This document shows, one piece after another, positions 1 to 64,000 of a stretch of 64,000 nt of DNA. The notes below the pieces were generated by a model that saw nothing but the letters and a program-made list of their open reading frames with translations, had not been told where the DNA came from and ran no database searches. The position numbers were made by a program, and so were the translations under genes. Position 1 is the first letter of the stretch. Each line of letters opens with the position of its first letter. Where the stretch lies: assembly GCA_022511345.1 (NCBI GenBank), contig JAFLRR010000001.1, positions 124,001-188,000 of the forward strand, read 5' to 3'. This DNA is from Alistipes sp. Lineage in GTDB: Bacteria > Bacteroidota > Bacteroidia > Bacteroidales > Rikenellaceae.

Positions 1-881
1 TCCAGACCGGTCTCCTTGAGCATCTTGTCGACAGCCTTCTTACCCGACTGGCTGCGGGCCGAGGAGAGCTTGTCGTTGAAGGTCTCGGGACCATCGGGCG
101 AAGCGTAGCCGTTAACGTAGATGTGCTGCGTTGCGCGGTCGTTGTTCAGAGTCTGCTCGACATTGCTCTTGAAGTCAGCCAGTTCGCTGCTCTTCAGGGC
201 CTTGTTCGAGGTCTGCGAGCTGTTGATAGCGTAGAGAATGTCGGCCTTCGAAACGTAGGTCTTGACGTTCTTGTAGTTGTTTGCGGCGTTGGCCATAGCG
301 TCAGCATAGCGGATATCCTTCTGCAGAGTGTTGACACCCTTGGCAACGGTCAGACCGAACTGACGAGCGATTGCAGCAGCCTTCTCGCCGCCTGCAGCCA
401 GAGCCTCAGCCTCCTCCTTGGTGGGGATAGCGCCGGTGTTGGCATTGACCAGAGTCAGCTCCTTGCACTTACCGCCGGGGCACTTAACCTCGATGCGCAG
501 CTGCAGCTCGCAGTCCTGCATGCGCTCGTCGTAAGCGAACTCCACATGCTGCGAAACCTTGCCGCCGAGCTTCTTGTCGACTACTGCATAGTTGTCCTTA
601 ACCTTCGAACCCTGGTAGAACTTGGGTGCGCCTGCTACCTCGCCGCCCTCGAATACCAGAACCGGAGTCACCTTCATGACAGCCTTGGGGTTGAAGTACT
701 TCTCGGGGAACGTAGCGGTAACATCGGCAACGACCTTGCCGTTGTTGAGCGTCAACACTTCGGGCGTGCACGTGATGTTAACCTCATCGCGGTGCTTTGC
801 CATCTTCTTGAAGCAGTTGCAGCTCGAGAGAGTTCCGGCAGCGATTACGCATGCCAGGAAAACTTTCAAAAGATTTTTCAT
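1..881 (-). CDS. OmpA-family outer membrane lipoprotein (3' end cut off by window edge)
   Basis: This reading frame is open from an ATG at 881 to the window edge, giving the first 293 residues. The ORF track misses it because no stop is present. The N-terminus MKNLLKVFLACVIAAGTLSSC is a lipoprotein signal with lipobox LSSC (Cys21). The last visible part reads IYVNGYASPDGPETFNDKLS followed by ARSQ. This resembles the start of an OmpA-like peptidoglycan-associated domain, where Bacteroidales proteins have a G-Y-A-S-P-E/D-G motif before an N-x-x-L-S-x-x-R-A stretch. Inference: a lipoprotein anchored in the outer membrane that binds peptidoglycan through its C-terminus. It has its own -7 box. The plus-strand ORFs 123..974 and 622..897 are shadows of it. 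Confidence 0.75.
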   Translation of the reverse strand, partial: MKNLLKVFLACVIAAGTLSSCNCFKKMAKHRDEVNITCTPEVLTLNNGKVVADVTATFPEKYFNPKAVMKVTPVLVFEGGEVAGAPKFYQGSKVKDNYAVVDKKLGGKVSQHVEFAYDERMQDCELQLRIEVKCPGGKCKELTLVNANTGAIPTKEEAEALAAGGEKAAAIARQFGLTVAKGVNTLQKDIRYADAMANAANNYKNVKTYVSKADILYAINSSQTSNKALKSSELADFKSNVEQTLNNDRATQHIYVNGYASPDGPETFNDKLSSARSQSGKKAVDKMLKETGL

Positions 882-961
882 AACAATTGTTTTTTAAGGT
901 TTATTCGTTTATTTTCAATATTGTCAAAAACGCAGGCGGAGACGCACGCCGCCATACATCG

Positions 962-969
962 CAAATATA
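962..969 (-). promoter_or_regulatory. Bacteroidetes -7 box TATATTTG for the OmpA-like gene
   Basis: On the minus strand the box reads TATATTTG, matching the TAnnTTTG consensus, about 80 nt before the ATG at 881. I see no clear -33 box. Confidence 0.55.
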
Positions 970-992
970 ATTAAAATATTCCGAAATACGCA

Positions 993-1027
993 CGAATGCC
1001 CCCGATTTTTTACATCAGGGGCATTCG
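993..1027 (-). terminator. Hairpin between pnp and the OmpA-like gene
   Basis: CGAATGCCCC pairs perfectly with GGGGCATTCG (10 bp, 15-nt loop) just downstream of the pnp stop at 1050. No strong U tract follows in either direction, so it may be a weak terminator or an mRNA 3'-end stabiliser. Confidence 0.45.
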
Positions 1028-1049
1028 TTTCAACTATTTCGACTATCTT

Positions 1050-3320
1050 CTACTCCTTGTCCTCGCGGAACGGACGACGGTCGCGGTGCTCACGGCGTTC
1101 GCCGCGCTCCTGACGCTCGCCGCGGTTGCGGTCGTGCTCGCCGCGCGGACGGCGCTCGCGGGGTTCGCGTTCGGTCCATCCCTCGGGCTTGGGAAGCAGC
1201 ACGCGGTGCGAGAGCTTCAGCTTGCCGGTCTTGGGATCCACGCCGATGAGCTTCACGTCTATCATGTCGCCCTCCTTCAGGCCAGTCTCCTCCATGGTCT
1301 CGAAGCGCTTGTAGTCTATCTCCGAGATGTGGAGCAGAGCATCCTTGCCGGGCAGAATCTCGACGAATGCGCCGAAGGCAACAATCGAGCGAATCTTGCC
1401 GGTGTAGGTCTCGCCCACCTCGGGAACCGCCGCAATGGCCTTGACACGCGCCAGAGCGCCGTCGAGCGACTCCTTGTCCGGACCGAAGATATCGACGATA
1501 CCCTTGTCGTCGACCTCCGTGATGGTGATGGTCGTACCGGTAGTCTTCTGAATGTCCTGAATAATCTTTCCGCCCGGGCCGATGACAGCGCCGATGAGGT
1601 CCTGCGGAATGGTGATCTGCACGATGCGCGGCACGAACGGACGGTACTCGGCGCGGGGCTCCGCAATGCACTCGGTCAGCTTGCCGAGGATGTGCATACG
1701 ACCCTCGCGAGCCTGCTCCAGTGCCTTGGCCAGCACCTCGTACGACAGGCCGTCGACCTTGATATCCATCTGCGTTGCGGTGATACCGTCCTTGGTACCA
1801 GTCACCTTGAAGTCCATATCGCCCAAGTGGTCCTCATCGCCCAGGATGTCCGACAGCACGGCCCAGCGACCGGTTGCCGAGTCGGAGATAAGACCCATGG
1901 CGATACCCGACACGGGCTTCTTGAGCTTCACGCCGGCATCCATCAGCGCCAGCGTACCTGCGCAGACGGTAGCCATCGACGACGAGCCGTTCGACTCGAG
2001 AATGTCCGAAACCACGCGCACTGCATAGGGATTCTCCTCGCCCACGGGAACCATGGGCTTCAGGGCGCGCCATGCCAGATGGCCGTGACCGATTTCGCGG
2101 CGGCTCAGACCGCGTGCGGCCTTGGCCTCGCCCGTCGAGAAGGGCGGGAAGTTATAGTGCAGAACGAACTGCTCGGTGCCCTGCACCAGCACGTCGTCCT
2201 TGACCTTTTCATCGAGTTTGGTACCCAGCGTGACGGTCGTCAGCGACTGAGTCTCGCCGCGGGTGAAGATTGCCGAGCCGTGAGCTGCGGGCAGGTAGCC
2301 CACCTCGCACCAGATGGGGCGAATCTCGTCGGTGCGGCGTCCGTCCAGACGCTTGCCCTCGTCGAGAATCATGTTGCGCATGGCCTTCTTCTGCACGTCG
2401 TCGTGGAAGTACTTGTGAATAAGCGGAGCCTTCTCAACCAACTCCTCTTCGGTGAAGCGCGACGCGAACTCGGCCTCCAGAGCGTCGAACATCTCGCTGC
2501 GCTCGTGCTTCATCGTGCCGCTCGTGGCGATTGCGTAGGCGCGGTCGTAGAGCTCGCGGATGATGGTCTGGCGAAGTTCCTCGTCGTTGTTTTCGTGGCA
2601 GTAGGTGCGCTTTACGTCCTTGCCGAGCTCCTTCGACAGCTCGATCTGCACGGCGCAGTGGCGCTTGATCTCCTCGTGGGCGAACTTGATGGCGCCGAGC
2701 ATAACCTCCTCCGACACCTCCTTCATTTCACCCTCGACCATCAGAATGTTGTCGATAGTACCGCCGACCATGATGTCGAGGTCTACCTCCTCCATCTGCG
2801 AGAATTTGGGGTTTATGACATATTCGCCGCCGATGCGCGCAACGCGCACCTCCGAGATGGGGCCGCCGAACGGAATGTCCGACACGGCCAGTGCAGCCGA
2901 TGCTGCCAGTCCGGCCAGGGCGTCGGGCTGAATGTCCTTGTCAGCCGATATGAGGTTGACAGTGACATAAACCTCGGCATGATAGTCCGACGGGAAGAGC
3001 GGACGCAGCGCGCGGTCGATGAGGCGTGCAACGAGAATCTCGCTGTCGTTGGCCTTGCCTTCGCGCTTCATGAATCCGCCGGGATAGCGTCCCGCTGCGG
3101 CATACTTCTCTTTGTATTCAACCTGCAAGGGCATGAAATCGGTGTCCGGTTTCGCGTCCTTGGCTGCTACCACGGTAGCCAGGAGCATCGTGTCGCCCTG
3201 CTTGACTACCACCGAGCCGTCGGCCTGTTTCGCGAGCTTGCCGGTTTCAATCACAATCTCGCGGCCGTCGGCCTGAGTTATGACCTTCTGTACTGCATTG
3301 TACGGTCTGTTTGCTTCCAT
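1050..3320 (-). CDS. pnp: Polyribonucleotide nucleotidyltransferase (PNPase)
   Basis: This 756-residue protein is a phosphorolytic 3'-5' exoribonuclease that degrades mRNA with inorganic phosphate. It has two RNase PH cores, the first with [20 protein letters not shown], the second with [20 protein letters not shown]. These are followed by a KH domain ([16 protein letters not shown], about residues 565-580) and an S1 domain ([20 protein letters not shown]). The tail is unusual: about 45 residues of Arg/Glu/Asp/Gly repeats that may be a disordered RNA-binding extension. I use MEANRPYN at 3320, not the upstream in-frame ATG at 3350, because a -7 box lies between them. It follows rpsO, as in many bacteria. 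Confidence 0.96.
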
Positions 3321-3332
3321 AAAAATTACTTC

Positions 3333-3340
3333 CAAATATA
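3333..3340 (-). promoter_or_regulatory. Possible pnp -7 box TATATTTG, close to the start codon
   Basis: TATATTTG on the minus strand lies only 12 nt before the pnp ATG, so transcription from it would give a nearly leaderless mRNA. No -33 box is seen. It could be chance in this AT-rich spacer. Confidence 0.35.
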
Positions 3341-3361
3341 TAACATCCAAAAAAATGCGAA

Positions 3362-3410
3362 AAAGAAAGGGGGCGGCCCGACATTCGGATCATTCCCCCT
3401 GTTCCGCCCC
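3362..3410 (-). terminator. Intrinsic terminator after rpsO
   Basis: On the minus strand GGGGCGG (3404-3410) pairs with CCGCCCC (3370-3376) and is followed by a CUUUCUUUUU tract. It starts three bases after the rpsO stop, so part of the transcription probably ends before pnp. Confidence 0.6.
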
Positions 3411-3412
3411 TC

Positions 3413-3685
3413 TTACTTGCGGAGGTTGAGCGTCTTGACGATAGCGCGGTAACGCTCGATGTCCACCTCCTTGAGGTACTCGAGCAACTGGCGGCGCTTA
3501 CCTACCAGGCGCAGCAGCGCGCGCTGGGTGCCGAAGTCGTGCCTGTTGTTCTTAAGGTGGGCCGTAAGGTGGCTGATACGGTACGAAAACAGCGCGATCT
3601 GGCTCTCGGGAGAGCCCGTGTCGGTGTTGGACTTGCCGTACTGACCGAAAAGCTCCTGCTTTTTCTCTGCCGTTAAATAAGACAT
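3413..3685 (-). CDS. rpsO: 30S ribosomal protein S15
   Basis: This 90-residue protein has the normal S15 length. It is a primary 16S rRNA-binding protein of the small-subunit platform. The family signature is complete: NTDTGSPESQIALFSYRISH, then LTAHLKNNRHDFGTQRALLRLV and GKRRQLLEYL. It lies upstream of pnp on the same strand, the classic rpsO-pnp pairing, but with a terminator hairpin and a possible second promoter between them. Its own promoter has a good -7 box 72 nt before the start codon. Confidence 0.98.
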   Translation of the reverse strand: MSYLTAEKKQELFGQYGKSNTDTGSPESQIALFSYRISHLTAHLKNNRHDFGTQRALLRLVGKRRQLLEYLKEVDIERYRAIVKTLNLRK

Positions 3686-3756
3686 TTTTGTAAAAAGTTT
3701 TAAACGGTTGCACTCTACGACGCATTCGCCTTACCGAATAACGCCAGAGCGTGGCG

Positions 3757-3764
3757 CAAAGATA
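3757..3764 (-). promoter_or_regulatory. rpsO promoter, -7 box TATCTTTG
   Basis: TATCTTTG on the minus strand matches TAnnTTTG and is followed by a 5' leader of about 65 nt before rpsO. No -33 TTTG is evident. Confidence 0.6.
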
Positions 3765-3860
3765 AATAAATAATTCCGAAATCGGCTCCGCACAGCGAAA
3801 TATTTTGCTCGATTCTCGGAAAAAGATTACTTTTACACTCTGAAAACCTGCAAAAGTTTC

Positions 3861-4865
3861 ATGACTACGAGGGCTGCAATATCGCTGTTGCTCGCGGCCG
3901 CGCTGACTGCCTGCTCGCCGCGCAGCGGATACATTTCGGTCGACGGAGCCATGCTCGGCACCACCGTCCACGTCTCGGCCCGCACGTCGCTGCCGCCGGG
4001 AACGATATACTCGCACCTGCAGCGCATCGACTCCGCAGCCAAGGCCTCGATGTCGGTATTCGACCCCCGTTCGCTGCTGAGCCGCATAAACGCCGGCCTC
4101 ACCGACTCGCTCGACGAACACATAATCTACAACATAAAACTTGCCGAGCGCATAAGCCTCATGAGCGGCGGCCGTTACGACATAACGGTCAAACCGCTGG
4201 TCGAGGCCTACGGCTTCATCGGCAGCCAGGGCATGCAGAGCCCCGACACCGACTCGATACTACGCTTCGTGGGCTTCAGCAAGCTGCACATCGACGGCAG
4301 CCGCCTGGTCAAGGACGACCCCCGCGTACAGATAGACCTCAACTCCATAGCCAAGGGCTACACCGTCGACCTTGCGGCCCGCATGCTCGACGAGCTGGGC
4401 ATCGAGGACTACATAGTCGAAATAGGCGGCGAGATTCGCTGCCGCGGCAAAAACAGCCGTGCAGGGGCCTGGACCGTCGGCATCGACACCCCCTTCGACG
4501 GCAACGACCTGCCCGGCCGCGACCTCTACACGCGTGTGGAGTTGAGCGACATGGCTCTGGCCACCTCGGGCAACTACCGCCGCTACCGCATCGACGAGAA
4601 CGGCAACAAGGTGGCCCACACCATCGACCCCGTAACCGGCCGCAGCTCGGTCTCGCGCCTGCTGTCGGCCACCGTCGCTGCAGAGGAGTGCGCCGAAGCC
4701 GACGCGCTCTGCACGATGTTCATGGCTCTGGGCGCCGACCAGGCGCTGGAATTTGCCGGCAATCACCCCGAAATGGCCGTATGCTTCATCCTCGACAACG
4801 GCAGCGGCGGCTACGAGACATATATCTCCGAAGCCATGAAACAGCTTATGCCCGACACGCAATAG
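3861..4865 (+). CDS. apbE: ApbE-type FAD:protein FMN transferase, lipoprotein
   Basis: This 334-residue protein attaches FMN covalently to a threonine of target flavoproteins, for example subunits of Na+-translocating NADH:quinone reductase or Rnf. The N-terminus MTTRAAISLLLAAALTAC carries a lipobox (LTAC, Cys18), so it is probably anchored in the periplasm. ApbE landmarks are DLNSIAKGYTVD, EIGGEIRCRGKN (flavin binding), MALATSGNYRR and the C-terminal HTIDPVTGR. It is divergent from rpsO. The lipid kinase gene follows 59 nt downstream on the same strand, so co-transcription is possible. No flavoprotein target is encoded nearby. Confidence 0.93.
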   Translation: MTTRAAISLLLAAALTACSPRSGYISVDGAMLGTTVHVSARTSLPPGTIYSHLQRIDSAAKASMSVFDPRSLLSRINAGLTDSLDEHIIYNIKLAERISLMSGGRYDITVKPLVEAYGFIGSQGMQSPDTDSILRFVGFSKLHIDGSRLVKDDPRVQIDLNSIAKGYTVDLAARMLDELGIEDYIVEIGGEIRCRGKNSRAGAWTVGIDTPFDGNDLPGRDLYTRVELSDMALATSGNYRRYRIDENGNKVAHTIDPVTGRSSVSRLLSATVAAEECAEADALCTMFMALGADQALEFAGNHPEMAVCFILDNGSGGYETYISEAMKQLMPDTQ

Positions 4866-4924
4866 AGAGTTAACCGACAAAAACATACAACCTGAACGAG
4901 GCACGCCACGCGCTGCCGCAAAAA

Positions 4925-5803
4925 ATGAAAAACCCAATGGCTGAAAAGATACTCTTCATCTACAACCACCGCTCGGGCCGTGGACATGCCGCCGAAAATG
5001 CCCAGGCCGTAGCTTCAGAGCTCGCCCAGGCCGGCACCGTAGTCGCGCTGCCGGTAGATTTCAAGGCCGACCCCTTCGACGGTCACGACGATGCGGCAAC
5101 AGTCGTAGTCTCCGGAGGCGACGGAACGGTCAACTATGTGGTCAACCGCATGAAGGCCCGCGGCCTCAACCCCCGCCTCGGCGTAATACCCTCGGGCACG
5201 GCCAACGACTTCGCCCATGCTCTGGGCATGAGCAACGACCCCGTGAAGGCGGCCCGCCAGATAGTCTCGGGAGAGGTCCGGCAGGTCGACTGCGGCAGTG
5301 TCAACGGACTGCGTTTCGTCAATGTTTTCAGCTTCGGACTCTTCACAACCACCTCGCAGCACACCTCCGACCGCCGCAAGCACCGCCTCGGCAAGATGGC
5401 CTATATTATAGAGGGCATCAAGGAGATGCGCCGCATGCACGGCGTGCCGCTTCACCTGAGCACCGGCAGCGGCGAATTCGACACCGAGATTCTCATGGCC
5501 CTGATATTCAACGGCGAAACCGCCGGCGGGTTCCGCCTGGCGCGCAACTCGAGCATCCACGACGGCCGCTTCGAGTGTCTGCTGCTGCGCAAGCGCAACT
5601 TCTTCAGCTCGTGCTGGGCCATGCTGCTCCATCTTCTGGGCTGCAAGTCGCGCGGCGTGATTCACATCAGCTCGGACCGCATCGAGATAACCTCGCCGCT
5701 GAACGAGCCCACCGACGTCGACGGCCAGAAAGGCCCCGAATTCCCGCTGCTGATAGAGTGTCTGCACTACGACCTGCAGGTGATTGTCCCCACGAAAAAA
5801 TAG
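4925..5803 (+). CDS. Diacylglycerol kinase-like lipid kinase (YegS/DagK family)
   Basis: This 292-residue cytoplasmic protein phosphorylates a lipid hydroxyl group. The family motifs are clear: NHRSGRGHA near the N-terminus, the nucleotide-binding VVSGGDGTVNYVVN (about residues 61-74), and PSGTANDFAHALGM (about 90-103). FNGETAGGFRLARNSSIHDG covers the conserved substrate-side loop. The exact substrate (diacylglycerol, sphingoid base or other) cannot be read from the sequence; Alistipes-type bacteria make sphingolipids, so that alternative is open. The start MKNPMAEK could also be the second Met (4937). A terminator hairpin follows. Confidence 0.88.
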   Translation: MKNPMAEKILFIYNHRSGRGHAAENAQAVASELAQAGTVVALPVDFKADPFDGHDDAATVVVSGGDGTVNYVVNRMKARGLNPRLGVIPSGTANDFAHALGMSNDPVKAARQIVSGEVRQVDCGSVNGLRFVNVFSFGLFTTTSQHTSDRRKHRLGKMAYIIEGIKEMRRMHGVPLHLSTGSGEFDTEILMALIFNGETAGGFRLARNSSIHDGRFECLLLRKRNFFSSCWAMLLHLLGCKSRGVIHISSDRIEITSPLNEPTDVDGQKGPEFPLLIECLHYDLQVIVPTKK

Positions 5804-5848
5804 GTGCGGCGACGACGGCGATATGAAAACAACTGCCAATTAATAATT

Positions 5849-5875
5849 AACCGGCCTCGTTCAGGGCCGGTTTTT
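5849..5875 (+). terminator. Intrinsic terminator after the lipid kinase
   Basis: AACCGGCC pairs with GGCCGGTT across an 8-nt loop and is followed by TTTC. It ends the plus-strand apbE/kinase unit. Confidence 0.75.
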
Positions 5876-5903
5876 CTATCTCGGGCGTTTTCGGCAAAAA
5901 CAA

Positions 5904-5934
5904 AAAAAGGAGCAATTTGCAATTGCTCCTTTTT
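5904..5934. terminator. Bidirectional terminator hairpin
   Basis: AAAAAGGAGCAATT pairs perfectly with AATTGCTCCTTTTT (14 bp, 3-nt loop). It has a U tract in both directions and lies between converging units, so it probably ends the minus-strand cupin gene. Confidence 0.75.
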
Positions 5935-5961
5935 AATAGAAAAAATTATGTCAGTTGCTAA

Positions 5962-6402
5962 TTATCTCCCGATTTTCGCCCAGTCGACCCAGCGGTTTTT
6001 GTCGTAGCGCCAGCTGTCCAGCAGAGCCTCGTCGAGTATCTTGCCCGAAAAGACCAGCAGCATCGAACCGTCCTCGTGAGCCTTGATGCAGTTGGCATAA
6101 CCCTCGGGCAGGCAGAGTATTTTGCTGTCGTCGGCCGTCAGGGTGAATATCTCGGGCACAAGGTCGTCGGAGGGATTCTCCCAGTCGTCGGGCCGCACGA
6201 ATGCCAGCGTGAACGAACCTTTCAGGCAGTAAAACCACTTCTTTTCGTGCTTGTGGCCGTGCCAGCCGCGGATGACGCTCGCATCGGGGTGGTGGATGAT
6301 GTAGAATCGCTCCACCCCCTCGAAACGAAATGCGTTCAGCGAGCTTATCCAGCCGCGTTCGTCGCGGTTGATTTCACCCTGGATTATCTTGATTTCGGAC
6401 AT
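5962..6402 (-). CDS. WxcM/FdtA-like cupin (sugar ketoisomerase or epimerase family)
   Basis: This 146-residue single-domain protein has a cupin barrel, with HPDASVIRGWHGHKHEKKWF carrying the HxH metal or sugar-binding pattern. FdtA/WxcM relatives isomerise dTDP-4-keto-6-deoxy sugars for surface polysaccharides. Conserved FdtA-like features are the short N-terminal IIQGEINRDERGWI and the late LCLPEGYANCIKAHEDGSML. The start at 6402 lies 5 nt after the M13 peptidase stop, so the genes are probably co-transcribed. No other nucleotide-sugar gene adjoins it, which is odd for this family, and substrate and function remain open. The longer track ORF (207 aa) adds a spurious N-terminus from the peptidase frame. 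Confidence 0.78.
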   Translation of the reverse strand: MSEIKIIQGEINRDERGWISSLNAFRFEGVERFYIIHHPDASVIRGWHGHKHEKKWFYCLKGSFTLAFVRPDDWENPSDDLVPEIFTLTADDSKILCLPEGYANCIKAHEDGSMLLVFSGKILDEALLDSWRYDKNRWVDWAKIGR

Positions 6403-6407
6403 TCGAA

Positions 6408-8435
6408 CTACCAGATAATTACGCGCTCCTCTTCGGGCATGAACATCGCGCCGTCCTCGATGCCGAATGCATCGTAGAAGGTCTGCAGGTTGCGCACCGT
6501 AGCGTTCACGCGCCACTTGCCCAGCGAGTGCACGTCTATCTTGGTCAGACGCTCGATCTCCTCGTCGCGGATGTTCTGGCCCCACAGAGCAGCGTAGGCG
6601 ATATAGAAGCGCTGCGCTGCGGTGAAACCGTCAACCGGAGCGGGCTCCTGGCCGCCGAGAGCATTCTGCAGTGCGGTATAAGCCACGCGCAGACCGCCCT
6701 GGTCGGCAATGTTCTCGCCCAGCGACAGGGCGCCGTTGGCGTGCAGGCCCGGCAGAACCTCAATGGCATCGAACTGCTTGACCAGAATGTCGGTCTTGGC
6801 CTTGAACGCCTCGGCATCCTCTTCGGTCCACCAGTTGTTCATGTTGCCGTCCTTGTCGAAGTTGCGGCCCTGGTCGTCGAATCCGTGGGTCATCTCGTGG
6901 CCGATAACCACGCCGATGGCGCCGTAGTTCACGGCATCGTCAGCCGCCGAGTTGTAGAAGGGAGGCTGGAGAATGGCTGCCGGGAAGCAGATTTCGTTGG
7001 TGGTGGGGTTATAGTATGCGTTGACCGTCTGCGGCGACATGAACCACTCGTCGCGGTCGACAGGCTTGCCGTACTTCGACACCTCGTCCTCGTGAGCCCA
7101 TCGGCGTGCTGCCAGGATATTCTCCCAGTACGATTTCGAGGGGTCGATGCTCAGCGCCGAGTAGTCCTTCCACTTGTCGGGATAGCCTATCTTTACGGCA
7201 AACGTAGCCAGCTTCTCGCGAGCCTTGGCCTTGGTTGCGTCGGACATCCACTCCAGCGCGTCGATGTGCTGACCCAGAGCCGTCTGAAGGTTCTTCACCA
7301 GCTCCGACATGCGCACCTTGTCGCTCTCGGGGAAGTACTTGTCGACATACATCTTGCCCACAGCCTCCGACAGGATGCCGTTGGGCACCGACATGGCGCG
7401 CTTCCAGCGCGGGCGGGGCTCCTGCGTACCCGACATCACGCGGCCGTGGAACTCGAACGAAGCGGCATAGAAGTCGTCGCTCAGGAAACCGGCAGCGCTG
7501 TTGAGGTACTGTGCAGCCAGATAGCTGCGGATATCCTCTATCGGCGCCGTGGCCAGCGTAGCTATGGCATTGGCTATAGCCGAGGGCTGACCAACGATTA
7601 TGCGGTCGAACTCGGGCAGACCGATGGTGTCGAAGTATAACTTCCAGTCGACAGGACCGGCATAGGTCTTGACGAACTCCTCGCGCGACATGGGGTTGTA
7701 CTGAGCCTGCACGTTGCGCAGCTCGACATTCGACCACATCTTCTCGGCCAGCGCCGTCTCCACTCTCATCGTTCCGGCAGCAGCCTCGGCAGCCTCAGCC
7801 TCGCCGACGCCTGCCAGCGTGAACAGCTCGGTCAGATACTTGACATAAGCCTCTCGCTTGCCGGCATTCTCCTCGTCGAGGTAGTAGTCGCGGTTGCCCA
7901 TTCCCAAGCCGCTCTGGCCTGCATAGAGAGCATACTCGTTGCTGTTCATCAGGTCGGCCTCCAGGCCCACGCCGAAGAAGGGACCGGCAACCGAGATGTG
8001 CATGTCGGCGATTATGCCCGTCAGCGCATCGCGGCTATCCACGGTCAGCAGCGCAGCCACAGCCTCCTGCACGGGAGCCGCACCCTCGGCGTTCAGACGC
8101 ACCGAGTCGAGACCCAGCTTGTAGAGGTCGGTGATTTTGCGGTCGGAACTTCCCTCGGGATACTCCTTTTTGGTCATCTGCGAGAAGAGCTCGTTGATGC
8201 GAATCTCGTTGTTCTCGCGCAGCACGTCGAATGCTCCGTAGCGCGAATATTCGGGCTTCAGCGGATTCTTCTTCTGCCAGCCGCCCGTGAAGTGCTGATA
8301 GAAGTCCTCGTTGAGGGCGATGCTCTCGTCGAAGTTGGTGGGGTCGATGGCGGGCACCGACGCCTTCCTGTTACAACCGGTCATGATTGCCAAAGCTGTT
8401 GCGAACAATACTATTTTTTTCATATTCTTCATCAT
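6408..8435 (-). CDS. M13-family zinc metallopeptidase, lipoprotein (PepO/neprilysin-like)
   Basis: This 675-residue protein has the usual length for bacterial M13 endopeptidases. The signal MKKIVLFATALAIMTGC ends in lipobox MTGC (Cys21 from the first Met). Zinc site: GVVIGHEMTHGFDDQG (HExxH, about residues 509-515), and the third ligand in LSLGENIADQGG. NAYYNPTTNEICFPAAILQ is the conserved substrate-pocket segment. It is probably in the periplasm or facing the surface, cutting small peptides. The gene lies 23 nt after pgk and 5 nt before the cupin gene, so it is probably read from the pgk promoter. Confidence 0.95.
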   Translation of the reverse strand: MMKNMKKIVLFATALAIMTGCNRKASVPAIDPTNFDESIALNEDFYQHFTGGWQKKNPLKPEYSRYGAFDVLRENNEIRINELFSQMTKKEYPEGSSDRKITDLYKLGLDSVRLNAEGAAPVQEAVAALLTVDSRDALTGIIADMHISVAGPFFGVGLEADLMNSNEYALYAGQSGLGMGNRDYYLDEENAGKREAYVKYLTELFTLAGVGEAEAAEAAAGTMRVETALAEKMWSNVELRNVQAQYNPMSREEFVKTYAGPVDWKLYFDTIGLPEFDRIIVGQPSAIANAIATLATAPIEDIRSYLAAQYLNSAAGFLSDDFYAASFEFHGRVMSGTQEPRPRWKRAMSVPNGILSEAVGKMYVDKYFPESDKVRMSELVKNLQTALGQHIDALEWMSDATKAKAREKLATFAVKIGYPDKWKDYSALSIDPSKSYWENILAARRWAHEDEVSKYGKPVDRDEWFMSPQTVNAYYNPTTNEICFPAAILQPPFYNSAADDAVNYGAIGVVIGHEMTHGFDDQGRNFDKDGNMNNWWTEEDAEAFKAKTDILVKQFDAIEVLPGLHANGALSLGENIADQGGLRVAYTALQNALGGQEPAPVDGFTAAQRFYIAYAALWGQNIRDEEIERLTKIDVHSLGKWRVNATVRNLQTFYDAFGIEDGAMFMPEEERVIIW

Positions 8436-8458
8436 TTTAAGCGTTCAACGGGGCTTGT

Positions 8459-9721
8459 CTACTTGCGAATGGCCTCAATGCCCGGAAGCGTACCCTTCTC
8501 GATGAGCTCGAGCAGAGCGCCGCCGCCCGTCGACACGTAGGTCACCTTGTCGGCCAGGCCGAACTTGTTGATGCAGGCCACCGAGTCGCCGCCGCCGATA
8601 AACGAGTATGCGCCCTTCTGCGTAGCCTCGGCGATAGCCTCGGCCACGGTGCGCGAACCGGTTGCGAACTTGTCCATCTCGAACACGCCCACGGGGCCGT
8701 TCCACAGTATGGTCTTGCTGCCCAGGATGGTCTCGGTGAAGAGCTTCTTGCCGCCGTCGTAGATATCCAGACCCTCCCAGCCGTCGGCGATGTTGTCAAC
8801 GGACGCAGGCTGCGTGTTGGCATCGGGCGAATATGCATCGGCCGTCAGCGCGTCGGGCGAGGTGACGATCTTCACGCCCTTCTCGGCTGCCGTAGCCAGC
8901 ACTCTGTGCACGTTCTCGAACTGGTCGGTCTCGCAAATCGAATTGCCGATTTTGCCGCCGCGTGCCGCCGAGAAGGTGTATGTCATGCCGCCGCCGAGGA
9001 TGAGTATGTCCACCTTGTTGAGCAGCGATTCGATGATGGGCAGTTTCGACGACACCTTCGAGCCTCCCAGAATCGCGCAGAACGGACGCGCGGGATTCTG
9101 CATGAGGTTCTCTACGGCGTTGATCTCTTTCTCCATCAGATAGCCGAACATCTTGTTGCCGGGGAAATACTCGGCAATCAGAGCCGTCGAGGCGTGTGCG
9201 CGGTGCGCGGTGCCGAAGGCGTCGTTCACGTAGCAGTCGGCATACGAAGCCAGTTTCTTGACGAACTCCTTCTGCGGGCCCTCCTTGAGCGCCTTCTTCG
9301 CAGCCTTCTTCTCCTCCTCGGTGGCATCCTCCGCAAGACCGCGGGGCTTGCCCTCTTCCTCGGCGTAGAAGCGCAGGTTCTCGAGCATCATCACCTCGCC
9401 GGGCTTCAGTGCGGCAGCCATCTCGGCAGCCTTCTGGCCCATGCAGTCGCCGGCGAACTGGACCTTCACGCCCAGACGGGCCTCGACGGTCGAAACGATG
9501 TGCGAAAGCGAATATTTCGAGTCGTTGTTCTTCTTGGGACGACCCAGGTGCGACATCAGAATCACCGAGCCGCCCTTCTCGAGCACACGCTTGATGGTGG
9601 GCACGGCAGCACGGATGCGGGTGTCGTCAGTTACTTCGAAGTTCTCGTTCAGGGGCACGTTGAAGTCCACGCGGATGATGGCGCGCTTGCCCGTGAAATC
9701 GTAATTGTCAATTGCGTACAT
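8459..9721 (-). CDS. pgk: Phosphoglycerate kinase
   Basis: This 420-residue glycolytic enzyme transfers the acyl phosphate of 1,3-bisphosphoglycerate to ADP. The motifs are [20 protein letters not shown] near the N-terminus, [22 protein letters not shown], a substrate segment [21 protein letters not shown], and the C-terminal nucleotide site [15 protein letters not shown] with [14 protein letters not shown]. The insert of Lys/Glu-rich residues after [10 protein letters not shown] is typical of Bacteroidales versions. It starts a three-gene unit with the M13 peptidase and the cupin, and has its own -7 box 43 nt upstream. It is divergent from kbl. Confidence 0.98.
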
Positions 9722-9764
9722 GTCTTTATGATTTTATGAGTTATTCGCAAAGCGGTTCAGTGCG

Positions 9765-9772
9765 CAAAGTTA
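9765..9772 (-). promoter_or_regulatory. pgk promoter, -7 box TAACTTTG
   Basis: TAACTTTG on the minus strand lies 43 nt before the pgk ATG, in the divergent pgk/kbl spacer. No TTTG is seen 19-20 bp upstream. Confidence 0.6.
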
Positions 9773-9854
9773 CGAAAAATTTTTAATAACAGCCGTCTCT
9801 TGTTATATAAATAACAAATCGCGTGCGAACATGACAACGAATCGAAAAATTGCA

Positions 9855-9862
9855 TATATTTG
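9855..9862 (+). promoter_or_regulatory. kbl promoter, -7 box TATATTTG
   Basis: TATATTTG on the plus strand lies 74 nt before the kbl ATG, leaving a leader of roughly 65 nt. Confidence 0.6.
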
Positions 9863-9936
9863 TAGCGTAATGCGCCGCCGGAACCACTCGGAGGCGTGCA
9901 CGCCGAATCGAGCGAATACTTAAAAACAATAATGCC

Positions 9937-11121
9937 ATGTACGGAAAAATCAAAGAATTCCTGCAAAACGAACTGGCCGCAATCAAGGAGGCCGGACTCT
10001 ACAAGACCGAGCGTATAATCTGCTCGCCCCAGCGCGCCGAAATCGAGGTGGCCGGAAAACCGGTGCTCAACTTCTGCGCCAACAACTACCTCGGCCTGTC
10101 CGACAACAAGCGTCTGGTGGAGGCTGCCAAGCGCGCCATGGACGAGCGCGGATACGGCATGTCGTCGGTGCGCTTCATCTGTGGCTGCCAGGATATCCAC
10201 AAGCAGCTCGAGAAGGCCGTTGCCGACTACTTCGGCACCGAGGACACGATTCTCTACGCCGCCTGCTTCGACGCCAACGGAGGCGTATTCGAACCGCTGT
10301 TCACCGAGCAGGATGCCATCATCTCCGACTCGCTCAACCACGCATCCATCATCGACGGCGTGCGTCTGTGCAAGGCCGTCCGCTACCGCTATGCCAATGC
10401 CGACATGGCCGAGCTGGAGGATTGCCTCAAGCGCGCACAGGCACAGCGCTTCCGCATAATCTGCACCGACGGCGTATTCTCCATGGACGGCAACGCCGCT
10501 CCGCTGGACAAAATCTGCGAGCTGGCCGACAAGTACGACGCGCTGGTGATGGTCGACGAGTGCCATTCGGCGGGCGTGCTGGGCAAGACCGGCCGCGGAA
10601 TCACCGAGCTCTACGACCTGCGCGGCAAGGTAGACATCATCACCGGCACCCTCGGCAAGGCCTTCGGCGGCGCCGTGGGCGGCTTCACCACCGGCCGCAA
10701 GGAGATTATCGACATGCTTCGCCAGCGTTCGCGACCCTATCTCTTCTCCAACTCGCTGCCGCCCGCAGTGGTCGGCGCCGGAATCGAGATGTTCCGCATG
10801 CTGGGCGAGAGCGACGAGCTCCATGACCGTCTGGTCAAGAATGTCGAGCACTTCCGCGCCGGCATGCTCGCCGCAGGCTTCGACATCAAGCCCACGCAGT
10901 CGGCAATCTGCGCTGTGATGCTCTACGACGCCAAGCTGTCGCAGGACTTCGCCGCGAAGCTCCAGCAGGAGGGCGTGTTCGTCACCGGCTTCTACTATCC
11001 CGTGGTTCCGAAGGGTCAGGCCCGCATCCGCGTGCAGGTCTCGGCAGGACACACCACCGAGCAGCTCGACAGGTGCATCGCAGCATTCGTCAAGGTGGGC
11101 AAGGAGCTGGGCGTAATCTGA
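9937..11121 (+). CDS. kbl: Glycine C-acetyltransferase (2-amino-3-ketobutyrate CoA ligase)
   Basis: This 394-residue PLP enzyme of the alpha-oxoamine synthase family cleaves 2-amino-3-ketobutyrate with CoA to glycine and acetyl-CoA, the second step of threonine breakdown. Motifs are NFCANNYLGLSDNKRL, MSSVRFICGCQDIHKQLE, DECHSAGVLGKTGRG and the PLP-lysine segment GTLGKAFGGAVGGFTTG. A related enzyme, serine palmitoyltransferase, shares the fold, but the length and YGMSSVRFICG favour Kbl. Threonine dehydrogenase is not in the window. An Lrp-type regulator follows 28 nt downstream and may sense the amino-acid pool controlling this unit. Confidence 0.95.
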   Translation: MYGKIKEFLQNELAAIKEAGLYKTERIICSPQRAEIEVAGKPVLNFCANNYLGLSDNKRLVEAAKRAMDERGYGMSSVRFICGCQDIHKQLEKAVADYFGTEDTILYAACFDANGGVFEPLFTEQDAIISDSLNHASIIDGVRLCKAVRYRYANADMAELEDCLKRAQAQRFRIICTDGVFSMDGNAAPLDKICELADKYDALVMVDECHSAGVLGKTGRGITELYDLRGKVDIITGTLGKAFGGAVGGFTTGRKEIIDMLRQRSRPYLFSNSLPPAVVGAGIEMFRMLGESDELHDRLVKNVEHFRAGMLAAGFDIKPTQSAICAVMLYDAKLSQDFAAKLQQEGVFVTGFYYPVVPKGQARIRVQVSAGHTTEQLDRCIAAFVKVGKELGVI

Positions 11122-11149
11122 TTTACCAACCCCGCAACCAGCTGAGCAG

Positions 11150-11665
11150 ATGCAGAAAAAATACGGCACCGGCGACCACTACGCTCCGGACAAACCCCGA
11201 AAGGCTCCTGTCGACGCCGTCGACACCAAGATTCTGCGCTTTCTGATAAACAACGCGCGAATGCCTTTCCTGGAGATCGCCCGCGAGTGCGGCATCTCCG
11301 GCGCCGCCATACACCAGCGCATCCGCAAGCTCGAGGAGTGGGGAGTGATACTGGGCAGCAGACTGGTCGTCGACCCCAAAATGCTGGGGTTCGACGTCTG
11401 CGCCTATATCAGCATCAGTCTGCAGGACCCGATGATGCTCAACCAGACCATGGAGAAGCTGCGGCAGATTCCCGAGATCGTCGAGTGCCACTTCATCACC
11501 GGAACATACATGATTCTGGTCAAGATGTACTGTCTGGACAATGAACATCTGATGCACACCATATTCGACGGCGTGCTCCGCATCCACGGAGTGACTGCCA
11601 CGCAGACCTACATATCGCTGAACGAGGCCTTCTCGCGTCAGGTAAACATCGACAAGCTCAAATGA
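11150..11665 (+). CDS. Lrp/AsnC-family transcriptional regulator
   Basis: This 171-residue protein starts with a charged extension (MQKKYGTGDHYAPDKPRKAP). Then comes the AsnC helix-turn-helix (DTKILRFLINNARMPFLEIA ... ISGAAIHQRIRKLEEWGVI, about residues 22-65) and a RAM effector domain (VCAYISISL ... IVECHFITGTYMILVKMYC). The family forms octamers that respond to amino acids. It is in the same run as kbl and overlaps queD by four bases (ATGA). Inference: it may control kbl or its own operon; the ligand cannot be read from the sequence. Confidence 0.92.
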   Translation: MQKKYGTGDHYAPDKPRKAPVDAVDTKILRFLINNARMPFLEIARECGISGAAIHQRIRKLEEWGVILGSRLVVDPKMLGFDVCAYISISLQDPMMLNQTMEKLRQIPEIVECHFITGTYMILVKMYCLDNEHLMHTIFDGVLRIHGVTATQTYISLNEAFSRQVNIDKLK

Positions 11666-12117
11666 CGGCCGTAATCCGACTTACAAAAGAGTTCCGCTTC
11701 GAGGCGGCGCACGCCCTCGACGGATACGACGGAGCCTGCCGCGAGATTCACGGCCACTCCTACCGTCTCTTCGTGACCGTCAAGGGCCGTCCATGCAGCG
11801 ACGCCTCGTCGCCGAAATACGGCATGGTGACCGACTTCGGCTATCTGAAGAGTATTGTCGAGCAGCAGGTGGTCTCGCGCTTCGACCATGCCTTCGTCAT
11901 ACACCGCACGCCCGACAATGAAAAGCTCGCTTCGGCGCTTGGCGAGCGCTTCGCGCGCATCGTGACGGTCGACTACCGCCCCACGTGCGAAAACATGCTC
12001 GCCGATTTCGCAGCAGCCATATCCCGACACCTGCCCGAGGGCGTGACGCTCCACTCCCTGAAGCTGCACGAGACGGCCGCCTCATATGCCGAGTGGTTCG
12101 CCGACGACAACATGTAG
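11662..12117 (+). CDS. queD: 6-carboxytetrahydropterin synthase / 6-pyruvoyl-tetrahydropterin synthase family
   Basis: This 151-residue protein is a zinc enzyme acting on 7,8-dihydroneopterin triphosphate, the second step of queuosine (7-deazaguanine) synthesis. FRFEAAHALDGYDGACREIH followed by GHSYRL supplies the Zn histidines (H in FEAAH, and HGH) and the catalytic Cys in the C-x3-HGH pattern typical of QueD. DFGYLKSIV and the C-terminal LHETAASYAEW are further family landmarks. It overlaps the lrp stop by 4 nt. FolE, which makes its substrate, is encoded at 54.8 kb. QueC and QueE are not visible here. Confidence 0.93.
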   Translation: MTAVIRLTKEFRFEAAHALDGYDGACREIHGHSYRLFVTVKGRPCSDASSPKYGMVTDFGYLKSIVEQQVVSRFDHAFVIHRTPDNEKLASALGERFARIVTVDYRPTCENMLADFAAAISRHLPEGVTLHSLKLHETAASYAEWFADDNM

Positions 12118-12203
12118 GGCACGCACTCCACGCCCTCGCGCCGCGCAGAACCAAAGAGGCTCCCAGGCTTGAAAAAATATCCGAAGACTCCGCGAAAAAG
12201 ACT

Positions 12204-15065
12204 ATGAAAAAGCTCTTCCTCGTAGACGCCTATGCGTTGATATTCAAATACTATTACGCCTTCATGGGCCGTCCCATGCGCAACGGCGCCGGCATGAACA
12301 CCTCCTGCATATGGGGCGTCACCAAGTTCGTGCGCGACATCCTCAAGCGCGAGAAACCCGACCTGCTGGGCGTAGCCTTCGACCCCAAGGGAGGTTCGTT
12401 CCGCCGCGACATCTTCGTCGACTACAAGGCCAACCGTCCCGACACGCCCGAGGACATCATAGTCTCGGTGCCCTACATCAAGCGCATACTCGAGGCCATG
12501 TGCATACCCATTCTCGAGGTCGAGAACTACGAGGCCGACGACGTAATCGGCACCCTCGCGCACAAGGCTTTGGCCCAGGGCTACGACGTCTACATGGTCA
12601 CCCCCGACAAGGACTACGGCCAGCTGGTGCGTCCCAACTGCCGCATATACAAGCAGAAGGGCGACACTATCGAGATTGTGGGCTGCGACCAGATACGCGA
12701 GCGCTACGGCATAGACGACCCAGCCCTGGTGCGCGACATACTGGCTCTGTGGGGCGACGCCTCGGACAATATCCCCGGCGTGCCTGGCATAGGCGAGAAG
12801 GGAGCCTGCAAGCTCGTGCAGCAATGGGGCACAGCCGAGAATATTTTGGCCAACGCCGCCTCGATAAAGGGCCGCACGGGCGAGAAGATTGCCGAGTGGG
12901 GCGACAAGCTGCTGCTCTCGAAGCGTCTGGCATCCATCTGTCTGGATGTGCCCATAGAGTTCAAACCCGAGGAGCTGACCGTATGCTGCCCCAACATCGA
13001 TGCGCTGCGGGCGCTCTACGCCGAGCTCAACTTCACCGCCTTCGCCGCCGACATAACCAACGTCGCACCTCCCGAGCCTCTGCCCGACGCGCCCCGTCAG
13101 GCTCCGCAGACGCAGCTGGCCGACATGGCGCGCGCAAAATCGCTCGCACAGCGCCGCGCGGCGCTCGAGGGCCAGGGCGACCTGTTCGGCAACCCCGTGA
13201 ACATCCCGTCCGAACCCGCCGCTGCAACCATAATGACTTCGGGCGAGCCTGTCAACGATTTCGACACGGCTCAGACCGTTCCGCACTCCTATACCATCAT
13301 CCGCACGGCCGAAGAGCTGCGCCAGCTTGCCGACCGCATCGCCGCCTTCGACGAATTCTGCTTCGATACCGAGACCACCGGACTGGACACCTTCAACGAC
13401 ACCATCGTCGGCCTGTCGATAGCCGTCACGCCGCACGAGGCCTTCTACATACCCTTCCCGCGCCATGACGAAGAGTATGTATCGATACTCAAACCTCTGT
13501 TCGAGAACGACAAATGCGCCAAGATAGGCCAGAACATGAAGTTCGACATCATGGTCCTGCGCCGCCTGGGCATCGGTGTCCGCGGCCGCAAGTACGACAC
13601 CATGCTGCTGCACTATCTGCTCGACCCCGAGTCGCGTCACAACATGAACATCCTCGCCGAGCGCTATCTCAACTACCGGCCTATCGAAATCGAGACCCTC
13701 ATAGGCCGCGGGTCGAAGCAGCTGACCATGGATGTGATTGCCGTGGAGCGCGTTGCGGAGTATGCCGCCGAGGATGCCGACGTGACGCTGCAACTAAAGC
13801 ATGCGCTCTACCCGCTCGTCGAGCGCGAGGGTTTGGCCGACCTCTACTTCCGCATCGAGGAGCCCATGATAGACGTGCTGGCCGACATCGAAACCGCCGG
13901 AGTGAGAATCGACACGCAGGCCCTGGCCGAATATGCCGTAGAGCTCAACCAGCGCCTTGCACGCCTTGAATCCGAGGTGCGCACCGAGGCCGGCGAGCCG
14001 ACGCTCAACATCAACTCCACGCGCCAGCTCGGCGAGGTGCTGTTTGCCAAGATGCGCATCGCCGAGAAGCCCAAGATGACCAAAACCAAGCAGTTCTGCA
14101 CCGACGAGGAGTATCTGCAGAGCTTCGCCCGCAAGCACCGCATAGTCGACCTGGTGCTCGAGTACCGCGGCGTGAAGAAACTGCTGTCGACCTATGTCGA
14201 GGCGCTGCCACAGCTCGTAAATCCAGCTACCGGCCGCATACACACCTCGTTCAACCAGGCCGTCACCGCCACCGGGCGCCTCTCGTCGACCAACCCCAAC
14301 CTGCAGAACATTCCGGTGCGCGACGAGCTCGGCCGCCGCATACGGCGCGCATTCATCCCCTCGGACAGCGAACATCTGCTGCTCTCGGCCGACTACTCGC
14401 AGGTCGAGCTGCGCCTGATGGCCCACCTGAGCGGCGACGAGGCTCTGCTGGCGGCATTCGAGCAGGGTGTCGACATCCATGCCTCGACGGCAGCACGGCT
14501 CTTCGGCAAAAGCCTCGAGGAGGTTACGCCCGACGAGCGCCGCAAGGCCAAGACCGCCAACTTCGGAATAATCTACGGCATCTCGCCATTCGGACTGCGC
14601 CAGCGGCTCGACATACCGCTCGCCGAGGCCCGAAGCCTCATCGACGGCTACTTCGCATCCTACCCCAAGGTCAGGGAGTATATCGACAACGTCGTTGCGC
14701 AGGCCCGCCGCGACGGATATGTATCGACAATCTTCGGCCGCCGCAGATACCTCAACGACATCTCGTCGCAGAATGCCGTGGCCCGCGGCCTGGCCGAGAG
14801 AAACGCTGTCAACGCCCCGATACAGGGTAGCGCCGCCGACATCATGAAAATAGCCATGGCAGGCGTCCGCCGCCGCTTTATCGACGAGGGCATCAAATCG
14901 AAAGTCATTCTTCAGGTGCACGACGAACTGGTGGTCGACATGCTCCGCAGCGAGCAGGAGACCGTAACGCGCATCGTGGTGGAGGAGATGGAGTCGGCCG
15001 CATCTCTGAGCGTGAAGCTGGTAACCGACGCCGGCACTGGCGAGAACTGGCTCGAGGCGCACTGA
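12204..15065 (+). CDS. polA: DNA polymerase I
   Basis: This 953-residue protein joins three domains. The N-terminal 5' nuclease (MKKLFLVDAYALIFKYYYAF, EADDVIGTLA, DNIPGVPGIGEKGA) occupies about residues 1-270. A complete 3'-5' proofreading exonuclease follows, with FCFDTETTGLDTF, KIGQNMKFD and YAAEDADVTL, at about 375-540. The family A polymerase comes last, with SADYSQVELRLMAHLSGDEA, RRKAKTANFGIIYGIS and LQVHDELVVD. All acidic metal ligands of the exonuclease are present, so it should proofread. I start at the ATG at 12204; the track ORF's 73 extra residues run through queD. A spacer of 86 nt with no visible promoter separates it from queD. Confidence 0.98.
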   Translation: MKKLFLVDAYALIFKYYYAFMGRPMRNGAGMNTSCIWGVTKFVRDILKREKPDLLGVAFDPKGGSFRRDIFVDYKANRPDTPEDIIVSVPYIKRILEAMCIPILEVENYEADDVIGTLAHKALAQGYDVYMVTPDKDYGQLVRPNCRIYKQKGDTIEIVGCDQIRERYGIDDPALVRDILALWGDASDNIPGVPGIGEKGACKLVQQWGTAENILANAASIKGRTGEKIAEWGDKLLLSKRLASICLDVPIEFKPEELTVCCPNIDALRALYAELNFTAFAADITNVAPPEPLPDAPRQAPQTQLADMARAKSLAQRRAALEGQGDLFGNPVNIPSEPAAATIMTSGEPVNDFDTAQTVPHSYTIIRTAEELRQLADRIAAFDEFCFDTETTGLDTFNDTIVGLSIAVTPHEAFYIPFPRHDEEYVSILKPLFENDKCAKIGQNMKFDIMVLRRLGIGVRGRKYDTMLLHYLLDPESRHNMNILAERYLNYRPIEIETLIGRGSKQLTMDVIAVERVAEYAAEDADVTLQLKHALYPLVEREGLADLYFRIEEPMIDVLADIETAGVRIDTQALAEYAVELNQRLARLESEVRTEAGEPTLNINSTRQLGEVLFAKMRIAEKPKMTKTKQFCTDEEYLQSFARKHRIVDLVLEYRGVKKLLSTYVEALPQLVNPATGRIHTSFNQAVTATGRLSSTNPNLQNIPVRDELGRRIRRAFIPSDSEHLLLSADYSQVELRLMAHLSGDEALLAAFEQGVDIHASTAARLFGKSLEEVTPDERRKAKTANFGIIYGISPFGLRQRLDIPLAEARSLIDGYFASYPKVREYIDNVVAQARRDGYVSTIFGRRRYLNDISSQNAVARGLAERNAVNAPIQGSAADIMKIAMAGVRRRFIDEGIKSKVILQVHDELVVDMLRSEQETVTRIVVEEMESAASLSVKLVTDAGTGENWLEAH

Positions 15066-15082
15066 CACTAAACCCGCATACC

Positions 15083-16501
15083 GTGAACCGATTGAAGATA
15101 CTATTGTTGAGTCTCGTGCTGTCTGCCGCGGCCATCTCCTCGGCTGCAGGCGACAGAGGCCGGCAGAACCACAACCCCTACGGAATCGATACCGACGAGA
15201 TAGAGCGCTATTTCGCCGCCGTGCTGCGCGGCGAGCCGGCCGCATTCACAACCCGCAGGATTGTCGCCCCGGCCGAGACAGAGCAGATAAAGGCTTTGGT
15301 GTGGGAGGCGTGGCGGCGAGCCAACGAATCCTTCGACCAGCCTCTGCTGCCCCAGCTTACGCCGCTTGCCGGCAGCTTCGACGAAAAGCAGGTTTCGGGC
15401 GTATGGCCGCTGCTGGAGGGCGAGCAGATGCAATTCTTCTACGGCAGCAAGGGCGACAGACCCCGGTCCGGATATCCGCTCTTTCTCTGCCTCCACGGCT
15501 CGGGCGACAACGACTACGAGTTCCGCGCCACGCTCGCATGGGCACAGCGCTACGACGATGCCCCCTCGGCATACTTCATCCCCCGCAGCCCCAAGGGCGG
15601 CACCGGCTGCAGGTGGTACCAGCCCTCGCGCCAGCAGGCGTGGGAGCGGCTGCTGAGGCAGGCTTTTCTCTTTGGCGAAATCGACCCCGACCATATCTAT
15701 GTCTTCGGCATCTCCGAGGGCGGCTACGGCAGCCAGCGCCTGGCCTCGTTCTATGCCGACTACCTCGCAGGCGCAGGCCCCATAGCCGGCGGCGAACAGA
15801 TGTTCTGGGCTCCGCCCGAGAACTGCGCCTCGATAGCCTTCTGTCTTCAGACGGGCGACAGGGACACGATGTACGGCCGCCGCATGCTCGTGCAGCGCGC
15901 GCAGCAGCAGTGGTCGGCGCTGCAACAGGCGCATCCGGGTTACTACCAGCACAAAATCGACCTGCAGCCAGGCTACGGACACGGCTGCGACTACACCGTC
16001 ACCACACCCTACCTTAAGAACTACGCGCGCAACCCCTATCCCAAGTATGTCTGCTGGGAGAATCTGCCTCAGGGCAACATCAATGGCGAAAAGGCCTCCT
16101 TCCGCAGCGGTTTCTACAACCTCAGCATCCGTGAGCGCTCGACTGACGACTCCGACGACATGGTGCGCTCCTTCTACCGCATGACTATCGACGACAACAC
16201 CGTCTCGCTCGACGTCGAGGTGGTGACCGTAACGCCTGGTCAGACCATCCAGAGCGACGAGGGCTGGACGATGAACATCGGCGAGACCAAAACATACGAG
16301 AAGGCGACCCGCGGCCGCATAGTAATCTATCTGAACGACAAACTGGTCGACATGTCCCGGCCGGTAACGGTGAAGGTCAACGGCAAACTCAAATTCAAAG
16401 GCCGTCTCAAGCCCTGCCTGCGCGACATGGTCACCAGCTGCGGCGAGTATTTCGACCCCGCACGACTCTATCCCGCATCGGTCGAAGTGACGGTCGAATA
16501 A
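15083..16501 (+). CDS. Secreted alpha/beta-hydrolase (esterase or peptidase-like), GTG start
   Basis: This 472-residue protein begins with a GTG codon 17 nt after polA and has a cleavable signal (MNRLKILLLSLVLSAAAISSAAG). The catalytic domain shows the oxyanion-hole loop LFLCLHGSGDNDYEF and the nucleophile elbow FGISEGGYGSQR (GxSxG, about residues 212-223). A candidate catalytic His lies in QPGYGHGCDYTVTTPY. The last 140 residues (from about 330) look like a separate beta-rich domain with Thr/Val strands. Related proteins are polyester depolymerase-like or PHB-depolymerase-like esterases. The substrate is unknown. It is odd that it sits directly behind polA. Confidence 0.72.
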   Translation: MNRLKILLLSLVLSAAAISSAAGDRGRQNHNPYGIDTDEIERYFAAVLRGEPAAFTTRRIVAPAETEQIKALVWEAWRRANESFDQPLLPQLTPLAGSFDEKQVSGVWPLLEGEQMQFFYGSKGDRPRSGYPLFLCLHGSGDNDYEFRATLAWAQRYDDAPSAYFIPRSPKGGTGCRWYQPSRQQAWERLLRQAFLFGEIDPDHIYVFGISEGGYGSQRLASFYADYLAGAGPIAGGEQMFWAPPENCASIAFCLQTGDRDTMYGRRMLVQRAQQQWSALQQAHPGYYQHKIDLQPGYGHGCDYTVTTPYLKNYARNPYPKYVCWENLPQGNINGEKASFRSGFYNLSIRERSTDDSDDMVRSFYRMTIDDNTVSLDVEVVTVTPGQTIQSDEGWTMNIGETKTYEKATRGRIVIYLNDKLVDMSRPVTVKVNGKLKFKGRLKPCLRDMVTSCGEYFDPARLYPASVEVTVE

Positions 16502-16532
16502 TCCGCTGCCGCAACAATAAATGCCGGCAAAT

Positions 16533-16584
16533 ATCGTTTTTCGATAAAATTTATTTGTTTTTCGGAACTTTATACATAACTTTG
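16533..16584 (+). promoter_or_regulatory. sppA promoter with upstream inverted repeat
   Basis: A complete Bacteroidetes promoter: -33 TTTG (16554-16557), 19 bp, then -7 TAACTTTG (16577-16584). Nine bases before the -33 box is the inverted repeat ATCG-TTTTT-CGAT (16533-16545). Nearly the same arrangement precedes the ABC exporter operon at 27951-28006. Confidence 0.75.
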
Positions 16585-16639
16585 CAGCCGTAATCCGCTG
16601 TTTGGCAAACAAGTTAAACGACAAATAAATAGTGAAGAG

Positions 16640-18406
16640 ATGAAATTCCTCAAAATTTTTCTCGCCGCCCTGCTGGCCGTAGTCGTCGGGGGCGTCATCA
16701 AGATGCTGATATGGATTTCGACAATCCTCAGCATGGCCGGCTCGATGGACAAGAGCGTAACCGTGGGCAACGACTCGGTGCTCACGCTCGACTTCAGCGA
16801 GGTGATAACCGATGCCCCCGTCACCGACCCTCTGGCGGGCTTCGACCTTATGAACATGTCGTCCGTAAGCACCGTATCGCTCTACAATGCGCTGCGCGCA
16901 ATCGACGCTGCGGCTGCCGACGACCGCATAAAGGGTATCTACATCCGTCCCTCGGGTTCGGGAGGCCCCTCGGGCTGGGCCGTGGCCGAGGAGCTGCGTC
17001 TGGCGCTCGAAGGCTTCAAGAACAGCGGCAAGTTCATCATAGCCTACTGCGACAGCTACTCGCAGGTCGACTACTATCTGGCCTCCGTGGCCGATGAGAT
17101 ATGTCTCCAGCCCATGGGCGGCATCTCGTGGCAGGGACTCTCCTTTTCGAACATCTTCTTCAAGGGTCTCATCGACAAGCTCGGCGTGAAGGTCGAGGTC
17201 TTCCGCCCCACGGTCTGCAAGTACAAGAGCGCCGTCGAGCCCTACATACTCGACAAAATGTCGGATGCCAACCGCCGACAGATGCAGGAGCTGGCCGATG
17301 CCATGTGGAAGGACATCAGCGGCGATGTGGCCGCCTCGCGCGACATTGAGCCCGAGCGCCTCAACACCCTGACCAATCAGCTGGCCGTATGCGAGGCCGA
17401 CGATGCCCTCAGCAACGGCTTTGTCGACAAGCTCCTCTACGAAGACCAGGTCGAGGATATCATAGCCGAACTGACCGGCACCGACGACTGGGCCGACGTG
17501 ACCCTGGGCGAGTATGTCTCGCAACTGAGCCCCGACGTCTCCAATCTCAGCTCTCCGCGCGTGGCCATAGTCTATGCCCAGGGCGGAATCATTGACGGCG
17601 ACGGCGCCCTCGACGGCGAGAACATCTGCGGCAACACCCTGGCAGCCAAGCTGGCCGAGGTGCGCGAGAACGACGACATAAAGGCCGTAGTTCTGCGTGT
17701 CAACTCGCCGGGCGGCAGCGCGCTGGCTTCGGATGTCATATGGCGCGAGATGACCCTGCTGCGCGAGCAGAAGCCCGTAATCGTCTCGATGGGACAGTAC
17801 GCAGCCAGCGGAGGCTACTACATTTCGGCTCCGGCCGACGCGATTCTGGCCGACCGTCTGACCCTCACCGGCTCGATTGGCGTGTTCGGACTGATGGTAA
17901 ACCCCACCGACGCTCTGAAAAACAAGCTCGGCATAACCTTCGACGGCGTCAAGAGCAACACCTCGGCCGACCTGGGACAGCCAGGCCGTCAGATGACTGC
18001 CGAAGAGCGCGCATTCATGATGCGCGGCGTCGACAAGGTCTACGGACGCTTCACCTCGCTGGTGGCCGAGGGCCGCAACCTGCCCATAGAGCGCGTGCTC
18101 GAGATTGCCGAGGGCCGCGTATGGTCGGGAACGGCTGCCGACCAGATAGGTCTGGCCGATGCCTGCGGAGGTCTGAAGGCCGCCATTGCCGTAGCTGCCG
18201 ACAAGGCCGGACTGGAGAAGTATCGCGTCACCGAGGAGGTCGATGCTCCGTCGGGTCTGGCCGCCATACTGGCCAACCTGAACAAGAGCGTGTCGGCCAA
18301 CATCGTCCGCAACGAGCTGGGCGACACCTATTCGGATGTCAAGCGCGTGCGCGAGGCTCTCTCGCAAAGCGGCGTGCTGATGTACTCGAATGTGAGAGTG
18401 GAGTAA
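16640..18406 (+). CDS. sppA: Signal peptide peptidase SppA, 67 kDa type
   Basis: This 588-residue membrane-bound serine/lysine protease (family S49) degrades leftover signal peptides. It has one N-terminal membrane segment (FLKIFLAALLAVVVGGVIKM). It is the duplicated form, with two crotonase-like halves. The catalytic Lys is in CKYKSAVEPY (Lys196) and the catalytic Ser in GQYAASGGYYISAPAD (Ser390), followed by LTGSIGVFGLM. The gene is alone between its promoter and a terminator. The upstream inverted repeat suggests a regulator shared with the ABC exporter at 28 kb, possibly an envelope-stress response. Confidence 0.96.
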   Translation: MKFLKIFLAALLAVVVGGVIKMLIWISTILSMAGSMDKSVTVGNDSVLTLDFSEVITDAPVTDPLAGFDLMNMSSVSTVSLYNALRAIDAAAADDRIKGIYIRPSGSGGPSGWAVAEELRLALEGFKNSGKFIIAYCDSYSQVDYYLASVADEICLQPMGGISWQGLSFSNIFFKGLIDKLGVKVEVFRPTVCKYKSAVEPYILDKMSDANRRQMQELADAMWKDISGDVAASRDIEPERLNTLTNQLAVCEADDALSNGFVDKLLYEDQVEDIIAELTGTDDWADVTLGEYVSQLSPDVSNLSSPRVAIVYAQGGIIDGDGALDGENICGNTLAAKLAEVRENDDIKAVVLRVNSPGGSALASDVIWREMTLLREQKPVIVSMGQYAASGGYYISAPADAILADRLTLTGSIGVFGLMVNPTDALKNKLGITFDGVKSNTSADLGQPGRQMTAEERAFMMRGVDKVYGRFTSLVAEGRNLPIERVLEIAEGRVWSGTAADQIGLADACGGLKAAIAVAADKAGLEKYRVTEEVDAPSGLAAILANLNKSVSANIVRNELGDTYSDVKRVREALSQSGVLMYSNVRVE

Positions 18407-18424
18407 ATATCCGTCAAAAGATTG

Positions 18425-18455
18425 ATGAGGCGCCCGAAAAGGCGCCTCATTTTTT
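18425..18455 (+). terminator. Intrinsic terminator after sppA
   Basis: ATGAGGCGCC pairs with GGCGCCTCAT (10 bp, loop CGAAAA), followed by five T. The T run overlaps the stop codon of the converging methyltransferase gene by two bases. Confidence 0.85.
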
Positions 18456-19614
18456 ATTCCAACATGATGAACAGACGGCTGTCGCCTATGCGCGTGAAGG
18501 CTGCGCGGATGTCGCCTCCTTCGCGGATTCCGCATGCGCGGCATATCTCGGCCGTGCTCTGCGGAAAGTCGCGCCGCAGAATCTCGACACGCAGGCCATG
18601 CAGCCGGCGGCGGAGCTGTTTGGGATTGTAGGGCTCGATGCTCGCTATGCGGTGCCACCTGCAGGGCACGCCCTCGAGCGGCTCGTCGGCAAACACGAAT
18701 CCCGTCTGGCTGCGCACGTCGGCTCTGCCGCCAAGGGTGCGGGCCACGAGCCGCGCCTTGCGCAGGGCGGCGTCGGGCACACCCAGATAACGCCAACGGT
18801 CCGCATCGAACGGTCCTGTCGAGAGCATTCCGGCAGAGTCGCCGCGGGCAAATGTCGCCTCGCACTGCTCCCCTGCAGCCGTTATGGCCACCGCCGAGAT
18901 GCGCGCCGGACCTCCGTCGCAGACCACATTCACCTCCTTGCATTCGCCGCCCAGCGACACCGCCTCGACAAGAGCCTCGCCGAAGCGGGCAAAGGCCTCG
19001 TCGACATCGAACATGGGCGAGAGCTTCACTGCAAGCTGCCGGCCGCACCGACTGATTTCGGGCAGCAGTGCCGCCATGTCGGGCGAGCAGTCCTCGAGGC
19101 ACACCATCTTGCGGCCGCTCTGCGAACGGCGGTCGGGGTCGGCATAAATCACATCGAACTCTTCGCCGCATCCCTTCAGATACTCCTCGGCCGAGGCGCA
19201 TATCACCTCGATGTTGGCCGCTCCCAGCCGTCTGAAGTTTTCCCTCGCCACGGCGGCCGTTATCTCGTCGCGCTCGAGAGCTACGACCCTGTCGAAGCGC
19301 CGCGAGGCGTAGTATGTATCCACACCGAGGCCGCACGTCAAATCGAGCGCAGCGCGACCCCTGCCATAACGGCGTGCGGCGCACGTCTCGCTCGACGACT
19401 GCTCGAAAGCCAGCGACGGCAGTATGCACCCCGCCGCCGCGTATGACGGCAGCTTGGACTCGGCACGCGCCAGATACTTCACCTGCGTGGCCACTGCCGC
19501 CGCGTGGGGCACGTGCGAATCGAGAGCCACGGCCAGCGGGTCGCGGCCGCGGTTTTCGGCTATCGCGCGGCGAACATCGTCGGTGCAGAGTATGTTCAGT
19601 TCCTCGAGTGTCAC
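18454..19614 (-). CDS. Class I SAM-dependent methyltransferase with THUMP-like C-terminal domain
   Basis: This 386-residue protein has a Rossmann core with motif I ALDLTCGLGVDTYYASRRFD (about residues 89-108). Motif II is VVALERDEI, and motif IV is VIYADPDRRSQSGRK (DPxR, the RNA/DNA N-methyltransferase-like position). An N-terminal helical region precedes it and a THUMP-like fold follows (IASIEPYNPKQLRRRLHGLR ...). Such proteins are found across Bacteroidetes; the target, probably an RNA, is unproven. It starts 13 nt after the comEC stop on the same strand, so it is probably co-transcribed. Confidence 0.8.
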   Translation of the reverse strand: MTLEELNILCTDDVRRAIAENRGRDPLAVALDSHVPHAAAVATQVKYLARAESKLPSYAAAGCILPSLAFEQSSSETCAARRYGRGRAALDLTCGLGVDTYYASRRFDRVVALERDEITAAVARENFRRLGAANIEVICASAEEYLKGCGEEFDVIYADPDRRSQSGRKMVCLEDCSPDMAALLPEISRCGRQLAVKLSPMFDVDEAFARFGEALVEAVSLGGECKEVNVVCDGGPARISAVAITAAGEQCEATFARGDSAGMLSTGPFDADRWRYLGVPDAALRKARLVARTLGGRADVRSQTGFVFADEPLEGVPCRWHRIASIEPYNPKQLRRRLHGLRVEILRRDFPQSTAEICRACGIREGGDIRAAFTRIGDSRLFIMLE

Positions 19615-19627
19615 GGTGCAAAAGTAG

Positions 19628-21154
19628 CTAAATTTTCAATCCCCGGCCACGTCGTTCGCGGCGGCGCTGCCGGAGCTCCGCAACGGCTATCGTCGCTGCA
19701 ATCATCACTGCATATGCCGCCGCCGTCTGCCAGCCGTCTAATCTCAAATCGACTGCGGCATACTCGCACCCGGCAAGCATCTGCGAGAGCGCATTCAGCA
19801 CGCGGGCGGCGAATCCGGCTACGGCTCCCAACAAGCCCGCCGCAAAACCCAGTGGCATGACCAGCCACAGCAGCGAGGCGGCAACAGCCACGCTCGCGGC
19901 CGCCACGGCCACAGGACTCGCCACGGCTCCCAACAGAGGCATGCTGCCGAAGATGTGCGACACCATCGGAGCCGTAGCCGCCGAGGCCGAGATGCCGACG
20001 GCAAAGGAGGCAATCAGCATATTGGCCGCACGCCGCAGTATGGTGCCCGGCAGGCTCCTTTTGCGCTTGGGCGGCTCGTGCAGCATCAGCTCGCGGCAGA
20101 GCGGCACGCCCCACGCCAGAATGCCCGCAACAGCGGCGTATGAGAGTCGGAAGCCAGGTTCGTATATCAGGTTGGCATTGAAAAACAGGGATATGAATGC
20201 CGAGCAGGCCAGCGCGTTGAGGCCCGAATAGGTCATCGACGAGAGTCGCGCCGTCTGCAGCAGCGTGAACATCAGCGCCGCACGCACGGCGCTCGAAGGC
20301 ATGCCCGTAACGGCTACATAGCTCCAAAGAAGCGCCACGGCCAGCACTCCGCGCCACAGATGTCCCCTTCGCAGCAGCGGCAGCCACCACAGCAGAGCGT
20401 TGATGCACAGAAACACGATGCCCACATGCAGACCCGACAGCGCCAGCACATGGGAGGTGCCGGCACGCGAATAGTTCTCACGCAGCGTGCGGCTTACTGC
20501 AGATGTCTCGCCCGTGCTGACGGCAAGAATTATCGCCTGCTCCTCCTTGTCCAGAGGCAGACGGCTCATGCGGCGTACGGCACGCTCGTGCAGCGACACA
20601 AGCAGCGGAGCTTCGCCCTCGTCGATACGGACAATGCTGCCCTCGCGCACGAAAGCCGTCCCGGCATACCCGCGGCGGCGCATAAGTTCGCCATAGCCGT
20701 CGCTGCCCGGAGGCGTCATGCGGCCCCGCCACACAATCTGCTGGCCGGCAGAGAGACGAACCGACGCGTCGGCCATAATCGACACCCGGCCGCGCAGCTG
20801 CCGGCTCCCGCCGCCGGATTCGACGCTCCTAAGGCTCGCATCCGCGCGCAGCCACTCTCCGGCAGGCCGCAACGACGACTCGACAACCATACGGTAATAT
20901 GCCCTGTCTTCGGGAATCCCGTCAGCCTGCACCTCAAGGCTCGCGACCGCCATGCCCGAGAACATCGAAGCGACAAGCAGCGGCGCCCACCCCCGGCCCT
21001 GAAAGAGATAGTCGGCCATGGCAAGCAGAATGCAGGCGGCCACGGCCGCCACCGAGAACCACACGGGCAGCGGCATCACCGGCCAGAGAGCTATGCCGGC
21101 AATCACGGCTGCCGCGACGGGCAGCATGGGCGGTATCTGGATGCGCAGCGCCAT
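19628..21154 (-). CDS. comEC: ComEC/Rec2-family DNA uptake channel, short form
   Basis: This 508-residue polytopic inner membrane protein has the N-terminal ComEC domain: an OB-like periplasmic segment (SRQLRGRVSIMADASVRLSA, then QQIVWRGRMTPPG). The competence channel region follows, with TSHVLALSGLHVGIVFLCIN, GMPSSAVRAALMF and PGFRLSYAAVAGILAWGVPL. It lacks the C-terminal metallo-beta-lactamase domain of full-length ComEC (about 700-800 residues) and ends after the last helix with a basic tail. A possible -7 box lies only a few bases before the ATG. The methyltransferase gene follows. Confidence 0.87.
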   Translation of the reverse strand: MALRIQIPPMLPVAAAVIAGIALWPVMPLPVWFSVAAVAACILLAMADYLFQGRGWAPLLVASMFSGMAVASLEVQADGIPEDRAYYRMVVESSLRPAGEWLRADASLRSVESGGGSRQLRGRVSIMADASVRLSAGQQIVWRGRMTPPGSDGYGELMRRRGYAGTAFVREGSIVRIDEGEAPLLVSLHERAVRRMSRLPLDKEEQAIILAVSTGETSAVSRTLRENYSRAGTSHVLALSGLHVGIVFLCINALLWWLPLLRRGHLWRGVLAVALLWSYVAVTGMPSSAVRAALMFTLLQTARLSSMTYSGLNALACSAFISLFFNANLIYEPGFRLSYAAVAGILAWGVPLCRELMLHEPPKRKRSLPGTILRRAANMLIASFAVGISASAATAPMVSHIFGSMPLLGAVASPVAVAAASVAVAASLLWLVMPLGFAAGLLGAVAGFAARVLNALSQMLAGCEYAAVDLRLDGWQTAAAYAVMIAATIAVAELRQRRRERRGRGLKI

Positions 21155-21158
21155 AATG

Positions 21159-21166
21159 CAAATTTA
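21159..21166 (-). promoter_or_regulatory. Possible comEC -7 box TAAATTTG
   Basis: TAAATTTG on the minus strand ends 4 nt before the comEC ATG, which would make the transcript leaderless. No -33 box is seen, so this may be chance. Confidence 0.3.
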
Positions 21167-21204
21167 TGAAAAATTCGGGCGCCGAAGCACCCTCTGCAAA
21201 GACC

Positions 21205-21244
21205 AAAAAAAACGGGCGGCGGCCGAATGAGCCGTCGCCCGCCG
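21205..21244 (-). terminator. Intrinsic terminator of the RNase P RNA gene
   Basis: On the minus strand a GC-rich hairpin (GGGCGACGGC / GCCGCCGCCC, 7-nt loop, with one mismatch) is followed by eight T. It lies just past the 3' end of rnpB. Confidence 0.85.
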
Positions 21245-21249
21245 TAATT

Positions 21250-21594
21250 GCGGACTCTGTAAGCCGGGTTCAGTACCCGTCCGAGGACGGGCCTCCGTCA
21301 TTTATCTACGGCGGCGGTCTCCCGCCGTCTGGAGCAACCTACCCCCCGGCATCGGGCGAGCAACCCTTAACTGCCGGTATACATGGTCTTGCAACACGCG
21401 GGACGTACTGCCGGTCGACATTGCTGCCGCCGCGGTGCGCTCTTACCGCACCTTTTCACCCTTACCCTTGCGGGCGGTCATTCTCTGTTACGCTGCCATG
21501 CCCTCACGAACATCAGGTCGTTAGCCTGCGCGCCGCTCTGTGTTGCCCGGACTTTCCTCCCCCTGCCAAGCAGGCGGCGACGGAGCGAGTCCGC
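21250..21594 (-). ncRNA. rnpB: RNase P RNA, bacterial type A
   Basis: This RNA of about 345 nt is the catalytic subunit that trims 5' leaders from tRNA precursors. Read on the minus strand it has the near-universal block GGAGGAAAGTCCGGGCA close to the 5' end and GAACCCGGCTTACAGA near the 3' end. The two ends, GCGGACTC and GAGTCCGC, pair perfectly as helix P1 and define the boundaries used here. It has its own complete promoter and a strong terminator. The plus-strand ORFs 21166..21675 and 21383..21607 are not genes. Confidence 0.95.
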
Positions 21595-21598
21595 ACCG

Positions 21599-21629
21599 CA
21601 AAGATAGGGCATAAGCTCCGTAATTCAAA
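21599..21629 (-). promoter_or_regulatory. rnpB promoter
   Basis: -33 TTTG (21626-21629), 19 bp, -7 TATCTTTG (21599-21606) on the minus strand. It lies between rnhB and rnpB, about 5 nt before the mature 5' end. Confidence 0.85.
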
Positions 21630-21640
21630 ACGCTGCACGC

Positions 21641-22237
21641 TCAGAAGAGCGACAACTGGTCGATTTCGTGATTGAAGGTCAGGCGATGATATGGCGTCAG
21701 GCCGTGTTCTCGCACGGCAAGCCGGTGCTCGCGCGTAGGATAGCCCTTGTTGCGCTCCCAGCCGTACTGCGGATATTCGCCGGCAATGCGCACCATGTAT
21801 TCGTCGCGGTGGGTCTTGGCCAGCACCGACGCAGCGGCTATGTCGGCATACTTGCCGTCGCCTTTGACTATGCACTCGTAGGGTATATTCAGCCGCGAGC
21901 GGAAACGGTTGCCGTCGATGGCCAGAAACTCGGGCCGCACGGCAAGCCCCTCGACGGCCAGAGTCATACCCTCGAACGAGGCGTTGAGGATGTTTATCTC
22001 GTCGATGCGCCCGGGCGGCACGGCCACGACCTTCCACGCTACAGCCTCGCGCTCGATGATTCCGCGCAGCAGCTCGCGGTTGCGTTCGGTCATCTGCTTC
22101 GAGTCGTTGAGCAGAGGATGGCTGAAACCGGGCGGCAGAATGACCGCCGCGGCAAAGACGGCTCCGGCCAGGCAGCCTCGCCCGGCCTCGTCGCAGCCCG
22201 CCTCGACGAGGCCTGCGGAAAACGAATGCTTCAACAT
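21641..22237 (-). CDS. rnhB: Ribonuclease HII
   Basis: This 198-residue enzyme cuts the RNA strand of RNA-DNA hybrids and single ribonucleotides in DNA. The active-site signature is at the N-terminus ([20 protein letters not shown], with D and E as metal ligands), followed by [14 protein letters not shown] and the third acidic segment in [40 protein letters not shown] is the family's C-terminal motif. It lies 13 nt after the Lrp regulator gene and just before the rnpB promoter. Confidence 0.97.
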
Positions 22238-22250
22238 GGCTGCTGCAGTA

Positions 22251-22712
22251 TCAGAACGGAACCCCGTAGTCGTGCTTGGCCTCGTCCATGACGAATGTGC
22301 TGGTAATCGACCCGAGGCTGTCGACTCGTCCGAGCACGTTGAGGATGAACTCCTGGTAGTACTTCATGTCGGGGGCGTGAATCTTGAGCAGGTAGTCGTA
22401 CTCGCCCGAGATGTTGTAGCACTCGACCACCTCGGGAATCTCCCTCACGAAGTCGGTGAAAGCATTGGCTATGTCGCAGTTCAGCCGCCGCAGCTTCACG
22501 CTGCAGAAGACCACGAAGCCGCGGTTGAGCTTGCCGGCATCGAGCACCGCCACATATTTCTTAATGTAACCGCCTGTCTCCAGTCTCTTGAGCCGTTCGA
22601 AAACGGGCGTAGTCGAGAGGTGCACGCGGGCAGCCAGCTCCTTGGTCGTCAGGCGGGCATTCTGCTGCAGAATGCGCAGAATCTGCAAATCGGTTTTGTC
22701 GAGCGAATCCAT
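22251..22712 (-). CDS. Lrp/AsnC-family transcriptional regulator, divergent from metY
   Basis: This 153-residue protein has an N-terminal winged helix ([38 protein letters not shown]) and a C-terminal RAM domain ([12 protein letters not shown] ... [19 protein letters not shown]). I choose MDSLDKTD at 22712 because the promoter is at 22782-22813, so its transcription start lies downstream of the track ATG at 22784. It is divergent from the O-acetylhomoserine sulfhydrylase gene, with promoters only about 30 bp apart. A role in controlling methionine synthesis is therefore a reasonable inference. rnhB follows. Confidence 0.9.
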
Positions 22713-22733
22713 CGAAGAATAATTTTCCGTTCG

Positions 22734-22756
22734 GCGGCTGCATCCCATGCAGCCGC
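22734..22756 (-). repeat. Perfect stem-loop in the lrp leader
   Basis: GCGGCTGCAT and ATGCAGCCGC pair perfectly (10 bp, 3-nt loop), 22 nt before the chosen start codon. It lies inside the predicted 5' leader and has no U tract next to it, so it may affect translation or act as an operator. Confidence 0.55.
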
Positions 22757-22781
22757 ATGAACATATTTCCTGTATAATCGA

Positions 22782-22813
22782 CAAAATTAGAAATATATTC
22801 CTTATTTTACAAA
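22782..22813 (-). promoter_or_regulatory. Promoter of the Lrp-type regulator
   Basis: -33 TTTG (22810-22813), 20 bp, -7 TAATTTTG (22782-22789) on the minus strand. Its -33 box is immediately left of the metY -33 element, so one bound protein could affect both. Confidence 0.7.
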
Positions 22814-22817
22814 ATTA

Positions 22818-22848
22818 TTGCGACATAATTTCCTTAAACATACCTTTG
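22818..22848 (+). promoter_or_regulatory. metY promoter
   Basis: -33 TTG (22818-22820), 20 bp, -7 TACCTTTG (22841-22848). The start codon is 25 nt downstream of the -7 box. Confidence 0.7.
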
Positions 22849-22873
22849 CACAGAAAAACAAACAAAAAAAACA

Positions 22874-24163
22874 ATGAAACGCGATAAGCTACATTTCGAA
22901 ACGCTGCAGCTCCATGTTGGACAAGAGCAACCCGATCCGGCAACCGACGCACGCGCGGTACCTATTTATCAGACTACATCATACGTATTCCGCAATTCGC
23001 AGCATGCAGCCGACCGCTTCGCCCTGAAAGACATAGGCAACATCTACGGCCGACTGACCAACTCGACGCAGAGCGTGTTCGAGGAGCGCGTGGCGGCGCT
23101 CGAAGGCGGCGTGGCCGGTCTGGCCGTGGCCTCGGGTGCGGCAGCCGTGACCTACGCACTGCAGAATATACTGAGTGCAGGCGACCACATCGTTGCGGCC
23201 GACAACCTCTACGGCGGCACCTTCAATTTGATAACCCACACGTTCACGACCCAAGGCATAACCAACACCATCGTCAAGGTCAACGACCTCGAAGCCCTCG
23301 AGGCAGCCATACAGCCCAACACCAAGGCCGTGTTCGTGGAGACCTTCGGCAACCCCAACTCCGACATCACCAACATCGAGGCCGTGGCCGAAGTGGCTCA
23401 CCGCCACAACATCCCGCTTCTGATAGACAACACCTTCGGAACGCCCTACCTGATTCGCCCCATAGAGCACGGAGCCGACATTGTGATTCATTCGGCGACC
23501 AAATTCATCGGCGGCCACGGCACCAGCCTCGGCGGCGTGATTGTCGATGGCGGCCGCTTCGACTGGAAGGCCAACGCCGACAAGTTCCCCACACTGGCCA
23601 AGCCCGACCCCAGCTACCACGGCGCCGTATTTGCCGACGTGGCCGGTCCCGCAGCCTTCGTGACGCGCATCCGCGCCGTGATTCTGCGCGACACGGGCGC
23701 CGCCATCTCGCCCTTCAACGCATTCATCCTCCTGCAGGGTCTCGAGACCCTCTCGCTGCGCGTCGAGCGCCACGTTGAGAATGCCCTGAAGGTGGTCGAC
23801 TATCTCTCCAAACACCCCAAGGTGGCCAAGGTCAACCATCCGTCGCTCGCGGACCATCCCGACCATCAGCTCTACAACAGATACTTCCCCAACGGCGGAG
23901 GCTCGATATTCACCTTCGAAATCAAGGGTGGCGTAGAGCAGGCATGGAAATTCATCGACTCGCTGGAGATATTCTCGCTGCTGGCAAACGTGGCCGACGT
24001 CAAGTCGCTGGTCATTCACCCCTACACCACCACCCACTCGCAGATGACTCCCGAGGAGCTCGAGCAACAGCATATCACCCCCTCGACTGTACGGCTGTCG
24101 ATAGGCACAGAGCATATCGATGATATAATCGCCGACCTCGAGCAGGCGCTCGCCGCAATTTGA
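22874..24163 (+). CDS. metY: O-acetylhomoserine sulfhydrylase (aminocarboxypropyltransferase)
   Basis: This 429-residue PLP enzyme of the Cys/Met family makes homocysteine from O-acetylhomoserine and sulfide. Start: FETLQLHVGQEQPDPATDAR. PLP pocket: VASGAAAVTYALQNIL, LIDNTFGTPYLIRPIEHGAD and the Schiff-base Lys in IHSATKFIGGHGTSLGG. The insertion between GGRFDWKANADKFPTLAKPD and the C-terminal half is typical of the long OAH sulfhydrylases (about 430 residues) and sets it apart from cystathionine gamma-synthase (about 380). The C-terminus HPYTTTHSQMTPEE and VRLSIGTEHIDDIIADL is standard. It is divergent from an Lrp regulator and ends at a terminator. Confidence 0.96.
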   Translation: MKRDKLHFETLQLHVGQEQPDPATDARAVPIYQTTSYVFRNSQHAADRFALKDIGNIYGRLTNSTQSVFEERVAALEGGVAGLAVASGAAAVTYALQNILSAGDHIVAADNLYGGTFNLITHTFTTQGITNTIVKVNDLEALEAAIQPNTKAVFVETFGNPNSDITNIEAVAEVAHRHNIPLLIDNTFGTPYLIRPIEHGADIVIHSATKFIGGHGTSLGGVIVDGGRFDWKANADKFPTLAKPDPSYHGAVFADVAGPAAFVTRIRAVILRDTGAAISPFNAFILLQGLETLSLRVERHVENALKVVDYLSKHPKVAKVNHPSLADHPDHQLYNRYFPNGGGSIFTFEIKGGVEQAWKFIDSLEIFSLLANVADVKSLVIHPYTTTHSQMTPEELEQQHITPSTVRLSIGTEHIDDIIADLEQALAAI

Positions 24164-24192
24164 CGGACCAAGGTCGCAAAACGCACGGGCGG

Positions 24193-24225
24193 ACGGGGAG
24201 AGTTTCGGCTCTCCCCGTATGTTTT
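24193..24225 (+). terminator. Intrinsic terminator after metY
   Basis: ACGGGGAGAG pairs with CTCTCCCCGT (10 bp, loop TTTCGG), followed by ATGTTTTG. Confidence 0.65.
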
Positions 24226-24245
24226 GCTACGCCCGGCATCGGTTT

Positions 24246-24277
24246 TTTGGTACGGCCGGGAAAATTAACTAATTTTG
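24246..24277 (+). promoter_or_regulatory. Promoter of the membrane protein gene
   Basis: -33 TTTG (24246-24249), 20 bp, -7 TAATTTTG (24270-24277). It excludes the track ATG at 24275 and supports the start at 24302. Confidence 0.75.
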
Positions 24278-24301
24278 CATAGCAACAAATCTTTGGCGCC
24301 A

Positions 24302-25279
24302 ATGAACGTAATCCGCAGCTCGCCCGCAGTCAACCTGCTGGTCATGACAGCAGTCACGGCCCTGGCTTTCGTGCGCGCAAGCCTCACGGAGTTTCCGCCC
24401 GAAACGCTGTGCGGCACCCCGTCGTTTCTCGGCTCCTTCATCGACTCGTTCCAGAGCGCCCACCCGGCAGCCGGCAGTACGATAGCGGCCCTGTTCTATT
24501 TCATGGCCGCATGGATCATAGGCCGCGCCGTGAGAATCAGCGAGCTCTACTTCGTAAAGACAACCGTAACCATACCGGTCTACGCCGTCATAGCCTGCGG
24601 AATCTATCTGCCGCACATGTCTCTCACGGCCGCCACGGCGGCGCTGCTGACCGTACAGGCCATGAAGTACCACTACTATTCGCAGCGCGACGGCTACGGA
24701 TTCACGCCCCTCTTCTTCGGGTCGTTCTGTCTCGGCCTGCTGCCTATGGTCTACGCCCCTGCGGCGCCCATGCTGCTGCTCATGCCCTTTGCCGTGACCA
24801 TATTCAAGCGTTCGACACGCGAAACCATAGTCGCTTTGGCCGGTCTGGTACTGCCGTTCGCCGCAGCGGGATATGTCAACTGGGGCGCCGGAGGAGAGTT
24901 CTTCGAGCCGGTGAACCGAATCGCCACGGCGATTCTCGCCCCCAGCGGCTACCGCATATTCGGCGACATGTCGCTCACCTCGGCAGTTATGTTCTGCTGG
25001 GTGCTGGCCACGGTGCTGAGCGCCGTGCTCTTCTGCGGCGTGAACCTCTACTCGCTCGGCTCGCGGCCCCGAAGCATCACCCTCTACAACATCTGCGCAT
25101 TCATTCCCGCGGCAGCCACTCTCGCCCTGCCCGGCTCGACCGTCGCTTCATTCGGAATAGTCGCTGCACCGGCAGCAGCTCTCATACCCGTCATGCTCAT
25201 TCGCCTGAATTGGCGCATAGCCGACGTGTTATATTCTATTTTACTGCTGCTCTGCATCATACGCATCTTTATCGAATAA
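24302..25279 (+). CDS. Polytopic inner membrane protein of unknown function
   Basis: This 325-residue protein has about eight to nine hydrophobic segments, for example VNLLVMTAVTALAFVRAS, TIAALFYFMAAWIIGRAV, PVYAVIACGIYLPHM, LAGLVLPFAAAGYVNW and VLYSILLLLCIIRIFIE. Loops are short; TEFPPETLCGTPSFLGSFI and KYHYYSQRDGYGFTP are the only long polar parts. I do not recognise a catalytic motif. Its overall form resembles uncharacterised Bacteroidetes membrane proteins (DUF6427-like), but I cannot confirm this. It stands alone between a metY terminator and the AraC gene, with its own strong promoter. Confidence 0.75.
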   Translation: MNVIRSSPAVNLLVMTAVTALAFVRASLTEFPPETLCGTPSFLGSFIDSFQSAHPAAGSTIAALFYFMAAWIIGRAVRISELYFVKTTVTIPVYAVIACGIYLPHMSLTAATAALLTVQAMKYHYYSQRDGYGFTPLFFGSFCLGLLPMVYAPAAPMLLLMPFAVTIFKRSTRETIVALAGLVLPFAAAGYVNWGAGGEFFEPVNRIATAILAPSGYRIFGDMSLTSAVMFCWVLATVLSAVLFCGVNLYSLGSRPRSITLYNICAFIPAAATLALPGSTVASFGIVAAPAAALIPVMLIRLNWRIADVLYSILLLLCIIRIFIE

Positions 25280-25340
25280 AAAGCTATCCGCGACGTAATT
25301 TTCGGATTAAAATATGGCACGTCGGGTCGATACAATTTTT

Positions 25341-25375
25341 TATTGTAAATATACAATAATATTTTTATATATTTG
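25341..25375 (+). promoter_or_regulatory. AraC-regulator promoter overlapped by a palindrome
   Basis: -7 TATATTTG (25368-25375). At the -33 position lies the perfect inverted repeat TATTGTA-AATA-TACAATA (25341-25358), which contains the TTG that would serve as -33 box. A bound protein would probably block this promoter. Confidence 0.6.
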
Positions 25376-25449
25376 TAGCCGTAATGTAATTGCATACGCA
25401 CTGTCGCCAGCGGCGGAACAGAGCATCGACTATTAAAAAATTATTCATT

Positions 25450-26364
25450 ATGGTACAAATCTACAACGAAACGGCCCAGCCGACAATCGTCCGACTCGTC
25501 TGCCCCAAAAACAACGGGATAGAGGTTTCGTCGCTTTCGCGTTACGCCTTGTGTTACATTCTGCGCGGCAGTGCCAACATTTACTACGGAGATACGCGGC
25601 ACCGCATCTCACAGGGCGAAATCTACTGTCTCGGCTTGGGGAACCACTACATCGAGAAGATTCCCGAAAACGGAAGGCCGTTCGAACAAATCGTCATCTA
25701 CTACACCCCCGATGACCTGCGCAACATAATGATGCAGCTCACATACGCCTACGAATTCCGCATCACCAACTCCCACAGCTGCGAGAAGTGCCGCACCAGC
25801 GGCCATATATCGATGCCGGCATGGGAGTCGCTGCGCATGCTCTTCGCATCGGTCAACGATCTGCTGCTCAAGGAGGAGCGCCGCGGCAGCGACGATGTGA
25901 TAGAGGGAATACGCATATCCGAAATATTCTACGAGATAGCCTCGCACGACGACTGCTGCCTGAAGAGCAAGTTTCTGAGCAACATCGACACCTCGAAGGA
26001 GAACTTCGAGCAGGTGGTCTACGACAACATATTCCGCGACGTGTCCATAGAGGAGCTGGCCCGCATGAGCAACCGTTCGCTCACCTCGTTCAAGAAGGAG
26101 TTCCGCCGCCATTACAACTGTCCGCCGCACAAGTGGATAATCCGCCAGCGTCTGCAGCATGCGCGGCTTCTGCTGCTGGCTACCGACAAGTCGGTCTCGG
26201 AGGTAGGTTACGAGTGCACGTTCACCAACACCTCGCACTTCATAAAACTCTTCCGCAAGCAATACGGCACCACGCCCGCCTCGTTCCGTCTGCACGGCTC
26301 GCGCGCCGAAGCGGCCGAAACACAGGAGCGTGCCGAGGTGTTCGAGACTGCCGTTGCAGGATAG
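25450..26364 (+). CDS. AraC-family transcriptional regulator
   Basis: This 304-residue protein has an N-terminal cupin-like sensor (SRYALCYILRGSANIYYGDT, then RHRISQGEIYCLGLGNHYIE) and a C-terminal pair of helix-turn-helix motifs. The first HTH is VSIEELARMSNRSLTSFKKE; the second is KSVSEVGYECTFTNTSHFIK followed by LFRKQYGTTPASFR, the usual AraC signature. A Cys pair (SCEKC, about residues 111-115) in the sensor part may bind metal or respond to redox, but this is speculative. I start at 25450 (MVQIYNETAQ), downstream of the promoter. No adjacent same-strand target exists. A terminator follows. Confidence 0.92.
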   Translation: MVQIYNETAQPTIVRLVCPKNNGIEVSSLSRYALCYILRGSANIYYGDTRHRISQGEIYCLGLGNHYIEKIPENGRPFEQIVIYYTPDDLRNIMMQLTYAYEFRITNSHSCEKCRTSGHISMPAWESLRMLFASVNDLLLKEERRGSDDVIEGIRISEIFYEIASHDDCCLKSKFLSNIDTSKENFEQVVYDNIFRDVSIEELARMSNRSLTSFKKEFRRHYNCPPHKWIIRQRLQHARLLLLATDKSVSEVGYECTFTNTSHFIKLFRKQYGTTPASFRLHGSRAEAAETQERAEVFETAVAG

Positions 26365-26386
26365 TCCCGCCGGATAGCGACAAACG

Positions 26387-26416
26387 GCCCCTCTTGCACG
26401 GAGGGGCTTTTGTTTT
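26387..26416 (+). terminator. Intrinsic terminator after the AraC regulator
   Basis: GCCCCTC pairs with GAGGGGC (7 bp, 7-nt loop), followed by TTTTGTTTT. Confidence 0.8.
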
Positions 26417-26571
26417 GCCTGCCGGACCGAGAGCTGCGAGGGACGAAATTATACTTCCGCCACAAACGGGTCTGCGTTTATGAAAAACTTACGAAATCGC
26501 TCTTATTAAAATTTTTTAATTGAAAATCGTAGCATCCGAGGCCGTATTAATTAAAAAATTATTACAAAAAG

Positions 26572-26603
26572 TTTGGCGGTTAATAAAAAAGAGATTATCT
26601 TTG
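26572..26603 (+). promoter_or_regulatory. Strong promoter with no protein gene behind it
   Basis: -33 TTTG (26572-26575), 20 bp, -7 TATCTTTG (26596-26603), preceded by an A/T-rich upstream stretch. The next protein gene (galE) is on the opposite strand, so this promoter should serve an RNA. Confidence 0.7.
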
Positions 26604-26609
26604 TTCTAC

Positions 26610-26698
26610 AAATACGGGAGTTCTCCCTTTTTTCTCATTAACCTAACTAACCTAATTCGAGGAGTTGAGTGTCGCCCGATACGCAACTCCTTATCTTT
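26610..26698 (+). ncRNA. Candidate small RNA (about 90 nt)
   Basis: The span is bounded by the promoter at 26572-26603 and a long hairpin. In the hairpin AGGAGTTG (26660-26667) pairs with CAACTCCT (26684-26691); after an A/G mismatch GTGTC pairs with GATAC across the loop GCCC. A U-rich TATCTTTT follows. A small GGGA-GTTC-TCCC hairpin with a T run lies at 26616-26633. Between them is the single-stranded, repetitive ACCTAACTAACCTAA. No convincing ORF is present. No RNA family is assigned. The rest of the 26365-26801 gap holds only the AraC and galE terminators and AT-rich sequence. Confidence 0.5.
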
Positions 26699-26748
26699 TA
26701 TGCCCGCCGCTCAACACCCGAACCGCAGCGGTTTGCGGTCCCGGCAAA

Positions 26749-26780
26749 CAAAAAAAGCGGGAACCTGTCGAGGTTCCCGC
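26749..26780 (-). terminator. Intrinsic terminator of galE
   Basis: On the minus strand GCGGGAACCT pairs with AGGTTCCCGC (10 bp, loop CGAC) and is followed by TTTTTTTG. Confidence 0.85.
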
Positions 26781-26801
26781 CTGCATTCACTGCCCGGGGC
26801 A

Positions 26802-27818
26802 TCAGAGCGTCTGCTGCCACTTCCACGCCGAGGCGAGCGTCTCGTCGAGCGTCTTCTCGGCATGCCAGCCCAGCTCCTGGTTGGCACGCGTCGGGTCGGC
26901 CCAGATGGCCATGATGTCGCCCTCGCGGCGGGGAGCTATCTTATAGTTGAGCTTCAATCCGTTCACGCGCTCGAAGCCGCGAACCAGCTCGAGCACCGAG
27001 ACTCCGCGGCCCGTGCCGACGTTGAACACCTCGTAGCGCTCCTTGTTGCTGCCGCCTATCATGCGTCCGATGGCTGCCACGTGTGCCTTGGCAAGGTCGG
27101 TCACGTCGATATAGTCGCGGATGCACGAACCGTCGGGCGTGGGGTAGTCGTCGCCGAATACCGACAGGCACTCGCGGATTCCGGCTGCCGTCTGCGTCAC
27201 ATAGGGCACCAGGTTCTGGGGCACGCCGCGCGGCAACTCGCCGATGAGAGCCGACGGATGGGCGCCGATGGGGTTGAAGTAGCGCAGAGCTATACCCTTC
27301 ATGTCGCCGTAGGCTGCCATGGCGTCGCGGAGAATATCCTCGCTCATCTGCTTGGTATTGCCGTAGGGCGAAGTGGCCGGCTTGCGGGGCGTCTGCTCGG
27401 TCACGGGCTGCTTGTCGGGCTCGCCGTAGACGGTGCACGACGACGAGAAGACTATGTTGTGCCGTCCGTACTCGTGCATCAGGTCTATGAGGTTCATCAG
27501 CGAGGTGAGATTGTTGCGGTAGTAGAGCATGGGCTTGTGAATCGACTCGCCCACGGCCTTCGAGGCTGCAAAATGTATGGCCGAGTCGAACTCGTACTGC
27601 TCAAACACCTTGCGGAAGGCGTCGATGTCGCAGCAGTCGACCTCGACGAATGGAACATCTACGCCGGTAATTTTGCGCACGCCCTCGACAGCGCGCATTT
27701 CGGAGTTGGATAAGTTGTCGACGATGACCACGTCGTAGCCTGCGCCGATGAGTTCGACGGCCGTATGCGAGCCGATATAGCCGGCACCTCCGGCCACGAG
27801 AACACACTGTTTTTTCAT
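26802..27818 (-). CDS. galE: UDP-glucose 4-epimerase
   Basis: This 338-residue NAD-dependent epimerase of the extended SDR family interconverts UDP-glucose and UDP-galactose (Leloir pathway and precursors of surface glycans). The Rossmann motif is VLVAGGAGYIGSHTAVELIG at the N-terminus. Catalytic Ser/Tyr/Lys lie in FSSSCTVYG and SPYGNTKQMSEDIL (YxxxK). Substrate-binding segments are ALRYFNPIGAHPSALIGE and GSCIRDYIDVTDLAKAHVAA. I use the ATG at 27818, because the -7 box at 27885-27892 places transcription start downstream of the track ATG at 27887. No other Leloir gene adjoins it. Confidence 0.96.
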   Translation of the reverse strand: MKKQCVLVAGGAGYIGSHTAVELIGAGYDVVIVDNLSNSEMRAVEGVRKITGVDVPFVEVDCCDIDAFRKVFEQYEFDSAIHFAASKAVGESIHKPMLYYRNNLTSLMNLIDLMHEYGRHNIVFSSSCTVYGEPDKQPVTEQTPRKPATSPYGNTKQMSEDILRDAMAAYGDMKGIALRYFNPIGAHPSALIGELPRGVPQNLVPYVTQTAAGIRECLSVFGDDYPTPDGSCIRDYIDVTDLAKAHVAAIGRMIGGSNKERYEVFNVGTGRGVSVLELVRGFERVNGLKLNYKIAPRREGDIMAIWADPTRANQELGWHAEKTLDETLASAWKWQQTL

Positions 27819-27884
27819 AAGTAGGTCTATCTTTATTTGCGTTTGCCCAATCAACGGGTGCCCCTGCGCGCAGTTGCACTCATA

Positions 27885-27892
27885 CAAATATA
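27885..27892 (-). promoter_or_regulatory. galE promoter, -7 box TATATTTG
   Basis: TATATTTG on the minus strand, 66 nt before the galE start. It settles the choice of start codon. No -33 TTTG is seen at the proper spacing. Confidence 0.6.
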
Positions 27893-27950
27893 TGGATTTT
27901 TTTCGACAACCCTCCGTCCCCGAACGTCATTTCGCACAGAGAGCGTGCAT

Positions 27951-28006
27951 TTTATCGATTTTCGATAAAAATATTTTGTTCTCCGGAAAATTTATTTTTA
28001 CATTTG
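27951..28006 (+). promoter_or_regulatory. Promoter of the ABC exporter operon with upstream inverted repeat
   Basis: -33 TTTG (27975-27978), 20 bp, -7 TACATTTG (27999-28006). Upstream is the perfect inverted repeat TTTATCG-ATTTT-CGATAAA (27951-27969). The first 16 bases from ATCG onward differ at only one position from the sppA promoter region. Confidence 0.75.
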
Positions 28007-28044
28007 CAGACGAGTAAAACATCGCGCAACCCATTTGTCGCACT

Positions 28045-28971
28045 ATGGAAAACATTCTGCAAATAGAAAACGTGTCGAAGACATTCACGGCACACAAGGC
28101 TCTGGACGACGTGTCGCTGTCGGTTCCGAGAGGTTCCATCTACGGTCTTCTCGGCCCCAACGGAGCCGGAAAGACGACGCTCATACGAATCATTAACCGC
28201 ATAACCGTTCAGGACAGCGGCCGCGTACTGCTCTCCGGGCATGAGATAGAGCCCGCCGACATCCGCCGCATAGGCTACCTGCCCGAGGAGCGCGGACTCT
28301 ACAAAAAGATGAAGGTCGGCGAACAGGCCGTATTCTTCGCGCGGCTCAAGGGCCTGTCGCGCCAGGAGGCCGTCCGCAGGCTGAAGGTGTGGTTCGAGAA
28401 GTTCGGCATCGAGTCGTGGTGGAATCGCAAAATCGAGGAGCTCTCGAAGGGCATGGCCCAGAAGGTGCAGTTCATAGTCACGGTGCTGCACGAACCCGAA
28501 CTGTTGATATTCGACGAACCCTTCTCGGGCTTCGACCCCGTGAATGCCGAGATGCTCAAGAACGAGATTCTCGCTCTGCGCGACAGGGGTTCGACAATCA
28601 TACTCTCGACCCACAACATGTCGTCGGTCGAGGAGATTTGCGACCATATAACCCTCATCAACAAGTCGCACAACGTGCTCTCGGGCTCGGTCGACGAGAT
28701 ACGCCGCCGCCACGGCAACAATATCTTCGAGATTGCCTACCGCGGAGAGGAGAGTTCGCTGCGCGAAGCTCTGGCAGGCCGCTGCGAGATAATCGAGGGC
28801 GGCGAAGGCCAGTCGCCCTACGGCCAGACTCTGAAGATATACATCCCCTCGGATGACGCCGTGCGCGATGCGGTTGCAGCGATAAATGCGGCCGTGAACC
28901 TGCGCTCGTTTACCGAAATAATACCCTCGATGAACGACATCTTTATCCACGCCGTAAACGGAGAACTGTAA
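28045..28971 (+). CDS. ABC transporter ATP-binding protein (NatA-like)
   Basis: This 308-residue ATPase powers an ABC-2-type exporter. Walker A is GLLGPNGAGKTTLIRI (about residues 35-50), the signature is IEELSKGMAQKVQF, Walker B is LLIFDEPFSGFDPV, and the switch His is in STHNMSSVEEI. The C-terminal 80 residues form the extra domain typical of the NatA/CcmA group. Its stop TAA shares the A with the ATG of the small membrane protein, and the permease follows. The whole operon is read from one promoter with an inverted repeat. The exported substrate (Na+, peptide, lipid or antibiotic) cannot be inferred. Confidence 0.95.
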   Translation: MENILQIENVSKTFTAHKALDDVSLSVPRGSIYGLLGPNGAGKTTLIRIINRITVQDSGRVLLSGHEIEPADIRRIGYLPEERGLYKKMKVGEQAVFFARLKGLSRQEAVRRLKVWFEKFGIESWWNRKIEELSKGMAQKVQFIVTVLHEPELLIFDEPFSGFDPVNAEMLKNEILALRDRGSTIILSTHNMSSVEEICDHITLINKSHNVLSGSVDEIRRRHGNNIFEIAYRGEESSLREALAGRCEIIEGGEGQSPYGQTLKIYIPSDDAVRDAVAAINAAVNLRSFTEIIPSMNDIFIHAVNGEL

Positions 28972-29141
28972 TGGAAAAGAACAAAGAGAAAAAACCGGCC
29001 GATTACAACCGTCTTGCCGGAATTGCATTCATCGGAGCCGGTGCTGCATGGTTAGCCATAGGATTCAACATAGCGCTGTCCGTCTCGCTGATAGCGCTGG
29101 GAATCATATTTTTAGCAACATCAAAAAACAAACAACAATAA
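28971..29141 (+). CDS. Small membrane protein embedded in the ABC exporter operon (56 aa)
   Basis: This 56-residue ORF is below the size limit of the ORF track. It begins with an ATG overlapping the ATPase stop (TAATG) and ends five bases before the permease ATG. The sequence has a charged start (MEKNKEKKPADYNRL), two adjoining hydrophobic stretches (AGIAFIGAGAAWLAIGF and IALSVSLIALGIIFLA) and a basic tail (TSKNKQQ). That fits a helical hairpin in the inner membrane. Its tight packing between ATPase and permease suggests a transporter subunit or modulator. I know no named family. Confidence 0.72.
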   Translation: MEKNKEKKPADYNRLAGIAFIGAGAAWLAIGFNIALSVSLIALGIIFLATSKNKQQ

Positions 29142-29146
29142 CCGTT

Positions 29147-30469
29147 ATGTCACAGTTGGGAATCGTCATAAACCGCGAATTCAACGTCCGCGTCCGCAAA
29201 AAGTCGTTCATAATAACCACCATACTGGTGCCGCTGCTCATCGTGGCGATGATGGCCGTGCCTACGCTGCTGATGCTCTACTCGTCGACCGACACCAAGG
29301 TCATAGCCGTAATAGATGAGAGCGGAGTGGTGGCGCCGCAGATGGAGAGCAACGACGATGTGCAGTTCATAACCATCGACCAACCGCTCGACGAAGCCCG
29401 CGCCGACGAGGAGCGCTTCGGCGTGCTGTGGATAGGTTCCGACATACTCGAAAATTCAAGCAGTGTGAAGCTCTACTGCAACTCCTCGTCGTCGGTGATG
29501 CTCGAGGAGAGCATCGAGAGCCGCATATCGAAAATAGTCGAAACGGAGAAGCTCAAGGCCTACAACATCGATAATCTGCCCGAGATAATGGAGGCCGTCA
29601 AGACCCGCATCACGCTGCAGACATTCCGCAATGACCGCGACGACAGCCGCAGCGTCTCGGCCGGAGTTTCGTTCGCCATAGGCTATGCGCTGGCATTCAT
29701 ACTCTACATGTTCCTGCTCATCTACGGCCAGATGGTCATGACGGCCGTCATCGAGGAGAAAAACTCGCGCGTGCTCGATGTGTTGGTCACCTCGGTCAAG
29801 CCCTTTCAGCTGATGCTCGGCAAGATACTGGGCGTAGCGTCGGTGGCTGTGCTTCAGGTAGTCATCTGGGGAGTGCTCATATTCGGCATAGGTTCTCTGT
29901 GCATGTCGGCCATACTGCCGCATGTGATGAGCGGCGAGGAGGTCGCACAGCTGGCAGCATACCAGTCCGGCACGCTCGACATGTCGACCGTCGACGCCGG
30001 CAACATCGAGGGTTTGAAAACTTTCGCCACATTCACCGACATAGGCTATCTGGCAGGCGTATTCTGCTACCTGCTGCTCTTCCTTCTGGGCGGCTATCTC
30101 TTCTATTCGGCAATGTTCGCCGCCGTAGGAGCCAGCGTCGACAACATAACCGATGCCGGACAGCTTACAACACCCATAACCATTCCCATCATACTGGCGT
30201 TGATGATAATGTTCGTTGTCATGAAGGACCCCAACTCGTCGCTGGCATTCTGGTTCTCGATAATTCCATTCACCTCGCCCATAGTGATGATGGCCCGAAT
30301 CCCGGCCGGAATAGCCGTCTGGGAGCCGCTGCTGTCGCTCGCGGTGCTCTACATATCCATCGCCGTCATGGTATGGTTAGCTTCGAGAATATACCGCGTG
30401 GGAATACTCATGCACGGCAAGAAGCCTACGTTCAAAGAGTTGTACAAGTGGATGAAGTCCAACTATTGA
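29147..30469 (+). CDS. ABC-2 type transporter permease (NatB-like)
   Basis: This 440-residue membrane protein has the ABC-2 layout. It starts with GIVINREFNVRVRKKSFIIT and one helix (TTILVPLLIVAMMAVPTLLM). A large extracytoplasmic domain of about 130 residues follows, then five to six helices from about residue 165 (FAIGYALAFILYMFLLIYGQ). VIEEKNSRVLDVLVTSVKPFQLMLGKILG is the conserved NatB/YhaP cytoplasmic motif. I start at 29147 (MSQLGIV), 5 nt after the small gene; the track start lies inside that gene. It forms an exporter with the upstream ATPase. Confidence 0.93.
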   Translation: MSQLGIVINREFNVRVRKKSFIITTILVPLLIVAMMAVPTLLMLYSSTDTKVIAVIDESGVVAPQMESNDDVQFITIDQPLDEARADEERFGVLWIGSDILENSSSVKLYCNSSSSVMLEESIESRISKIVETEKLKAYNIDNLPEIMEAVKTRITLQTFRNDRDDSRSVSAGVSFAIGYALAFILYMFLLIYGQMVMTAVIEEKNSRVLDVLVTSVKPFQLMLGKILGVASVAVLQVVIWGVLIFGIGSLCMSAILPHVMSGEEVAQLAAYQSGTLDMSTVDAGNIEGLKTFATFTDIGYLAGVFCYLLLFLLGGYLFYSAMFAAVGASVDNITDAGQLTTPITIPIILALMIMFVVMKDPNSSLAFWFSIIPFTSPIVMMARIPAGIAVWEPLLSLAVLYISIAVMVWLASRIYRVGILMHGKKPTFKELYKWMKSNY

Positions 30470-30505
30470 TAGTCGGAATGCGGCGGCATATTCGGCAATT
30501 ATAGT

Positions 30506-30513
30506 TAACTTTG
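30506..30513 (+). promoter_or_regulatory. mrp promoter, -7 box TAACTTTG
   Basis: TAACTTTG, 37 nt before the chosen start at 30551. No -33 TTTG is visible at 19-20 bp. Confidence 0.55.
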
Positions 30514-30550
30514 CATCCGGAGCGTCATGCAACAAAGCTCCGGAACAGAT

Positions 30551-31603
30551 ATGAAACACGAAATCGAACAACTGCTCGCCACGGTGGTTCACCCCGAAAC
30601 AGGCACCGACATCGTTTCGGGCGGAATGGTGCAAACGACAGAGGCCTCTGACGGCCGAATAGCCGTCACGCTGCTGTTCGCCAGAGCTCGCGACCCCTTT
30701 GCCGCCAGCATACGACGCAAGGTGCAGTCGCTGCTTGCCTCACGCTGGCCGCAGGCCGAAGTAACTGTCGACATCCGCGAACAGGCCCATCATGCAGAAC
30801 CGGCGCAGATGCCCAGCCAGACAGAAAAGATAGCGCACGTAATAGCTGTCGCCTCGGGCAAGGGCGGCGTAGGCAAGTCGACGGTAACGGCCAACCTGGC
30901 CGTCGCGCTGCGAAACAGAGGATTCAAGGTAGGCATCCTCGACGCCGACATATACGGACCCTCGCAGCCGCAGATGTTCGGTGTGGCCGACTACGCACCC
31001 GAGGCTGTCGAGGACGAGAAGGGCAATGTCTCGATAATACCTGTCGAGAGTCAGGGAATAAAGTTGATGTCGATAGGTTTCTTCGTCAAGCAGACAGATG
31101 CGCTCATGTGGCGCGGAGCCATGGCCGTCAATGCTCTCAAGCAGATGATTCACCAGACCATGTGGGGTGAATTAGACTATCTGCTCACCGATCTTCCGCC
31201 GGGAACCGGCGATATACACCTGTCGATAATACGCGAACTGAAAATCGAGGCTGCCGCCATCGTATCCACGCCGCAGAGCATAGCCGTGGCCGATGTAGTG
31301 CGCGGCGTGGAGATGTTCAGACATCCTCAGGTAAACATCCCTGTTGCAGGCGTAATCGAGAACATGTCCTGGTTCACCCCCGAGGAGCTTCCCAACAACC
31401 GCTATTACATCTTCGGCCGCGGAGGCGCCGAGCGTTATGCTGCCGAAAACGGACTCGAGCTTTTAGGACAGATACCTGTAATACAGTCGGTAAGCGACGG
31501 CACGGAGAGCGGCACGCCTGCCGCAGCCATAGACAGCCGCGTTGCCGAATACTACTTGTCGATAGCCGACAGAATTGTTGAAAAGACGATGAAAAGCTGT
31601 TGA
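30551..31603 (+). CDS. Mrp/NBP35-family iron-sulfur carrier ATPase
   Basis: This 350-residue protein has an N-terminal MIP18/DUF59-like domain (about residues 1-85) and a P-loop ATPase. The deviant Walker A is VIAVASGKGGVGKSTVTANL, followed by GILDADIYGPSQPQMFG and LLTDLPPGTGDIHLS. The family transfers Fe-S clusters to target proteins. The CxxC normally near the C-terminus is absent; the corresponding stretch is NMSWFTPEELPNNRYYIFG, as I expect for many Bacteroidetes versions. It is the last gene before the proposed origin. The ATG at 30527 is possible, but 30551 (MKHEIEQL) fits family starts better. Confidence 0.92.
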   Translation: MKHEIEQLLATVVHPETGTDIVSGGMVQTTEASDGRIAVTLLFARARDPFAASIRRKVQSLLASRWPQAEVTVDIREQAHHAEPAQMPSQTEKIAHVIAVASGKGGVGKSTVTANLAVALRNRGFKVGILDADIYGPSQPQMFGVADYAPEAVEDEKGNVSIIPVESQGIKLMSIGFFVKQTDALMWRGAMAVNALKQMIHQTMWGELDYLLTDLPPGTGDIHLSIIRELKIEAAAIVSTPQSIAVADVVRGVEMFRHPQVNIPVAGVIENMSWFTPEELPNNRYYIFGRGGAERYAAENGLELLGQIPVIQSVSDGTESGTPAAAIDSRVAEYYLSIADRIVEKTMKSC

Positions 31604-32035
31604 AACGCGGTCGTTAAAATGATTAAAATTTTACGGCTGCAGATTTTGCCTTTAGGCGGAAAAATACATACGCGGCGAAAACGAAACTTGCAAATAAAAA
31701 TGTTGTAAAAATATCACCCGGCAAAATAGGCCGAATGATGAACCGATGTCGAAACATTTACGGTGTAGATATGTCGAAAAAGATATTTACAACTGTTTAC
31801 AATTTTTGAAAACGACAGAAAAGCAATTATTTGTAAAGAATGGAAAAGTAACATGTCGATGAAAAGTGTCGATAAATTTATTTCAAAATAGTTATCGACA
31901 TTATCGACAGCGATTATTCTTCTTATTTTTTATAATTTAATTTTAATAAAGAAATAAAAAGAAGAAAAAAGCGTTGTTAAAAACGGAGTCAGTTCGACCC
32001 GCCGGTGCAATGGCTTCAGAAATGGCTGAAGATTT
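31604..32035. other. oriC: Proposed chromosomal replication origin (oriC)
   Basis: This 432-bp stretch has no ORF and is far more AT-rich than the surrounding genes. It contains six copies of a TGTCGAwAA-like nonamer: TGTCGAAAC (31747), TGTCGAAAA (31772), TGTCGATGA (31854), TGTCGATAA (31867), and two adjoining TTATCGACA (31892-31900 and 31901-31909). The last three are the same nonamer on opposite strands, one base away from the E. coli DnaA box TTATCCACA. TTTACAA occurs as a tandem repeat (31786-31802). A nearly pure A/T segment (31920-31970) could be the unwinding element. Plus-strand skew changes from C-rich to G-rich here, and parS-type sites lie 7 kb away. dnaA is not adjacent, which is common in this phylum. 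Confidence 0.68.
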
Positions 32036-32962
<927 letters not shown>

Positions 32963-32993
32963 CAGAGTAAAAACAATAAAAAAACGCAGAAAA

Positions 32994-35114
32994 ATGAAGA
33001 GATTTCTTTTGACTATTCTGGCTGCCGGGGCACTGCTTCCCGCGAGCGCCGACGAAGGCATGTGGCTGCTGCCATACCTCAAGAAGATGAATATTAAGGA
33101 TATGAAGGAGAAGGGTCTGAAGCTCTCGGCCGAGGATATCTACTCCGCAGACCACTCGTCGCTCAAGGATGCGATAGTCATCTTCGGCGGCGGATGCACC
33201 GGCGAGGTTGTCTCGCCCAACGGTCTTGTCTTCACGAACCACCACTGCGGCTACGGTTCGATTCAGGCGCTGTCGTCGGTCGAGCACGATTATCTCAAGT
33301 ACGGTTTCTGGGCCAAGTCCAACGCCGAGGAGATTCCCGCTCCGGGTCTTTCGGTGACATTCATACGCAGCATATCGGATGTTACGCCCGATGTTATAGG
33401 CAACATTCCCTCTATAGCAGGACAGGAGGAGTATGAGCGTATCTCGGGTGAGAATATAAAGCATATAACCAAGCAGCTCGAGGAGGCCAATCCCGGCAAA
33501 AGCGTGCAGGTGCGCAGCTTCTTCGGCGGCAACCAGTTCTTCGCATTCGTGATGGACGTATTCCGCGATGTGCGTCTTGTCGGTACTCCTCCCACGTCGA
33601 TAGGCAAGTTCGGCGGCGAGACCGACAACTGGATGTGGCCTCGCCATACCGGCGACTTCTCCATATTCCGCATCTATGCCGACAAGGATAACCAGCCGGC
33701 TGAATACTCGCCCGAGAATGTCCCCTACAAGGCCGAGACCTATCTGAACGTGTCGCTCAAGGGTTACGACGAAGGCGACTTCGCAATGATTATGGGCTTC
33801 CCCGGTTCGACGCAGCGATATGCGACGTCGTATGAGATCGAGGAGAACATGAAAATAGGCATGCCGCAGCGAATTTTCCTGCGCGGTGCGCGTCAGGAGA
33901 TTCTCAAGGCCGACATGGAGGCCAGCGACAAGGTTCGCATACAGTATGCTTCGAAGTATGCTTCGTCGTCGAACTACTGGAAGAACTCCATCGGCATGAT
34001 GCGCGGCATCGAGAAGCTGAACGTCAAGGCCAAGAAGGAGGCTCAGGAGGCCGAATTCCAGAAGTGGGCCATTGAGAACACCTTCCCCGAGGAGGGATTC
34101 CAGACAGCTCTGTCCGACATGAAGGAGGCTGTCGAAGGTCGTGCCGATATTGTGAGCGCCGCTTCGTATCTGAGCGAGGGTCTGTTGATGCCCGTCGAAA
34201 TCATATCCATCGCAAGAATCGTAAACGGCGGCAAGGATGTTTCCAAGGAGGAGATGATTAAGCGTGTGGAGAATTTCTACAAGAACTACAATCTCCCTAC
34301 CGACCGCAAGGTGGCGCATCGCATGTTGGAAATCGTGCAGCAGAAGTCGAAAAATCTGCCGTCGGTATTCGCCGATGTAATAGATAGTCAGTTCGGCGGC
34401 GACACTCATGCTTATGTAGACTATCTCTATGACAATTCGATATTTACCGACGAGGACAAAGTGAAGGCCTATGTCGAGAATCCTACCGAGGAGGCTGCCG
34501 AGGCAGTGAAGAACGATCCGGCTGTGGTACTGGCAAATTCGGTGGTCGGCAAATTTGTCGAGCTCAGCACTGCCAACCGCGCATCGGGAACCAAGGTTAA
34601 CGGCGCTCACCGCCGCTACATCAAGGGTCTGATGCGTCAGTATCCCGACAAGGCGTGGGCTTCGGATGCCAACTTCACTATACGCCTTACCTACGGAAAC
34701 GTGCTGCCCTACGATCCGGCCGACGGTGTGAAGTACAACTACTTCACCACCCTCAAGGGCGTCATGGAGAAAGAGGATGAGTCGAATCCCATGGAGTTCA
34801 CCGTACCCGAGCGTCTGAAGGAGATTTACCGGACCAAGGACTACGGCCGCTATGCCGACAAGAACGGCGAGATGCCCGTATGTTTCCTGGCCAACTGCGA
34901 CATTACGGGCGGCAACTCGGGTTCGCCGGTGCTGAATGCCAAGGGCGAACTGATAGGTCTGGCCTTCGACGGAAACTGGGAGGCTATGTCGGGTGACATA
35001 GCATTCGAGCCGGAACTGCAGCGCACCATAGCTGTCGACGTCCGCTACGTGCTGATGGTCATCGACAAGTTCGCAGGTGCCGGCTGGCTTCTCGACGAAC
35101 TGACGATAAAGTAA
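32994..35114 (+). CDS. S46-family dipeptidyl-peptidase, DPP7-type
   Basis: This 706-residue periplasmic serine exopeptidase removes dipeptides from N-termini. The signal peptide is MKRFLLTILAAGALLPASA. The chymotrypsin-like core has the catalytic His in LVFTNHHCGYGSIQALSSVE (about residue 83) and the catalytic Ser in CDITGGNSGSPVLNAKG (Ser642), with a helical insertion between. The S1-pocket residue, 18 positions after the catalytic Ser, is Gly (AFDGNWEAM). In characterised enzymes Gly here goes with DPP7 (hydrophobic P1), while Arg gives the acidic-specific DPP11. S46 enzymes help asaccharolytic Bacteroidales use peptides. The gene lies 31 nt after nadA. Confidence 0.95.
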   Translation: MKRFLLTILAAGALLPASADEGMWLLPYLKKMNIKDMKEKGLKLSAEDIYSADHSSLKDAIVIFGGGCTGEVVSPNGLVFTNHHCGYGSIQALSSVEHDYLKYGFWAKSNAEEIPAPGLSVTFIRSISDVTPDVIGNIPSIAGQEEYERISGENIKHITKQLEEANPGKSVQVRSFFGGNQFFAFVMDVFRDVRLVGTPPTSIGKFGGETDNWMWPRHTGDFSIFRIYADKDNQPAEYSPENVPYKAETYLNVSLKGYDEGDFAMIMGFPGSTQRYATSYEIEENMKIGMPQRIFLRGARQEILKADMEASDKVRIQYASKYASSSNYWKNSIGMMRGIEKLNVKAKKEAQEAEFQKWAIENTFPEEGFQTALSDMKEAVEGRADIVSAASYLSEGLLMPVEIISIARIVNGGKDVSKEEMIKRVENFYKNYNLPTDRKVAHRMLEIVQQKSKNLPSVFADVIDSQFGGDTHAYVDYLYDNSIFTDEDKVKAYVENPTEEAAEAVKNDPAVVLANSVVGKFVELSTANRASGTKVNGAHRRYIKGLMRQYPDKAWASDANFTIRLTYGNVLPYDPADGVKYNYFTTLKGVMEKEDESNPMEFTVPERLKEIYRTKDYGRYADKNGEMPVCFLANCDITGGNSGSPVLNAKGELIGLAFDGNWEAMSGDIAFEPELQRTIAVDVRYVLMVIDKFAGAGWLLDELTIK

Positions 35115-35156
35115 TTAATCAACAATTAATTATTATATTGACATTCCCTCCCCGCT

Positions 35157-35181
35157 CCCCTCCCTTTGTCAAAGGGAGGGG
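35157..35181. repeat. REP-like GC-rich hairpin
   Basis: CCCCTCCCTTT pairs perfectly with AAAGGGAGGGG (11 bp, loop GTC), embedded in a longer C-rich/G-rich stretch at about 35143-35198. It lies in the 182-nt spacer between the S46 peptidase and the AlkD-like gene, with no U tract behind it. It resembles dispersed palindromic repeats in Bacteroidetes genomes. The rest of the spacer is AT-rich and unremarkable. Confidence 0.45.
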
Positions 35182-35296
35182 TATCAGGGGTGGTACTGAT
35201 GACCGTTGTAAAATAAATTCAAATTGAAAATAAAAAATCAAAAATTGGCAATGGGAGGTACGAATTTGCTTTCCATTGCTGATTGCTTTTTGTTTT

Positions 35297-35983
35297 ATGA
35301 CATACGAAGAGACTTTAAATATTTTGCGGAGTGCTGCCGACCCGACGTTCCGCGAGGGGATGACACGATTCGGAATCGCCGTCGACCGCGCTCTGGGAGT
35401 GCATGTGCCCGAGCTGAGACGCATAGCCAGGCAGACGGGCTGCGACCATGCGTTGGCCATGCAGCTCTTCGCATCGGGCATTCACGAGGCGCAGATTCTG
35501 GCCTCGATGGTGGCCGACCGGCGGCAGTTCCGACCCGAAGACATGGATGCATGGGTAGCCGATTTCGATTCGTGGGATGTCTGCGACCAGTGCTGCATGA
35601 ATCTGTTCCGCCACGTTCCGTATGCCTGCGACAAGGTGCGCGAGTATGCGGCTGAGGAGCGCGAATTTTCACGCCGCGCCGGCTTCGCTCTGCTGGCCAC
35701 GCTGGCAGTGGGCGACAAAGGTGCGCAAACGGCTGTTTTTGCCGATTTCTTCCCTCTGATAACAGAATATTCGCATGACCTGCGTCCGTCGATTAAAAAG
35801 GCTGTAAACTGGGCTCTGCGGCAAATCGGAAAACGCAACGAGACGCTGCGCCTGCAGGCGCTGGAGGTAGCGCGGCAGATTGCCTCGTCAGCGGTGGCTG
35901 CCGAGCGCTGGACGGGCCGCGACGCCGTGCGCGAGCTGACCGACGAGAGGGTAGTCGCCCGCGTGAGAGCCAAAAGCCGGTAG
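35297..35983 (+). CDS. DNA alkylation repair protein, AlkD-like HEAT-repeat family
   Basis: This 228-residue all-helical protein resembles AlkD DNA glycosylases, which excise alkylated bases without flipping them. Landmarks are FGIAVDRALGVHVPELRRIA (the conserved substrate-side helix near the N-terminus), FDSWDVCDQCCMNLF (the D-x-W-D motif) and PLITEYSHDLRPSIKKAVNW followed by ALRQIGKRN. The start MTYEETLNI at 35297 is preferred over the upstream ATG. It stands alone and ends at a terminator. Biological substrate is inferred from the family only. Confidence 0.88.
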   Translation: MTYEETLNILRSAADPTFREGMTRFGIAVDRALGVHVPELRRIARQTGCDHALAMQLFASGIHEAQILASMVADRRQFRPEDMDAWVADFDSWDVCDQCCMNLFRHVPYACDKVREYAAEEREFSRRAGFALLATLAVGDKGAQTAVFADFFPLITEYSHDLRPSIKKAVNWALRQIGKRNETLRLQALEVARQIASSAVAAERWTGRDAVRELTDERVVARVRAKSR

Positions 35984-36007
35984 CAGATACATTCTTTTGC
36001 AGTTTAT

Positions 36008-36038
36008 GCCGCATCTGTGCAACGGATGCGGCTTTTTT
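36008..36038 (+). terminator. Intrinsic terminator after the AlkD-like gene
   Basis: GCCGCATC pairs with GATGCGGC (8 bp, 9-nt loop), followed by six T. Confidence 0.85.
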
Positions 36039-36092
36039 GTGCCGTGCGCCGCAGGTTTGGGGCCGGGATTATGTATTGTATGAAAAAATTAC

Positions 36093-36100
36093 TAATTTTG
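36093..36100 (+). promoter_or_regulatory. metG promoter, -7 box TAATTTTG
   Basis: TAATTTTG, 37 nt before the metG start. The -33 region is not clear. Confidence 0.55.
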
Positions 36101-36137
36101 AGCGATAATACGGCAAACAAAAAGTCATTGCACTGTA

Positions 36138-38180
36138 ATGGATAAACAATTCAAAAGATACCTTGTCACCTCGGCCCTGCCATATGCCAACGGCCCCGTG
36201 CACATAGGCCATCTGGCGGGAGTCTATGTCCCGTCGGACATATATGTACGCTACCTGCGGTTGAAGGGCCGCGACGTGCTGTCGGTCTGCGGCAGCGACG
36301 AACACGGCGTGCCCATCACGCTCAAGGCCCGCAAGGAGGGCGTCACGCCGCAGGATATAGTCGACCGCTACCACGAGATAATAAAGTCGTCGTTCGAGCG
36401 TCTGGGCATGTCGTTCGACATCTACTCGCGAACCACGTCGCCCATGCACAATGTTACGGCGTCGGATTTCTTCCGCAAGCTCTACGACGAGGGCAAGTTC
36501 ATCGAGAAGAGCTCGATGCAGTACTACGACCAGGAGGCGCAGACCTTCCTGGCCGACCGCTACATAGTCGGTACCTGCCCCAAGTGCGGCGCCGAGGGAG
36601 CCTATGGCGACCAGTGCGAGAAGTGCGGCTCGACACTCTCGCCCGACGAGCTGCTGGACCCGCACAGCGCCGTGTCGGGCTCGGTGCCTGTGAAGCGCGA
36701 GACAAAACACTGGTATCTGCCTCTGGACCAGTATGAAGCATTCCTTCGCGAATGGATTCTCGAGGGTCACAAGGAGTGGAAATCCAACGTCTACGGACAG
36801 TGCAAGAGCTGGCTTGACGGAGGTCTCCAGCCGCGAGCCGTGAGCCGCGACCTGGACTGGGGAATACCCGTGCCGGTCGAGGGCGCCGATGGCAAAGTGC
36901 TCTACGTGTGGTTCGACGCGCCGATAGGCTACATTTCGGCCACCAAGGAGCTCACACCCGACTGGGAGAAGTATTGGAAAGACCCCGAGACCAAGTTGGT
37001 GCACTTCATCGGCAAGGACAACATCGTCTTCCACTGCATCGTCTTCCCCTCGATGCTGAAGGCGCACGGCGACTACATACTGCCTGAAAATGTGCCGGCA
37101 AACGAGTTCCTGAACCTCGAGGGCCGCAAAATCTCGACCTCGAAGAACTATGCCGTGTGGCTCCACGAGTATCTCGAGGATTTCCCCGGCAAGGAGGATG
37201 TGCTGCGCTATGTGCTGTGCGCCAATGCACCCGAAACCAAGGACAACGACTTCACGTGGAAGGATTTCCAGAATCGCAACAACAACGAGCTGGTGGCTGT
37301 TTTGGGCAACTTCGTGAACCGTGCACTGGTCCTGACCCAGAAGTACTACGAGGGCCGCGTGCCGGCCTGCGGCGAACTGTCGGACTTCGACCGCGAGACT
37401 ATCGCCGAGCTCTCCGAGATAAAGCCGCGGCTTGAGGCAGCCATCGAGAGCTACCGCTTCCGCGAGGCTCTCAAGGAGGCTATGAACTATGCCCGCATAG
37501 GCAACAAGTATCTGGCCGACAGCGAGCCGTGGAAGGTCGTCAAGACCGACCCTGCACGTGTCGAGACCATACTCAACATAGCGTTGCAGATTACAGCCGA
37601 CATAGCCGTCGCCGTGGAGCCTTTCATGCCCTTCACTTCGGCCAAGATACTTCGCATGCTCAATATCGGCAAGTTCGACTGGGAGCGCCTCGGCGCCCTC
37701 GATCTGGTGCCTGCCGGACATGTTATTGCGCAGCCCGAGCTGCTCTTCGAGAAAATCGACGATGCCGCCATCGACAAGCAGCTCGACAAGCTGCAGAAAG
37801 CTACCGAGGCTCTGCTGGCTGCTGAAGCTGCTCAACATATTGAACCACAGAAAGATAGCGTGTCGTTTGACGACTTCAGCCGCATGGATATCCGCATCTC
37901 GACCGTGCTGGCTGCCGAGCGGGTTCCCAAGACCAAGAAGCTGCTGAAGCTGACGGTCGATACGGGTATCGACACGCGCGAGATAGTTTCGGGTATTGCC
38001 GAATACTTCACTCCCGAGGAGCTGGTAGGCAAACAGGTTCCGGTGCTGGTGAATCTCGAGCCCCGCGATTTGAAGGGTATCACCTCGCGCGGAATGATTC
38101 TCATGGCCGAGGATGCCGACGGCAAGCTGCGACTGCTGCAGCCGGGCGAAAAGGTTGCGAGCGGCTCGATTGTAGGATAA
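36138..38180 (+). CDS. metG: Methionyl-tRNA synthetase
   Basis: This 680-residue class I synthetase charges tRNA-Met and initiator tRNA. The HIGH motif is in [21 protein letters not shown] zinc knuckle with two CxxC pairs ([18 protein letters not shown], about residues 146-163) marks the MetG1 type. The KMSKS-like loop is [13 protein letters not shown]. The C-terminal 110 residues form a Trbp111-like tRNA-binding domain ([40 protein letters not shown]). ilvE follows after 33 nt, so the two are probably co-transcribed. Confidence 0.98.
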
Positions 38181-38213
38181 ATCAGATAGGTAACGGATAA
38201 AACATTTTTTACT

Positions 38214-39230
38214 ATGGTTGACATCGATTGGGGTGCGCTTGGATTCGACTATTACAAGACGGATTACAACGTGCGTTACCATTTTGCCGACGGTAAATGG
38301 AGTGAAATGGAGATTAGCGACAGTGAGTATATGACAATGCACATGTCGTCGCTCTGTCTTCACTACGGCATCGAACTCTTCGAGGGCCTGAAGGCCTTTC
38401 GCGGTGTCGATGGCAAGGTCCGTCTGTTCCGTGCCGAGGCCAATGCCGAGCGCATGCGCTCTTCGGCCCGCCGACTCTGCCTGCCGGTGCCTACTGTAGA
38501 GATGTTTATGGCAGCCTGCGAGAAGGTCGTGCAGCTCAACAGCCGTTTCATACCTCCCTATGAGACAGGAGCTTCGCTCTATATTCGTCCGGTGATGTTC
38601 GGCACGACCGTGGGTCTTGGCGTGCGGGCTTCGAAGGAGGCGCTGATGATAGTCTATGCCGCACCCGTGGGTCCTTACTTCAAGGGCGGAATGCAGACCA
38701 TAAAGGTTGCTATCGACCGCGAACAGGACCGCGCTGCTCCACGTGGAACAGGCGACGTGAAGGTGGGCGGAAACTACGCCTCGTCGCTCATGTCGGGCCT
38801 TCATGCCCATGACAAGGGTTTCTCGAATGTACTCTATCTCGACCCTGCCACCCACAGCAAAATCGAGGAGTGCGGTGCAGCCAATTTCTTCGGCATAAAG
38901 AACAATACCTATGTGACGCCTGCGTCGGGTTCGATTCTGCCGTCTATTACGAATATGTCGCTGCGCCAGTTGGCCGTTGATATCGGCATGAATGTCGAGC
39001 AGCGCGATGTTCCGGTCGAGGAGCTCGCCACATTCGAGGAGTGCGGCGCCTGCGGCACGGCAGCAGTCATATCGCCCATATCCGAGATTTACGACTTGGA
39101 GCGCGACAAGTCTTACTCCTATGGGACCGAAGTCGGAAAGACCTGTCTGAAACTCTATAATGCCCTCCAGGATATACAGTACGGCCGCGCAGAGGACCGC
39201 CACGGCTGGACCAGGATAATCGAACTGTGA
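38214..39230 (+). CDS. ilvE: Branched-chain amino acid aminotransferase
   Basis: This 338-residue fold-type IV PLP enzyme interconverts Leu, Ile and Val with their 2-oxo acids. Landmarks are LHYGIELFEGLKAFRGVDGK, VRLFRAEANAERMRSSARR, GVRASKEALMIVYAAPVGPY and GGNYASSLMSGLHAHDKGFS, then SKIEECGAANFFGIKNN. The length and ECGACGTAAVISPI near the end fit the long BCAT group (about 340-360 residues). It lies behind metG. A near-perfect parS site is embedded in the coding sequence at 38735-38750, and a perfect one directly follows the stop codon. Confidence 0.96.
   Translation: MVDIDWGALGFDYYKTDYNVRYHFADGKWSEMEISDSEYMTMHMSSLCLHYGIELFEGLKAFRGVDGKVRLFRAEANAERMRSSARRLCLPVPTVEMFMAACEKVVQLNSRFIPPYETGASLYIRPVMFGTTVGLGVRASKEALMIVYAAPVGPYFKGGMQTIKVAIDREQDRAAPRGTGDVKVGGNYASSLMSGLHAHDKGFSNVLYLDPATHSKIEECGAANFFGIKNNTYVTPASGSILPSITNMSLRQLAVDIGMNVEQRDVPVEELATFEECGACGTAAVISPISEIYDLERDKSYSYGTEVGKTCLKLYNALQDIQYGRAEDRHGWTRIIEL
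38735..38750. other. parS-like ParB-binding site inside ilvE (one mismatch)
   Basis: TGCTCCACGTGGAACA matches the parS pattern TGTTnCACGTGnAACA at all but the third position. It lies 496 bp before the perfect site and within coding sequence. Confidence 0.6.
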
Positions 39231-39246
39231 TGTTCCACGTGGAACA
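39231..39246. other. parS: parS centromere-like site
   Basis: TGTTCCACGTGGAACA is a perfect 16-bp palindrome and an exact match to the chromosomal parS pattern TGTTnCACGTGnAACA bound by ParB/Spo0J. It starts at the base after the ilvE stop and touches the terminator stem. parS sites cluster near oriC in most bacteria. Confidence 0.85.
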
Positions 39247-39290
39247 AACAGCGAGGCGAAGAACTTGACTTGTTCTTCGCCTCGCTGTTT
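39246..39290. terminator. Bidirectional terminator between ilvE and mnmG
   Basis: A perfect 19-bp stem (AAACAGCGAGGCGAAGAAC with its complement) around a 7-nt loop, with a TTTATT tract on the plus side. It ends ilvE and probably also the minus-strand mnmG operon. Confidence 0.85.
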
Positions 39291-39308
39291 TATTCCCTCA
39301 ATTGCTCG

Positions 39309-41192
39309 CTATCGGCCGAATCGGACGAGCAAAACGTTTATGTCTGCCGGCGAAACGCCCGGAATTCGCGATGCCTGGCCTATGGTAGCCGGTCTGATTC
39401 GACTCAATTTCTGCCGTGCCTCGATGGTCAGGGCGTTCATAGCGGTGTAATCTATATTGTCGGGTATGCGTATATCTTCCAGACGGCGCAGTTTCTGCGC
39501 AATCAGTTTCTCGCGTTCGATATAACCACGATACTTTATTTGTATCTCGGCCTCCTCTATCGCTTCGGCGTCGGCTTCGATTTCGGCTATGAATTTTGCC
39601 AGTTTGGGCAGCACTTTAGCCAATCCCGCGATGGTCACTCCGTTGCGCATTAATATGTCCGAAGCCTTGCGGCCCTGCTCCATTGCCTCGGAATCGACCG
39701 ATTTCAGATAGTCGTCAATTTGGCCTGCCTTGATGCTTATGCGGCGCAGCTCGGAAATAAGCGATTCTACAATCGTTTTCTTTTTTTCGAATTCCGCAGC
39801 TCTTTTATATGAAATCAATCCGATTTCGATTCCTTTGGGTGTAAGTCTCAAATCGGCATTGTCCTGTCGCAGCAATATTCGGTATTCGGCCCGCGAGGTG
39901 AACATGCGATATGGTTCGTCAACGCCCTTGGTCACCAGGTCGTCGATCAGCACGCCTATGTATGCCTCGTCGCGCCGCAGTACGAACGATTCACGGCCCG
40001 CGAGCTTGAGATGGGCGTTGATTCCGGCCATAAGTCCCTGAGCAGCAGCCTCTTCATAGCCGGTAGTGCCGTTTATCTGGCCGGCGAACCACAGATTGTC
40101 CACGAGCTTGGTCTCGAGGGTGTGCTGGAGCTGTGTGGGCGGGAAATAGTCATATTCGACGGCATATCCAGGGCGGAACATGTGCACATCCTCCAGTCCG
40201 CGGATTTTGCGCAGCGCACTGAGCTGTATGTGCCACGGCAGCGACGACGAGAAGCCGTTGAGATAGTATTCGTTGGTTGTGCGGCCCTCGGGTTCGAGGA
40301 AGAGCTGGTGGCGCTCCTTGTCTGCGAAGGTGCGCAGCTTGTCCTCGATGCTGGGGCAGTAGCGGGGGCCGATGCCCGTTATCGCGCCGTTGAAAAGAGG
40401 CGAGTCGGCAAAACCCTCGCGCAGCGTGTCGTGCACCTCTGGCGAGGTGTATATGATAAAGCAAGGCAGCTGTTTTTCAACAGGTTGCGTATCGCTCGAG
40501 AACGAGAATTTCGACGGGTTGCAGTCTCCCTCCTGCACCTCCAGCTCCTCGAAATTGATGGTGCGTGCGTCGAGTCTTGCGGGGGTGCCGGTCTTCATGC
40601 GGTCGCTGACGAATCCCGCGGCTTTGAGCGACTCGGTTATGCCATGCGAGGCTGTGTCGGCGGCGCGTCCGCCCTCTATCGAGGCCTGGCCGCAGAACAT
40701 CCTGCCGCCGAGGAACGTGCCGCAGGTGAGAATGACGGCCCGGGCTTCGAACTCGACGCCGAGGCGCGTGCGTATGCCGCGCACGCTTTTGCGGCCCTCG
40801 TGCTCGCTGAATAGCACCTCCGCCGCTTCGTCCTGCCAGATGTAGAGGTTCGAAGTGTTCTCGAGCGTGCGGCGCCACAGCTCGCTGAAGCGCGTCTTGT
40901 CGCACTGCGCGCGCGGACTCCACATGGCGGCGCCTTTCGAGCGGTTGAGCATGCGGAACTGCACTGCCGTGAGGTCGGTGATGCGCCCCGTCTGGCCGCC
41001 AAGAGCATCTATCTCTCTGACAATCTGACCCTTTGCAACTCCTCCAATGGCCGGGTTGCACGACATCGATGCAATCTTCGACATGTCCATCGTCAGCAGC
41101 AGCGTGCGGTTTCCCAGGCGTGCGGCGGCCGAGGCGGCCTCGCAGCCTGCGTGGCCGGCACCGACCACTATTATATCATACGAAAGTTTCAT
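39309..41192 (-). CDS. mnmG: tRNA uridine-5-carboxymethylaminomethyl modification enzyme MnmG (GidA)
   Basis: This 627-residue FAD protein, with MnmE, puts a carboxymethylaminomethyl group on wobble uridine 34. The dinucleotide fold is [22 protein letters not shown]; GidA motifs are [39 protein letters not shown] and [18 protein letters not shown]. The C-terminal helical domain ends with [21 protein letters not shown] start at 41192, where ATGA overlaps the ybeY stop; the track ORF adds 128 residues from another frame. It is last in the pheS-to-mnmG operon. gidA lies near oriC in many bacteria. Confidence 0.97.
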
Positions 41193-41641
41193 TGTCTGCC
41201 GGTTTTGGAAAACTCTTCGGCGAAGAGTTTCAGGTATTTGTCCTCCTTGCGGTGCATCGCGGCATTCGCCCGCGGCGTCTTGTCCTTCTGTCCGCAGAGG
41301 TGCAGCAAGCCGTGGACTATCACGCGGCGCATCTCGTCTATAGCCTTTGCGCCGTATATTCGGGCATTGTCGGCTACGGTCTCGACATCTATGAATATGT
41401 CGCCTTCGACGATGTGCGTGCGTTTGCGGTCGCCATATTCGAAGGTTATCACATCGGTGAAGTAATCGTGTCCCAGAAACGAACGGTTCATCTCCAGAAG
41501 ACGTTCTGCCGAGCAGAATATGTATGTCACTTCGCCTATGTCGTAACCCTCCTCTTTGGCTGCGCGGCGTAGCCATGCAGTGGTCAGACGCTTGTCGGGC
41601 AGGCGGTATGAGCAGGAGTCGTTGCAGTATCTTACGGGCAT
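41189..41641 (-). CDS. ybeY: Endoribonuclease YbeY (16S rRNA maturation)
   Basis: This 150-residue zinc endoribonuclease processes the 16S rRNA 3' end and acts in ribosome quality control. The family segments are [20 protein letters not shown] and [20 protein letters not shown]. The usual signature HGxLHLxGYDH supplies three zinc His. Here the third position is not His (CGQKDKTPR), a variant I believe is common in Bacteroidetes, so a different residue may complete the zinc site. It overlaps mnmG by 4 nt and lies 7 nt after the EnvC-like gene. Confidence 0.92.
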
Positions 41642-41648
41642 GCTGGTC

Positions 41649-42767
41649 TTATTTCTTGAAACAGTTTGCGGCGCTCATCTTGACATTGGGCGAGGGTGCG
41701 TAGATTCCGAATATGAGCTGCGGAATCATCGACATGCTCTCGGGGTCGAGCGCCGTGCCTATGACTCCGAGCTGCTGGTTGCGCGATACCTTCTGGCCCT
41801 CGGCCACCGACACCGATGCCAGGTTGGCATAGGTCGAGACATACTCGCCGTGAGCTACGTAGACGTCGTATTTGGCCGTTATGCGGTTACGTGTTATTTT
41901 GACCACCTTGCCGTCGTAAATCGAAATGACGTGGGCGCCCTTGGGGCCCGTCACCTCGGCCATGTTGCCGTTGTAGCGCTTCACGCGGCCGTTCTCCACC
42001 GGCAGCCGCAGGTTCGATGTCTTGTTGGAGAACGAGGTGCCCTCGGTGTTGCCCTTGGTCAGGCGGCGCAGCTCGTCCATGGCCACCGACAGCTGGTGCT
42101 CGCGCTGCTGGTTCTGCTTCAGAGCCGTCTTCTCCTTTGCCGAGAGTTGCTTGACGGTGTTGCGGGCTGTCAGACGGTCTTTCTCGAGTCGCGAACGCTC
42201 GCCGGCAAGGTCGCGCTTGACCGAGTCGAGCTGAAGGCTGCGCAAGTCCAGTTCGGCACGCTTGTCGGCTATTTCGGCCTTGGCCTGCTCGATTTGGTGC
42301 AGCTTCACGCTGCGCATGTCCGACACGCTGCGCAGAAGCGATATGCGGCGAGCCATGTCGGCGAAATCCGACGAGGTGAAGATGTAGGTCAGAAAGTTGT
42401 TGTGGCGGTAGTTGCGGTATGCCGAACGGGCCATGTCTATGTACGACTGGCGGTTGCGCTCGTAGTCGGCCGTGAGGCTGCGGGCCGCCGAGTCGACGTC
42501 GCGTATGCGTTCCTCGATGAGCTGAGCCTGTCTCTCTGTGGCCTCGATTTTGCGGGCGCGGGCCGTTATCTGCTTTGTGAGCTTGTCGGCGCGCTGCTGA
42601 GCCGTCTGGCGGCCGCTGCGTATCTTGGCTAGTTCGGCTTCGCCTGCGCCGATTTGACGCTCCAAATCGGCTATTATGCGCTTTTGCTCGGCTATCTTCG
42701 CATCGTTGGTCTGTGCGGCAGCTGCAGCGGAGAGCATCAGCATGGCGAGGATGGCTGCGAGTCTCAT
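41649..42767 (-). CDS. EnvC-like coiled-coil protein with degenerate M23 peptidase domain
   Basis: This 372-residue exported protein has signal MRLAAILAMLMLSAAAAA. A long coiled coil follows (about residues 22-230, rich in Glu, Arg, Lys and Gln) and then a LytM/M23 fold (RLPVENGRVKRYNG ... GVIGTALD). The zinc residues of active M23 enzymes are missing. The region expected to hold HxxxD reads MAEVTGPKGAHVISIYDG, and the last HxH position reads STYANL instead of YxHL. So it is probably not a hydrolase but an activator of cell-wall amidases during division, like EnvC. It overlaps the TPR gene by 4 nt. The start at 42767 skips the shadow N-terminus. Confidence 0.85.
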   Translation of the reverse strand: MRLAAILAMLMLSAAAAAQTNDAKIAEQKRIIADLERQIGAGEAELAKIRSGRQTAQQRADKLTKQITARARKIEATERQAQLIEERIRDVDSAARSLTADYERNRQSYIDMARSAYRNYRHNNFLTYIFTSSDFADMARRISLLRSVSDMRSVKLHQIEQAKAEIADKRAELDLRSLQLDSVKRDLAGERSRLEKDRLTARNTVKQLSAKEKTALKQNQQREHQLSVAMDELRRLTKGNTEGTSFSNKTSNLRLPVENGRVKRYNGNMAEVTGPKGAHVISIYDGKVVKITRNRITAKYDVYVAHGEYVSTYANLASVSVAEGQKVSRNQQLGVIGTALDPESMSMIPQLIFGIYAPSPNVKMSAANCFKK

Positions 42768-44578
42768 CTGTTTTTTCGGTTTTTCTGGTTTTCGACCCTT
42801 TCGTCTATGGCAGATGCTGGGTAGCCGTTTTCGAATGCGCGGCGCCAGTATATGCGAGCCGTGAACTCTTCGCCCAGAGCGTCGAGTATGTCGCCGTAGT
42901 GTATTTGCAGCTCGGCCGAGTCGGAACGGTCGAGCGACAGCGCCTGCTGCATTATCCGCTTGGCTTCGGCGTTGCGTCCGGCCTTGTGCAGCGCCCACGC
43001 ATAGGTGTCCAGATAGGTGGGGTTGTTGCGCGAGAGGCGCGTTGCGCGCTCGGCCATCTCCACGGCGCGTTCACTCTCGCGGTCCTGCTCGGAGAGAAAG
43101 TATGAGTAGTTGTTCAGCACGGCGGCATTGTCGGGGTCGTATTGCAGAGCCTTGTCATACTGGGCGAAGCACTTCTTCAGCAGCGCCCTGGAGCGGGAGT
43201 TGGCCGCAGCCTTCTTGAATAGACCGGGGAAGTGCTCGTCGCCTGCGGGGTTGATTATCTCGGCGGCCCGCATCTGGTATGTGTCGCCAATGAATCCGTG
43301 TATGACGCTGCGCAGCGAGTCGCTGTCGGCCCTCTTGAGGGCGTTGAGATAGCTCTTCTCGGCCTCGACATGGCGGCCCGTGATGCTCAGGGTGTTGCCC
43401 TCGCGCAGGTAGAGGCGGCTATCCTCGGGGAATATGCGCAACGCCTCGGCTATATATTTTGCCGTCGAGTCTATGCGGCGGAAGAGGTATCCCTCGATGT
43501 CTATGACCATTTCGTAGTTGCGTTTTGCCGCGCGCGTGCCGTCGAGACGACTCTTGTAGAGCTCCAGTGCGCGTTCTCTCTCGCCCGAGGCCATCAGGTG
43601 CGCGGCATAGGCGTCGAGCACCTCGGCGTCGTCGGGATATTTGAGCTGCAGAATCAGCACGAGACCCGAAATCTGCGGATAATAGCGCACGTAGAAGTCG
43701 CGGTCGGAGGTGAAACGCTCCAGCTGGCGCAGCTTGTCTTTGACCGGCATGGCGTCGTTGCGGAATATGTCGGCCGTGATGTCCAGATAGTTCTCGGTCT
43801 GGTTGCGGTGGTTGTAGAACTCGGCTAAAGCTATCTGCGCGCGCAGGTCGAGCGAATCCATGGCCAGCGCCTCGCGCAGCGTGGTGCGGGCGAGCGAGTC
43901 GCGGCCGGTGGCTGCATAGAGCGAGCCGAGCGATATGCGGCTCTGGATGTCGTATGGAGCCTCTGCGGCTGCAGCCTCGGCTTCGGCCACGGCGCGGTCG
44001 TACTGATGCGTGCCCACGAGCAGCCCCTGCTTGATTTCGCTCAGGGCCGGTATGCGGCCGAACCGTACCTCGGCCGAGTCGAGTATGATGAGCGCCGAGA
44101 ATGGCTTGTTGTGCTGCTGGTATAGGAGCGCGAGCATGCGGTAGTTCTCGGGGTCGTCGGGTTCGGAGGCCACAATCTTCTCGAACTCGGTGAGCGCCTG
44201 GCCGTAGTTGCCGTTGATTATCAGCATGCGTGCATACTGCCGGGCATACCACTTGTTGGTCGTGTCGGCCAGCCGCGCACGGCGTGCATACTGCTCGGCT
44301 TCGGCTGGCGACTCGGTTTCGATGCTGGTCGAGAGCATGTATAGTGCCGGGGCGTATGCCGAATCGCGACTGATGGCCCGCATGAGCATGTTGCGGCCTG
44401 CGGCGGTGTCGCCGTCGGACAGCATGAGCCTTATGCCGTCGGTGTAGTCGTAGAGCGATGCCAAAGAGTCGGGCACAGGCTCACCGGCAGAGGCGCCGAG
44501 GTCGGGCCGCGGCACGAATCCGCAGCAGAACATCAACACCGGTATCAGTGCAGCCAGCCGTCTCATGGTCAGCATCAT
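42764..44578 (-). CDS. Exported tetratricopeptide repeat protein
   Basis: This 604-residue protein has a hydrophobic start (MRRLAALIPVLMFCCGFVP) that may be a signal peptide or lipoprotein signal. Helical TPR units run from about residue 40 to the end, for example APALYMLSTSIETESPAEAE, PENYRMLALLYQQHNKPFSA, IQSRISLGSLYAATGRDSLA and AAVLNNYSYFLSEQDRESER, followed by PTYLDTYAWALHKAGRNAEA. No catalytic domain is present. TPR proteins act as scaffolds, so it probably organises an envelope complex together with the neighbouring EnvC-like protein. The gene starts 6 nt after pheS. Confidence 0.85.
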   Translation of the reverse strand: MMLTMRRLAALIPVLMFCCGFVPRPDLGASAGEPVPDSLASLYDYTDGIRLMLSDGDTAAGRNMLMRAISRDSAYAPALYMLSTSIETESPAEAEQYARRARLADTTNKWYARQYARMLIINGNYGQALTEFEKIVASEPDDPENYRMLALLYQQHNKPFSALIILDSAEVRFGRIPALSEIKQGLLVGTHQYDRAVAEAEAAAAEAPYDIQSRISLGSLYAATGRDSLARTTLREALAMDSLDLRAQIALAEFYNHRNQTENYLDITADIFRNDAMPVKDKLRQLERFTSDRDFYVRYYPQISGLVLILQLKYPDDAEVLDAYAAHLMASGERERALELYKSRLDGTRAAKRNYEMVIDIEGYLFRRIDSTAKYIAEALRIFPEDSRLYLREGNTLSITGRHVEAEKSYLNALKRADSDSLRSVIHGFIGDTYQMRAAEIINPAGDEHFPGLFKKAAANSRSRALLKKCFAQYDKALQYDPDNAAVLNNYSYFLSEQDRESERAVEMAERATRLSRNNPTYLDTYAWALHKAGRNAEAKRIMQQALSLDRSDSAELQIHYGDILDALGEEFTARIYWRRAFENGYPASAIDERVENQKNRKNR

Positions 44579-44584
44579 GCGGCG

Positions 44585-45610
44585 TCAGAGCGCCGAGTCG
44601 AACTGGTGAAGGAAACGTACGTCGTTCTCGAAATAGAGTCTCAGGTCGCGTACGCCGTACTTGAGCATGGCTATGCGCTCGACACCCATGCCGAAAGCGA
44701 ATCCCGAGTAACGCTTGGGGTCTATGCCGCTGGCTTCAAGCACATTGGGGTCTACCATTCCGCAACCCATGATTTCGAGCCATCCCGTGCCCTTGCAGAC
44801 GTTGCAACCCTTGCCGCCGCAGAGCGAGCACGACACGTCGACCTCGGCCGACGGCTCGGTGAATGGGAAGTACGAGGGGCGCAGGCGGATGACGGTGTTC
44901 TCGCCGAACATCTCCTTGGCGAAATAGAGCAGCGACTGCTTCATGTCGGCAAACGACACTCCTTCGTCGATGTAGAGACCCTCGACCTGGTGGAATATGC
45001 AGTGCGCACGGTATGAGATGGCCTCGTTGCGGAATACGCGGCCGGGGCATATGACTCTCAGAGGCGGCTTCTGGCGCTCCATGGTCCGCACCTGTATCGA
45101 CGATGTGTGCGTGCGCAGCAGAATGTCGGGGTTGCGCTCGATGAAGAAGGTGTCCTGCATGTCGCGTGCGGGATGCTCGGGCGCGAAGTTGAGGGCCGAG
45201 AATACGTGGTGGTCGTCCTCGATTTCGGGGCCTTCGGCCACGGTGTAGCCCAGGCGCGAGAAGATTTCGATTATCTCGTTCTTGACGAGCGATATGGGGT
45301 GGCGCGAGCCGAGCTCCTCGGCGGTGCCGGGGCGGCTCTTGTCCTCGATGTGAGCCGCAGCGGCCGAGGCGGCGTTCTGCACCTGCTCGCGCAGGTCGGC
45401 AATGCGCTGCTGCGCGGCGTTTTTCAGGGCGTTGAGTCTCTGTCCGAGTTCGCGTTTAAGCTCGGGAGCCACGCTCTTGAACTCCTCCATGAGAGCCGTC
45501 AGCTCGCCCTTTTTGCCGAGGATGCGTATTCTGAACTCCTCGACTTCGGCGGCCGTTTTGGCGTTGAACTGCTCCACGCGAGCGAGAAGCTCCTCAATTT
45601 TGCCTGTCAT
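44585..45610 (-). CDS. pheS: Phenylalanyl-tRNA synthetase alpha subunit
   Basis: This 341-residue class II catalytic subunit charges tRNA-Phe together with PheT. It has an N-terminal coiled coil (about residues 1-85) and the class II core. Motif 2 is [20 protein letters not shown] followed by [30 protein letters not shown] comes next. A Cys-rich loop ([17 protein letters not shown]) appears in the core and may bind zinc. Motif 3 is [17 protein letters not shown]. It leads the operon pheS-TPR-EnvC-like-ybeY-mnmG. pheT is not in the window. Confidence 0.97.
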
Positions 45611-45651
45611 ATTTCGGGATATTAGAAATTTTACATACTTTTATAACCGAA

Positions 45652-45659
45652 CAAAGTTA
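45652..45659 (-). promoter_or_regulatory. pheS operon promoter, -7 box TAACTTTG
   Basis: TAACTTTG on the minus strand, 41 nt before the pheS ATG. The box is only 15 bp from the start codon of the divergent patatin gene. Confidence 0.6.
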
Positions 45660-45674
45660 TAAAAATTTTGCGAT

Positions 45675-47957
45675 ATGATACGCGCGACGATTCCTATTCT
45701 TCTTGCCGTACTGACGCTGCACATGTCTGCCCGGGCGCAGACGACGGGCCTTACGCTCAGCGGAGGAGGTGCCAAAGGTCTCTACCACATAGGCGTGATT
45801 CAGGCCCTCGAGGAGAACGAAATACCTGTGGACTACGTCTCCGGAACGTCGATGGGCGCCGTAATCGGAGGTCTCTACGCTGCCGGCTATTCGCCCGAAG
45901 AGATGCGCGCCATAGCCGAGTCGGGCGAGATAGCCAAGTGGGTATCGGGAGTTATCGGTCCGGAGTACGAGTCGTTCTACCGCCGTTCGCGCGAGAATGC
46001 CTCGTGGGTAACCCTGCGGCTGGGAGAGAAGAACAACCGCACGGAGTTCATCCTGCCGGCCAATCTGATCTCATCGTCGCAGATAGACCTGGCGCTGGTG
46101 GGTCTGCTCTCGGGCGCCGATGCCGTTTCGGGCTGCGACTTCGACAAGCTGATGGTTCCCTTCCGATGCGTGGCGGCCGACATGGTGTCGCGTCAGCCGG
46201 TGACCCTGCGCAACGGACGGCTCGGCGAAGCCATCCGCTCGTCTATGTCCATACCGCTGGTATTCAAGCCAATGAAGCGCGACACGATGCTTCTCTACGA
46301 TGGCGGCATATACGACAACTTCCCGTGGCGAAGCCTCGAAGAGACCTTCGCTCCCGACGATTTTATAGGCAGTATCTGCACCTCGGGCAACATCATGCCC
46401 GATGCTGACAGCAACGTGCTCGAGCAGGCCTTCATGCTCGTTATGAACCATACCGACTACACCATGCCCGAGGACCGCAGCGTTATCATACGGCGTCCGG
46501 TGCCCGTGGGTCTGCTCGACTTCGACCGCGCAACCGAGATTATCGACTGGGGATATGCCGACGCAATGGCCTGCATGGACCAGATAAAGAGTCTGGTCAA
46601 GAGTCGGCGTCCGCGTGCCGAGGTCGAGGCGCGCCGCAGCGCATTCAGGTCGATGATGCCGCCGCTGGTTTTCGAGAATTTCGATATAGAGGGACTGTCG
46701 GAAGAGCAGATGATTTATGCCGAGAAGCTGCTTGATATCGATACCGGCGAAGGGCTTCCGTTCGAACAGTTCCGTACCGACTGCCTGCGTATGCTGGCCG
46801 ACGGCGATTTCGACATGGAGTTCCCCGAGGTGACCTACGACAGCCTGGCGTGCAGCTACTCGGTCGCGCTGCCGCTGAAGCCCAAGCCCGAGATGTCGCT
46901 GCTCATAGGCGGCAACATCTCCTCGACGGCCTTCAACGAGGCCTACGTGGGCTTCAACTACAAGAGCGTAGGCCGTACCGTGCAGCGATTTTTTGCCGAC
47001 CTCTATGTCGGTCCGCTCTATTCGATGGGTGCAGCCGGCGGCCGCACCACATTCGTCTCGAAGCGGCCTTTGCTGCTCGAGTACTCCTACAACTTCTCGC
47101 TGCACAACTCCATGAAGGGCAACTTCGGCAATCTCTCCGACGTGGACAACACGCGCAAGATGCGCCAAATCGAGAACTACCTCTCGCTGAGCTTCGGCAC
47201 GGCCCTCTCGCACAAGAGCCTGCTGTCGCTGACAGTCAACGGCGGTCTGAACTCGTACAACTACTACGAGGGCGCCGACGAGAACAACGCCGAAACCTCG
47301 CGCACGCGCTTCCTCTACGTGGCTCCCGGATTAAAGTACGAGCGCAACACCATCGACCGCCGGCTCTTCCCGCGTCTGGGTTCGCGCATAGCCCTCTCGG
47401 CAGGATATATCTACGGCCGCGACGACTACCGCCGCAGCCTTATCTACGGACCCTTCTTCGGTTCGGGCTTCGACCGCAACACAAGACAATGGGCCGTGGC
47501 GCATCTTGAGGGCGAGGTCTACTTCGACATACCCTCGTGCCCGCACTTCTCGCTGGGCCTGATGGTCGATGCGGCGGTGTCGAACCATCCGCACTTCGAC
47601 AACATCGAATCGACGACCGTCACCGCTCCGCGTTTTGCACCTACACCACACTCGCAGATGATATACATGCCCTGCCACTTCTCGAACAAGTATGCCGGGG
47701 CCGGCATCATGCCTACGTTCAACATAACGACGGAGCTGATGCTGCGTGCGGGTGTCTATACCATGGTGCGCGAGCGTTTTGCCGACTCGGAGCCGCGCTG
47801 GAACCACAGCGCCGACCTGTCGCTCGTCTATAGTACGCGCCTGGGGCCGGTGAGCCTGTCGCTGACCAAGTACGACTTCAGCAGCCGCAACAACATCTAT
47901 CTGGCGGTCAATTTCGGATACACGATATTCGCGCCGCGGGGCATGTACAACCGATGA
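45675..47957 (+). CDS. Patatin-like phospholipase with C-terminal outer membrane barrel (PlpD-like)
   Basis: This 760-residue protein has a signal peptide (MIRATIPILLAVLTLHMSARA). The patatin domain has an oxyanion loop LTLSGGGAKGLYHIG, nucleophile SGTSMGAVIGGLYAAG (GxSxG) and the catalytic Asp in YDGGIYDNFPWRSL. A POTRA-like linker follows at about residues 330-400, then a beta-barrel of the BamA/Omp85 type (from about 410 to YLAVNFGYTIFAPRGMYNR). This is the type Vd autotransporter-like layout, in which the barrel anchors or exports the lipase. Substrate is probably phospholipid, by family. It is divergent from pheS. Confidence 0.92.
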   Translation: MIRATIPILLAVLTLHMSARAQTTGLTLSGGGAKGLYHIGVIQALEENEIPVDYVSGTSMGAVIGGLYAAGYSPEEMRAIAESGEIAKWVSGVIGPEYESFYRRSRENASWVTLRLGEKNNRTEFILPANLISSSQIDLALVGLLSGADAVSGCDFDKLMVPFRCVAADMVSRQPVTLRNGRLGEAIRSSMSIPLVFKPMKRDTMLLYDGGIYDNFPWRSLEETFAPDDFIGSICTSGNIMPDADSNVLEQAFMLVMNHTDYTMPEDRSVIIRRPVPVGLLDFDRATEIIDWGYADAMACMDQIKSLVKSRRPRAEVEARRSAFRSMMPPLVFENFDIEGLSEEQMIYAEKLLDIDTGEGLPFEQFRTDCLRMLADGDFDMEFPEVTYDSLACSYSVALPLKPKPEMSLLIGGNISSTAFNEAYVGFNYKSVGRTVQRFFADLYVGPLYSMGAAGGRTTFVSKRPLLLEYSYNFSLHNSMKGNFGNLSDVDNTRKMRQIENYLSLSFGTALSHKSLLSLTVNGGLNSYNYYEGADENNAETSRTRFLYVAPGLKYERNTIDRRLFPRLGSRIALSAGYIYGRDDYRRSLIYGPFFGSGFDRNTRQWAVAHLEGEVYFDIPSCPHFSLGLMVDAAVSNHPHFDNIESTTVTAPRFAPTPHSQMIYMPCHFSNKYAGAGIMPTFNITTELMLRAGVYTMVRERFADSEPRWNHSADLSLVYSTRLGPVSLSLTKYDFSSRNNIYLAVNFGYTIFAPRGMYNR

Positions 47958-47964
47958 GCGCACG

Positions 47965-47998
47965 AAAACAGGGCGGCCCCGAAAGGCCGCCCTGTTTT
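47965..47998. terminator. Bidirectional terminator between the patatin gene and recJ
   Basis: AAAACAGGGCGGCC pairs with GGCCGCCCTGTTTT (14 bp, loop CCGAAA), with A/T runs at both ends of the stem for the two converging units. Confidence 0.85.
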
Positions 47999-48015
47999 AG
48001 ATAAGCCCGTTCGGG

Positions 48016-49776
48016 CTATTTTACCGGCTTTATATCCTTTATTCGCAGCTGCGTGGTGACGCTGCCGCGGTAGTGGTTTTCGACAATCTGGTAGCAGACG
48101 TCGACAGGGTGCCCCTTGCGTATCCACTCGTAGTGCGTCGGCTGCTGGAAGGCAATCGACTGAATGGTTGTATTGGGCTTCTGGCGCTGCATCAGATCCA
48201 TGCGCAGGTGTTCGCACTCGGCACCCACGAGCCGAGCATCGCCGTGGTTGCTGGCGCCGTATGTGGCGAATACCGGCGATGCGTTGCCGGGACCGAAGGG
48301 CTGGAAGCGGTTCAGGTCGCGGTGAAAGGCCGGAGTGATGTCCGAAAAGAGCAGTTCGCTGTCGACCTCGACCTGCGGGATGAGCATGTCGGGGTCGATG
48401 TTCTGCTCGACATAGTCGTTAAAGCGGCGCGTGAACTCGTCGACATTCTCGGGTCTCATGGTCAGACCTGCGGCGTACATGTGCCCGCCGAAATTCTCGA
48501 GCAGGTCGGAGCACGACTCCACGGCGCGGTAGAGGTCGAAACCGGGCACCGAGCGGGCCGAGCCGGTGACGAAACCGTTGCTCATGGTCAGCACCACGGT
48601 GGGGCGGTAGTAGGTCTCGATGAGTCGCGAGGCCACGATTCCCACGATGCCCTTCATCCACTTGGGATTGTAGATTACGGTGCTTTTGCGCAGCTTCATT
48701 TCGGGGTTGCTCTCGATGTAGTCGTGGGCCTGCTGCGTGACGCTGCGGTCGATGCTCTTGCGGTCACGGTTGTAGGTGTCGATAATCTTGCCGAACTCCT
48801 TCGCTGCGCTCTCGTGGCTCTCGACGAGCAGCTCGACGGCGGCATGTCCGCCCGATGGAGCGGCGTTTTCGTCGTTCTCGTCCATGCGCATGCGGCCTGC
48901 GGCGTTGATGCGTGGACCGATTTTGAAGACTATGTCGTCGATGGTTATGCTGTGCTTGTCCAGCCCGCAGATCTTGATTATCGACTGCAGACCCTTCGAC
49001 GGCCTGTCGTTGAGGCGCTTGAGACCATAGTAGGCCAATATGCGATTCTCGCCCGTGAGGGGTACGATATCCGAGGCGATGCTCACGACCAGGAGGTCGA
49101 GCAGTCCCTCGATTTCCGAGAACGGGATGTCGTTGCGGGCCGCATAGGCCTGCACCAATTTGAAACCCACGCCGCAACCCGACAGCTCATCGAACGGATA
49201 GCTGCAGTCGTTGCGCTTGGGGTCGAGAACGGCCACCGCGTCGGGAATCTCCTCGGCGGGAAGGTGATGGTCGCAGATGATGAAATCCACGCCCTTGTTC
49301 TTCGCATAGACAACTTTCTCGACGGCTTTTATTCCGCAGTCGAGCGCTATGACCAGCGTCACGCCCTTGCGCGCCGCATGGTCTATACCCTTGACCGATA
49401 TGCCGTAGCCTTCGGTATAGCGGTCGGGGATGTAGAACGACAGGTTCTTGTGACCTATCTTGCGGAGGAACTTGTAGACCAGGGCTACCGCCGTGGTTCC
49501 GTCCACGTCGTAGTCGCCGTAGACCATTATCTTCTCTCCGTCGCGCACCGCGCGCCCGATTCGCTCGACAGCGCGCTCCATGTCCTTCATCAGGAAGGGG
49601 TCATGCAGGTCCGCGAGCTGCGGATTGAAGAATGTCCGTGCCGCTTCTACAGTGTCTATGCCTCGTTGTACCAGCAGATTGGCAAGCACCGGCGAAATCC
49701 CGAGAGCGGCAGCGAGCTGCGCCACCGCCTCCGGATTGCCCTGAGGCTTGACAACCCATCGTTTTTCTATGGGCAT
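48016..49776 (-). CDS. recJ: Single-stranded-DNA-specific exonuclease RecJ
   Basis: This 586-residue 5'-3' exonuclease acts in recombination and mismatch repair. The DHH phosphoesterase motifs are KIMVYGDYDVDGTTAVALVY, VIALDCGIKAVEKVVYAKNK, GVDFIICDHHLP and GCGVGFKLVQAYA. The DHHA1 domain carries GVVASRLIETYYRPTVVL-like sequence and FGGHMYAAGLTM, and the C-terminal OB domain follows. It starts 5 nt after lipB and is last in the lipA-lipB-recJ unit. Confidence 0.97.
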   Translation of the reverse strand: MPIEKRWVVKPQGNPEAVAQLAAALGISPVLANLLVQRGIDTVEAARTFFNPQLADLHDPFLMKDMERAVERIGRAVRDGEKIMVYGDYDVDGTTAVALVYKFLRKIGHKNLSFYIPDRYTEGYGISVKGIDHAARKGVTLVIALDCGIKAVEKVVYAKNKGVDFIICDHHLPAEEIPDAVAVLDPKRNDCSYPFDELSGCGVGFKLVQAYAARNDIPFSEIEGLLDLLVVSIASDIVPLTGENRILAYYGLKRLNDRPSKGLQSIIKICGLDKHSITIDDIVFKIGPRINAAGRMRMDENDENAAPSGGHAAVELLVESHESAAKEFGKIIDTYNRDRKSIDRSVTQQAHDYIESNPEMKLRKSTVIYNPKWMKGIVGIVASRLIETYYRPTVVLTMSNGFVTGSARSVPGFDLYRAVESCSDLLENFGGHMYAAGLTMRPENVDEFTRRFNDYVEQNIDPDMLIPQVEVDSELLFSDITPAFHRDLNRFQPFGPGNASPVFATYGASNHGDARLVGAECEHLRMDLMQRQKPNTTIQSIAFQQPTHYEWIRKGHPVDVCYQIVENHYRGSVTTQLRIKDIKPVK

Positions 49777-49781
49777 AATCT

Positions 49782-50468
49782 TTAATTTTTATATATTTTA
49801 ACATTCAAATTCCTGCTTAATGCGTCCGTAAGACGCTCTTTAACATCTTCAATGTTCGTTTTGCAGCCTCTTTCGCGCTCTACCGACGTCACGCCCCTGT
49901 CGGTAAATCCGCAGGGGTTTATCCTGTCGAACCACGACAGGTCGGTCGAGACGTTGAGCGCCAGGCCGTGCATGGTTATATAACGCGAGGCGCGAACGCC
50001 TATTGCGCAGATTTTGCGCGGGCGGGTCGATTTTTCATCCACCCATACTCCCGACGCGCCCGCTATGCGGCCGGCAACGATGCCGAATGCCGCCACGGTG
50101 TCGATTACCGACTGCTCCAGAGCCTCGATATACTCCTTCAGGCCCATGCCCGTCCGCTCCAGGTCGAGTATGGGGTAGCACACAATCTGTCCCGGACCGT
50201 GGAAAGTTATGTCGCCGCCGCGGTCTGTGCGTCTGAACTCGGCGCCCAGGCTGCGCAGATACTCCTCGCTGACCAGCAGGTTGGACTGCTTGCCGCTCTT
50301 ACCGAGCGTGTAGACGGGCGGATGCTCGGTCATGAGCAGCGTGCCCGCCTCTGACGGCAGGTGGAGAGCCTTGCGCTGCAGGGCGTCGTCGAACAGACGG
50401 CGCTGCAGCTCGGTGCACTCGTCATAGGGCATGAGCCCCAGATCACGGTATGCGACTCTGTTGTCCAT
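49782..50468 (-). CDS. lipB: Lipoyl(octanoyl) transferase
   Basis: This 228-residue enzyme transfers octanoyl groups from acyl carrier protein to lipoate-dependent proteins. Landmarks are LLMTEHPPVYTLGKSGKQSN, TDRGGDITFHGPGQIVCYPI (the conserved GGxxTxHGPGQ) and KICAIGVRASRYITMHGLAL (Lys of the catalytic pair), followed by NVSTDLSWF. The catalytic Cys is expected near INPCGFTDRGVTSV. It lies 60 nt after lipA; a CCGGACA/TGTCCGG palindrome (50490-50505) lies in that spacer. recJ follows after 5 nt. Confidence 0.96.
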   Translation of the reverse strand: MDNRVAYRDLGLMPYDECTELQRRLFDDALQRKALHLPSEAGTLLMTEHPPVYTLGKSGKQSNLLVSEEYLRSLGAEFRRTDRGGDITFHGPGQIVCYPILDLERTGMGLKEYIEALEQSVIDTVAAFGIVAGRIAGASGVWVDEKSTRPRKICAIGVRASRYITMHGLALNVSTDLSWFDRINPCGFTDRGVTSVERERGCKTNIEDVKERLTDALSRNLNVKIYKN

Positions 50469-50528
50469 AGTCCTTAGCCGGTTCGGCGTCCGGACACATG
50501 TCCGGCAGCCCGTGGGCGTTTCCGCGCC

Positions 50529-51410
50529 CTACCTGCGGGCGATGCTCCGGGCAGCCTCGTCGGCCATGTACGACGAACGCACGAGGGGTCCGCTCGCACA
50601 GTGGTCGAAGCCCGCGTCGAGAGCCTCGCGGCGGTATCTTTCGAACTTCTCTGGGGAGATGTAAGCCGCAACGGGATAGTGCTCCGGAGAAGGTCGCAGA
50701 TACTGACCTATCGTCACGATGCGCACGCCCGCCTGACGCAGGTCGTGCAGCGTTCGCAACACTTCTTCATCGTCCTCGCCCAGACCTACCATCATTCCGC
50801 TCTTGGCTGTCGCGCCGCTGTCGGCTATGTGCTTGAGCACAGCCAGACTGGTTGCGTAGCGCGCCCTGGAGCGAACGAGCGGTGTGAGTCGTTCGACGGT
50901 TTCGATGTTGTGCCCGACGATGTCGGGCTTCGCCGCCAGCACCGTGTCGATAAGTTCGGCGCGGGCGTCGAAATCGGGAATAAGGAGCTCAATCGTTGCT
51001 TCGGGATTCCGTCTGCGTATGGCCTCGACGGTTGCGGCCCAGTGGCCGGCACCCCCGTCCGGGAGGTCGTCGCGTGTGACGGATGTTAAGACAACATGCC
51101 TGAGGCCCATTAGCGACACGCTCTCGGCGACCCTTTCGGGTTCCTGCTTGTCGAGCGGCAGCGGCCGCCCGGACTGCGTAGCGCAGAAACGGCAGTTTCT
51201 GGTACATATCCCTCCCGCTATCATGAATGTCGCTGTTCTGCGACTCCAGCACTCGGCCTGGTTCGGACACCGTCCGCTGCTGCAAATGGTGTGCAGCGAG
51301 TGTTCGTCGACGATATGGCGCACCTGGGCGTATTCGGCCGTTCGGTGAAGCCTTATCTTCAGCCAGTCGGGTTTTCGGGATAGTTCTACTTCGCCATGAG
51401 ACTTCGGCAT
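50529..51410 (-). CDS. lipA: Lipoyl synthase
   Basis: This 293-residue radical SAM enzyme inserts two sulfur atoms into protein-bound octanoyl. It binds two [4Fe-4S] clusters: the auxiliary one by CSSGRCPNQAEC (with the C-terminal RSSY serine, here GPLVRSSYMA) and the radical SAM one by CTRNCRFC. Other landmarks are LHTICSSG and SGMMVGLGEDDEEV. The start is MPKSHGEVEL at 51410, just downstream of a complete promoter; the 413-aa track ORF runs through the promoter. Together with lipB it provides lipoate for 2-oxo acid dehydrogenases or the glycine cleavage system. Confidence 0.97.
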   Translation of the reverse strand: MPKSHGEVELSRKPDWLKIRLHRTAEYAQVRHIVDEHSLHTICSSGRCPNQAECWSRRTATFMIAGGICTRNCRFCATQSGRPLPLDKQEPERVAESVSLMGLRHVVLTSVTRDDLPDGGAGHWAATVEAIRRRNPEATIELLIPDFDARAELIDTVLAAKPDIVGHNIETVERLTPLVRSRARYATSLAVLKHIADSGATAKSGMMVGLGEDDEEVLRTLHDLRQAGVRIVTIGQYLRPSPEHYPVAAYISPEKFERYRREALDAGFDHCASGPLVRSSYMADEAARSIARR

Positions 51411-51437
51411 TTTAAGTTCATTATTTTCCAATTGGTG

Positions 51438-51468
51438 CAAAAATACGAAAAAAAACCGTAATACCAAA
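51438..51468 (-). promoter_or_regulatory. lipA-lipB-recJ promoter
   Basis: -33 TTTG (51465-51468), 19 bp, -7 TATTTTTG (51438-51445) on the minus strand, 27 nt before the lipA start codon. It settles that start. Confidence 0.75.
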
Positions 51469-51490
51469 ACCGCGCCGGGCGTGCGCGCAC

Positions 51491-51527
51491 GAAAAAGCGG
51501 GAGAGGCTGCTGCGAACCTCTCCCGCT
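51491..51527 (-). terminator. Intrinsic terminator of the nitroreductase gene
   Basis: On the minus strand AGCGGGAGAGG pairs with CCTCTCCCGCT (11 bp, 10-nt loop), followed by TTTTCG. Confidence 0.8.
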
Positions 51528-51546
51528 CTGTGGGGTTTTGCCGGCT

Positions 51547-52074
51547 TCAGAGCCAACCCATGCTGCCGCTGTCGTCATGCTCGGGCAGCGGCGCCGGAGC
51601 GGAGGCTGCATAGCCGGCCGCCACGAGGCATAGTATGCGCCACCCTTCGGGCAGGTCGACGAAGCCGCGCAGATACTGCTCGGCGGTGCCGGCCGACGGG
51701 TCCTCCTTAAGGTGGGGACGGCCGTTGACATGCACCCAGCACGAGGCCAGACCCTCGTCCACGGCCGCAAGCTGCAGAATGGTGGCCGCTATGGCCGCAT
51801 TGTCGACCCACAGGTCGCAGGCGGCGGTGTCGCCCGCGACTATGAATACCAACGGAGCGTTTTTGACGAATGCCGAGCCGTAGTCGCGCATGGAGGCCAT
51901 GCGCACTATTGTGTCGCGGTCGTCAGTGGCTATGATTCGCGTCGAGCGCGTGTTGCGGGCTGAAGGGGCCGTGAGGGCCGCCTGCATGAGTCGTTCGGCC
52001 GTGGCGCGGTCGACGGGCCGCTCTTCGAATTTGCGGGTGCTGCGCCGCTTTTCGATCACCTCCTTAAAATCCAT
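51547..52074 (-). CDS. Nitroreductase-family flavoprotein
   Basis: This 175-residue FMN oxidoreductase has the family N-terminus (FKEVIEKRRSTRKFEERPVD) with the FMN-binding RRSxR and the SARNTRST loop (about residues 38-45). Later landmarks are DNAAIAATILQLAAVDEGLA and SCWVHVNG. The physiological substrate is unknown; these enzymes use NAD(P)H to reduce nitro compounds, quinones or flavins. It is a single gene with its own promoter and terminator between the lipA promoter and the DUF2975 cluster. Confidence 0.92.
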   Translation of the reverse strand: MDFKEVIEKRRSTRKFEERPVDRATAERLMQAALTAPSARNTRSTRIIATDDRDTIVRMASMRDYGSAFVKNAPLVFIVAGDTAACDLWVDNAAIAATILQLAAVDEGLASCWVHVNGRPHLKEDPSAGTAEQYLRGFVDLPEGWRILCLVAAGYAASAPAPLPEHDDSGSMGWL

Positions 52075-52126
52075 TTTTCTACTATTTTGTTGTTTTTCTG
52101 AATAACCGTACGGAATTACCCTACTG

Positions 52127-52134
52127 CAAATATA
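52127..52134 (-). promoter_or_regulatory. Nitroreductase promoter, -7 box TATATTTG
   Basis: TATATTTG on the minus strand, 52 nt before the ATG, in the short spacer behind the tiny ORF. No -33 box is seen. Confidence 0.6.
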
Positions 52135-52143
52135 GTGAAATTT

Positions 52144-52332
52144 TTAAGGGCGGGGGATGCCGCGCATGGGAAATGACAGAGTGCGGGCATCGAGACAGGC
52201 CGACGAATAGGGATTGTCCCAACTGGCAGCGTTGCCGTTGCTGACTGTCAGGCGCTGCGGAATATCCTGCGCCGCAACACGACAAAAACAAGCGGCGGCG
52301 CACATCTCCAAAATCGTGAACAGCGGTCTCAT
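52144..52332 (-). CDS. Small exported protein candidate (62 aa) behind the XRE regulator
   Basis: This 62-residue ORF starts at an ATG that overlaps the XRE-gene stop (ATGA), suggesting coupled translation. The N-terminus (MRPLFTILEMCAAACFCRVAAQ) looks like a short signal peptide with several Cys, and the rest (DIPQRLTVSNGNAASWDNPY ...) has no recognisable domain. It could be a small secreted factor, a remnant of a larger gene or a chance ORF. The track's longer version starts inside the XRE gene and is less likely. Confidence 0.4.
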   Translation of the reverse strand: MRPLFTILEMCAAACFCRVAAQDIPQRLTVSNGNAASWDNPYSSACLDARTLSFPMRGIPRP

Positions 52333-52550
52333 CGCTCTGCTTCCGGCTGGTCGGGCCGGTACTCTATCAAATCGCCGGGCTGGCAATCCAACGTGCGGCA
52401 GATGGCATCCAGGGTCGTGAAGCGCACGGCGCGTATCTTGCCGGTTTTCAGCTTCGACAAGTTCACGAGCGATATGTCGACACGCTCGGCAAGCTCCGAC
52501 AGAGACATCTTCCGCCGCGCCAGCATCACGTCCAAATTCATTATTATCAT
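52329..52550 (-). CDS. XRE-family helix-turn-helix regulator (73 aa)
   Basis: This 73-residue protein is almost entirely a Cro/C1-type HTH: LDVMLARRKMSLSELAERVD then ISLVNLSKLKTGKIRAVRFT and TLDAICRTLDCQPGDLIEY. It belongs to the small YozG-like group that commonly sits beside DUF2975 membrane proteins, as here. It starts 13 nt after the DUF2975 stop. Inference: the pair acts as a membrane-linked regulatory module, with the HTH binding its own promoter, where a tandem ACGATAAA repeat is seen. The second Met (52541) is an alternative start. Confidence 0.9.
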   Translation of the reverse strand: MIIMNLDVMLARRKMSLSELAERVDISLVNLSKLKTGKIRAVRFTTLDAICRTLDCQPGDLIEYRPDQPEAER

Positions 52551-52563
52551 AGTGTTGCGTATA

Positions 52564-53241
52564 TTACAGTGTAAAACTCTCCTCCTCGTTCAGGCGGTAG
52601 CCTACGGCCAGCATCTCGGCCAGCACCAGCATGCACAAAGGTACTGAAAAAGTCCCGAACGACACCTGAATCATGCCGAAGAAAACATCGGCGAACGGCG
52701 TGCCCGATATGACATGTTTGACAGCGAAGTGGTCGAAGATGTGAAAATTGTCCTCGACGGCGCAGTAGATGAATGTCAGCAGTGCCGCCCAGCGCATAAT
52801 TCGCGGAGCCGAGCGTCTAAAGACCTGGCCGGTGCGGATGCCGTGCAGAAATCCCGCCAACAGCCATAACAACAGCACGAAAAGCACAAGCGTGACGGCC
52901 CAGCGCACGCCGAGCATCGCTTTGCACCACGCCAACACATGACGGCAGTCGTCGGGCAAGCGCCCCGTAACCGAGTAGGCCACTATCTCGCGGGGCAGAG
53001 CCTCGATTTCGGGCGTGCCGTCGGCGGCCGTGCGCAGGGTTATGGGTTCGACCGGCTGGTCGCTGCTGTTGGGATTGAGCCATACACCCGCGGTGCCTAT
53101 GACGGCCACGCTGTCGGAAGATATGTAGTCGCGGTCGCAGAATGTCTGGGCGGTAGTCAGCGTCAGCTGCGCCGCAGCGAATATACACAGCGCCGAGAGC
53201 AGCGCGGCAACGCGTTTGGAGATTGATTTCGGAAAGTTCAT
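52564..53241 (-). CDS. DUF2975-like membrane protein
   Basis: This 225-residue protein has about four hydrophobic segments: SKRVAALLSALCIFAAAQLT, RWAVTLVLFVLLLWLLAGFL, IMRWAALLTFIYCAVED and SFGTFSVPLCMLVLAEMLAV. An extracytoplasmic loop of about 80 residues (TFCDRDYISSDSVAVIGTAG ...) lies between the first two, longer than in typical DUF2975 proteins. The C-terminal half (FADVFFGMIQVSF ... AEMLAVGYRLNEEESFTL) fits the family pattern. Function is unknown. The XRE gene follows at 13 nt, the usual family partner. Confidence 0.75.
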   Translation of the reverse strand: MNFPKSISKRVAALLSALCIFAAAQLTLTTAQTFCDRDYISSDSVAVIGTAGVWLNPNSSDQPVEPITLRTAADGTPEIEALPREIVAYSVTGRLPDDCRHVLAWCKAMLGVRWAVTLVLFVLLLWLLAGFLHGIRTGQVFRRSAPRIMRWAALLTFIYCAVEDNFHIFDHFAVKHVISGTPFADVFFGMIQVSFGTFSVPLCMLVLAEMLAVGYRLNEEESFTL

Positions 53242-53291
53242 AGCGTAAAATATTAGATGTTTTTAATAAAATATTTATCGTTTATCGTTAA

Positions 53292-53322
53292 CAAAGGTAT
53301 GCAAAATATTTCGACTTCCAAA
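53292..53322 (-). promoter_or_regulatory. DUF2975-XRE operon promoter with tandem repeat at the start site
   Basis: -33 TTTG (53319-53322), 19 bp, -7 TACCTTTG (53292-53299) on the minus strand. Immediately downstream is AACGATAAACGATAAAT, a tandem ACGATAAA repeat overlapping the expected transcription start. Confidence 0.75.
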
Positions 53323-53340
53323 TTTTTTCGGCAAAAGAGA

Positions 53341-53370
53341 CGGAAAATTTTCCGTGAATATCTATATTTG
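53341..53370 (+). promoter_or_regulatory. HAD-rdgB-folE promoter with palindrome
   Basis: -7 TATATTTG at 53363-53370. The perfect 14-bp palindrome CGGAAAATTTTCCG (53341-53354) covers the spot where a -33 box would lie, so a regulator may bind there. Confidence 0.55.
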
Positions 53371-53394
53371 TGGCTCGCAATAAACCGATTACGT

Positions 53395-54249
53395 ATGGCA
53401 ACGGAGAACGCAGCGACGGTTACGGTCGCAATGATATACGATTTCGACGGGACGCTTGCTCCCGGCAACATGCAGGAGTACGACTTCATCCCGGCCATCG
53501 GCAAGAGCAACAGGGAGTTCTGGACGAGCGCCAACTCGCTGGCCGAGGAGCAGGATGCCGACATGGTGCTTACCTACATGGCCAAAATGATTCAGGAGGC
53601 CAAGTCTAAGGGCCTGTCGCTCAAACGCGAGGCTTTCCGCGAGTCGGGGCGCCGCGTGAAGCTCTACGACGGCGTTAGCGAGTGGTTCGCCCGCATGAAC
53701 GCCTACGGAGCCGAGAAGGGCATCAGAGTGGTGCACTACATCAACTCGTCGGGCCTGAAGGAGATTATCGAGGGCACGCCCATAGCCGGCGAGTTCAAGA
53801 ACATCTACGCCTGCTCGTTCCTCTACGACGTCGACGGTGTTGCCTACTGGCCTGCCGTGGCGGTCAACTACACCAACAAGACGCAGTTCATATTCAAGAT
53901 AAACAAGGGCGTAGAGTCGGTCTTCGACACCAAGGAGGTCAACCGCTACATGGAGGAGAAGAACCGTCCGGTGCCGTTCAAGCGCATGATTTACATCGGC
54001 GACGGAACCACCGACATACCCTGCATGCGGTTGGTGAAGAACTTCGGCGGCCACTCGATAGCCGTCTACAACCCCGACGACCGCTCGGCGCGCAAGGATA
54101 TGAACGTGCTCATACACGACAACCGCGTCAGCCACGTATGCCCGGCCGACTACACGGCCGGTTCGGAGATGGACATCCTGGCCAAGACCATAATCGACAA
54201 AATCGCAGCCGATTACCGGCTCGAGCTTTTAGAGACTCCCAAGGCATGA
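53395..54249 (+). CDS. HAD-superfamily phosphatase
   Basis: This 284-residue protein has the HAD motif I AMIYDFDGTLAPGNMQEYDF (nucleophile and acid/base Asp), a Ser/Thr motif II candidate in VVHYINSSGLKEII, and motif IV KRMIYIGDGTTDIPCMRLVK. Insertions between the motifs are large, as in uncharacterised bacterial HAD phosphatases. Substrate unknown. I start at 53395 because the promoter lies at 53363; the track ORF runs back into the divergent promoter. The stop overlaps the rdgB ATG (ATGA), so it is probably co-translated with the nucleotide-pool gene rdgB. Confidence 0.9.
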   Translation: MATENAATVTVAMIYDFDGTLAPGNMQEYDFIPAIGKSNREFWTSANSLAEEQDADMVLTYMAKMIQEAKSKGLSLKREAFRESGRRVKLYDGVSEWFARMNAYGAEKGIRVVHYINSSGLKEIIEGTPIAGEFKNIYACSFLYDVDGVAYWPAVAVNYTNKTQFIFKINKGVESVFDTKEVNRYMEEKNRPVPFKRMIYIGDGTTDIPCMRLVKNFGGHSIAVYNPDDRSARKDMNVLIHDNRVSHVCPADYTAGSEMDILAKTIIDKIAADYRLELLETPKA

Positions 54250-54824
54250 GAGAGATAGTTTTCGCTACGGGCAATGCCCACAAGCTGGCCGAGGTGCAGG
54301 CTGTCCTGGGCGACGAATTCCGTTTGGTGACGGCTGCCGGTGCGGGCATCACCGAGGAGATACCTGAGACCGGCCTGACGCTGGAGCAGAACGCTTCGCA
54401 GAAGTCGCACTATCTGTACGAGCGACAGGGTGTCGACTGCTTCGCCGACGACACGGGACTTGAGGTCGATGCGCTGGGCGGCGCTCCGGGCGTGCATTCG
54501 GCGCGTTATGCCGGCGAGGGCCACGATTTCGAGGCCAACAACCGCCTGCTGCTCGAGAATCTCGAGGGTGCGGCCGACCGCAGCGCAAGGTTCCGCACCG
54601 TAATATCGCTCATCCTCGACGGCCGCGAATACCTCTTCGAGGGCCGCGTCGAGGGCCGCATCGCCGAGTCGCGTTCGGGCTGCGGAGGCTTCGGCTACGA
54701 CCCGCTCTTCATCCCCGAGGGCAGCGAAGTGTCGTTCGCCGAGATGACGGCCGACGAGAAGAACGCCATATCGCACCGCGGGCGCGCCGTGAGGCAGCTC
54801 GCCGAATTTTTGAAAAACAGATGA
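54246..54824 (+). CDS. rdgB: XTP/dITP diphosphatase (RdgB/HAM1)
   Basis: This 192-residue enzyme hydrolyses non-canonical purine nucleoside triphosphates (ITP, XTP, dITP) to monophosphates. Motifs are [20 protein letters not shown] (substrate site), [52 protein letters not shown] and [15 protein letters not shown]. Overlaps are ATGA at both ends, with the HAD gene before and folE after. The track ORF prefix of 188 residues is from another frame. Confidence 0.96.
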
Positions 54825-55432
54825 ACATGAACAACGGATACGAACGCGAGGAGCGCTTCTGCGAGGAGAAGATAGCCGCACTGAAGGAGCATTATGCCGC
54901 CATTCTGAGCCTGCTGGGCGAGGACCCCGGCCGCGAGGGGCTGCTTAAAACACCTGAGCGGGTGGCCAAAGCCATGACATTCCTGACCAAAGGCTATGCC
55001 GAGGATCCGGCCGAGATAATCCGCTCGGCAATCTTCCGCGAGGAGTACAAGCAGATGGTGCTGGTCAAGGATATTGAATTGTACTCGATGTGCGAGCACC
55101 ACATGCTGCCCTTCTACGGCAAGGTGCACGTGGCATACATTCCCGACGGCTACATCACCGGCCTGTCGAAGATAGCCCGCGTGGTGGAGTGCTTCGCCCG
55201 CCGGCTGCAGGTGCAGGAGCGGCTGACGGTGCAGATTCGCGACTGCATACAGCAGTCTCTGAATCCCATGGGCGTGGCCGTGGTAATCGAGGCGAGCCAC
55301 ATGTGCATGCGCATGCGCGGCGTCGAGAAGCAGGAGTCGGCCACCACCACCTCGGCATTCACGGGAATATTCCTCAAGGACCACCGCACCCGCGAGGAGT
55401 TCATGACCCTCATATCCAACAGCTACCGTTAG
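54821..55432 (+). CDS. folE: GTP cyclohydrolase I
   Basis: This 203-residue enzyme converts GTP to 7,8-dihydroneopterin triphosphate, the entry to folate and queuosine. The zinc site is in [20 protein letters not shown] (C-E-H-H); other motifs are PEGRVAKAM-like [31 protein letters not shown] and [20 protein letters not shown]. The C-terminus ([20 protein letters not shown]) is standard. It overlaps rdgB by 4 nt. QueD, using its product, is encoded at 11.7 kb. After the stop there is a small CGGCC/GGCCG hairpin without a U tract. Confidence 0.97.
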
Positions 55433-55485
55433 CGAGGCGGTCTTCGGCCTGCGGGCCGGAAAGTTGAAAAATCGTTGCCGATTTT

Positions 55486-55516
55486 TTTGCCGGGTGGCGA
55501 AAAAATCGTACCTTTG
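55486..55516 (+). promoter_or_regulatory. Promoter of the pyrimidine operon
   Basis: -33 TTTG (55486-55489), 19 bp, -7 TACCTTTG (55509-55516). The resulting transcript has a leader of about 150 nt before pyrC. Confidence 0.8.
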
Positions 55517-55541
55517 CAACCAAACCGGAACAGAACGGGTC

Positions 55542-55637
55542 ATGACTTGCATAACGAACATATCGTTCCCCAAGCGACAGCGAGGCAAGCGGTCAAAGGA
55601 CGGCGTTTCGGTCTTTTACGGGATTTTTGATTTTTAG
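55542..55637 (+). CDS. Candidate pyr-operon leader peptide (31 aa)
   Basis: This short ORF, below the track limit, begins about 20 nt after the transcription start (MTCITNISFPKRQRGKRSKD ...). It is rich in Lys and Arg and ends with Phe-rich ...VFYGIFDF. Its TAG overlaps the first two bases of the terminator stem that precedes pyrC. It reads through two U-rich tracts. The geometry matches the pyrBI leader of E. coli, where ribosomes following closely behind RNA polymerase prevent termination when UTP is low. There is no independent proof that the peptide is made. Confidence 0.5.
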   Translation: MTCITNISFPKRQRGKRSKDGVSVFYGIFDF

Positions 55638-55665
55638 GGCGACTGTTTTGTCGCCCTTTATTTTT
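55595..55665 (+). promoter_or_regulatory. Candidate pyr attenuator: pause hairpin, U tracts and terminator
   Basis: Pause hairpin AAAGGAC (55595-55601) with GTCTTTT (55611-55617), then U tracts TTTTT at 55624-55628 and 55631-55635. The intrinsic terminator follows: AGGGCGAC (55636-55643) with GTCGCCCT (55650-55657), loop TGTTTT, and TTATTTTTG. The pyrC ATG is only 8 nt beyond. Confidence 0.65.
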
Positions 55666-55673
55666 GTGCGTGC

Positions 55674-56981
55674 ATGAACGGAACAAGAACCATATTCGCC
55701 GGTGCCGTGCTGGCCACGGCCGAGGGCTGCCGCAACGGCTCGGTTGCCGTGCGCGACGGGATAATCGAGTCGGTGGGCGATGTAACCCCTCAGGCGGGCG
55801 ACAGGGTAGTCGACTGCTCGGGGCTCTGCATAATGCCCGGTCTGGTCGACATACACGTGCACCTGCGCGAGCCGGGCTACGAATACAAGGAGACAATAGC
55901 CTCGGGTACGGCTGCTGCCGCACACGGCGGCTATACGACCGTCTGCCCCATGCCCAACCTGAACCCCGTGCCCGACAGCCTGCAGACGCTGGGCGTGCAG
56001 CTCGACATCATAGCCCGCACGGCAGCCGTCAGAACCGTGCCCTACGCCTCGATAACGCTTGGACGACGCGGCGGCGGCCAGACCGTCGACTTCGATGCGC
56101 TGGCGCCTTCGGTGGTGGGATTTTCGGACGACGGCAGCGGCGTGCAGGAGCGCGAGACCATGCGCCGGGCCATGGAGGGCGCGGCAAAGGCCGGCAAACC
56201 GATAGTGGCCCACTGCGAAGTGGACGAACTGCTGCGCGGCGGATATATCCACGACGGCGAATACTGCCGCCGCCACGGTCATCGCGGAATCTGCTCCGAG
56301 AGCGAATGGGCGCAGGTGGTGCGCGACATAGAGCTTGCGGCCGAGACGGGCTGCCAGTACCACGTGTGCCATGTCTCGGCGGCCGAAAGCGTCGAGGCCG
56401 TGCGCAGGGGCAAGGCTGCGGGAGTGAGGGTCAGCTGCGAGACTGCTCCCCACTATCTGCTGCTGTGCGACGACGACTTGCAGGAGGACGGCAGCTTCAA
56501 GATGAATCCGCCGCTGCGTTCGGCCTCGGACCGCGAGGCGCTGATACGCGGCATTCAGGACGGGACCATCGAGGTCATAGCCACCGACCATGCGCCGCAC
56601 TCGGCCGAGGAGAAGTCGCGCGGACTGGAGAAGAGCGTCATGGGAATCGTGGGTCTGGAGTGCGCATTCGCGCTGATGTACACGTACTTGGTAAAGCGGG
56701 GCGTAATAACGCTCGAGAAGCTGGTTGCGCTCATGTCCGAAAATCCGCGGCGCATCATGTCGCTCGGCGGCGGCCTGCGCGCCGGAGAGCCTGCCGACAT
56801 TGCGGTTTTCGACCTCGGCAGCAAGTACCGCATCGACCCCGGGGAGTTCTTGTCCGAAGGCAAAGCCACGCCGTTTGCCGGGTGGGATGTCGAGGGTGCC
56901 TGCGTGCTGACTCTGGTGGGCGGCCGTGCGGCCTACTCGGACGGAAGGCTTGATAGTGAAATGAGAGAAATATCGAAATAA
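55674..56981 (+). CDS. pyrC: Dihydroorotase (class I)
   Basis: This 435-residue zinc amidohydrolase cyclises carbamoyl-aspartate to dihydroorotate. Metal site: VDIHVHLREPGYEYKETIAS (HxH), EVIATDHAPHSAEEK (Asp and His). Further landmarks are PMPNLNPVPDS and QYHVCHVSAAESVEAVRRGK, with VSCETAPHYLLL. The length fits the class I group (about 430-450). The N-terminal and C-terminal strands (TIFAGAVLATAEG ... GSKYRIDPGEFLSEGKATPF) form the urease-like beta-domain. It heads the operon pyrC-carA-carB-pyrK-pyrD-pyrF, downstream of the candidate attenuator. pyrB, pyrI and pyrE are not in the window. Confidence 0.95.
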   Translation: MNGTRTIFAGAVLATAEGCRNGSVAVRDGIIESVGDVTPQAGDRVVDCSGLCIMPGLVDIHVHLREPGYEYKETIASGTAAAAHGGYTTVCPMPNLNPVPDSLQTLGVQLDIIARTAAVRTVPYASITLGRRGGGQTVDFDALAPSVVGFSDDGSGVQERETMRRAMEGAAKAGKPIVAHCEVDELLRGGYIHDGEYCRRHGHRGICSESEWAQVVRDIELAAETGCQYHVCHVSAAESVEAVRRGKAAGVRVSCETAPHYLLLCDDDLQEDGSFKMNPPLRSASDREALIRGIQDGTIEVIATDHAPHSAEEKSRGLEKSVMGIVGLECAFALMYTYLVKRGVITLEKLVALMSENPRRIMSLGGGLRAGEPADIAVFDLGSKYRIDPGEFLSEGKATPFAGWDVEGACVLTLVGGRAAYSDGRLDSEMREISK

Positions 56982-56992
56982 TTTGTTGTATA

Positions 56993-58084
56993 ATGAAACC
57001 TTACGACAGAAAAATCGTCCTTGAAAACGGCCGCGAGTTCTACGGCTACGGATTCGGGGCGCACAAGGAGGCGGTCTGCGAGATAGTCTTCAACACCTCG
57101 ATGGTGGGCTATCAGGAGATTCTGTCCGACCCGTCGTACACCGGACAGATGGTCGTTATGACCTATCCGCTCATCGGCAACTACGGCGTCAACGACGAGG
57201 ATTACGAGACCAAGTATCCGACAATCGGCGGAATGATCGTTCGCGAGTACAATGACATACCGTCGAACTTCCGCTACACCAAGACCATGAATGAGGAGTT
57301 CGAGGAGCACCGCATCCCCGGAATCTCGGGCATCGACACCCGCTGCGTGACGCGCATAATCCGCTCCGAGGGCAGCCAGAGGGTCATCATGACCGACGCC
57401 GACGTGCCGACCGAGGAGGCTCTGCGCCGCCTGCGCGAGCATCCGATTCCCACCGACACGGTTTCGCGCGTGAGCTGCCGCAAACGCTGGATGTCGCGCA
57501 CGCCCAACCACAAGTACGACGTTGTGGCCGTCGACTGCGGCATCAAGTACAACATCATCCGTTCGCTGAATCAGAAAGGGTGCAACGTGACCGTGGTGCC
57601 ATACAACGCTACGGTCGACGAGATTCTCTCGTTCCGTCCCGACGGCGTGTTCCTCTCGAACGGCCCCGGCGACCCGGAGTATGTGACGCCGGTAATCGAG
57701 GCGGTGAAGAAGCTGCGCGGCCGGCTGCCCATATTCGGCATCTGCCTGGGCCACCAGATGATATCGCTGGCCTACGGCGCCCGGACGTTCAAGATGAAGT
57801 TCGGCCACCGCGGCGGTAACCACCCCGTGAAGAATCTCGACACGGGCAAAATCGAGATAACGAGCCAGAACCACAGCTTTGCGGTCGACATCGACTCGCT
57901 CAAGGATACGCGGTTGAGGCTCACGCACATAAATCTGCTGGACAACACGGCCGAAGGTGTCGAGTGCCCAGAGGACAAGGTGTTCTCGGTGCAGTATCAC
58001 CCCGAGAGCGCCCCGGGACCGCAGGACAGCACCGGATTGTTCGACAAATTCATAAAAATGATGGAGGAGCACCGCAATGCCTAA
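56993..58084 (+). CDS. carA: Carbamoyl-phosphate synthase small subunit
   Basis: This 363-residue glutaminase subunit releases ammonia from glutamine and passes it to CarB. The N-terminal CarA domain has [20 protein letters not shown]; the class I glutamine amidotransferase domain has [30 protein letters not shown] (nucleophile Cys) and the catalytic His/Glu near [11 protein letters not shown]. It lies 11 nt after pyrC and overlaps carB by 8 nt. The product feeds both pyrimidines and arginine. Confidence 0.97.
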
Positions 58085-61000
58085 GAGAACAGACATAAAG
58101 AAAGTTATGGTAATCGGCTCGGGCCCGATAGTCATCGGCCAGGCTGCCGAGTTCGACTACGCGGGCACGCAGGCCTGCCTGGCACTTAAGGAGGAGGGCT
58201 ACGAGGTAGTGCTCGTCAACTCCAACCCCGCTACCATCATGACCGACACGCACATCGCCGACAAGGTCTACATGGAGCCGCTGACGCTGGAATACGTGGC
58301 CAAAATCATCCGCTACGAGCGTCCCGACGCCATCGTGCCGGGCCTGGGCGGCCAGACGGGCCTGAACCTGGCCGTGCAGCTGGCCAAGAAGGGCGTGCTG
58401 CAGGAGTGCCAGGTCGAAATTCTCGGCACGTCGTTCGAATCCATCGAGAGGGCCGAGGACCGCGAACTGTTCAAGGAGCTGTGCGAGTCGCTGGGCGAGC
58501 CTGTGCTGCCGTCGACCATAGCCTGCTCCGAGGAGGAGGGCGTGCGCGCGGCGGCCGAGATAGGCTATCCCGTTGTGCTGCGCCCGGCATTCACGCTGGG
58601 CGGTACGGGCGGCGGCTTCGCATACGACGAGGAGCAGCTGAGGGTGATGATGCGCAATGCGCTGCAGCTCTCGCCCGTGCATCAGGTGCTGGTCGAGAAG
58701 AGCATCAAGGGCTACAAGGAGATAGAGTACGAGGTAATCCGCGACAGCAACGACACGGCGCTGGCCATCTGTAACATGGAGAATGTCGACCCGGTGGGCA
58801 TCCACACGGGCGACTCGATAGTCGTCGCCCCGAGCCAGACTCTGACCAACAAGGAGTACCAGCTGCTGCGCGACAGCGCGCTGAAGATTATCCGTGCGCT
58901 GAAAATCGAGGGCGGCTGCAACGTGCAGTTCGCTCTGGACCCCCTCTCGTTCCGCTACTACCTCATCGAGGTCAATCCGCGCGTGTCGCGCTCGTCGGCC
59001 CTGGCGTCGAAGGCCAGCGGCTACCCGATTGCGCGCGTGAGTGCAAAGATTGCCGTGGGACTGACGCTCGATGAGATTGCGATTGCCAACACGCCGGCCT
59101 CGTTCGAGCCGACGCTCGACTACGTGGTGACGAAGATTGCGCGTTTCCCCTTCGACAAGTTCTCCGACGCCTCGAACAAGCTCGGCACGCAGATGAAGGC
59201 CACGGGCGAGGTGATGAGCGTGGGCCGCACTGTGGAGGAGTCGCTGTTGAAGGCCGTCCGCTCGCTCGAGACGGGCGTCTGCCACATCCACCACAAGAAG
59301 TTCGACTCGATGCCCGTCAGCGAGATGATGTCCTACATCAAAGACGGCACCGACGACCGCATCTATGCCGTAGCTCAGCTGATTCGCAAGGGCGTCGACC
59401 TGACGCTTATCTACAACGACACCAAAATCGACATGTTCTTCCTCGAGAAGATTCGCAACATCGTGGAGATGGAGGAGGTCGTGAAGACCCACCCGCGCGA
59501 CCTGGAGACGCTGCGCGACGCCAAGCGCATGGGCTTCGGCGACAAATACATAGGCCAGCTGTGGGGCATGACCGAGAGCGAGATGTACGCTATGCGCCGC
59601 GACAACGGCATATTCCCCGTCTACAAGATGATCGACACCTGCGCCAGCGAGTTTTCGTCATACGTGCCCTATTTCTACTCCACGTATGAGCAGGAGAACG
59701 AGTCGATAGTCAGCGACCGCGAGAAGATCGTGGTGCTGGGCTCGGGCCCCATCCGCATCGGCCAGGGAGTGGAGTTCGACTACTCGACCGTGCATGCGAT
59801 ATGGTCTATCCGTGCGGCGGGCTACGAGGCCATCATCATCAACAACAACCCCGAGACCGTCTCGACCGACTATACGACCAGCGACAAGCTTTACTTCGAG
59901 CCGCTGACTGTCGAGGATGTGATGAACGTCATCCATCTGGAGAAGCCCAAGGGTATCGTGGTCTCGCTGGGCGGACAGACGGCCATCAACCTGGCGGCTC
60001 CGCTGGCTGCGCTGGGCGTGAAGGTCATCGGCACCGACGTCGATGCCATCCGCAACGCCGAGGACCGCGGCTGTTTCGAGAAGATCATGGAGGAGCTGGG
60101 CATTCCGCAGCCCGAGGCCGAGGCCGTGACCGACATCGAGGCGGGCGTGCGGGCCGCCACGCGAATAGGCTACCCGGTTCTGGTGCGTCCGAGCTACGTG
60201 CTTGGCGGCCGTGCGATGCAGATCGTGGGCAATGAGGAGTCGCTGCGCCACTACCTGCAGACGGCCGTCGAGGTCAACACCGACTCGCCGGTGCTGGTCG
60301 ACCGTTACATCATGGGCAAGGAGTTGGAGGTCGATGCAATCTGCGACGGCAAGGATGTCTACATCCCCGGCATCATGGAGCATGTCGAGAAGACTGGCAT
60401 CCACTCGGGGGACTCGATAAGCGTCTACCCGACATTCAGCGTCAGCGAGGAGGCCAAGCGCAAAATCATCGACTACACGGTCCGTCTGGGTCTTCGCATC
60501 GGCATCGTGGGTCTGTACAACATACAGTTCATCTGCGACGACAACGACGAGATATACATCATCGAGGTCAATCCCCGCTCCTCGCGCACGGTACCCTTCC
60601 TCTCGAAGTCGACCGGAGTGCCTATGGCTCACATCGCCACGCAGGTCATGCTGGGCCACTCGCTGCGCGAGCAGGGCATAACCGATGTGGTCGCGCCGCA
60701 GAAGAAGCGCTGGTTCGTCAAGGCTCCGGCCTTCTCGTTCTCGAAGATTCGCGGAGTGGAGTCCTACCTCTCGCCCGAGATGAAGTCGACGGGCGAGGCC
60801 ATAGGCTACGACAGCAAACTCACCAGAGCCCTCTACAAGGCGCTGCAGTCGTCGGGCATGACTGTTGCAAACTACGGTACGCTTTTGGTATCCATAGCCG
60901 ACACGCACAAGCAGGATGCCCTGCCTCTCATACGCCGCTTCTACGATCTGGGCTTCAACATCGAGGCCACGACCGGCACGGCGGCCTTCCTGCGCGAGCA

Positions 61001-61259
61001 CGGCATACGAACCCGCGCCCGCAAGAAGCTGCGCGACGGCAGCTCCGAGATTATCGACTCGCTGCGCCAGGGACATGTCAACTACGTTATCAACGTGGTG
61101 GACATCGACCGCCATAAGGCGCGCCTGGACGGCTACGAGATTCGCCGCGCGGCGGTCGAAAACAACGTGACGATATTCACGGCGCTGGAGACTGTCAGGG
61201 TGTTGCTCGACGTGCTGGAGGAGATTACGTTCAACGTATCGACCATCGACGCCGAATAA
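58077..61259 (+). CDS. carB: Carbamoyl-phosphate synthase large subunit
   Basis: This 1060-residue ATP-grasp enzyme makes carbamoyl phosphate from bicarbonate, ammonia and two ATP. The two homologous halves begin [20 protein letters not shown] and [23 protein letters not shown]-grasp loops are [20 protein letters not shown] and [20 protein letters not shown]; ends of the halves carry [20 protein letters not shown] and [19 protein letters not shown]. The C-terminal 150 residues form the MGS-like allosteric domain, which in relatives binds UMP and ornithine. It overlaps carA by 8 nt. Confidence 0.98.
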
Positions 61260-61275
61260 AAAGATTTGACCTGTT

Positions 61276-62019
61276 ATGTATAAACGCGGAACATTTACCA
61301 TTGAATCCAACGAACCCCTTACGGCGGCGGTATGGCGCATGGTGCTTGCGGGCGACACGCAGTATATCGTGCGGCCGGGGCAGTTCGTCAACATCGCACT
61401 GGATGGACGTTTCCTGCGCCGGCCCATCTCGGTCTGCGACTGCGAGCCGGGCCGCCTGACGCTCATCTACAAGGTTGTCGGCGACGGCACGGCCGACATG
61501 AGCCGCATGAAGGCCGGCGCCGAGCTCGACCTGCTGACGGGTCTGGGCAACGGATTCTCGTTGCACGAGGGTGTACAGCGTCCCCTGCTCGTTGGCGGAG
61601 GCGTCGGTGTGCCGCCGCTCTACATGCTTGCGCGGCGACTGCTCGAGTCGGGCGCACGCCCGACGGCCGTTCTCGGCTTCAACACCGCATCCGAGATATT
61701 CTATGCCGACGAATTCCGTGCGCTGGGCGTTGAGGTCATCATCGCCACGGCCGACGGTTCGGCGGGTGTGCGGGGCTTCGTCACCGACGCTCTGAATGGA
61801 GTCGATTTCGATTACTTCTACGCCTGCGGACCCATGCCGATGCTGCGTGCACTGTGTTCGGTGACCGACTGCGACGGCGAACTGAGCTTGGAGGAGCGTA
61901 TGGGCTGCGGATTCGGCGCCTGCATGGGCTGCTCGTGCAAGACGGCTGACGGCGGCTACAAACGAATCTGCAAGGAGGGCCCGGTATTCCGGCGGGACGA
62001 ATTAATAATTAACAATTAG
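61276..62019 (+). CDS. pyrK: Dihydroorotate dehydrogenase B, electron transfer subunit
   Basis: This 247-residue iron-sulfur flavoprotein passes electrons from PyrD to NAD+. It has an FAD domain (RRPISVCDCEPG, the RxxS motif), an NAD-binding domain (LLVGGGVGVPPLYMLARRLL) and a C-terminal [2Fe-2S] site (MGCGFGACMGCSCKTADGGY). The last residues (ELIINN and stop) come from an AT-rich inverted-repeat element that spans the pyrK end and the pyrK/pyrD spacer, so the native tail may have been replaced. It is 16 nt after carB. Confidence 0.95.
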   Translation: MYKRGTFTIESNEPLTAAVWRMVLAGDTQYIVRPGQFVNIALDGRFLRRPISVCDCEPGRLTLIYKVVGDGTADMSRMKAGAELDLLTGLGNGFSLHEGVQRPLLVGGGVGVPPLYMLARRLLESGARPTAVLGFNTASEIFYADEFRALGVEVIIATADGSAGVRGFVTDALNGVDFDYFYACGPMPMLRALCSVTDCDGELSLEERMGCGFGACMGCSCKTADGGYKRICKEGPVFRRDELIINN

Positions 62020-62054
62020 TAATGAGTAATTACATACGATTACTAATTATTAAT
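62008..62054. repeat. AT-rich imperfect inverted repeat between pyrK and pyrD
   Basis: ATTAACAATTAGTAAT (62008-62023) pairs with ATTACTAATTATTAAT (62039-62054), 15 of 16 positions, 15-nt loop. It includes the pyrK stop codon. Its AT-rich composition differs sharply from the GC-rich neighbouring genes, suggesting an inserted miniature repeat. Confidence 0.55.
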
Positions 62055-62072
62055 TTCTAATTGCTAATTAAT

Positions 62073-62990
62073 ATGGATACTTCTGTTGTATTGAGCGGCT
62101 GGCGGTTGGACAATCCGGTGATTCCGGCAAGCGGAACATTCGGCTACGGCGCCGAGTTCGCGGAGTTCTACGATATAAACATTCTGGGCACCTTCTCGTT
62201 CAAGGGTACCACGCGCGAGCCTCGCTTCGGCAACCCCACGCCCCGCATCGCCGAGTGCACGTCGGGCATAATCAATGCCGTGGGATTGCAGAATCCGGGT
62301 ATCGACGCGGTAATCGAACGCGAGCTGCCGCGACTGAAAAACGTATTCAACAAGCGGGTCATAGCCAATATCAGCGGCTTCTCGGTCGACGAATATGCCC
62401 ATTGCGCCGAGCGCCTGGGCCGCGAGGAGCAGGTGGGACTCATCGAGGTCAACGTCTCGTGTCCCAACGTCAAGCATGGCGGCATGAGCTACGGCACCGA
62501 CCCCGTGCATGCGGCCGAGGTGACGGCAGCCGTCAAGGCCGTGACCGACAAACCGGTCTACATAAAACTCAGCCCCAACGTCACGGACGTGGTTGCCATA
62601 GCGCGCGCCTGCGAGGATGCCGGTGCCGACGGCATCTGCCTGATAAACACGCTGCTCGGCATGCGCATCGACACCCAGCGCCGCCGGCCCGTCATAGCCA
62701 ATACGATGGGCGGATTTTCAGGCGCGGCGATATTTCCCGTTGCGCTGCGGATGGTGTGGCAGGTGGCCGACGCATGTCGGGTGCCGGTCATCGGCTGCGG
62801 AGGCGTGGAGACGGCTCGCGATGTGATAGAGATGATGATGGCCGGAGCTACGGCCGTCGAGGTGGGTGCGGCCAACCTGCGCAACCCCTACGCCTGCAAG
62901 GAGATTATCGAGTCGCTGCCGGTCGAGATGGAACGTCTGGGCATCGAGCGGCTGTCGGATATCATAGGAATTGCTAACCAAAACAAGTAA
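62073..62990 (+). CDS. pyrD: Dihydroorotate dehydrogenase B, catalytic subunit
   Basis: This 305-residue FMN enzyme oxidises dihydroorotate to orotate. It is class 1B because it has the active-site Cys (LIEVNVSCPNVKHGGMSYG) and pairs with PyrK. Other landmarks are NPVIPASGTFGYGAEF, GIINAVGLQNPGIDAVIERE, YIKLSPNVTDVVAIA and VIGCGGVETARDVIEMMMAG. I start at ATG 62073 (MDTSVVLSG) because the track start at 62061 is a TTG. The spacer to pyrK holds the inverted repeat. Confidence 0.97.
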   Translation: MDTSVVLSGWRLDNPVIPASGTFGYGAEFAEFYDINILGTFSFKGTTREPRFGNPTPRIAECTSGIINAVGLQNPGIDAVIERELPRLKNVFNKRVIANISGFSVDEYAHCAERLGREEQVGLIEVNVSCPNVKHGGMSYGTDPVHAAEVTAAVKAVTDKPVYIKLSPNVTDVVAIARACEDAGADGICLINTLLGMRIDTQRRRPVIANTMGGFSGAAIFPVALRMVWQVADACRVPVIGCGGVETARDVIEMMMAGATAVEVGAANLRNPYACKEIIESLPVEMERLGIERLSDIIGIANQNK

Positions 62991-62996
62991 CGCCAT

Positions 62997-63701
62997 ATGA
63001 ACAAGGATGTTATAATAGCCTGCGACTTCAAGTCGGCCGAAGATACCTTCGCCTTTCTGGACCTGTTCCGCGACGAGCCGCGCAAGCCGTTTCTGAAAAT
63101 CGGCATGGAGCTCTTCTATGCCGAGGGGCCGTCGATTGTGCGCGAAATCAAGCGCCGCGGCCACCGCATATTCCTCGATTTGAAGCTGCATGATATACCC
63201 AACACGGTCAAGAAGGCCATGGCCGTGCTGTCGCGCCTGGATGTCGATATGTGCAATGTCCATGCTGCCGGCACAGTGGCCATGATGCGCGCTGCCGTCG
63301 AGGGTCTGACGCGCGAGGACGGCACCCGTCCCCTGCTGATAGCCGTCACGCAGCTCACCTCCACCAGCGAGCAGACCATGCAGCAGGAGCTTCTGATTGG
63401 CGCGACCATCAACGATACCATCGTGCGCTATGCCCGAAATGCCCGCGAGGCAGGCCTTGACGGCGTAGTCTGCTCGCCCCTTGAGGCCGGCATGGTCAAG
63501 GAGGCGTGCGGAGCTGAGTTTCTGACCGTCACGCCCGGCGTTCGCTTCGCCGACGGCGATGTGGGCGACCAGGTGAGAGTGACCACTCCGGCCCGCGCCC
63601 GCGAGATAGGCTCCGATTACATCGTGGTTGGCCGTCCTATTACGGCTGCCGACGACCCCGTGGCTGCATACCGCCGCTGCGTGGCGGAGTTCTGCGGCTG
63701 A
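62997..63701 (+). CDS. pyrF: Orotidine 5'-phosphate decarboxylase
   Basis: This 234-residue class I enzyme makes UMP from OMP. Motifs are [33 protein letters not shown], the catalytic [19 protein letters not shown] (D-x-K-x-x-D), and [20 protein letters not shown] followed by [20 protein letters not shown] (phosphate binding). It starts 6 nt after pyrD and is the last pyrimidine gene of the operon. Confidence 0.97.
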
Positions 63702-63721
63702 AAAAGCTAAAATGTTGACCT

Positions 63722-63976
63722 ATGCTGCTGTTCTACCTCAAAAACTGTCCTTTCTGCCGCAAGGCTCTGGCATATATCGCACAGGCGCAGAAAGAATATC
63801 CCGAACTCGCCCGGGTCGAAATAGATATGGTCGAGGAGTCGGAACAGGCCGATGTGGCCGACAGGTACGACTACTACTACGTGCCGGCCTTCTACATCGG
63901 CGACCAGAAGGTGCACGAGGGCGGCATAACCTATGAACAGACCGTGGCCGTGCTGCGCAGGGCCCTGCAACGATAA
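63722..63976 (+). CDS. Glutaredoxin/thioredoxin-like protein
   Basis: This 84-residue protein is a small thioredoxin fold. The active site is NCPFCRKALAYI (CPFC, residues 9-12), and the cis-Pro loop is in YVPAFYIGDQKVHEGG. It may reduce disulfides or glutathione mixed disulfides; low-GSH Bacteroidales may use it with another thiol. It lies 20 nt after pyrF and could be co-transcribed with the pyr operon. No functional link to pyrimidine synthesis is shown. Confidence 0.85.
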   Translation: MLLFYLKNCPFCRKALAYIAQAQKEYPELARVEIDMVEESEQADVADRYDYYYVPAFYIGDQKVHEGGITYEQTVAVLRRALQR

Positions 63977-64000
63977 ATGAAACAAACGATAACCTCTATG
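63977..64000 (+). CDS. Start of an unidentified gene cut off by the window edge
   Basis: An ATG directly after the glutaredoxin stop opens a frame MKQTITSM... that runs to the window end (8 codons). Tight spacing suggests a further gene of the same unit; too little is visible to name it. Confidence 0.35.

Follow-up and report, generated by a model that had tools for sequence, protein, structure and literature searches.

Two 16-bp palindromes lie close together in the 64,000-nucleotide stretch of Alistipes DNA analysed here (the window), one inside ilvE and the other in the gap between ilvE and mnmG, and the question they raise is whether they form the centromere of the chromosome and, if so, how part of a centromere can be accommodated in the coding sequence of a metabolic enzyme. 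Our answer is that they are very probably chromosomal parS sites of this Bacteroidales species, an identification supported by their sequence, their uniqueness in the genome, their clustering at the GC-skew switch, the presence of ParA and ParB, their conservation and the codon selection evident at one of them. ParB binding and spreading, and ParA-driven movement, would follow by analogy with the ParABS literature. The features concerned are collected in Table 1.

Table 1. Features of the window around the two palindromes and the candidate origin.
Feature	Coordinates	Strand	Remarks
Candidate replication origin	31604-32035		AT-rich 432-bp gap between mrp/apbC and nadA, 67% A+T
metG, methionyl-tRNA synthetase	36138-38180	+	Neighbour upstream of ilvE
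ilvE, branched-chain amino acid aminotransferase	38214-39230	+	Stop codon 39228-39230; contains putative parS site 1
Putative parS site 1, TGCTCCACGTGGAACA	38735-38750		Within ilvE, from the third base of codon 174 to the end of codon 179; 1 mismatch to consensus
Putative parS site 2, TGTTCCACGTGGAACA	39231-39246		First base after ilvE stop; exact consensus match and perfect palindrome
Intrinsic terminator hairpin	39247-39289		Arms 39247-39264 and 39272-39289; between ilvE and mnmG, adjoins parS site 2
mnmG (gidA), tRNA modification enzyme	39309-41180	-	Convergent with ilvE; start approximate

Measured against the 16-bp parS consensus, TGTTNCACGTGNAACA, site 2 is exact and site 1 departs from it at a single base; the sites are spaced 496 bp apart, so that both fall inside one 512-bp stretch. 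Their coordinates and sequences, and the position of the perfect site between the ilvE stop codon and a strong terminator (about -41 kcal/mol over a 76-nt stretch, z -8.5), were confirmed as the initial annotation had given them. The window contains no other match to the consensus with up to two mismatches, while shuffled versions of it contained 0.10 such matches on average and none of 100 shuffles reached two. A search of the whole genome (1,948,353 bp in 21 contigs, 99% complete), allowing up to one mismatch, returned the same two sites and no others, against none for a reversed-pattern control; one further match with two mismatches, at C4:71806, is at chance level, because the same control gives eight. 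Base composition predicts, per genome, 0.004 exact sites and 0.19 with one mismatch; the expectation for an exact site paired with a one-mismatch site inside 512 bp is about 4e-7. The even scatter round the genome that, according to the initial annotation, would have refuted its reading was not seen, both sites being confined to the one short stretch.

The genome also encodes the proteins that would be expected to read such sites. A single protein, on contig C12, matches the NCBIfam ParB model (parB_part) above cut-off; it carries the N-terminal (CTPase) domain PF02195 (119.8 bits) and the helix-turn-helix domain PF17762 (121 bits), both above cut-off, and the motifs GERRWRA and ENIQRQDLN, and its best PDB match is a ParB structure (4.8e-50). 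Directly upstream of parB lies the gene for a Soj-type ParA ATPase with the motif KGGVGKTTT. In two congeners, the parB reading frames (G172:C9:74383-75246 and G061:C95:4178-5044) are interrupted by a stop codon in frame, TAG and TAA respectively, which may be an assembly error or real decay.

Noc is a relative of ParB, and the palindromes might accordingly be nucleoid-occlusion sites of the Noc type (NBS) rather than parS: the NBS of Bacillus are palindromes of equal length, are also read by a ParB-family helix-turn-helix domain, and differ from parS at two positions per half, positions 1 and 6 in the numbering of PMC7383237. At both of these positions, however, the two sites have the parS bases and not those of NBS, and the genome has two sites where NBS would be many and scattered. 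The parB_part model finds one ParB-family protein, and at the two residues by which parS readers differ from Noc this protein has R173 and G201 (Caulobacter numbering), not the Q173 and R201 of Noc (PMC7383237). R173 and G201 are conserved in 70/70 aligned ParB sequences of the genus, and the Noc residues appear in none of these. We regard a Noc-type identity as almost certainly wrong and retain the identification as parS.

In the chromosomal ParABS systems of Bacillus subtilis, Caulobacter and others, the same consensus occurs in few copies near the origin, together with cognate ParA and ParB, and the present sites, within 512 bp of each other and about 7 kb from the skew switch, conform to that pattern. 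The cumulative GC skew of the window reaches its minimum at 30,818, next to the gap between mrp and nadA, which also holds the AT-richest 400 bp of the window (at 31,601) and three copies (31867, 31892 and 31901) of TTATCGACA, a DnaA-box variant one base from TTATCCACA. Canonical DnaA boxes, TTATNCACA, were considered as an origin marker for the window and rejected, since the origin there is marked by TTATCGACA and not by them.

Because the genome is in 21 contigs, the position of the sites relative to the skew of the whole chromosome was read from two near-complete congeners with long contigs, G152 and G013, in which the skew was sampled. In G152 (one contig, 3.38 Mb) the sampled skew is negative to about 1.15 Mb and then positive to 2.9 Mb, with a local minimum at 1,153,807, the mrp-nadA gap next to it at 1,154.2 kb and parS at 1,160.8 and 1,161.4 kb; in G013 (a contig of 3.79 Mb) the local minimum is at 1,200,647 and parS at 1,193.0-1,193.6 kb. 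The switch thus falls at the mrp-nadA gap, 6-7 kb from parS, in both genomes. The earlier proposal of a segregation centre about 7 kb from the origin is supported by the skew minimum, by the recurrence of the same gap in the two congeners and by the presence of parA and parB.

Neither dnaA nor parAB lies there: dnaA is about 1.4 Mb from parS in G152, where it is located towards the terminus, and 1.55 Mb in G013, and parB is 0.77 and 0.84 Mb away, respectively, a separation of parAB from its sites that sets this system apart from the chromosomal ParABS systems named above. With dnaA and parB distant and the skew switch close, the origin is here marked by parS rather than by dnaA or parAB. This arrangement agrees with Hi-C work on gut bacteria, among them Bacteroides caecimuris and Muribaculum intestinale, members of the same phylum, for which the excerpted text of the study reports parS clustered at the GC-skew origin and Bacteroidota origins that do not always carry dnaA (PMC10197239). 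The evidence in that excerpt is Hi-C, and codon-embedded sites and an mnmG neighbour are not described in it (PMC10197239).

The sites are not peculiar to one species. In a sample of 180 genomes of the genus, 173 have sites with up to one mismatch, against 0-3 control matches each, and all 70 of those at least 90% complete and at most 5% contaminated have them. The comparison covered 111 distinct ilvE loci, the majority of which were retrieved by the coordinates of ilvE and thus blind to the sites; when two mismatches are allowed, every locus, including all those fetched by ilvE coordinates alone, has one site or more. The ilvE-mnmG gap holds one to four sites, at drifting positions, in 109/111 loci, and the copy inside ilvE is present in 72, always at exactly offset 521. 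Many members of a divergent clade that has no internal copy carry parS in the metG-ilvE gap instead. Within the half-site, seven of the eight positions are at least 91% one base and the outermost base is 81%.

Several congeners have one-sided core variants of parS, TGTTCCACGGGGAACA or TGTTCCACGAGGAACA, often as every intergenic copy; they sit in the ilvE-mnmG gaps of G008, G137 and G179 (L011, L100, L102) and of G021, G028 and G131 (L024, L030, L157). A changed ParB specificity was considered as their cause and rejected, since R173 and G201 are unaltered in those species, so that there has been no Noc-like switch. A match to TGCTCCACGTGGAACA also occurs in another congener, at G017:C76:5195-5210 (L020), where no ilvE was found.

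Beyond the genus, exact parS sites were found in 255/392 genomes of a sample of the order and in 227/297 of a sample of the phylum, with almost no control matches. The gene mnmG adjoins the exact site in 70 of the 79 Bacteroidota loci that were fetched (L255-L284, L305-L353), and these 70 come from 19 families in the order and from others elsewhere in the phylum; as the 79 are a non-random sample, the tie to mnmG should be taken as a strong tendency, not as a rate. Many of the sites in the fetched loci begin directly after the mnmG stop codon. We found no description of parS with mnmG or gidA in the literature searched, outside which the main parS survey lies.

These distributions bear on the possibility that the palindromes are operators for some other DNA-binding protein, one that regulates ilvE or mnmG and happens to read a palindrome centred on CACGTG. 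Such a core is common among regulators, and the sites do adjoin genes. It is the full 16-mer that is conserved, however, rather than the core alone, and the sites occupy the interior of ilvE, the space between convergent stop codons, either flank of mnmG and the metG-ilvE gap, a set of placements that fits no single promoter. Moreover, the sites track mnmG and the skew switch, not ilvE, which has none where mnmG was not found adjacent. An operator function is therefore highly improbable.

The copy of the site inside ilvE calls for separate consideration, since it might be that the intergenic site alone is parS and that the internal one is a by-product of the conserved peptide AAPRGTG. Much of its sequence is indeed fixed by the peptide, it carries a mismatch, and it is absent from 39/111 loci, so that it is dispensable where other copies persist. 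What the peptide does not fix is the choice of codons. Site 1 is written in GCT, GCT, CCA, CGT, GGA and ACA, encoding AAPRGT, and of the 229 five-codon windows of ilvE, those over codons 174-180 take ranks 1-3 in how far they depart from codon usage, a departure dominated by the rare codons CCA, GGA and ACA (frequencies in the ilvE set of the genus of 0.14, 0.15 and 0.15). When all the synonymous strings for AAPRGT were enumerated, the best attainable was one mismatch to parS, and a single string, the one in use, reaches it, with a probability of 2.3e-6 under the codon usage of the window. At the remaining mismatch, the parS base would change Ala175 to Val. The mismatch of site 1 is thus forced by the protein sequence of IlvE, and the site is the best parS that the conserved peptide AAPRGT permits.

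Comparison among species points the same way. In congeners that keep the peptide and have no site, between about three and all six of the codons are different, and outgroup ilvE genes with the identical AAPRGTG peptide, with no mnmG found adjacent, use other codons and have no site. On the ilvE tree, for the rows with the APRGTG motif, presence of the internal site needs seven changes, which fits an old site lost several times. That six codon choices, three of them rare, should have been retained together makes an origin as a by-product very unlikely, and the codon evidence indicates that site 1 is kept in ilvE as a parS site by selection on synonymous codons at the level of the DNA. The initial annotation was supported in reading the ilvE-side pair as parS near the origin, but it had missed this synonymous selection, the forced nature of the mismatch and the conservation beside mnmG beyond the genus.

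We hold with high confidence to the explanation as a whole, in which a pair of parS sites near the origin, one of them selected through its codons, is acted upon by ParB and ParA. The single ParB of the genome would load on both sites, site 2 being an unconstrained perfect palindrome in a gap between convergent genes; once loaded it would clamp and then slide onto the flanking ilvE-mnmG DNA, and ParA would move the ParB-bound locus, making the region of the origin, about 7 kb distant, the first to be segregated.

The models for the Smc hinge, ScpA and ScpB (PF06470, PF02616 and PF04079) gave no match in the 99% complete genome, another difference from the chromosomal ParABS systems, and the usual downstream partner of ParB-parS is thus either missing or unrecognised; as the hinge model also gave no match in a Caulobacter control and MksBEF lay outside the search, this is an absence of recognisable Smc-ScpAB only. 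In the excerpted text of the Hi-C study, no known condensin was found in Bacteroides caecimuris or Muribaculum intestinale (PMC10197239).

A ParABS parS is a known kind of element. To this the present locus adds a site embedded in codons, a conserved mnmG neighbourhood and an origin from which dnaA and parAB are displaced. A parS within a coding gene also has a precedent, in the spo0J gene of B. subtilis; the fixing of a site in ilvE by codon choice is a difference from the established systems. A broader proposal, to which we give about even credence, is that the Bacteroidota centromere has its anchor at mnmG, apart from dnaA and parAB, and functions without Smc-ScpAB, and that in the Alistipes lineage it is partly written into the ilvE coding sequence, so that ParB binding would dictate which codons a metabolic enzyme uses.

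With no recognisable Smc, ScpA or ScpB, these organisms allow a direct test of what acts after ParB-parS. For a large group of gut bacteria in which dnaA is a poor marker of the origin, the likely segregation centre and origin region have been located. The locus is, in addition, a clean natural example of a DNA-binding site that would impose synonymous codon choice, in which the many species serve as replicates and the several losses as controls.
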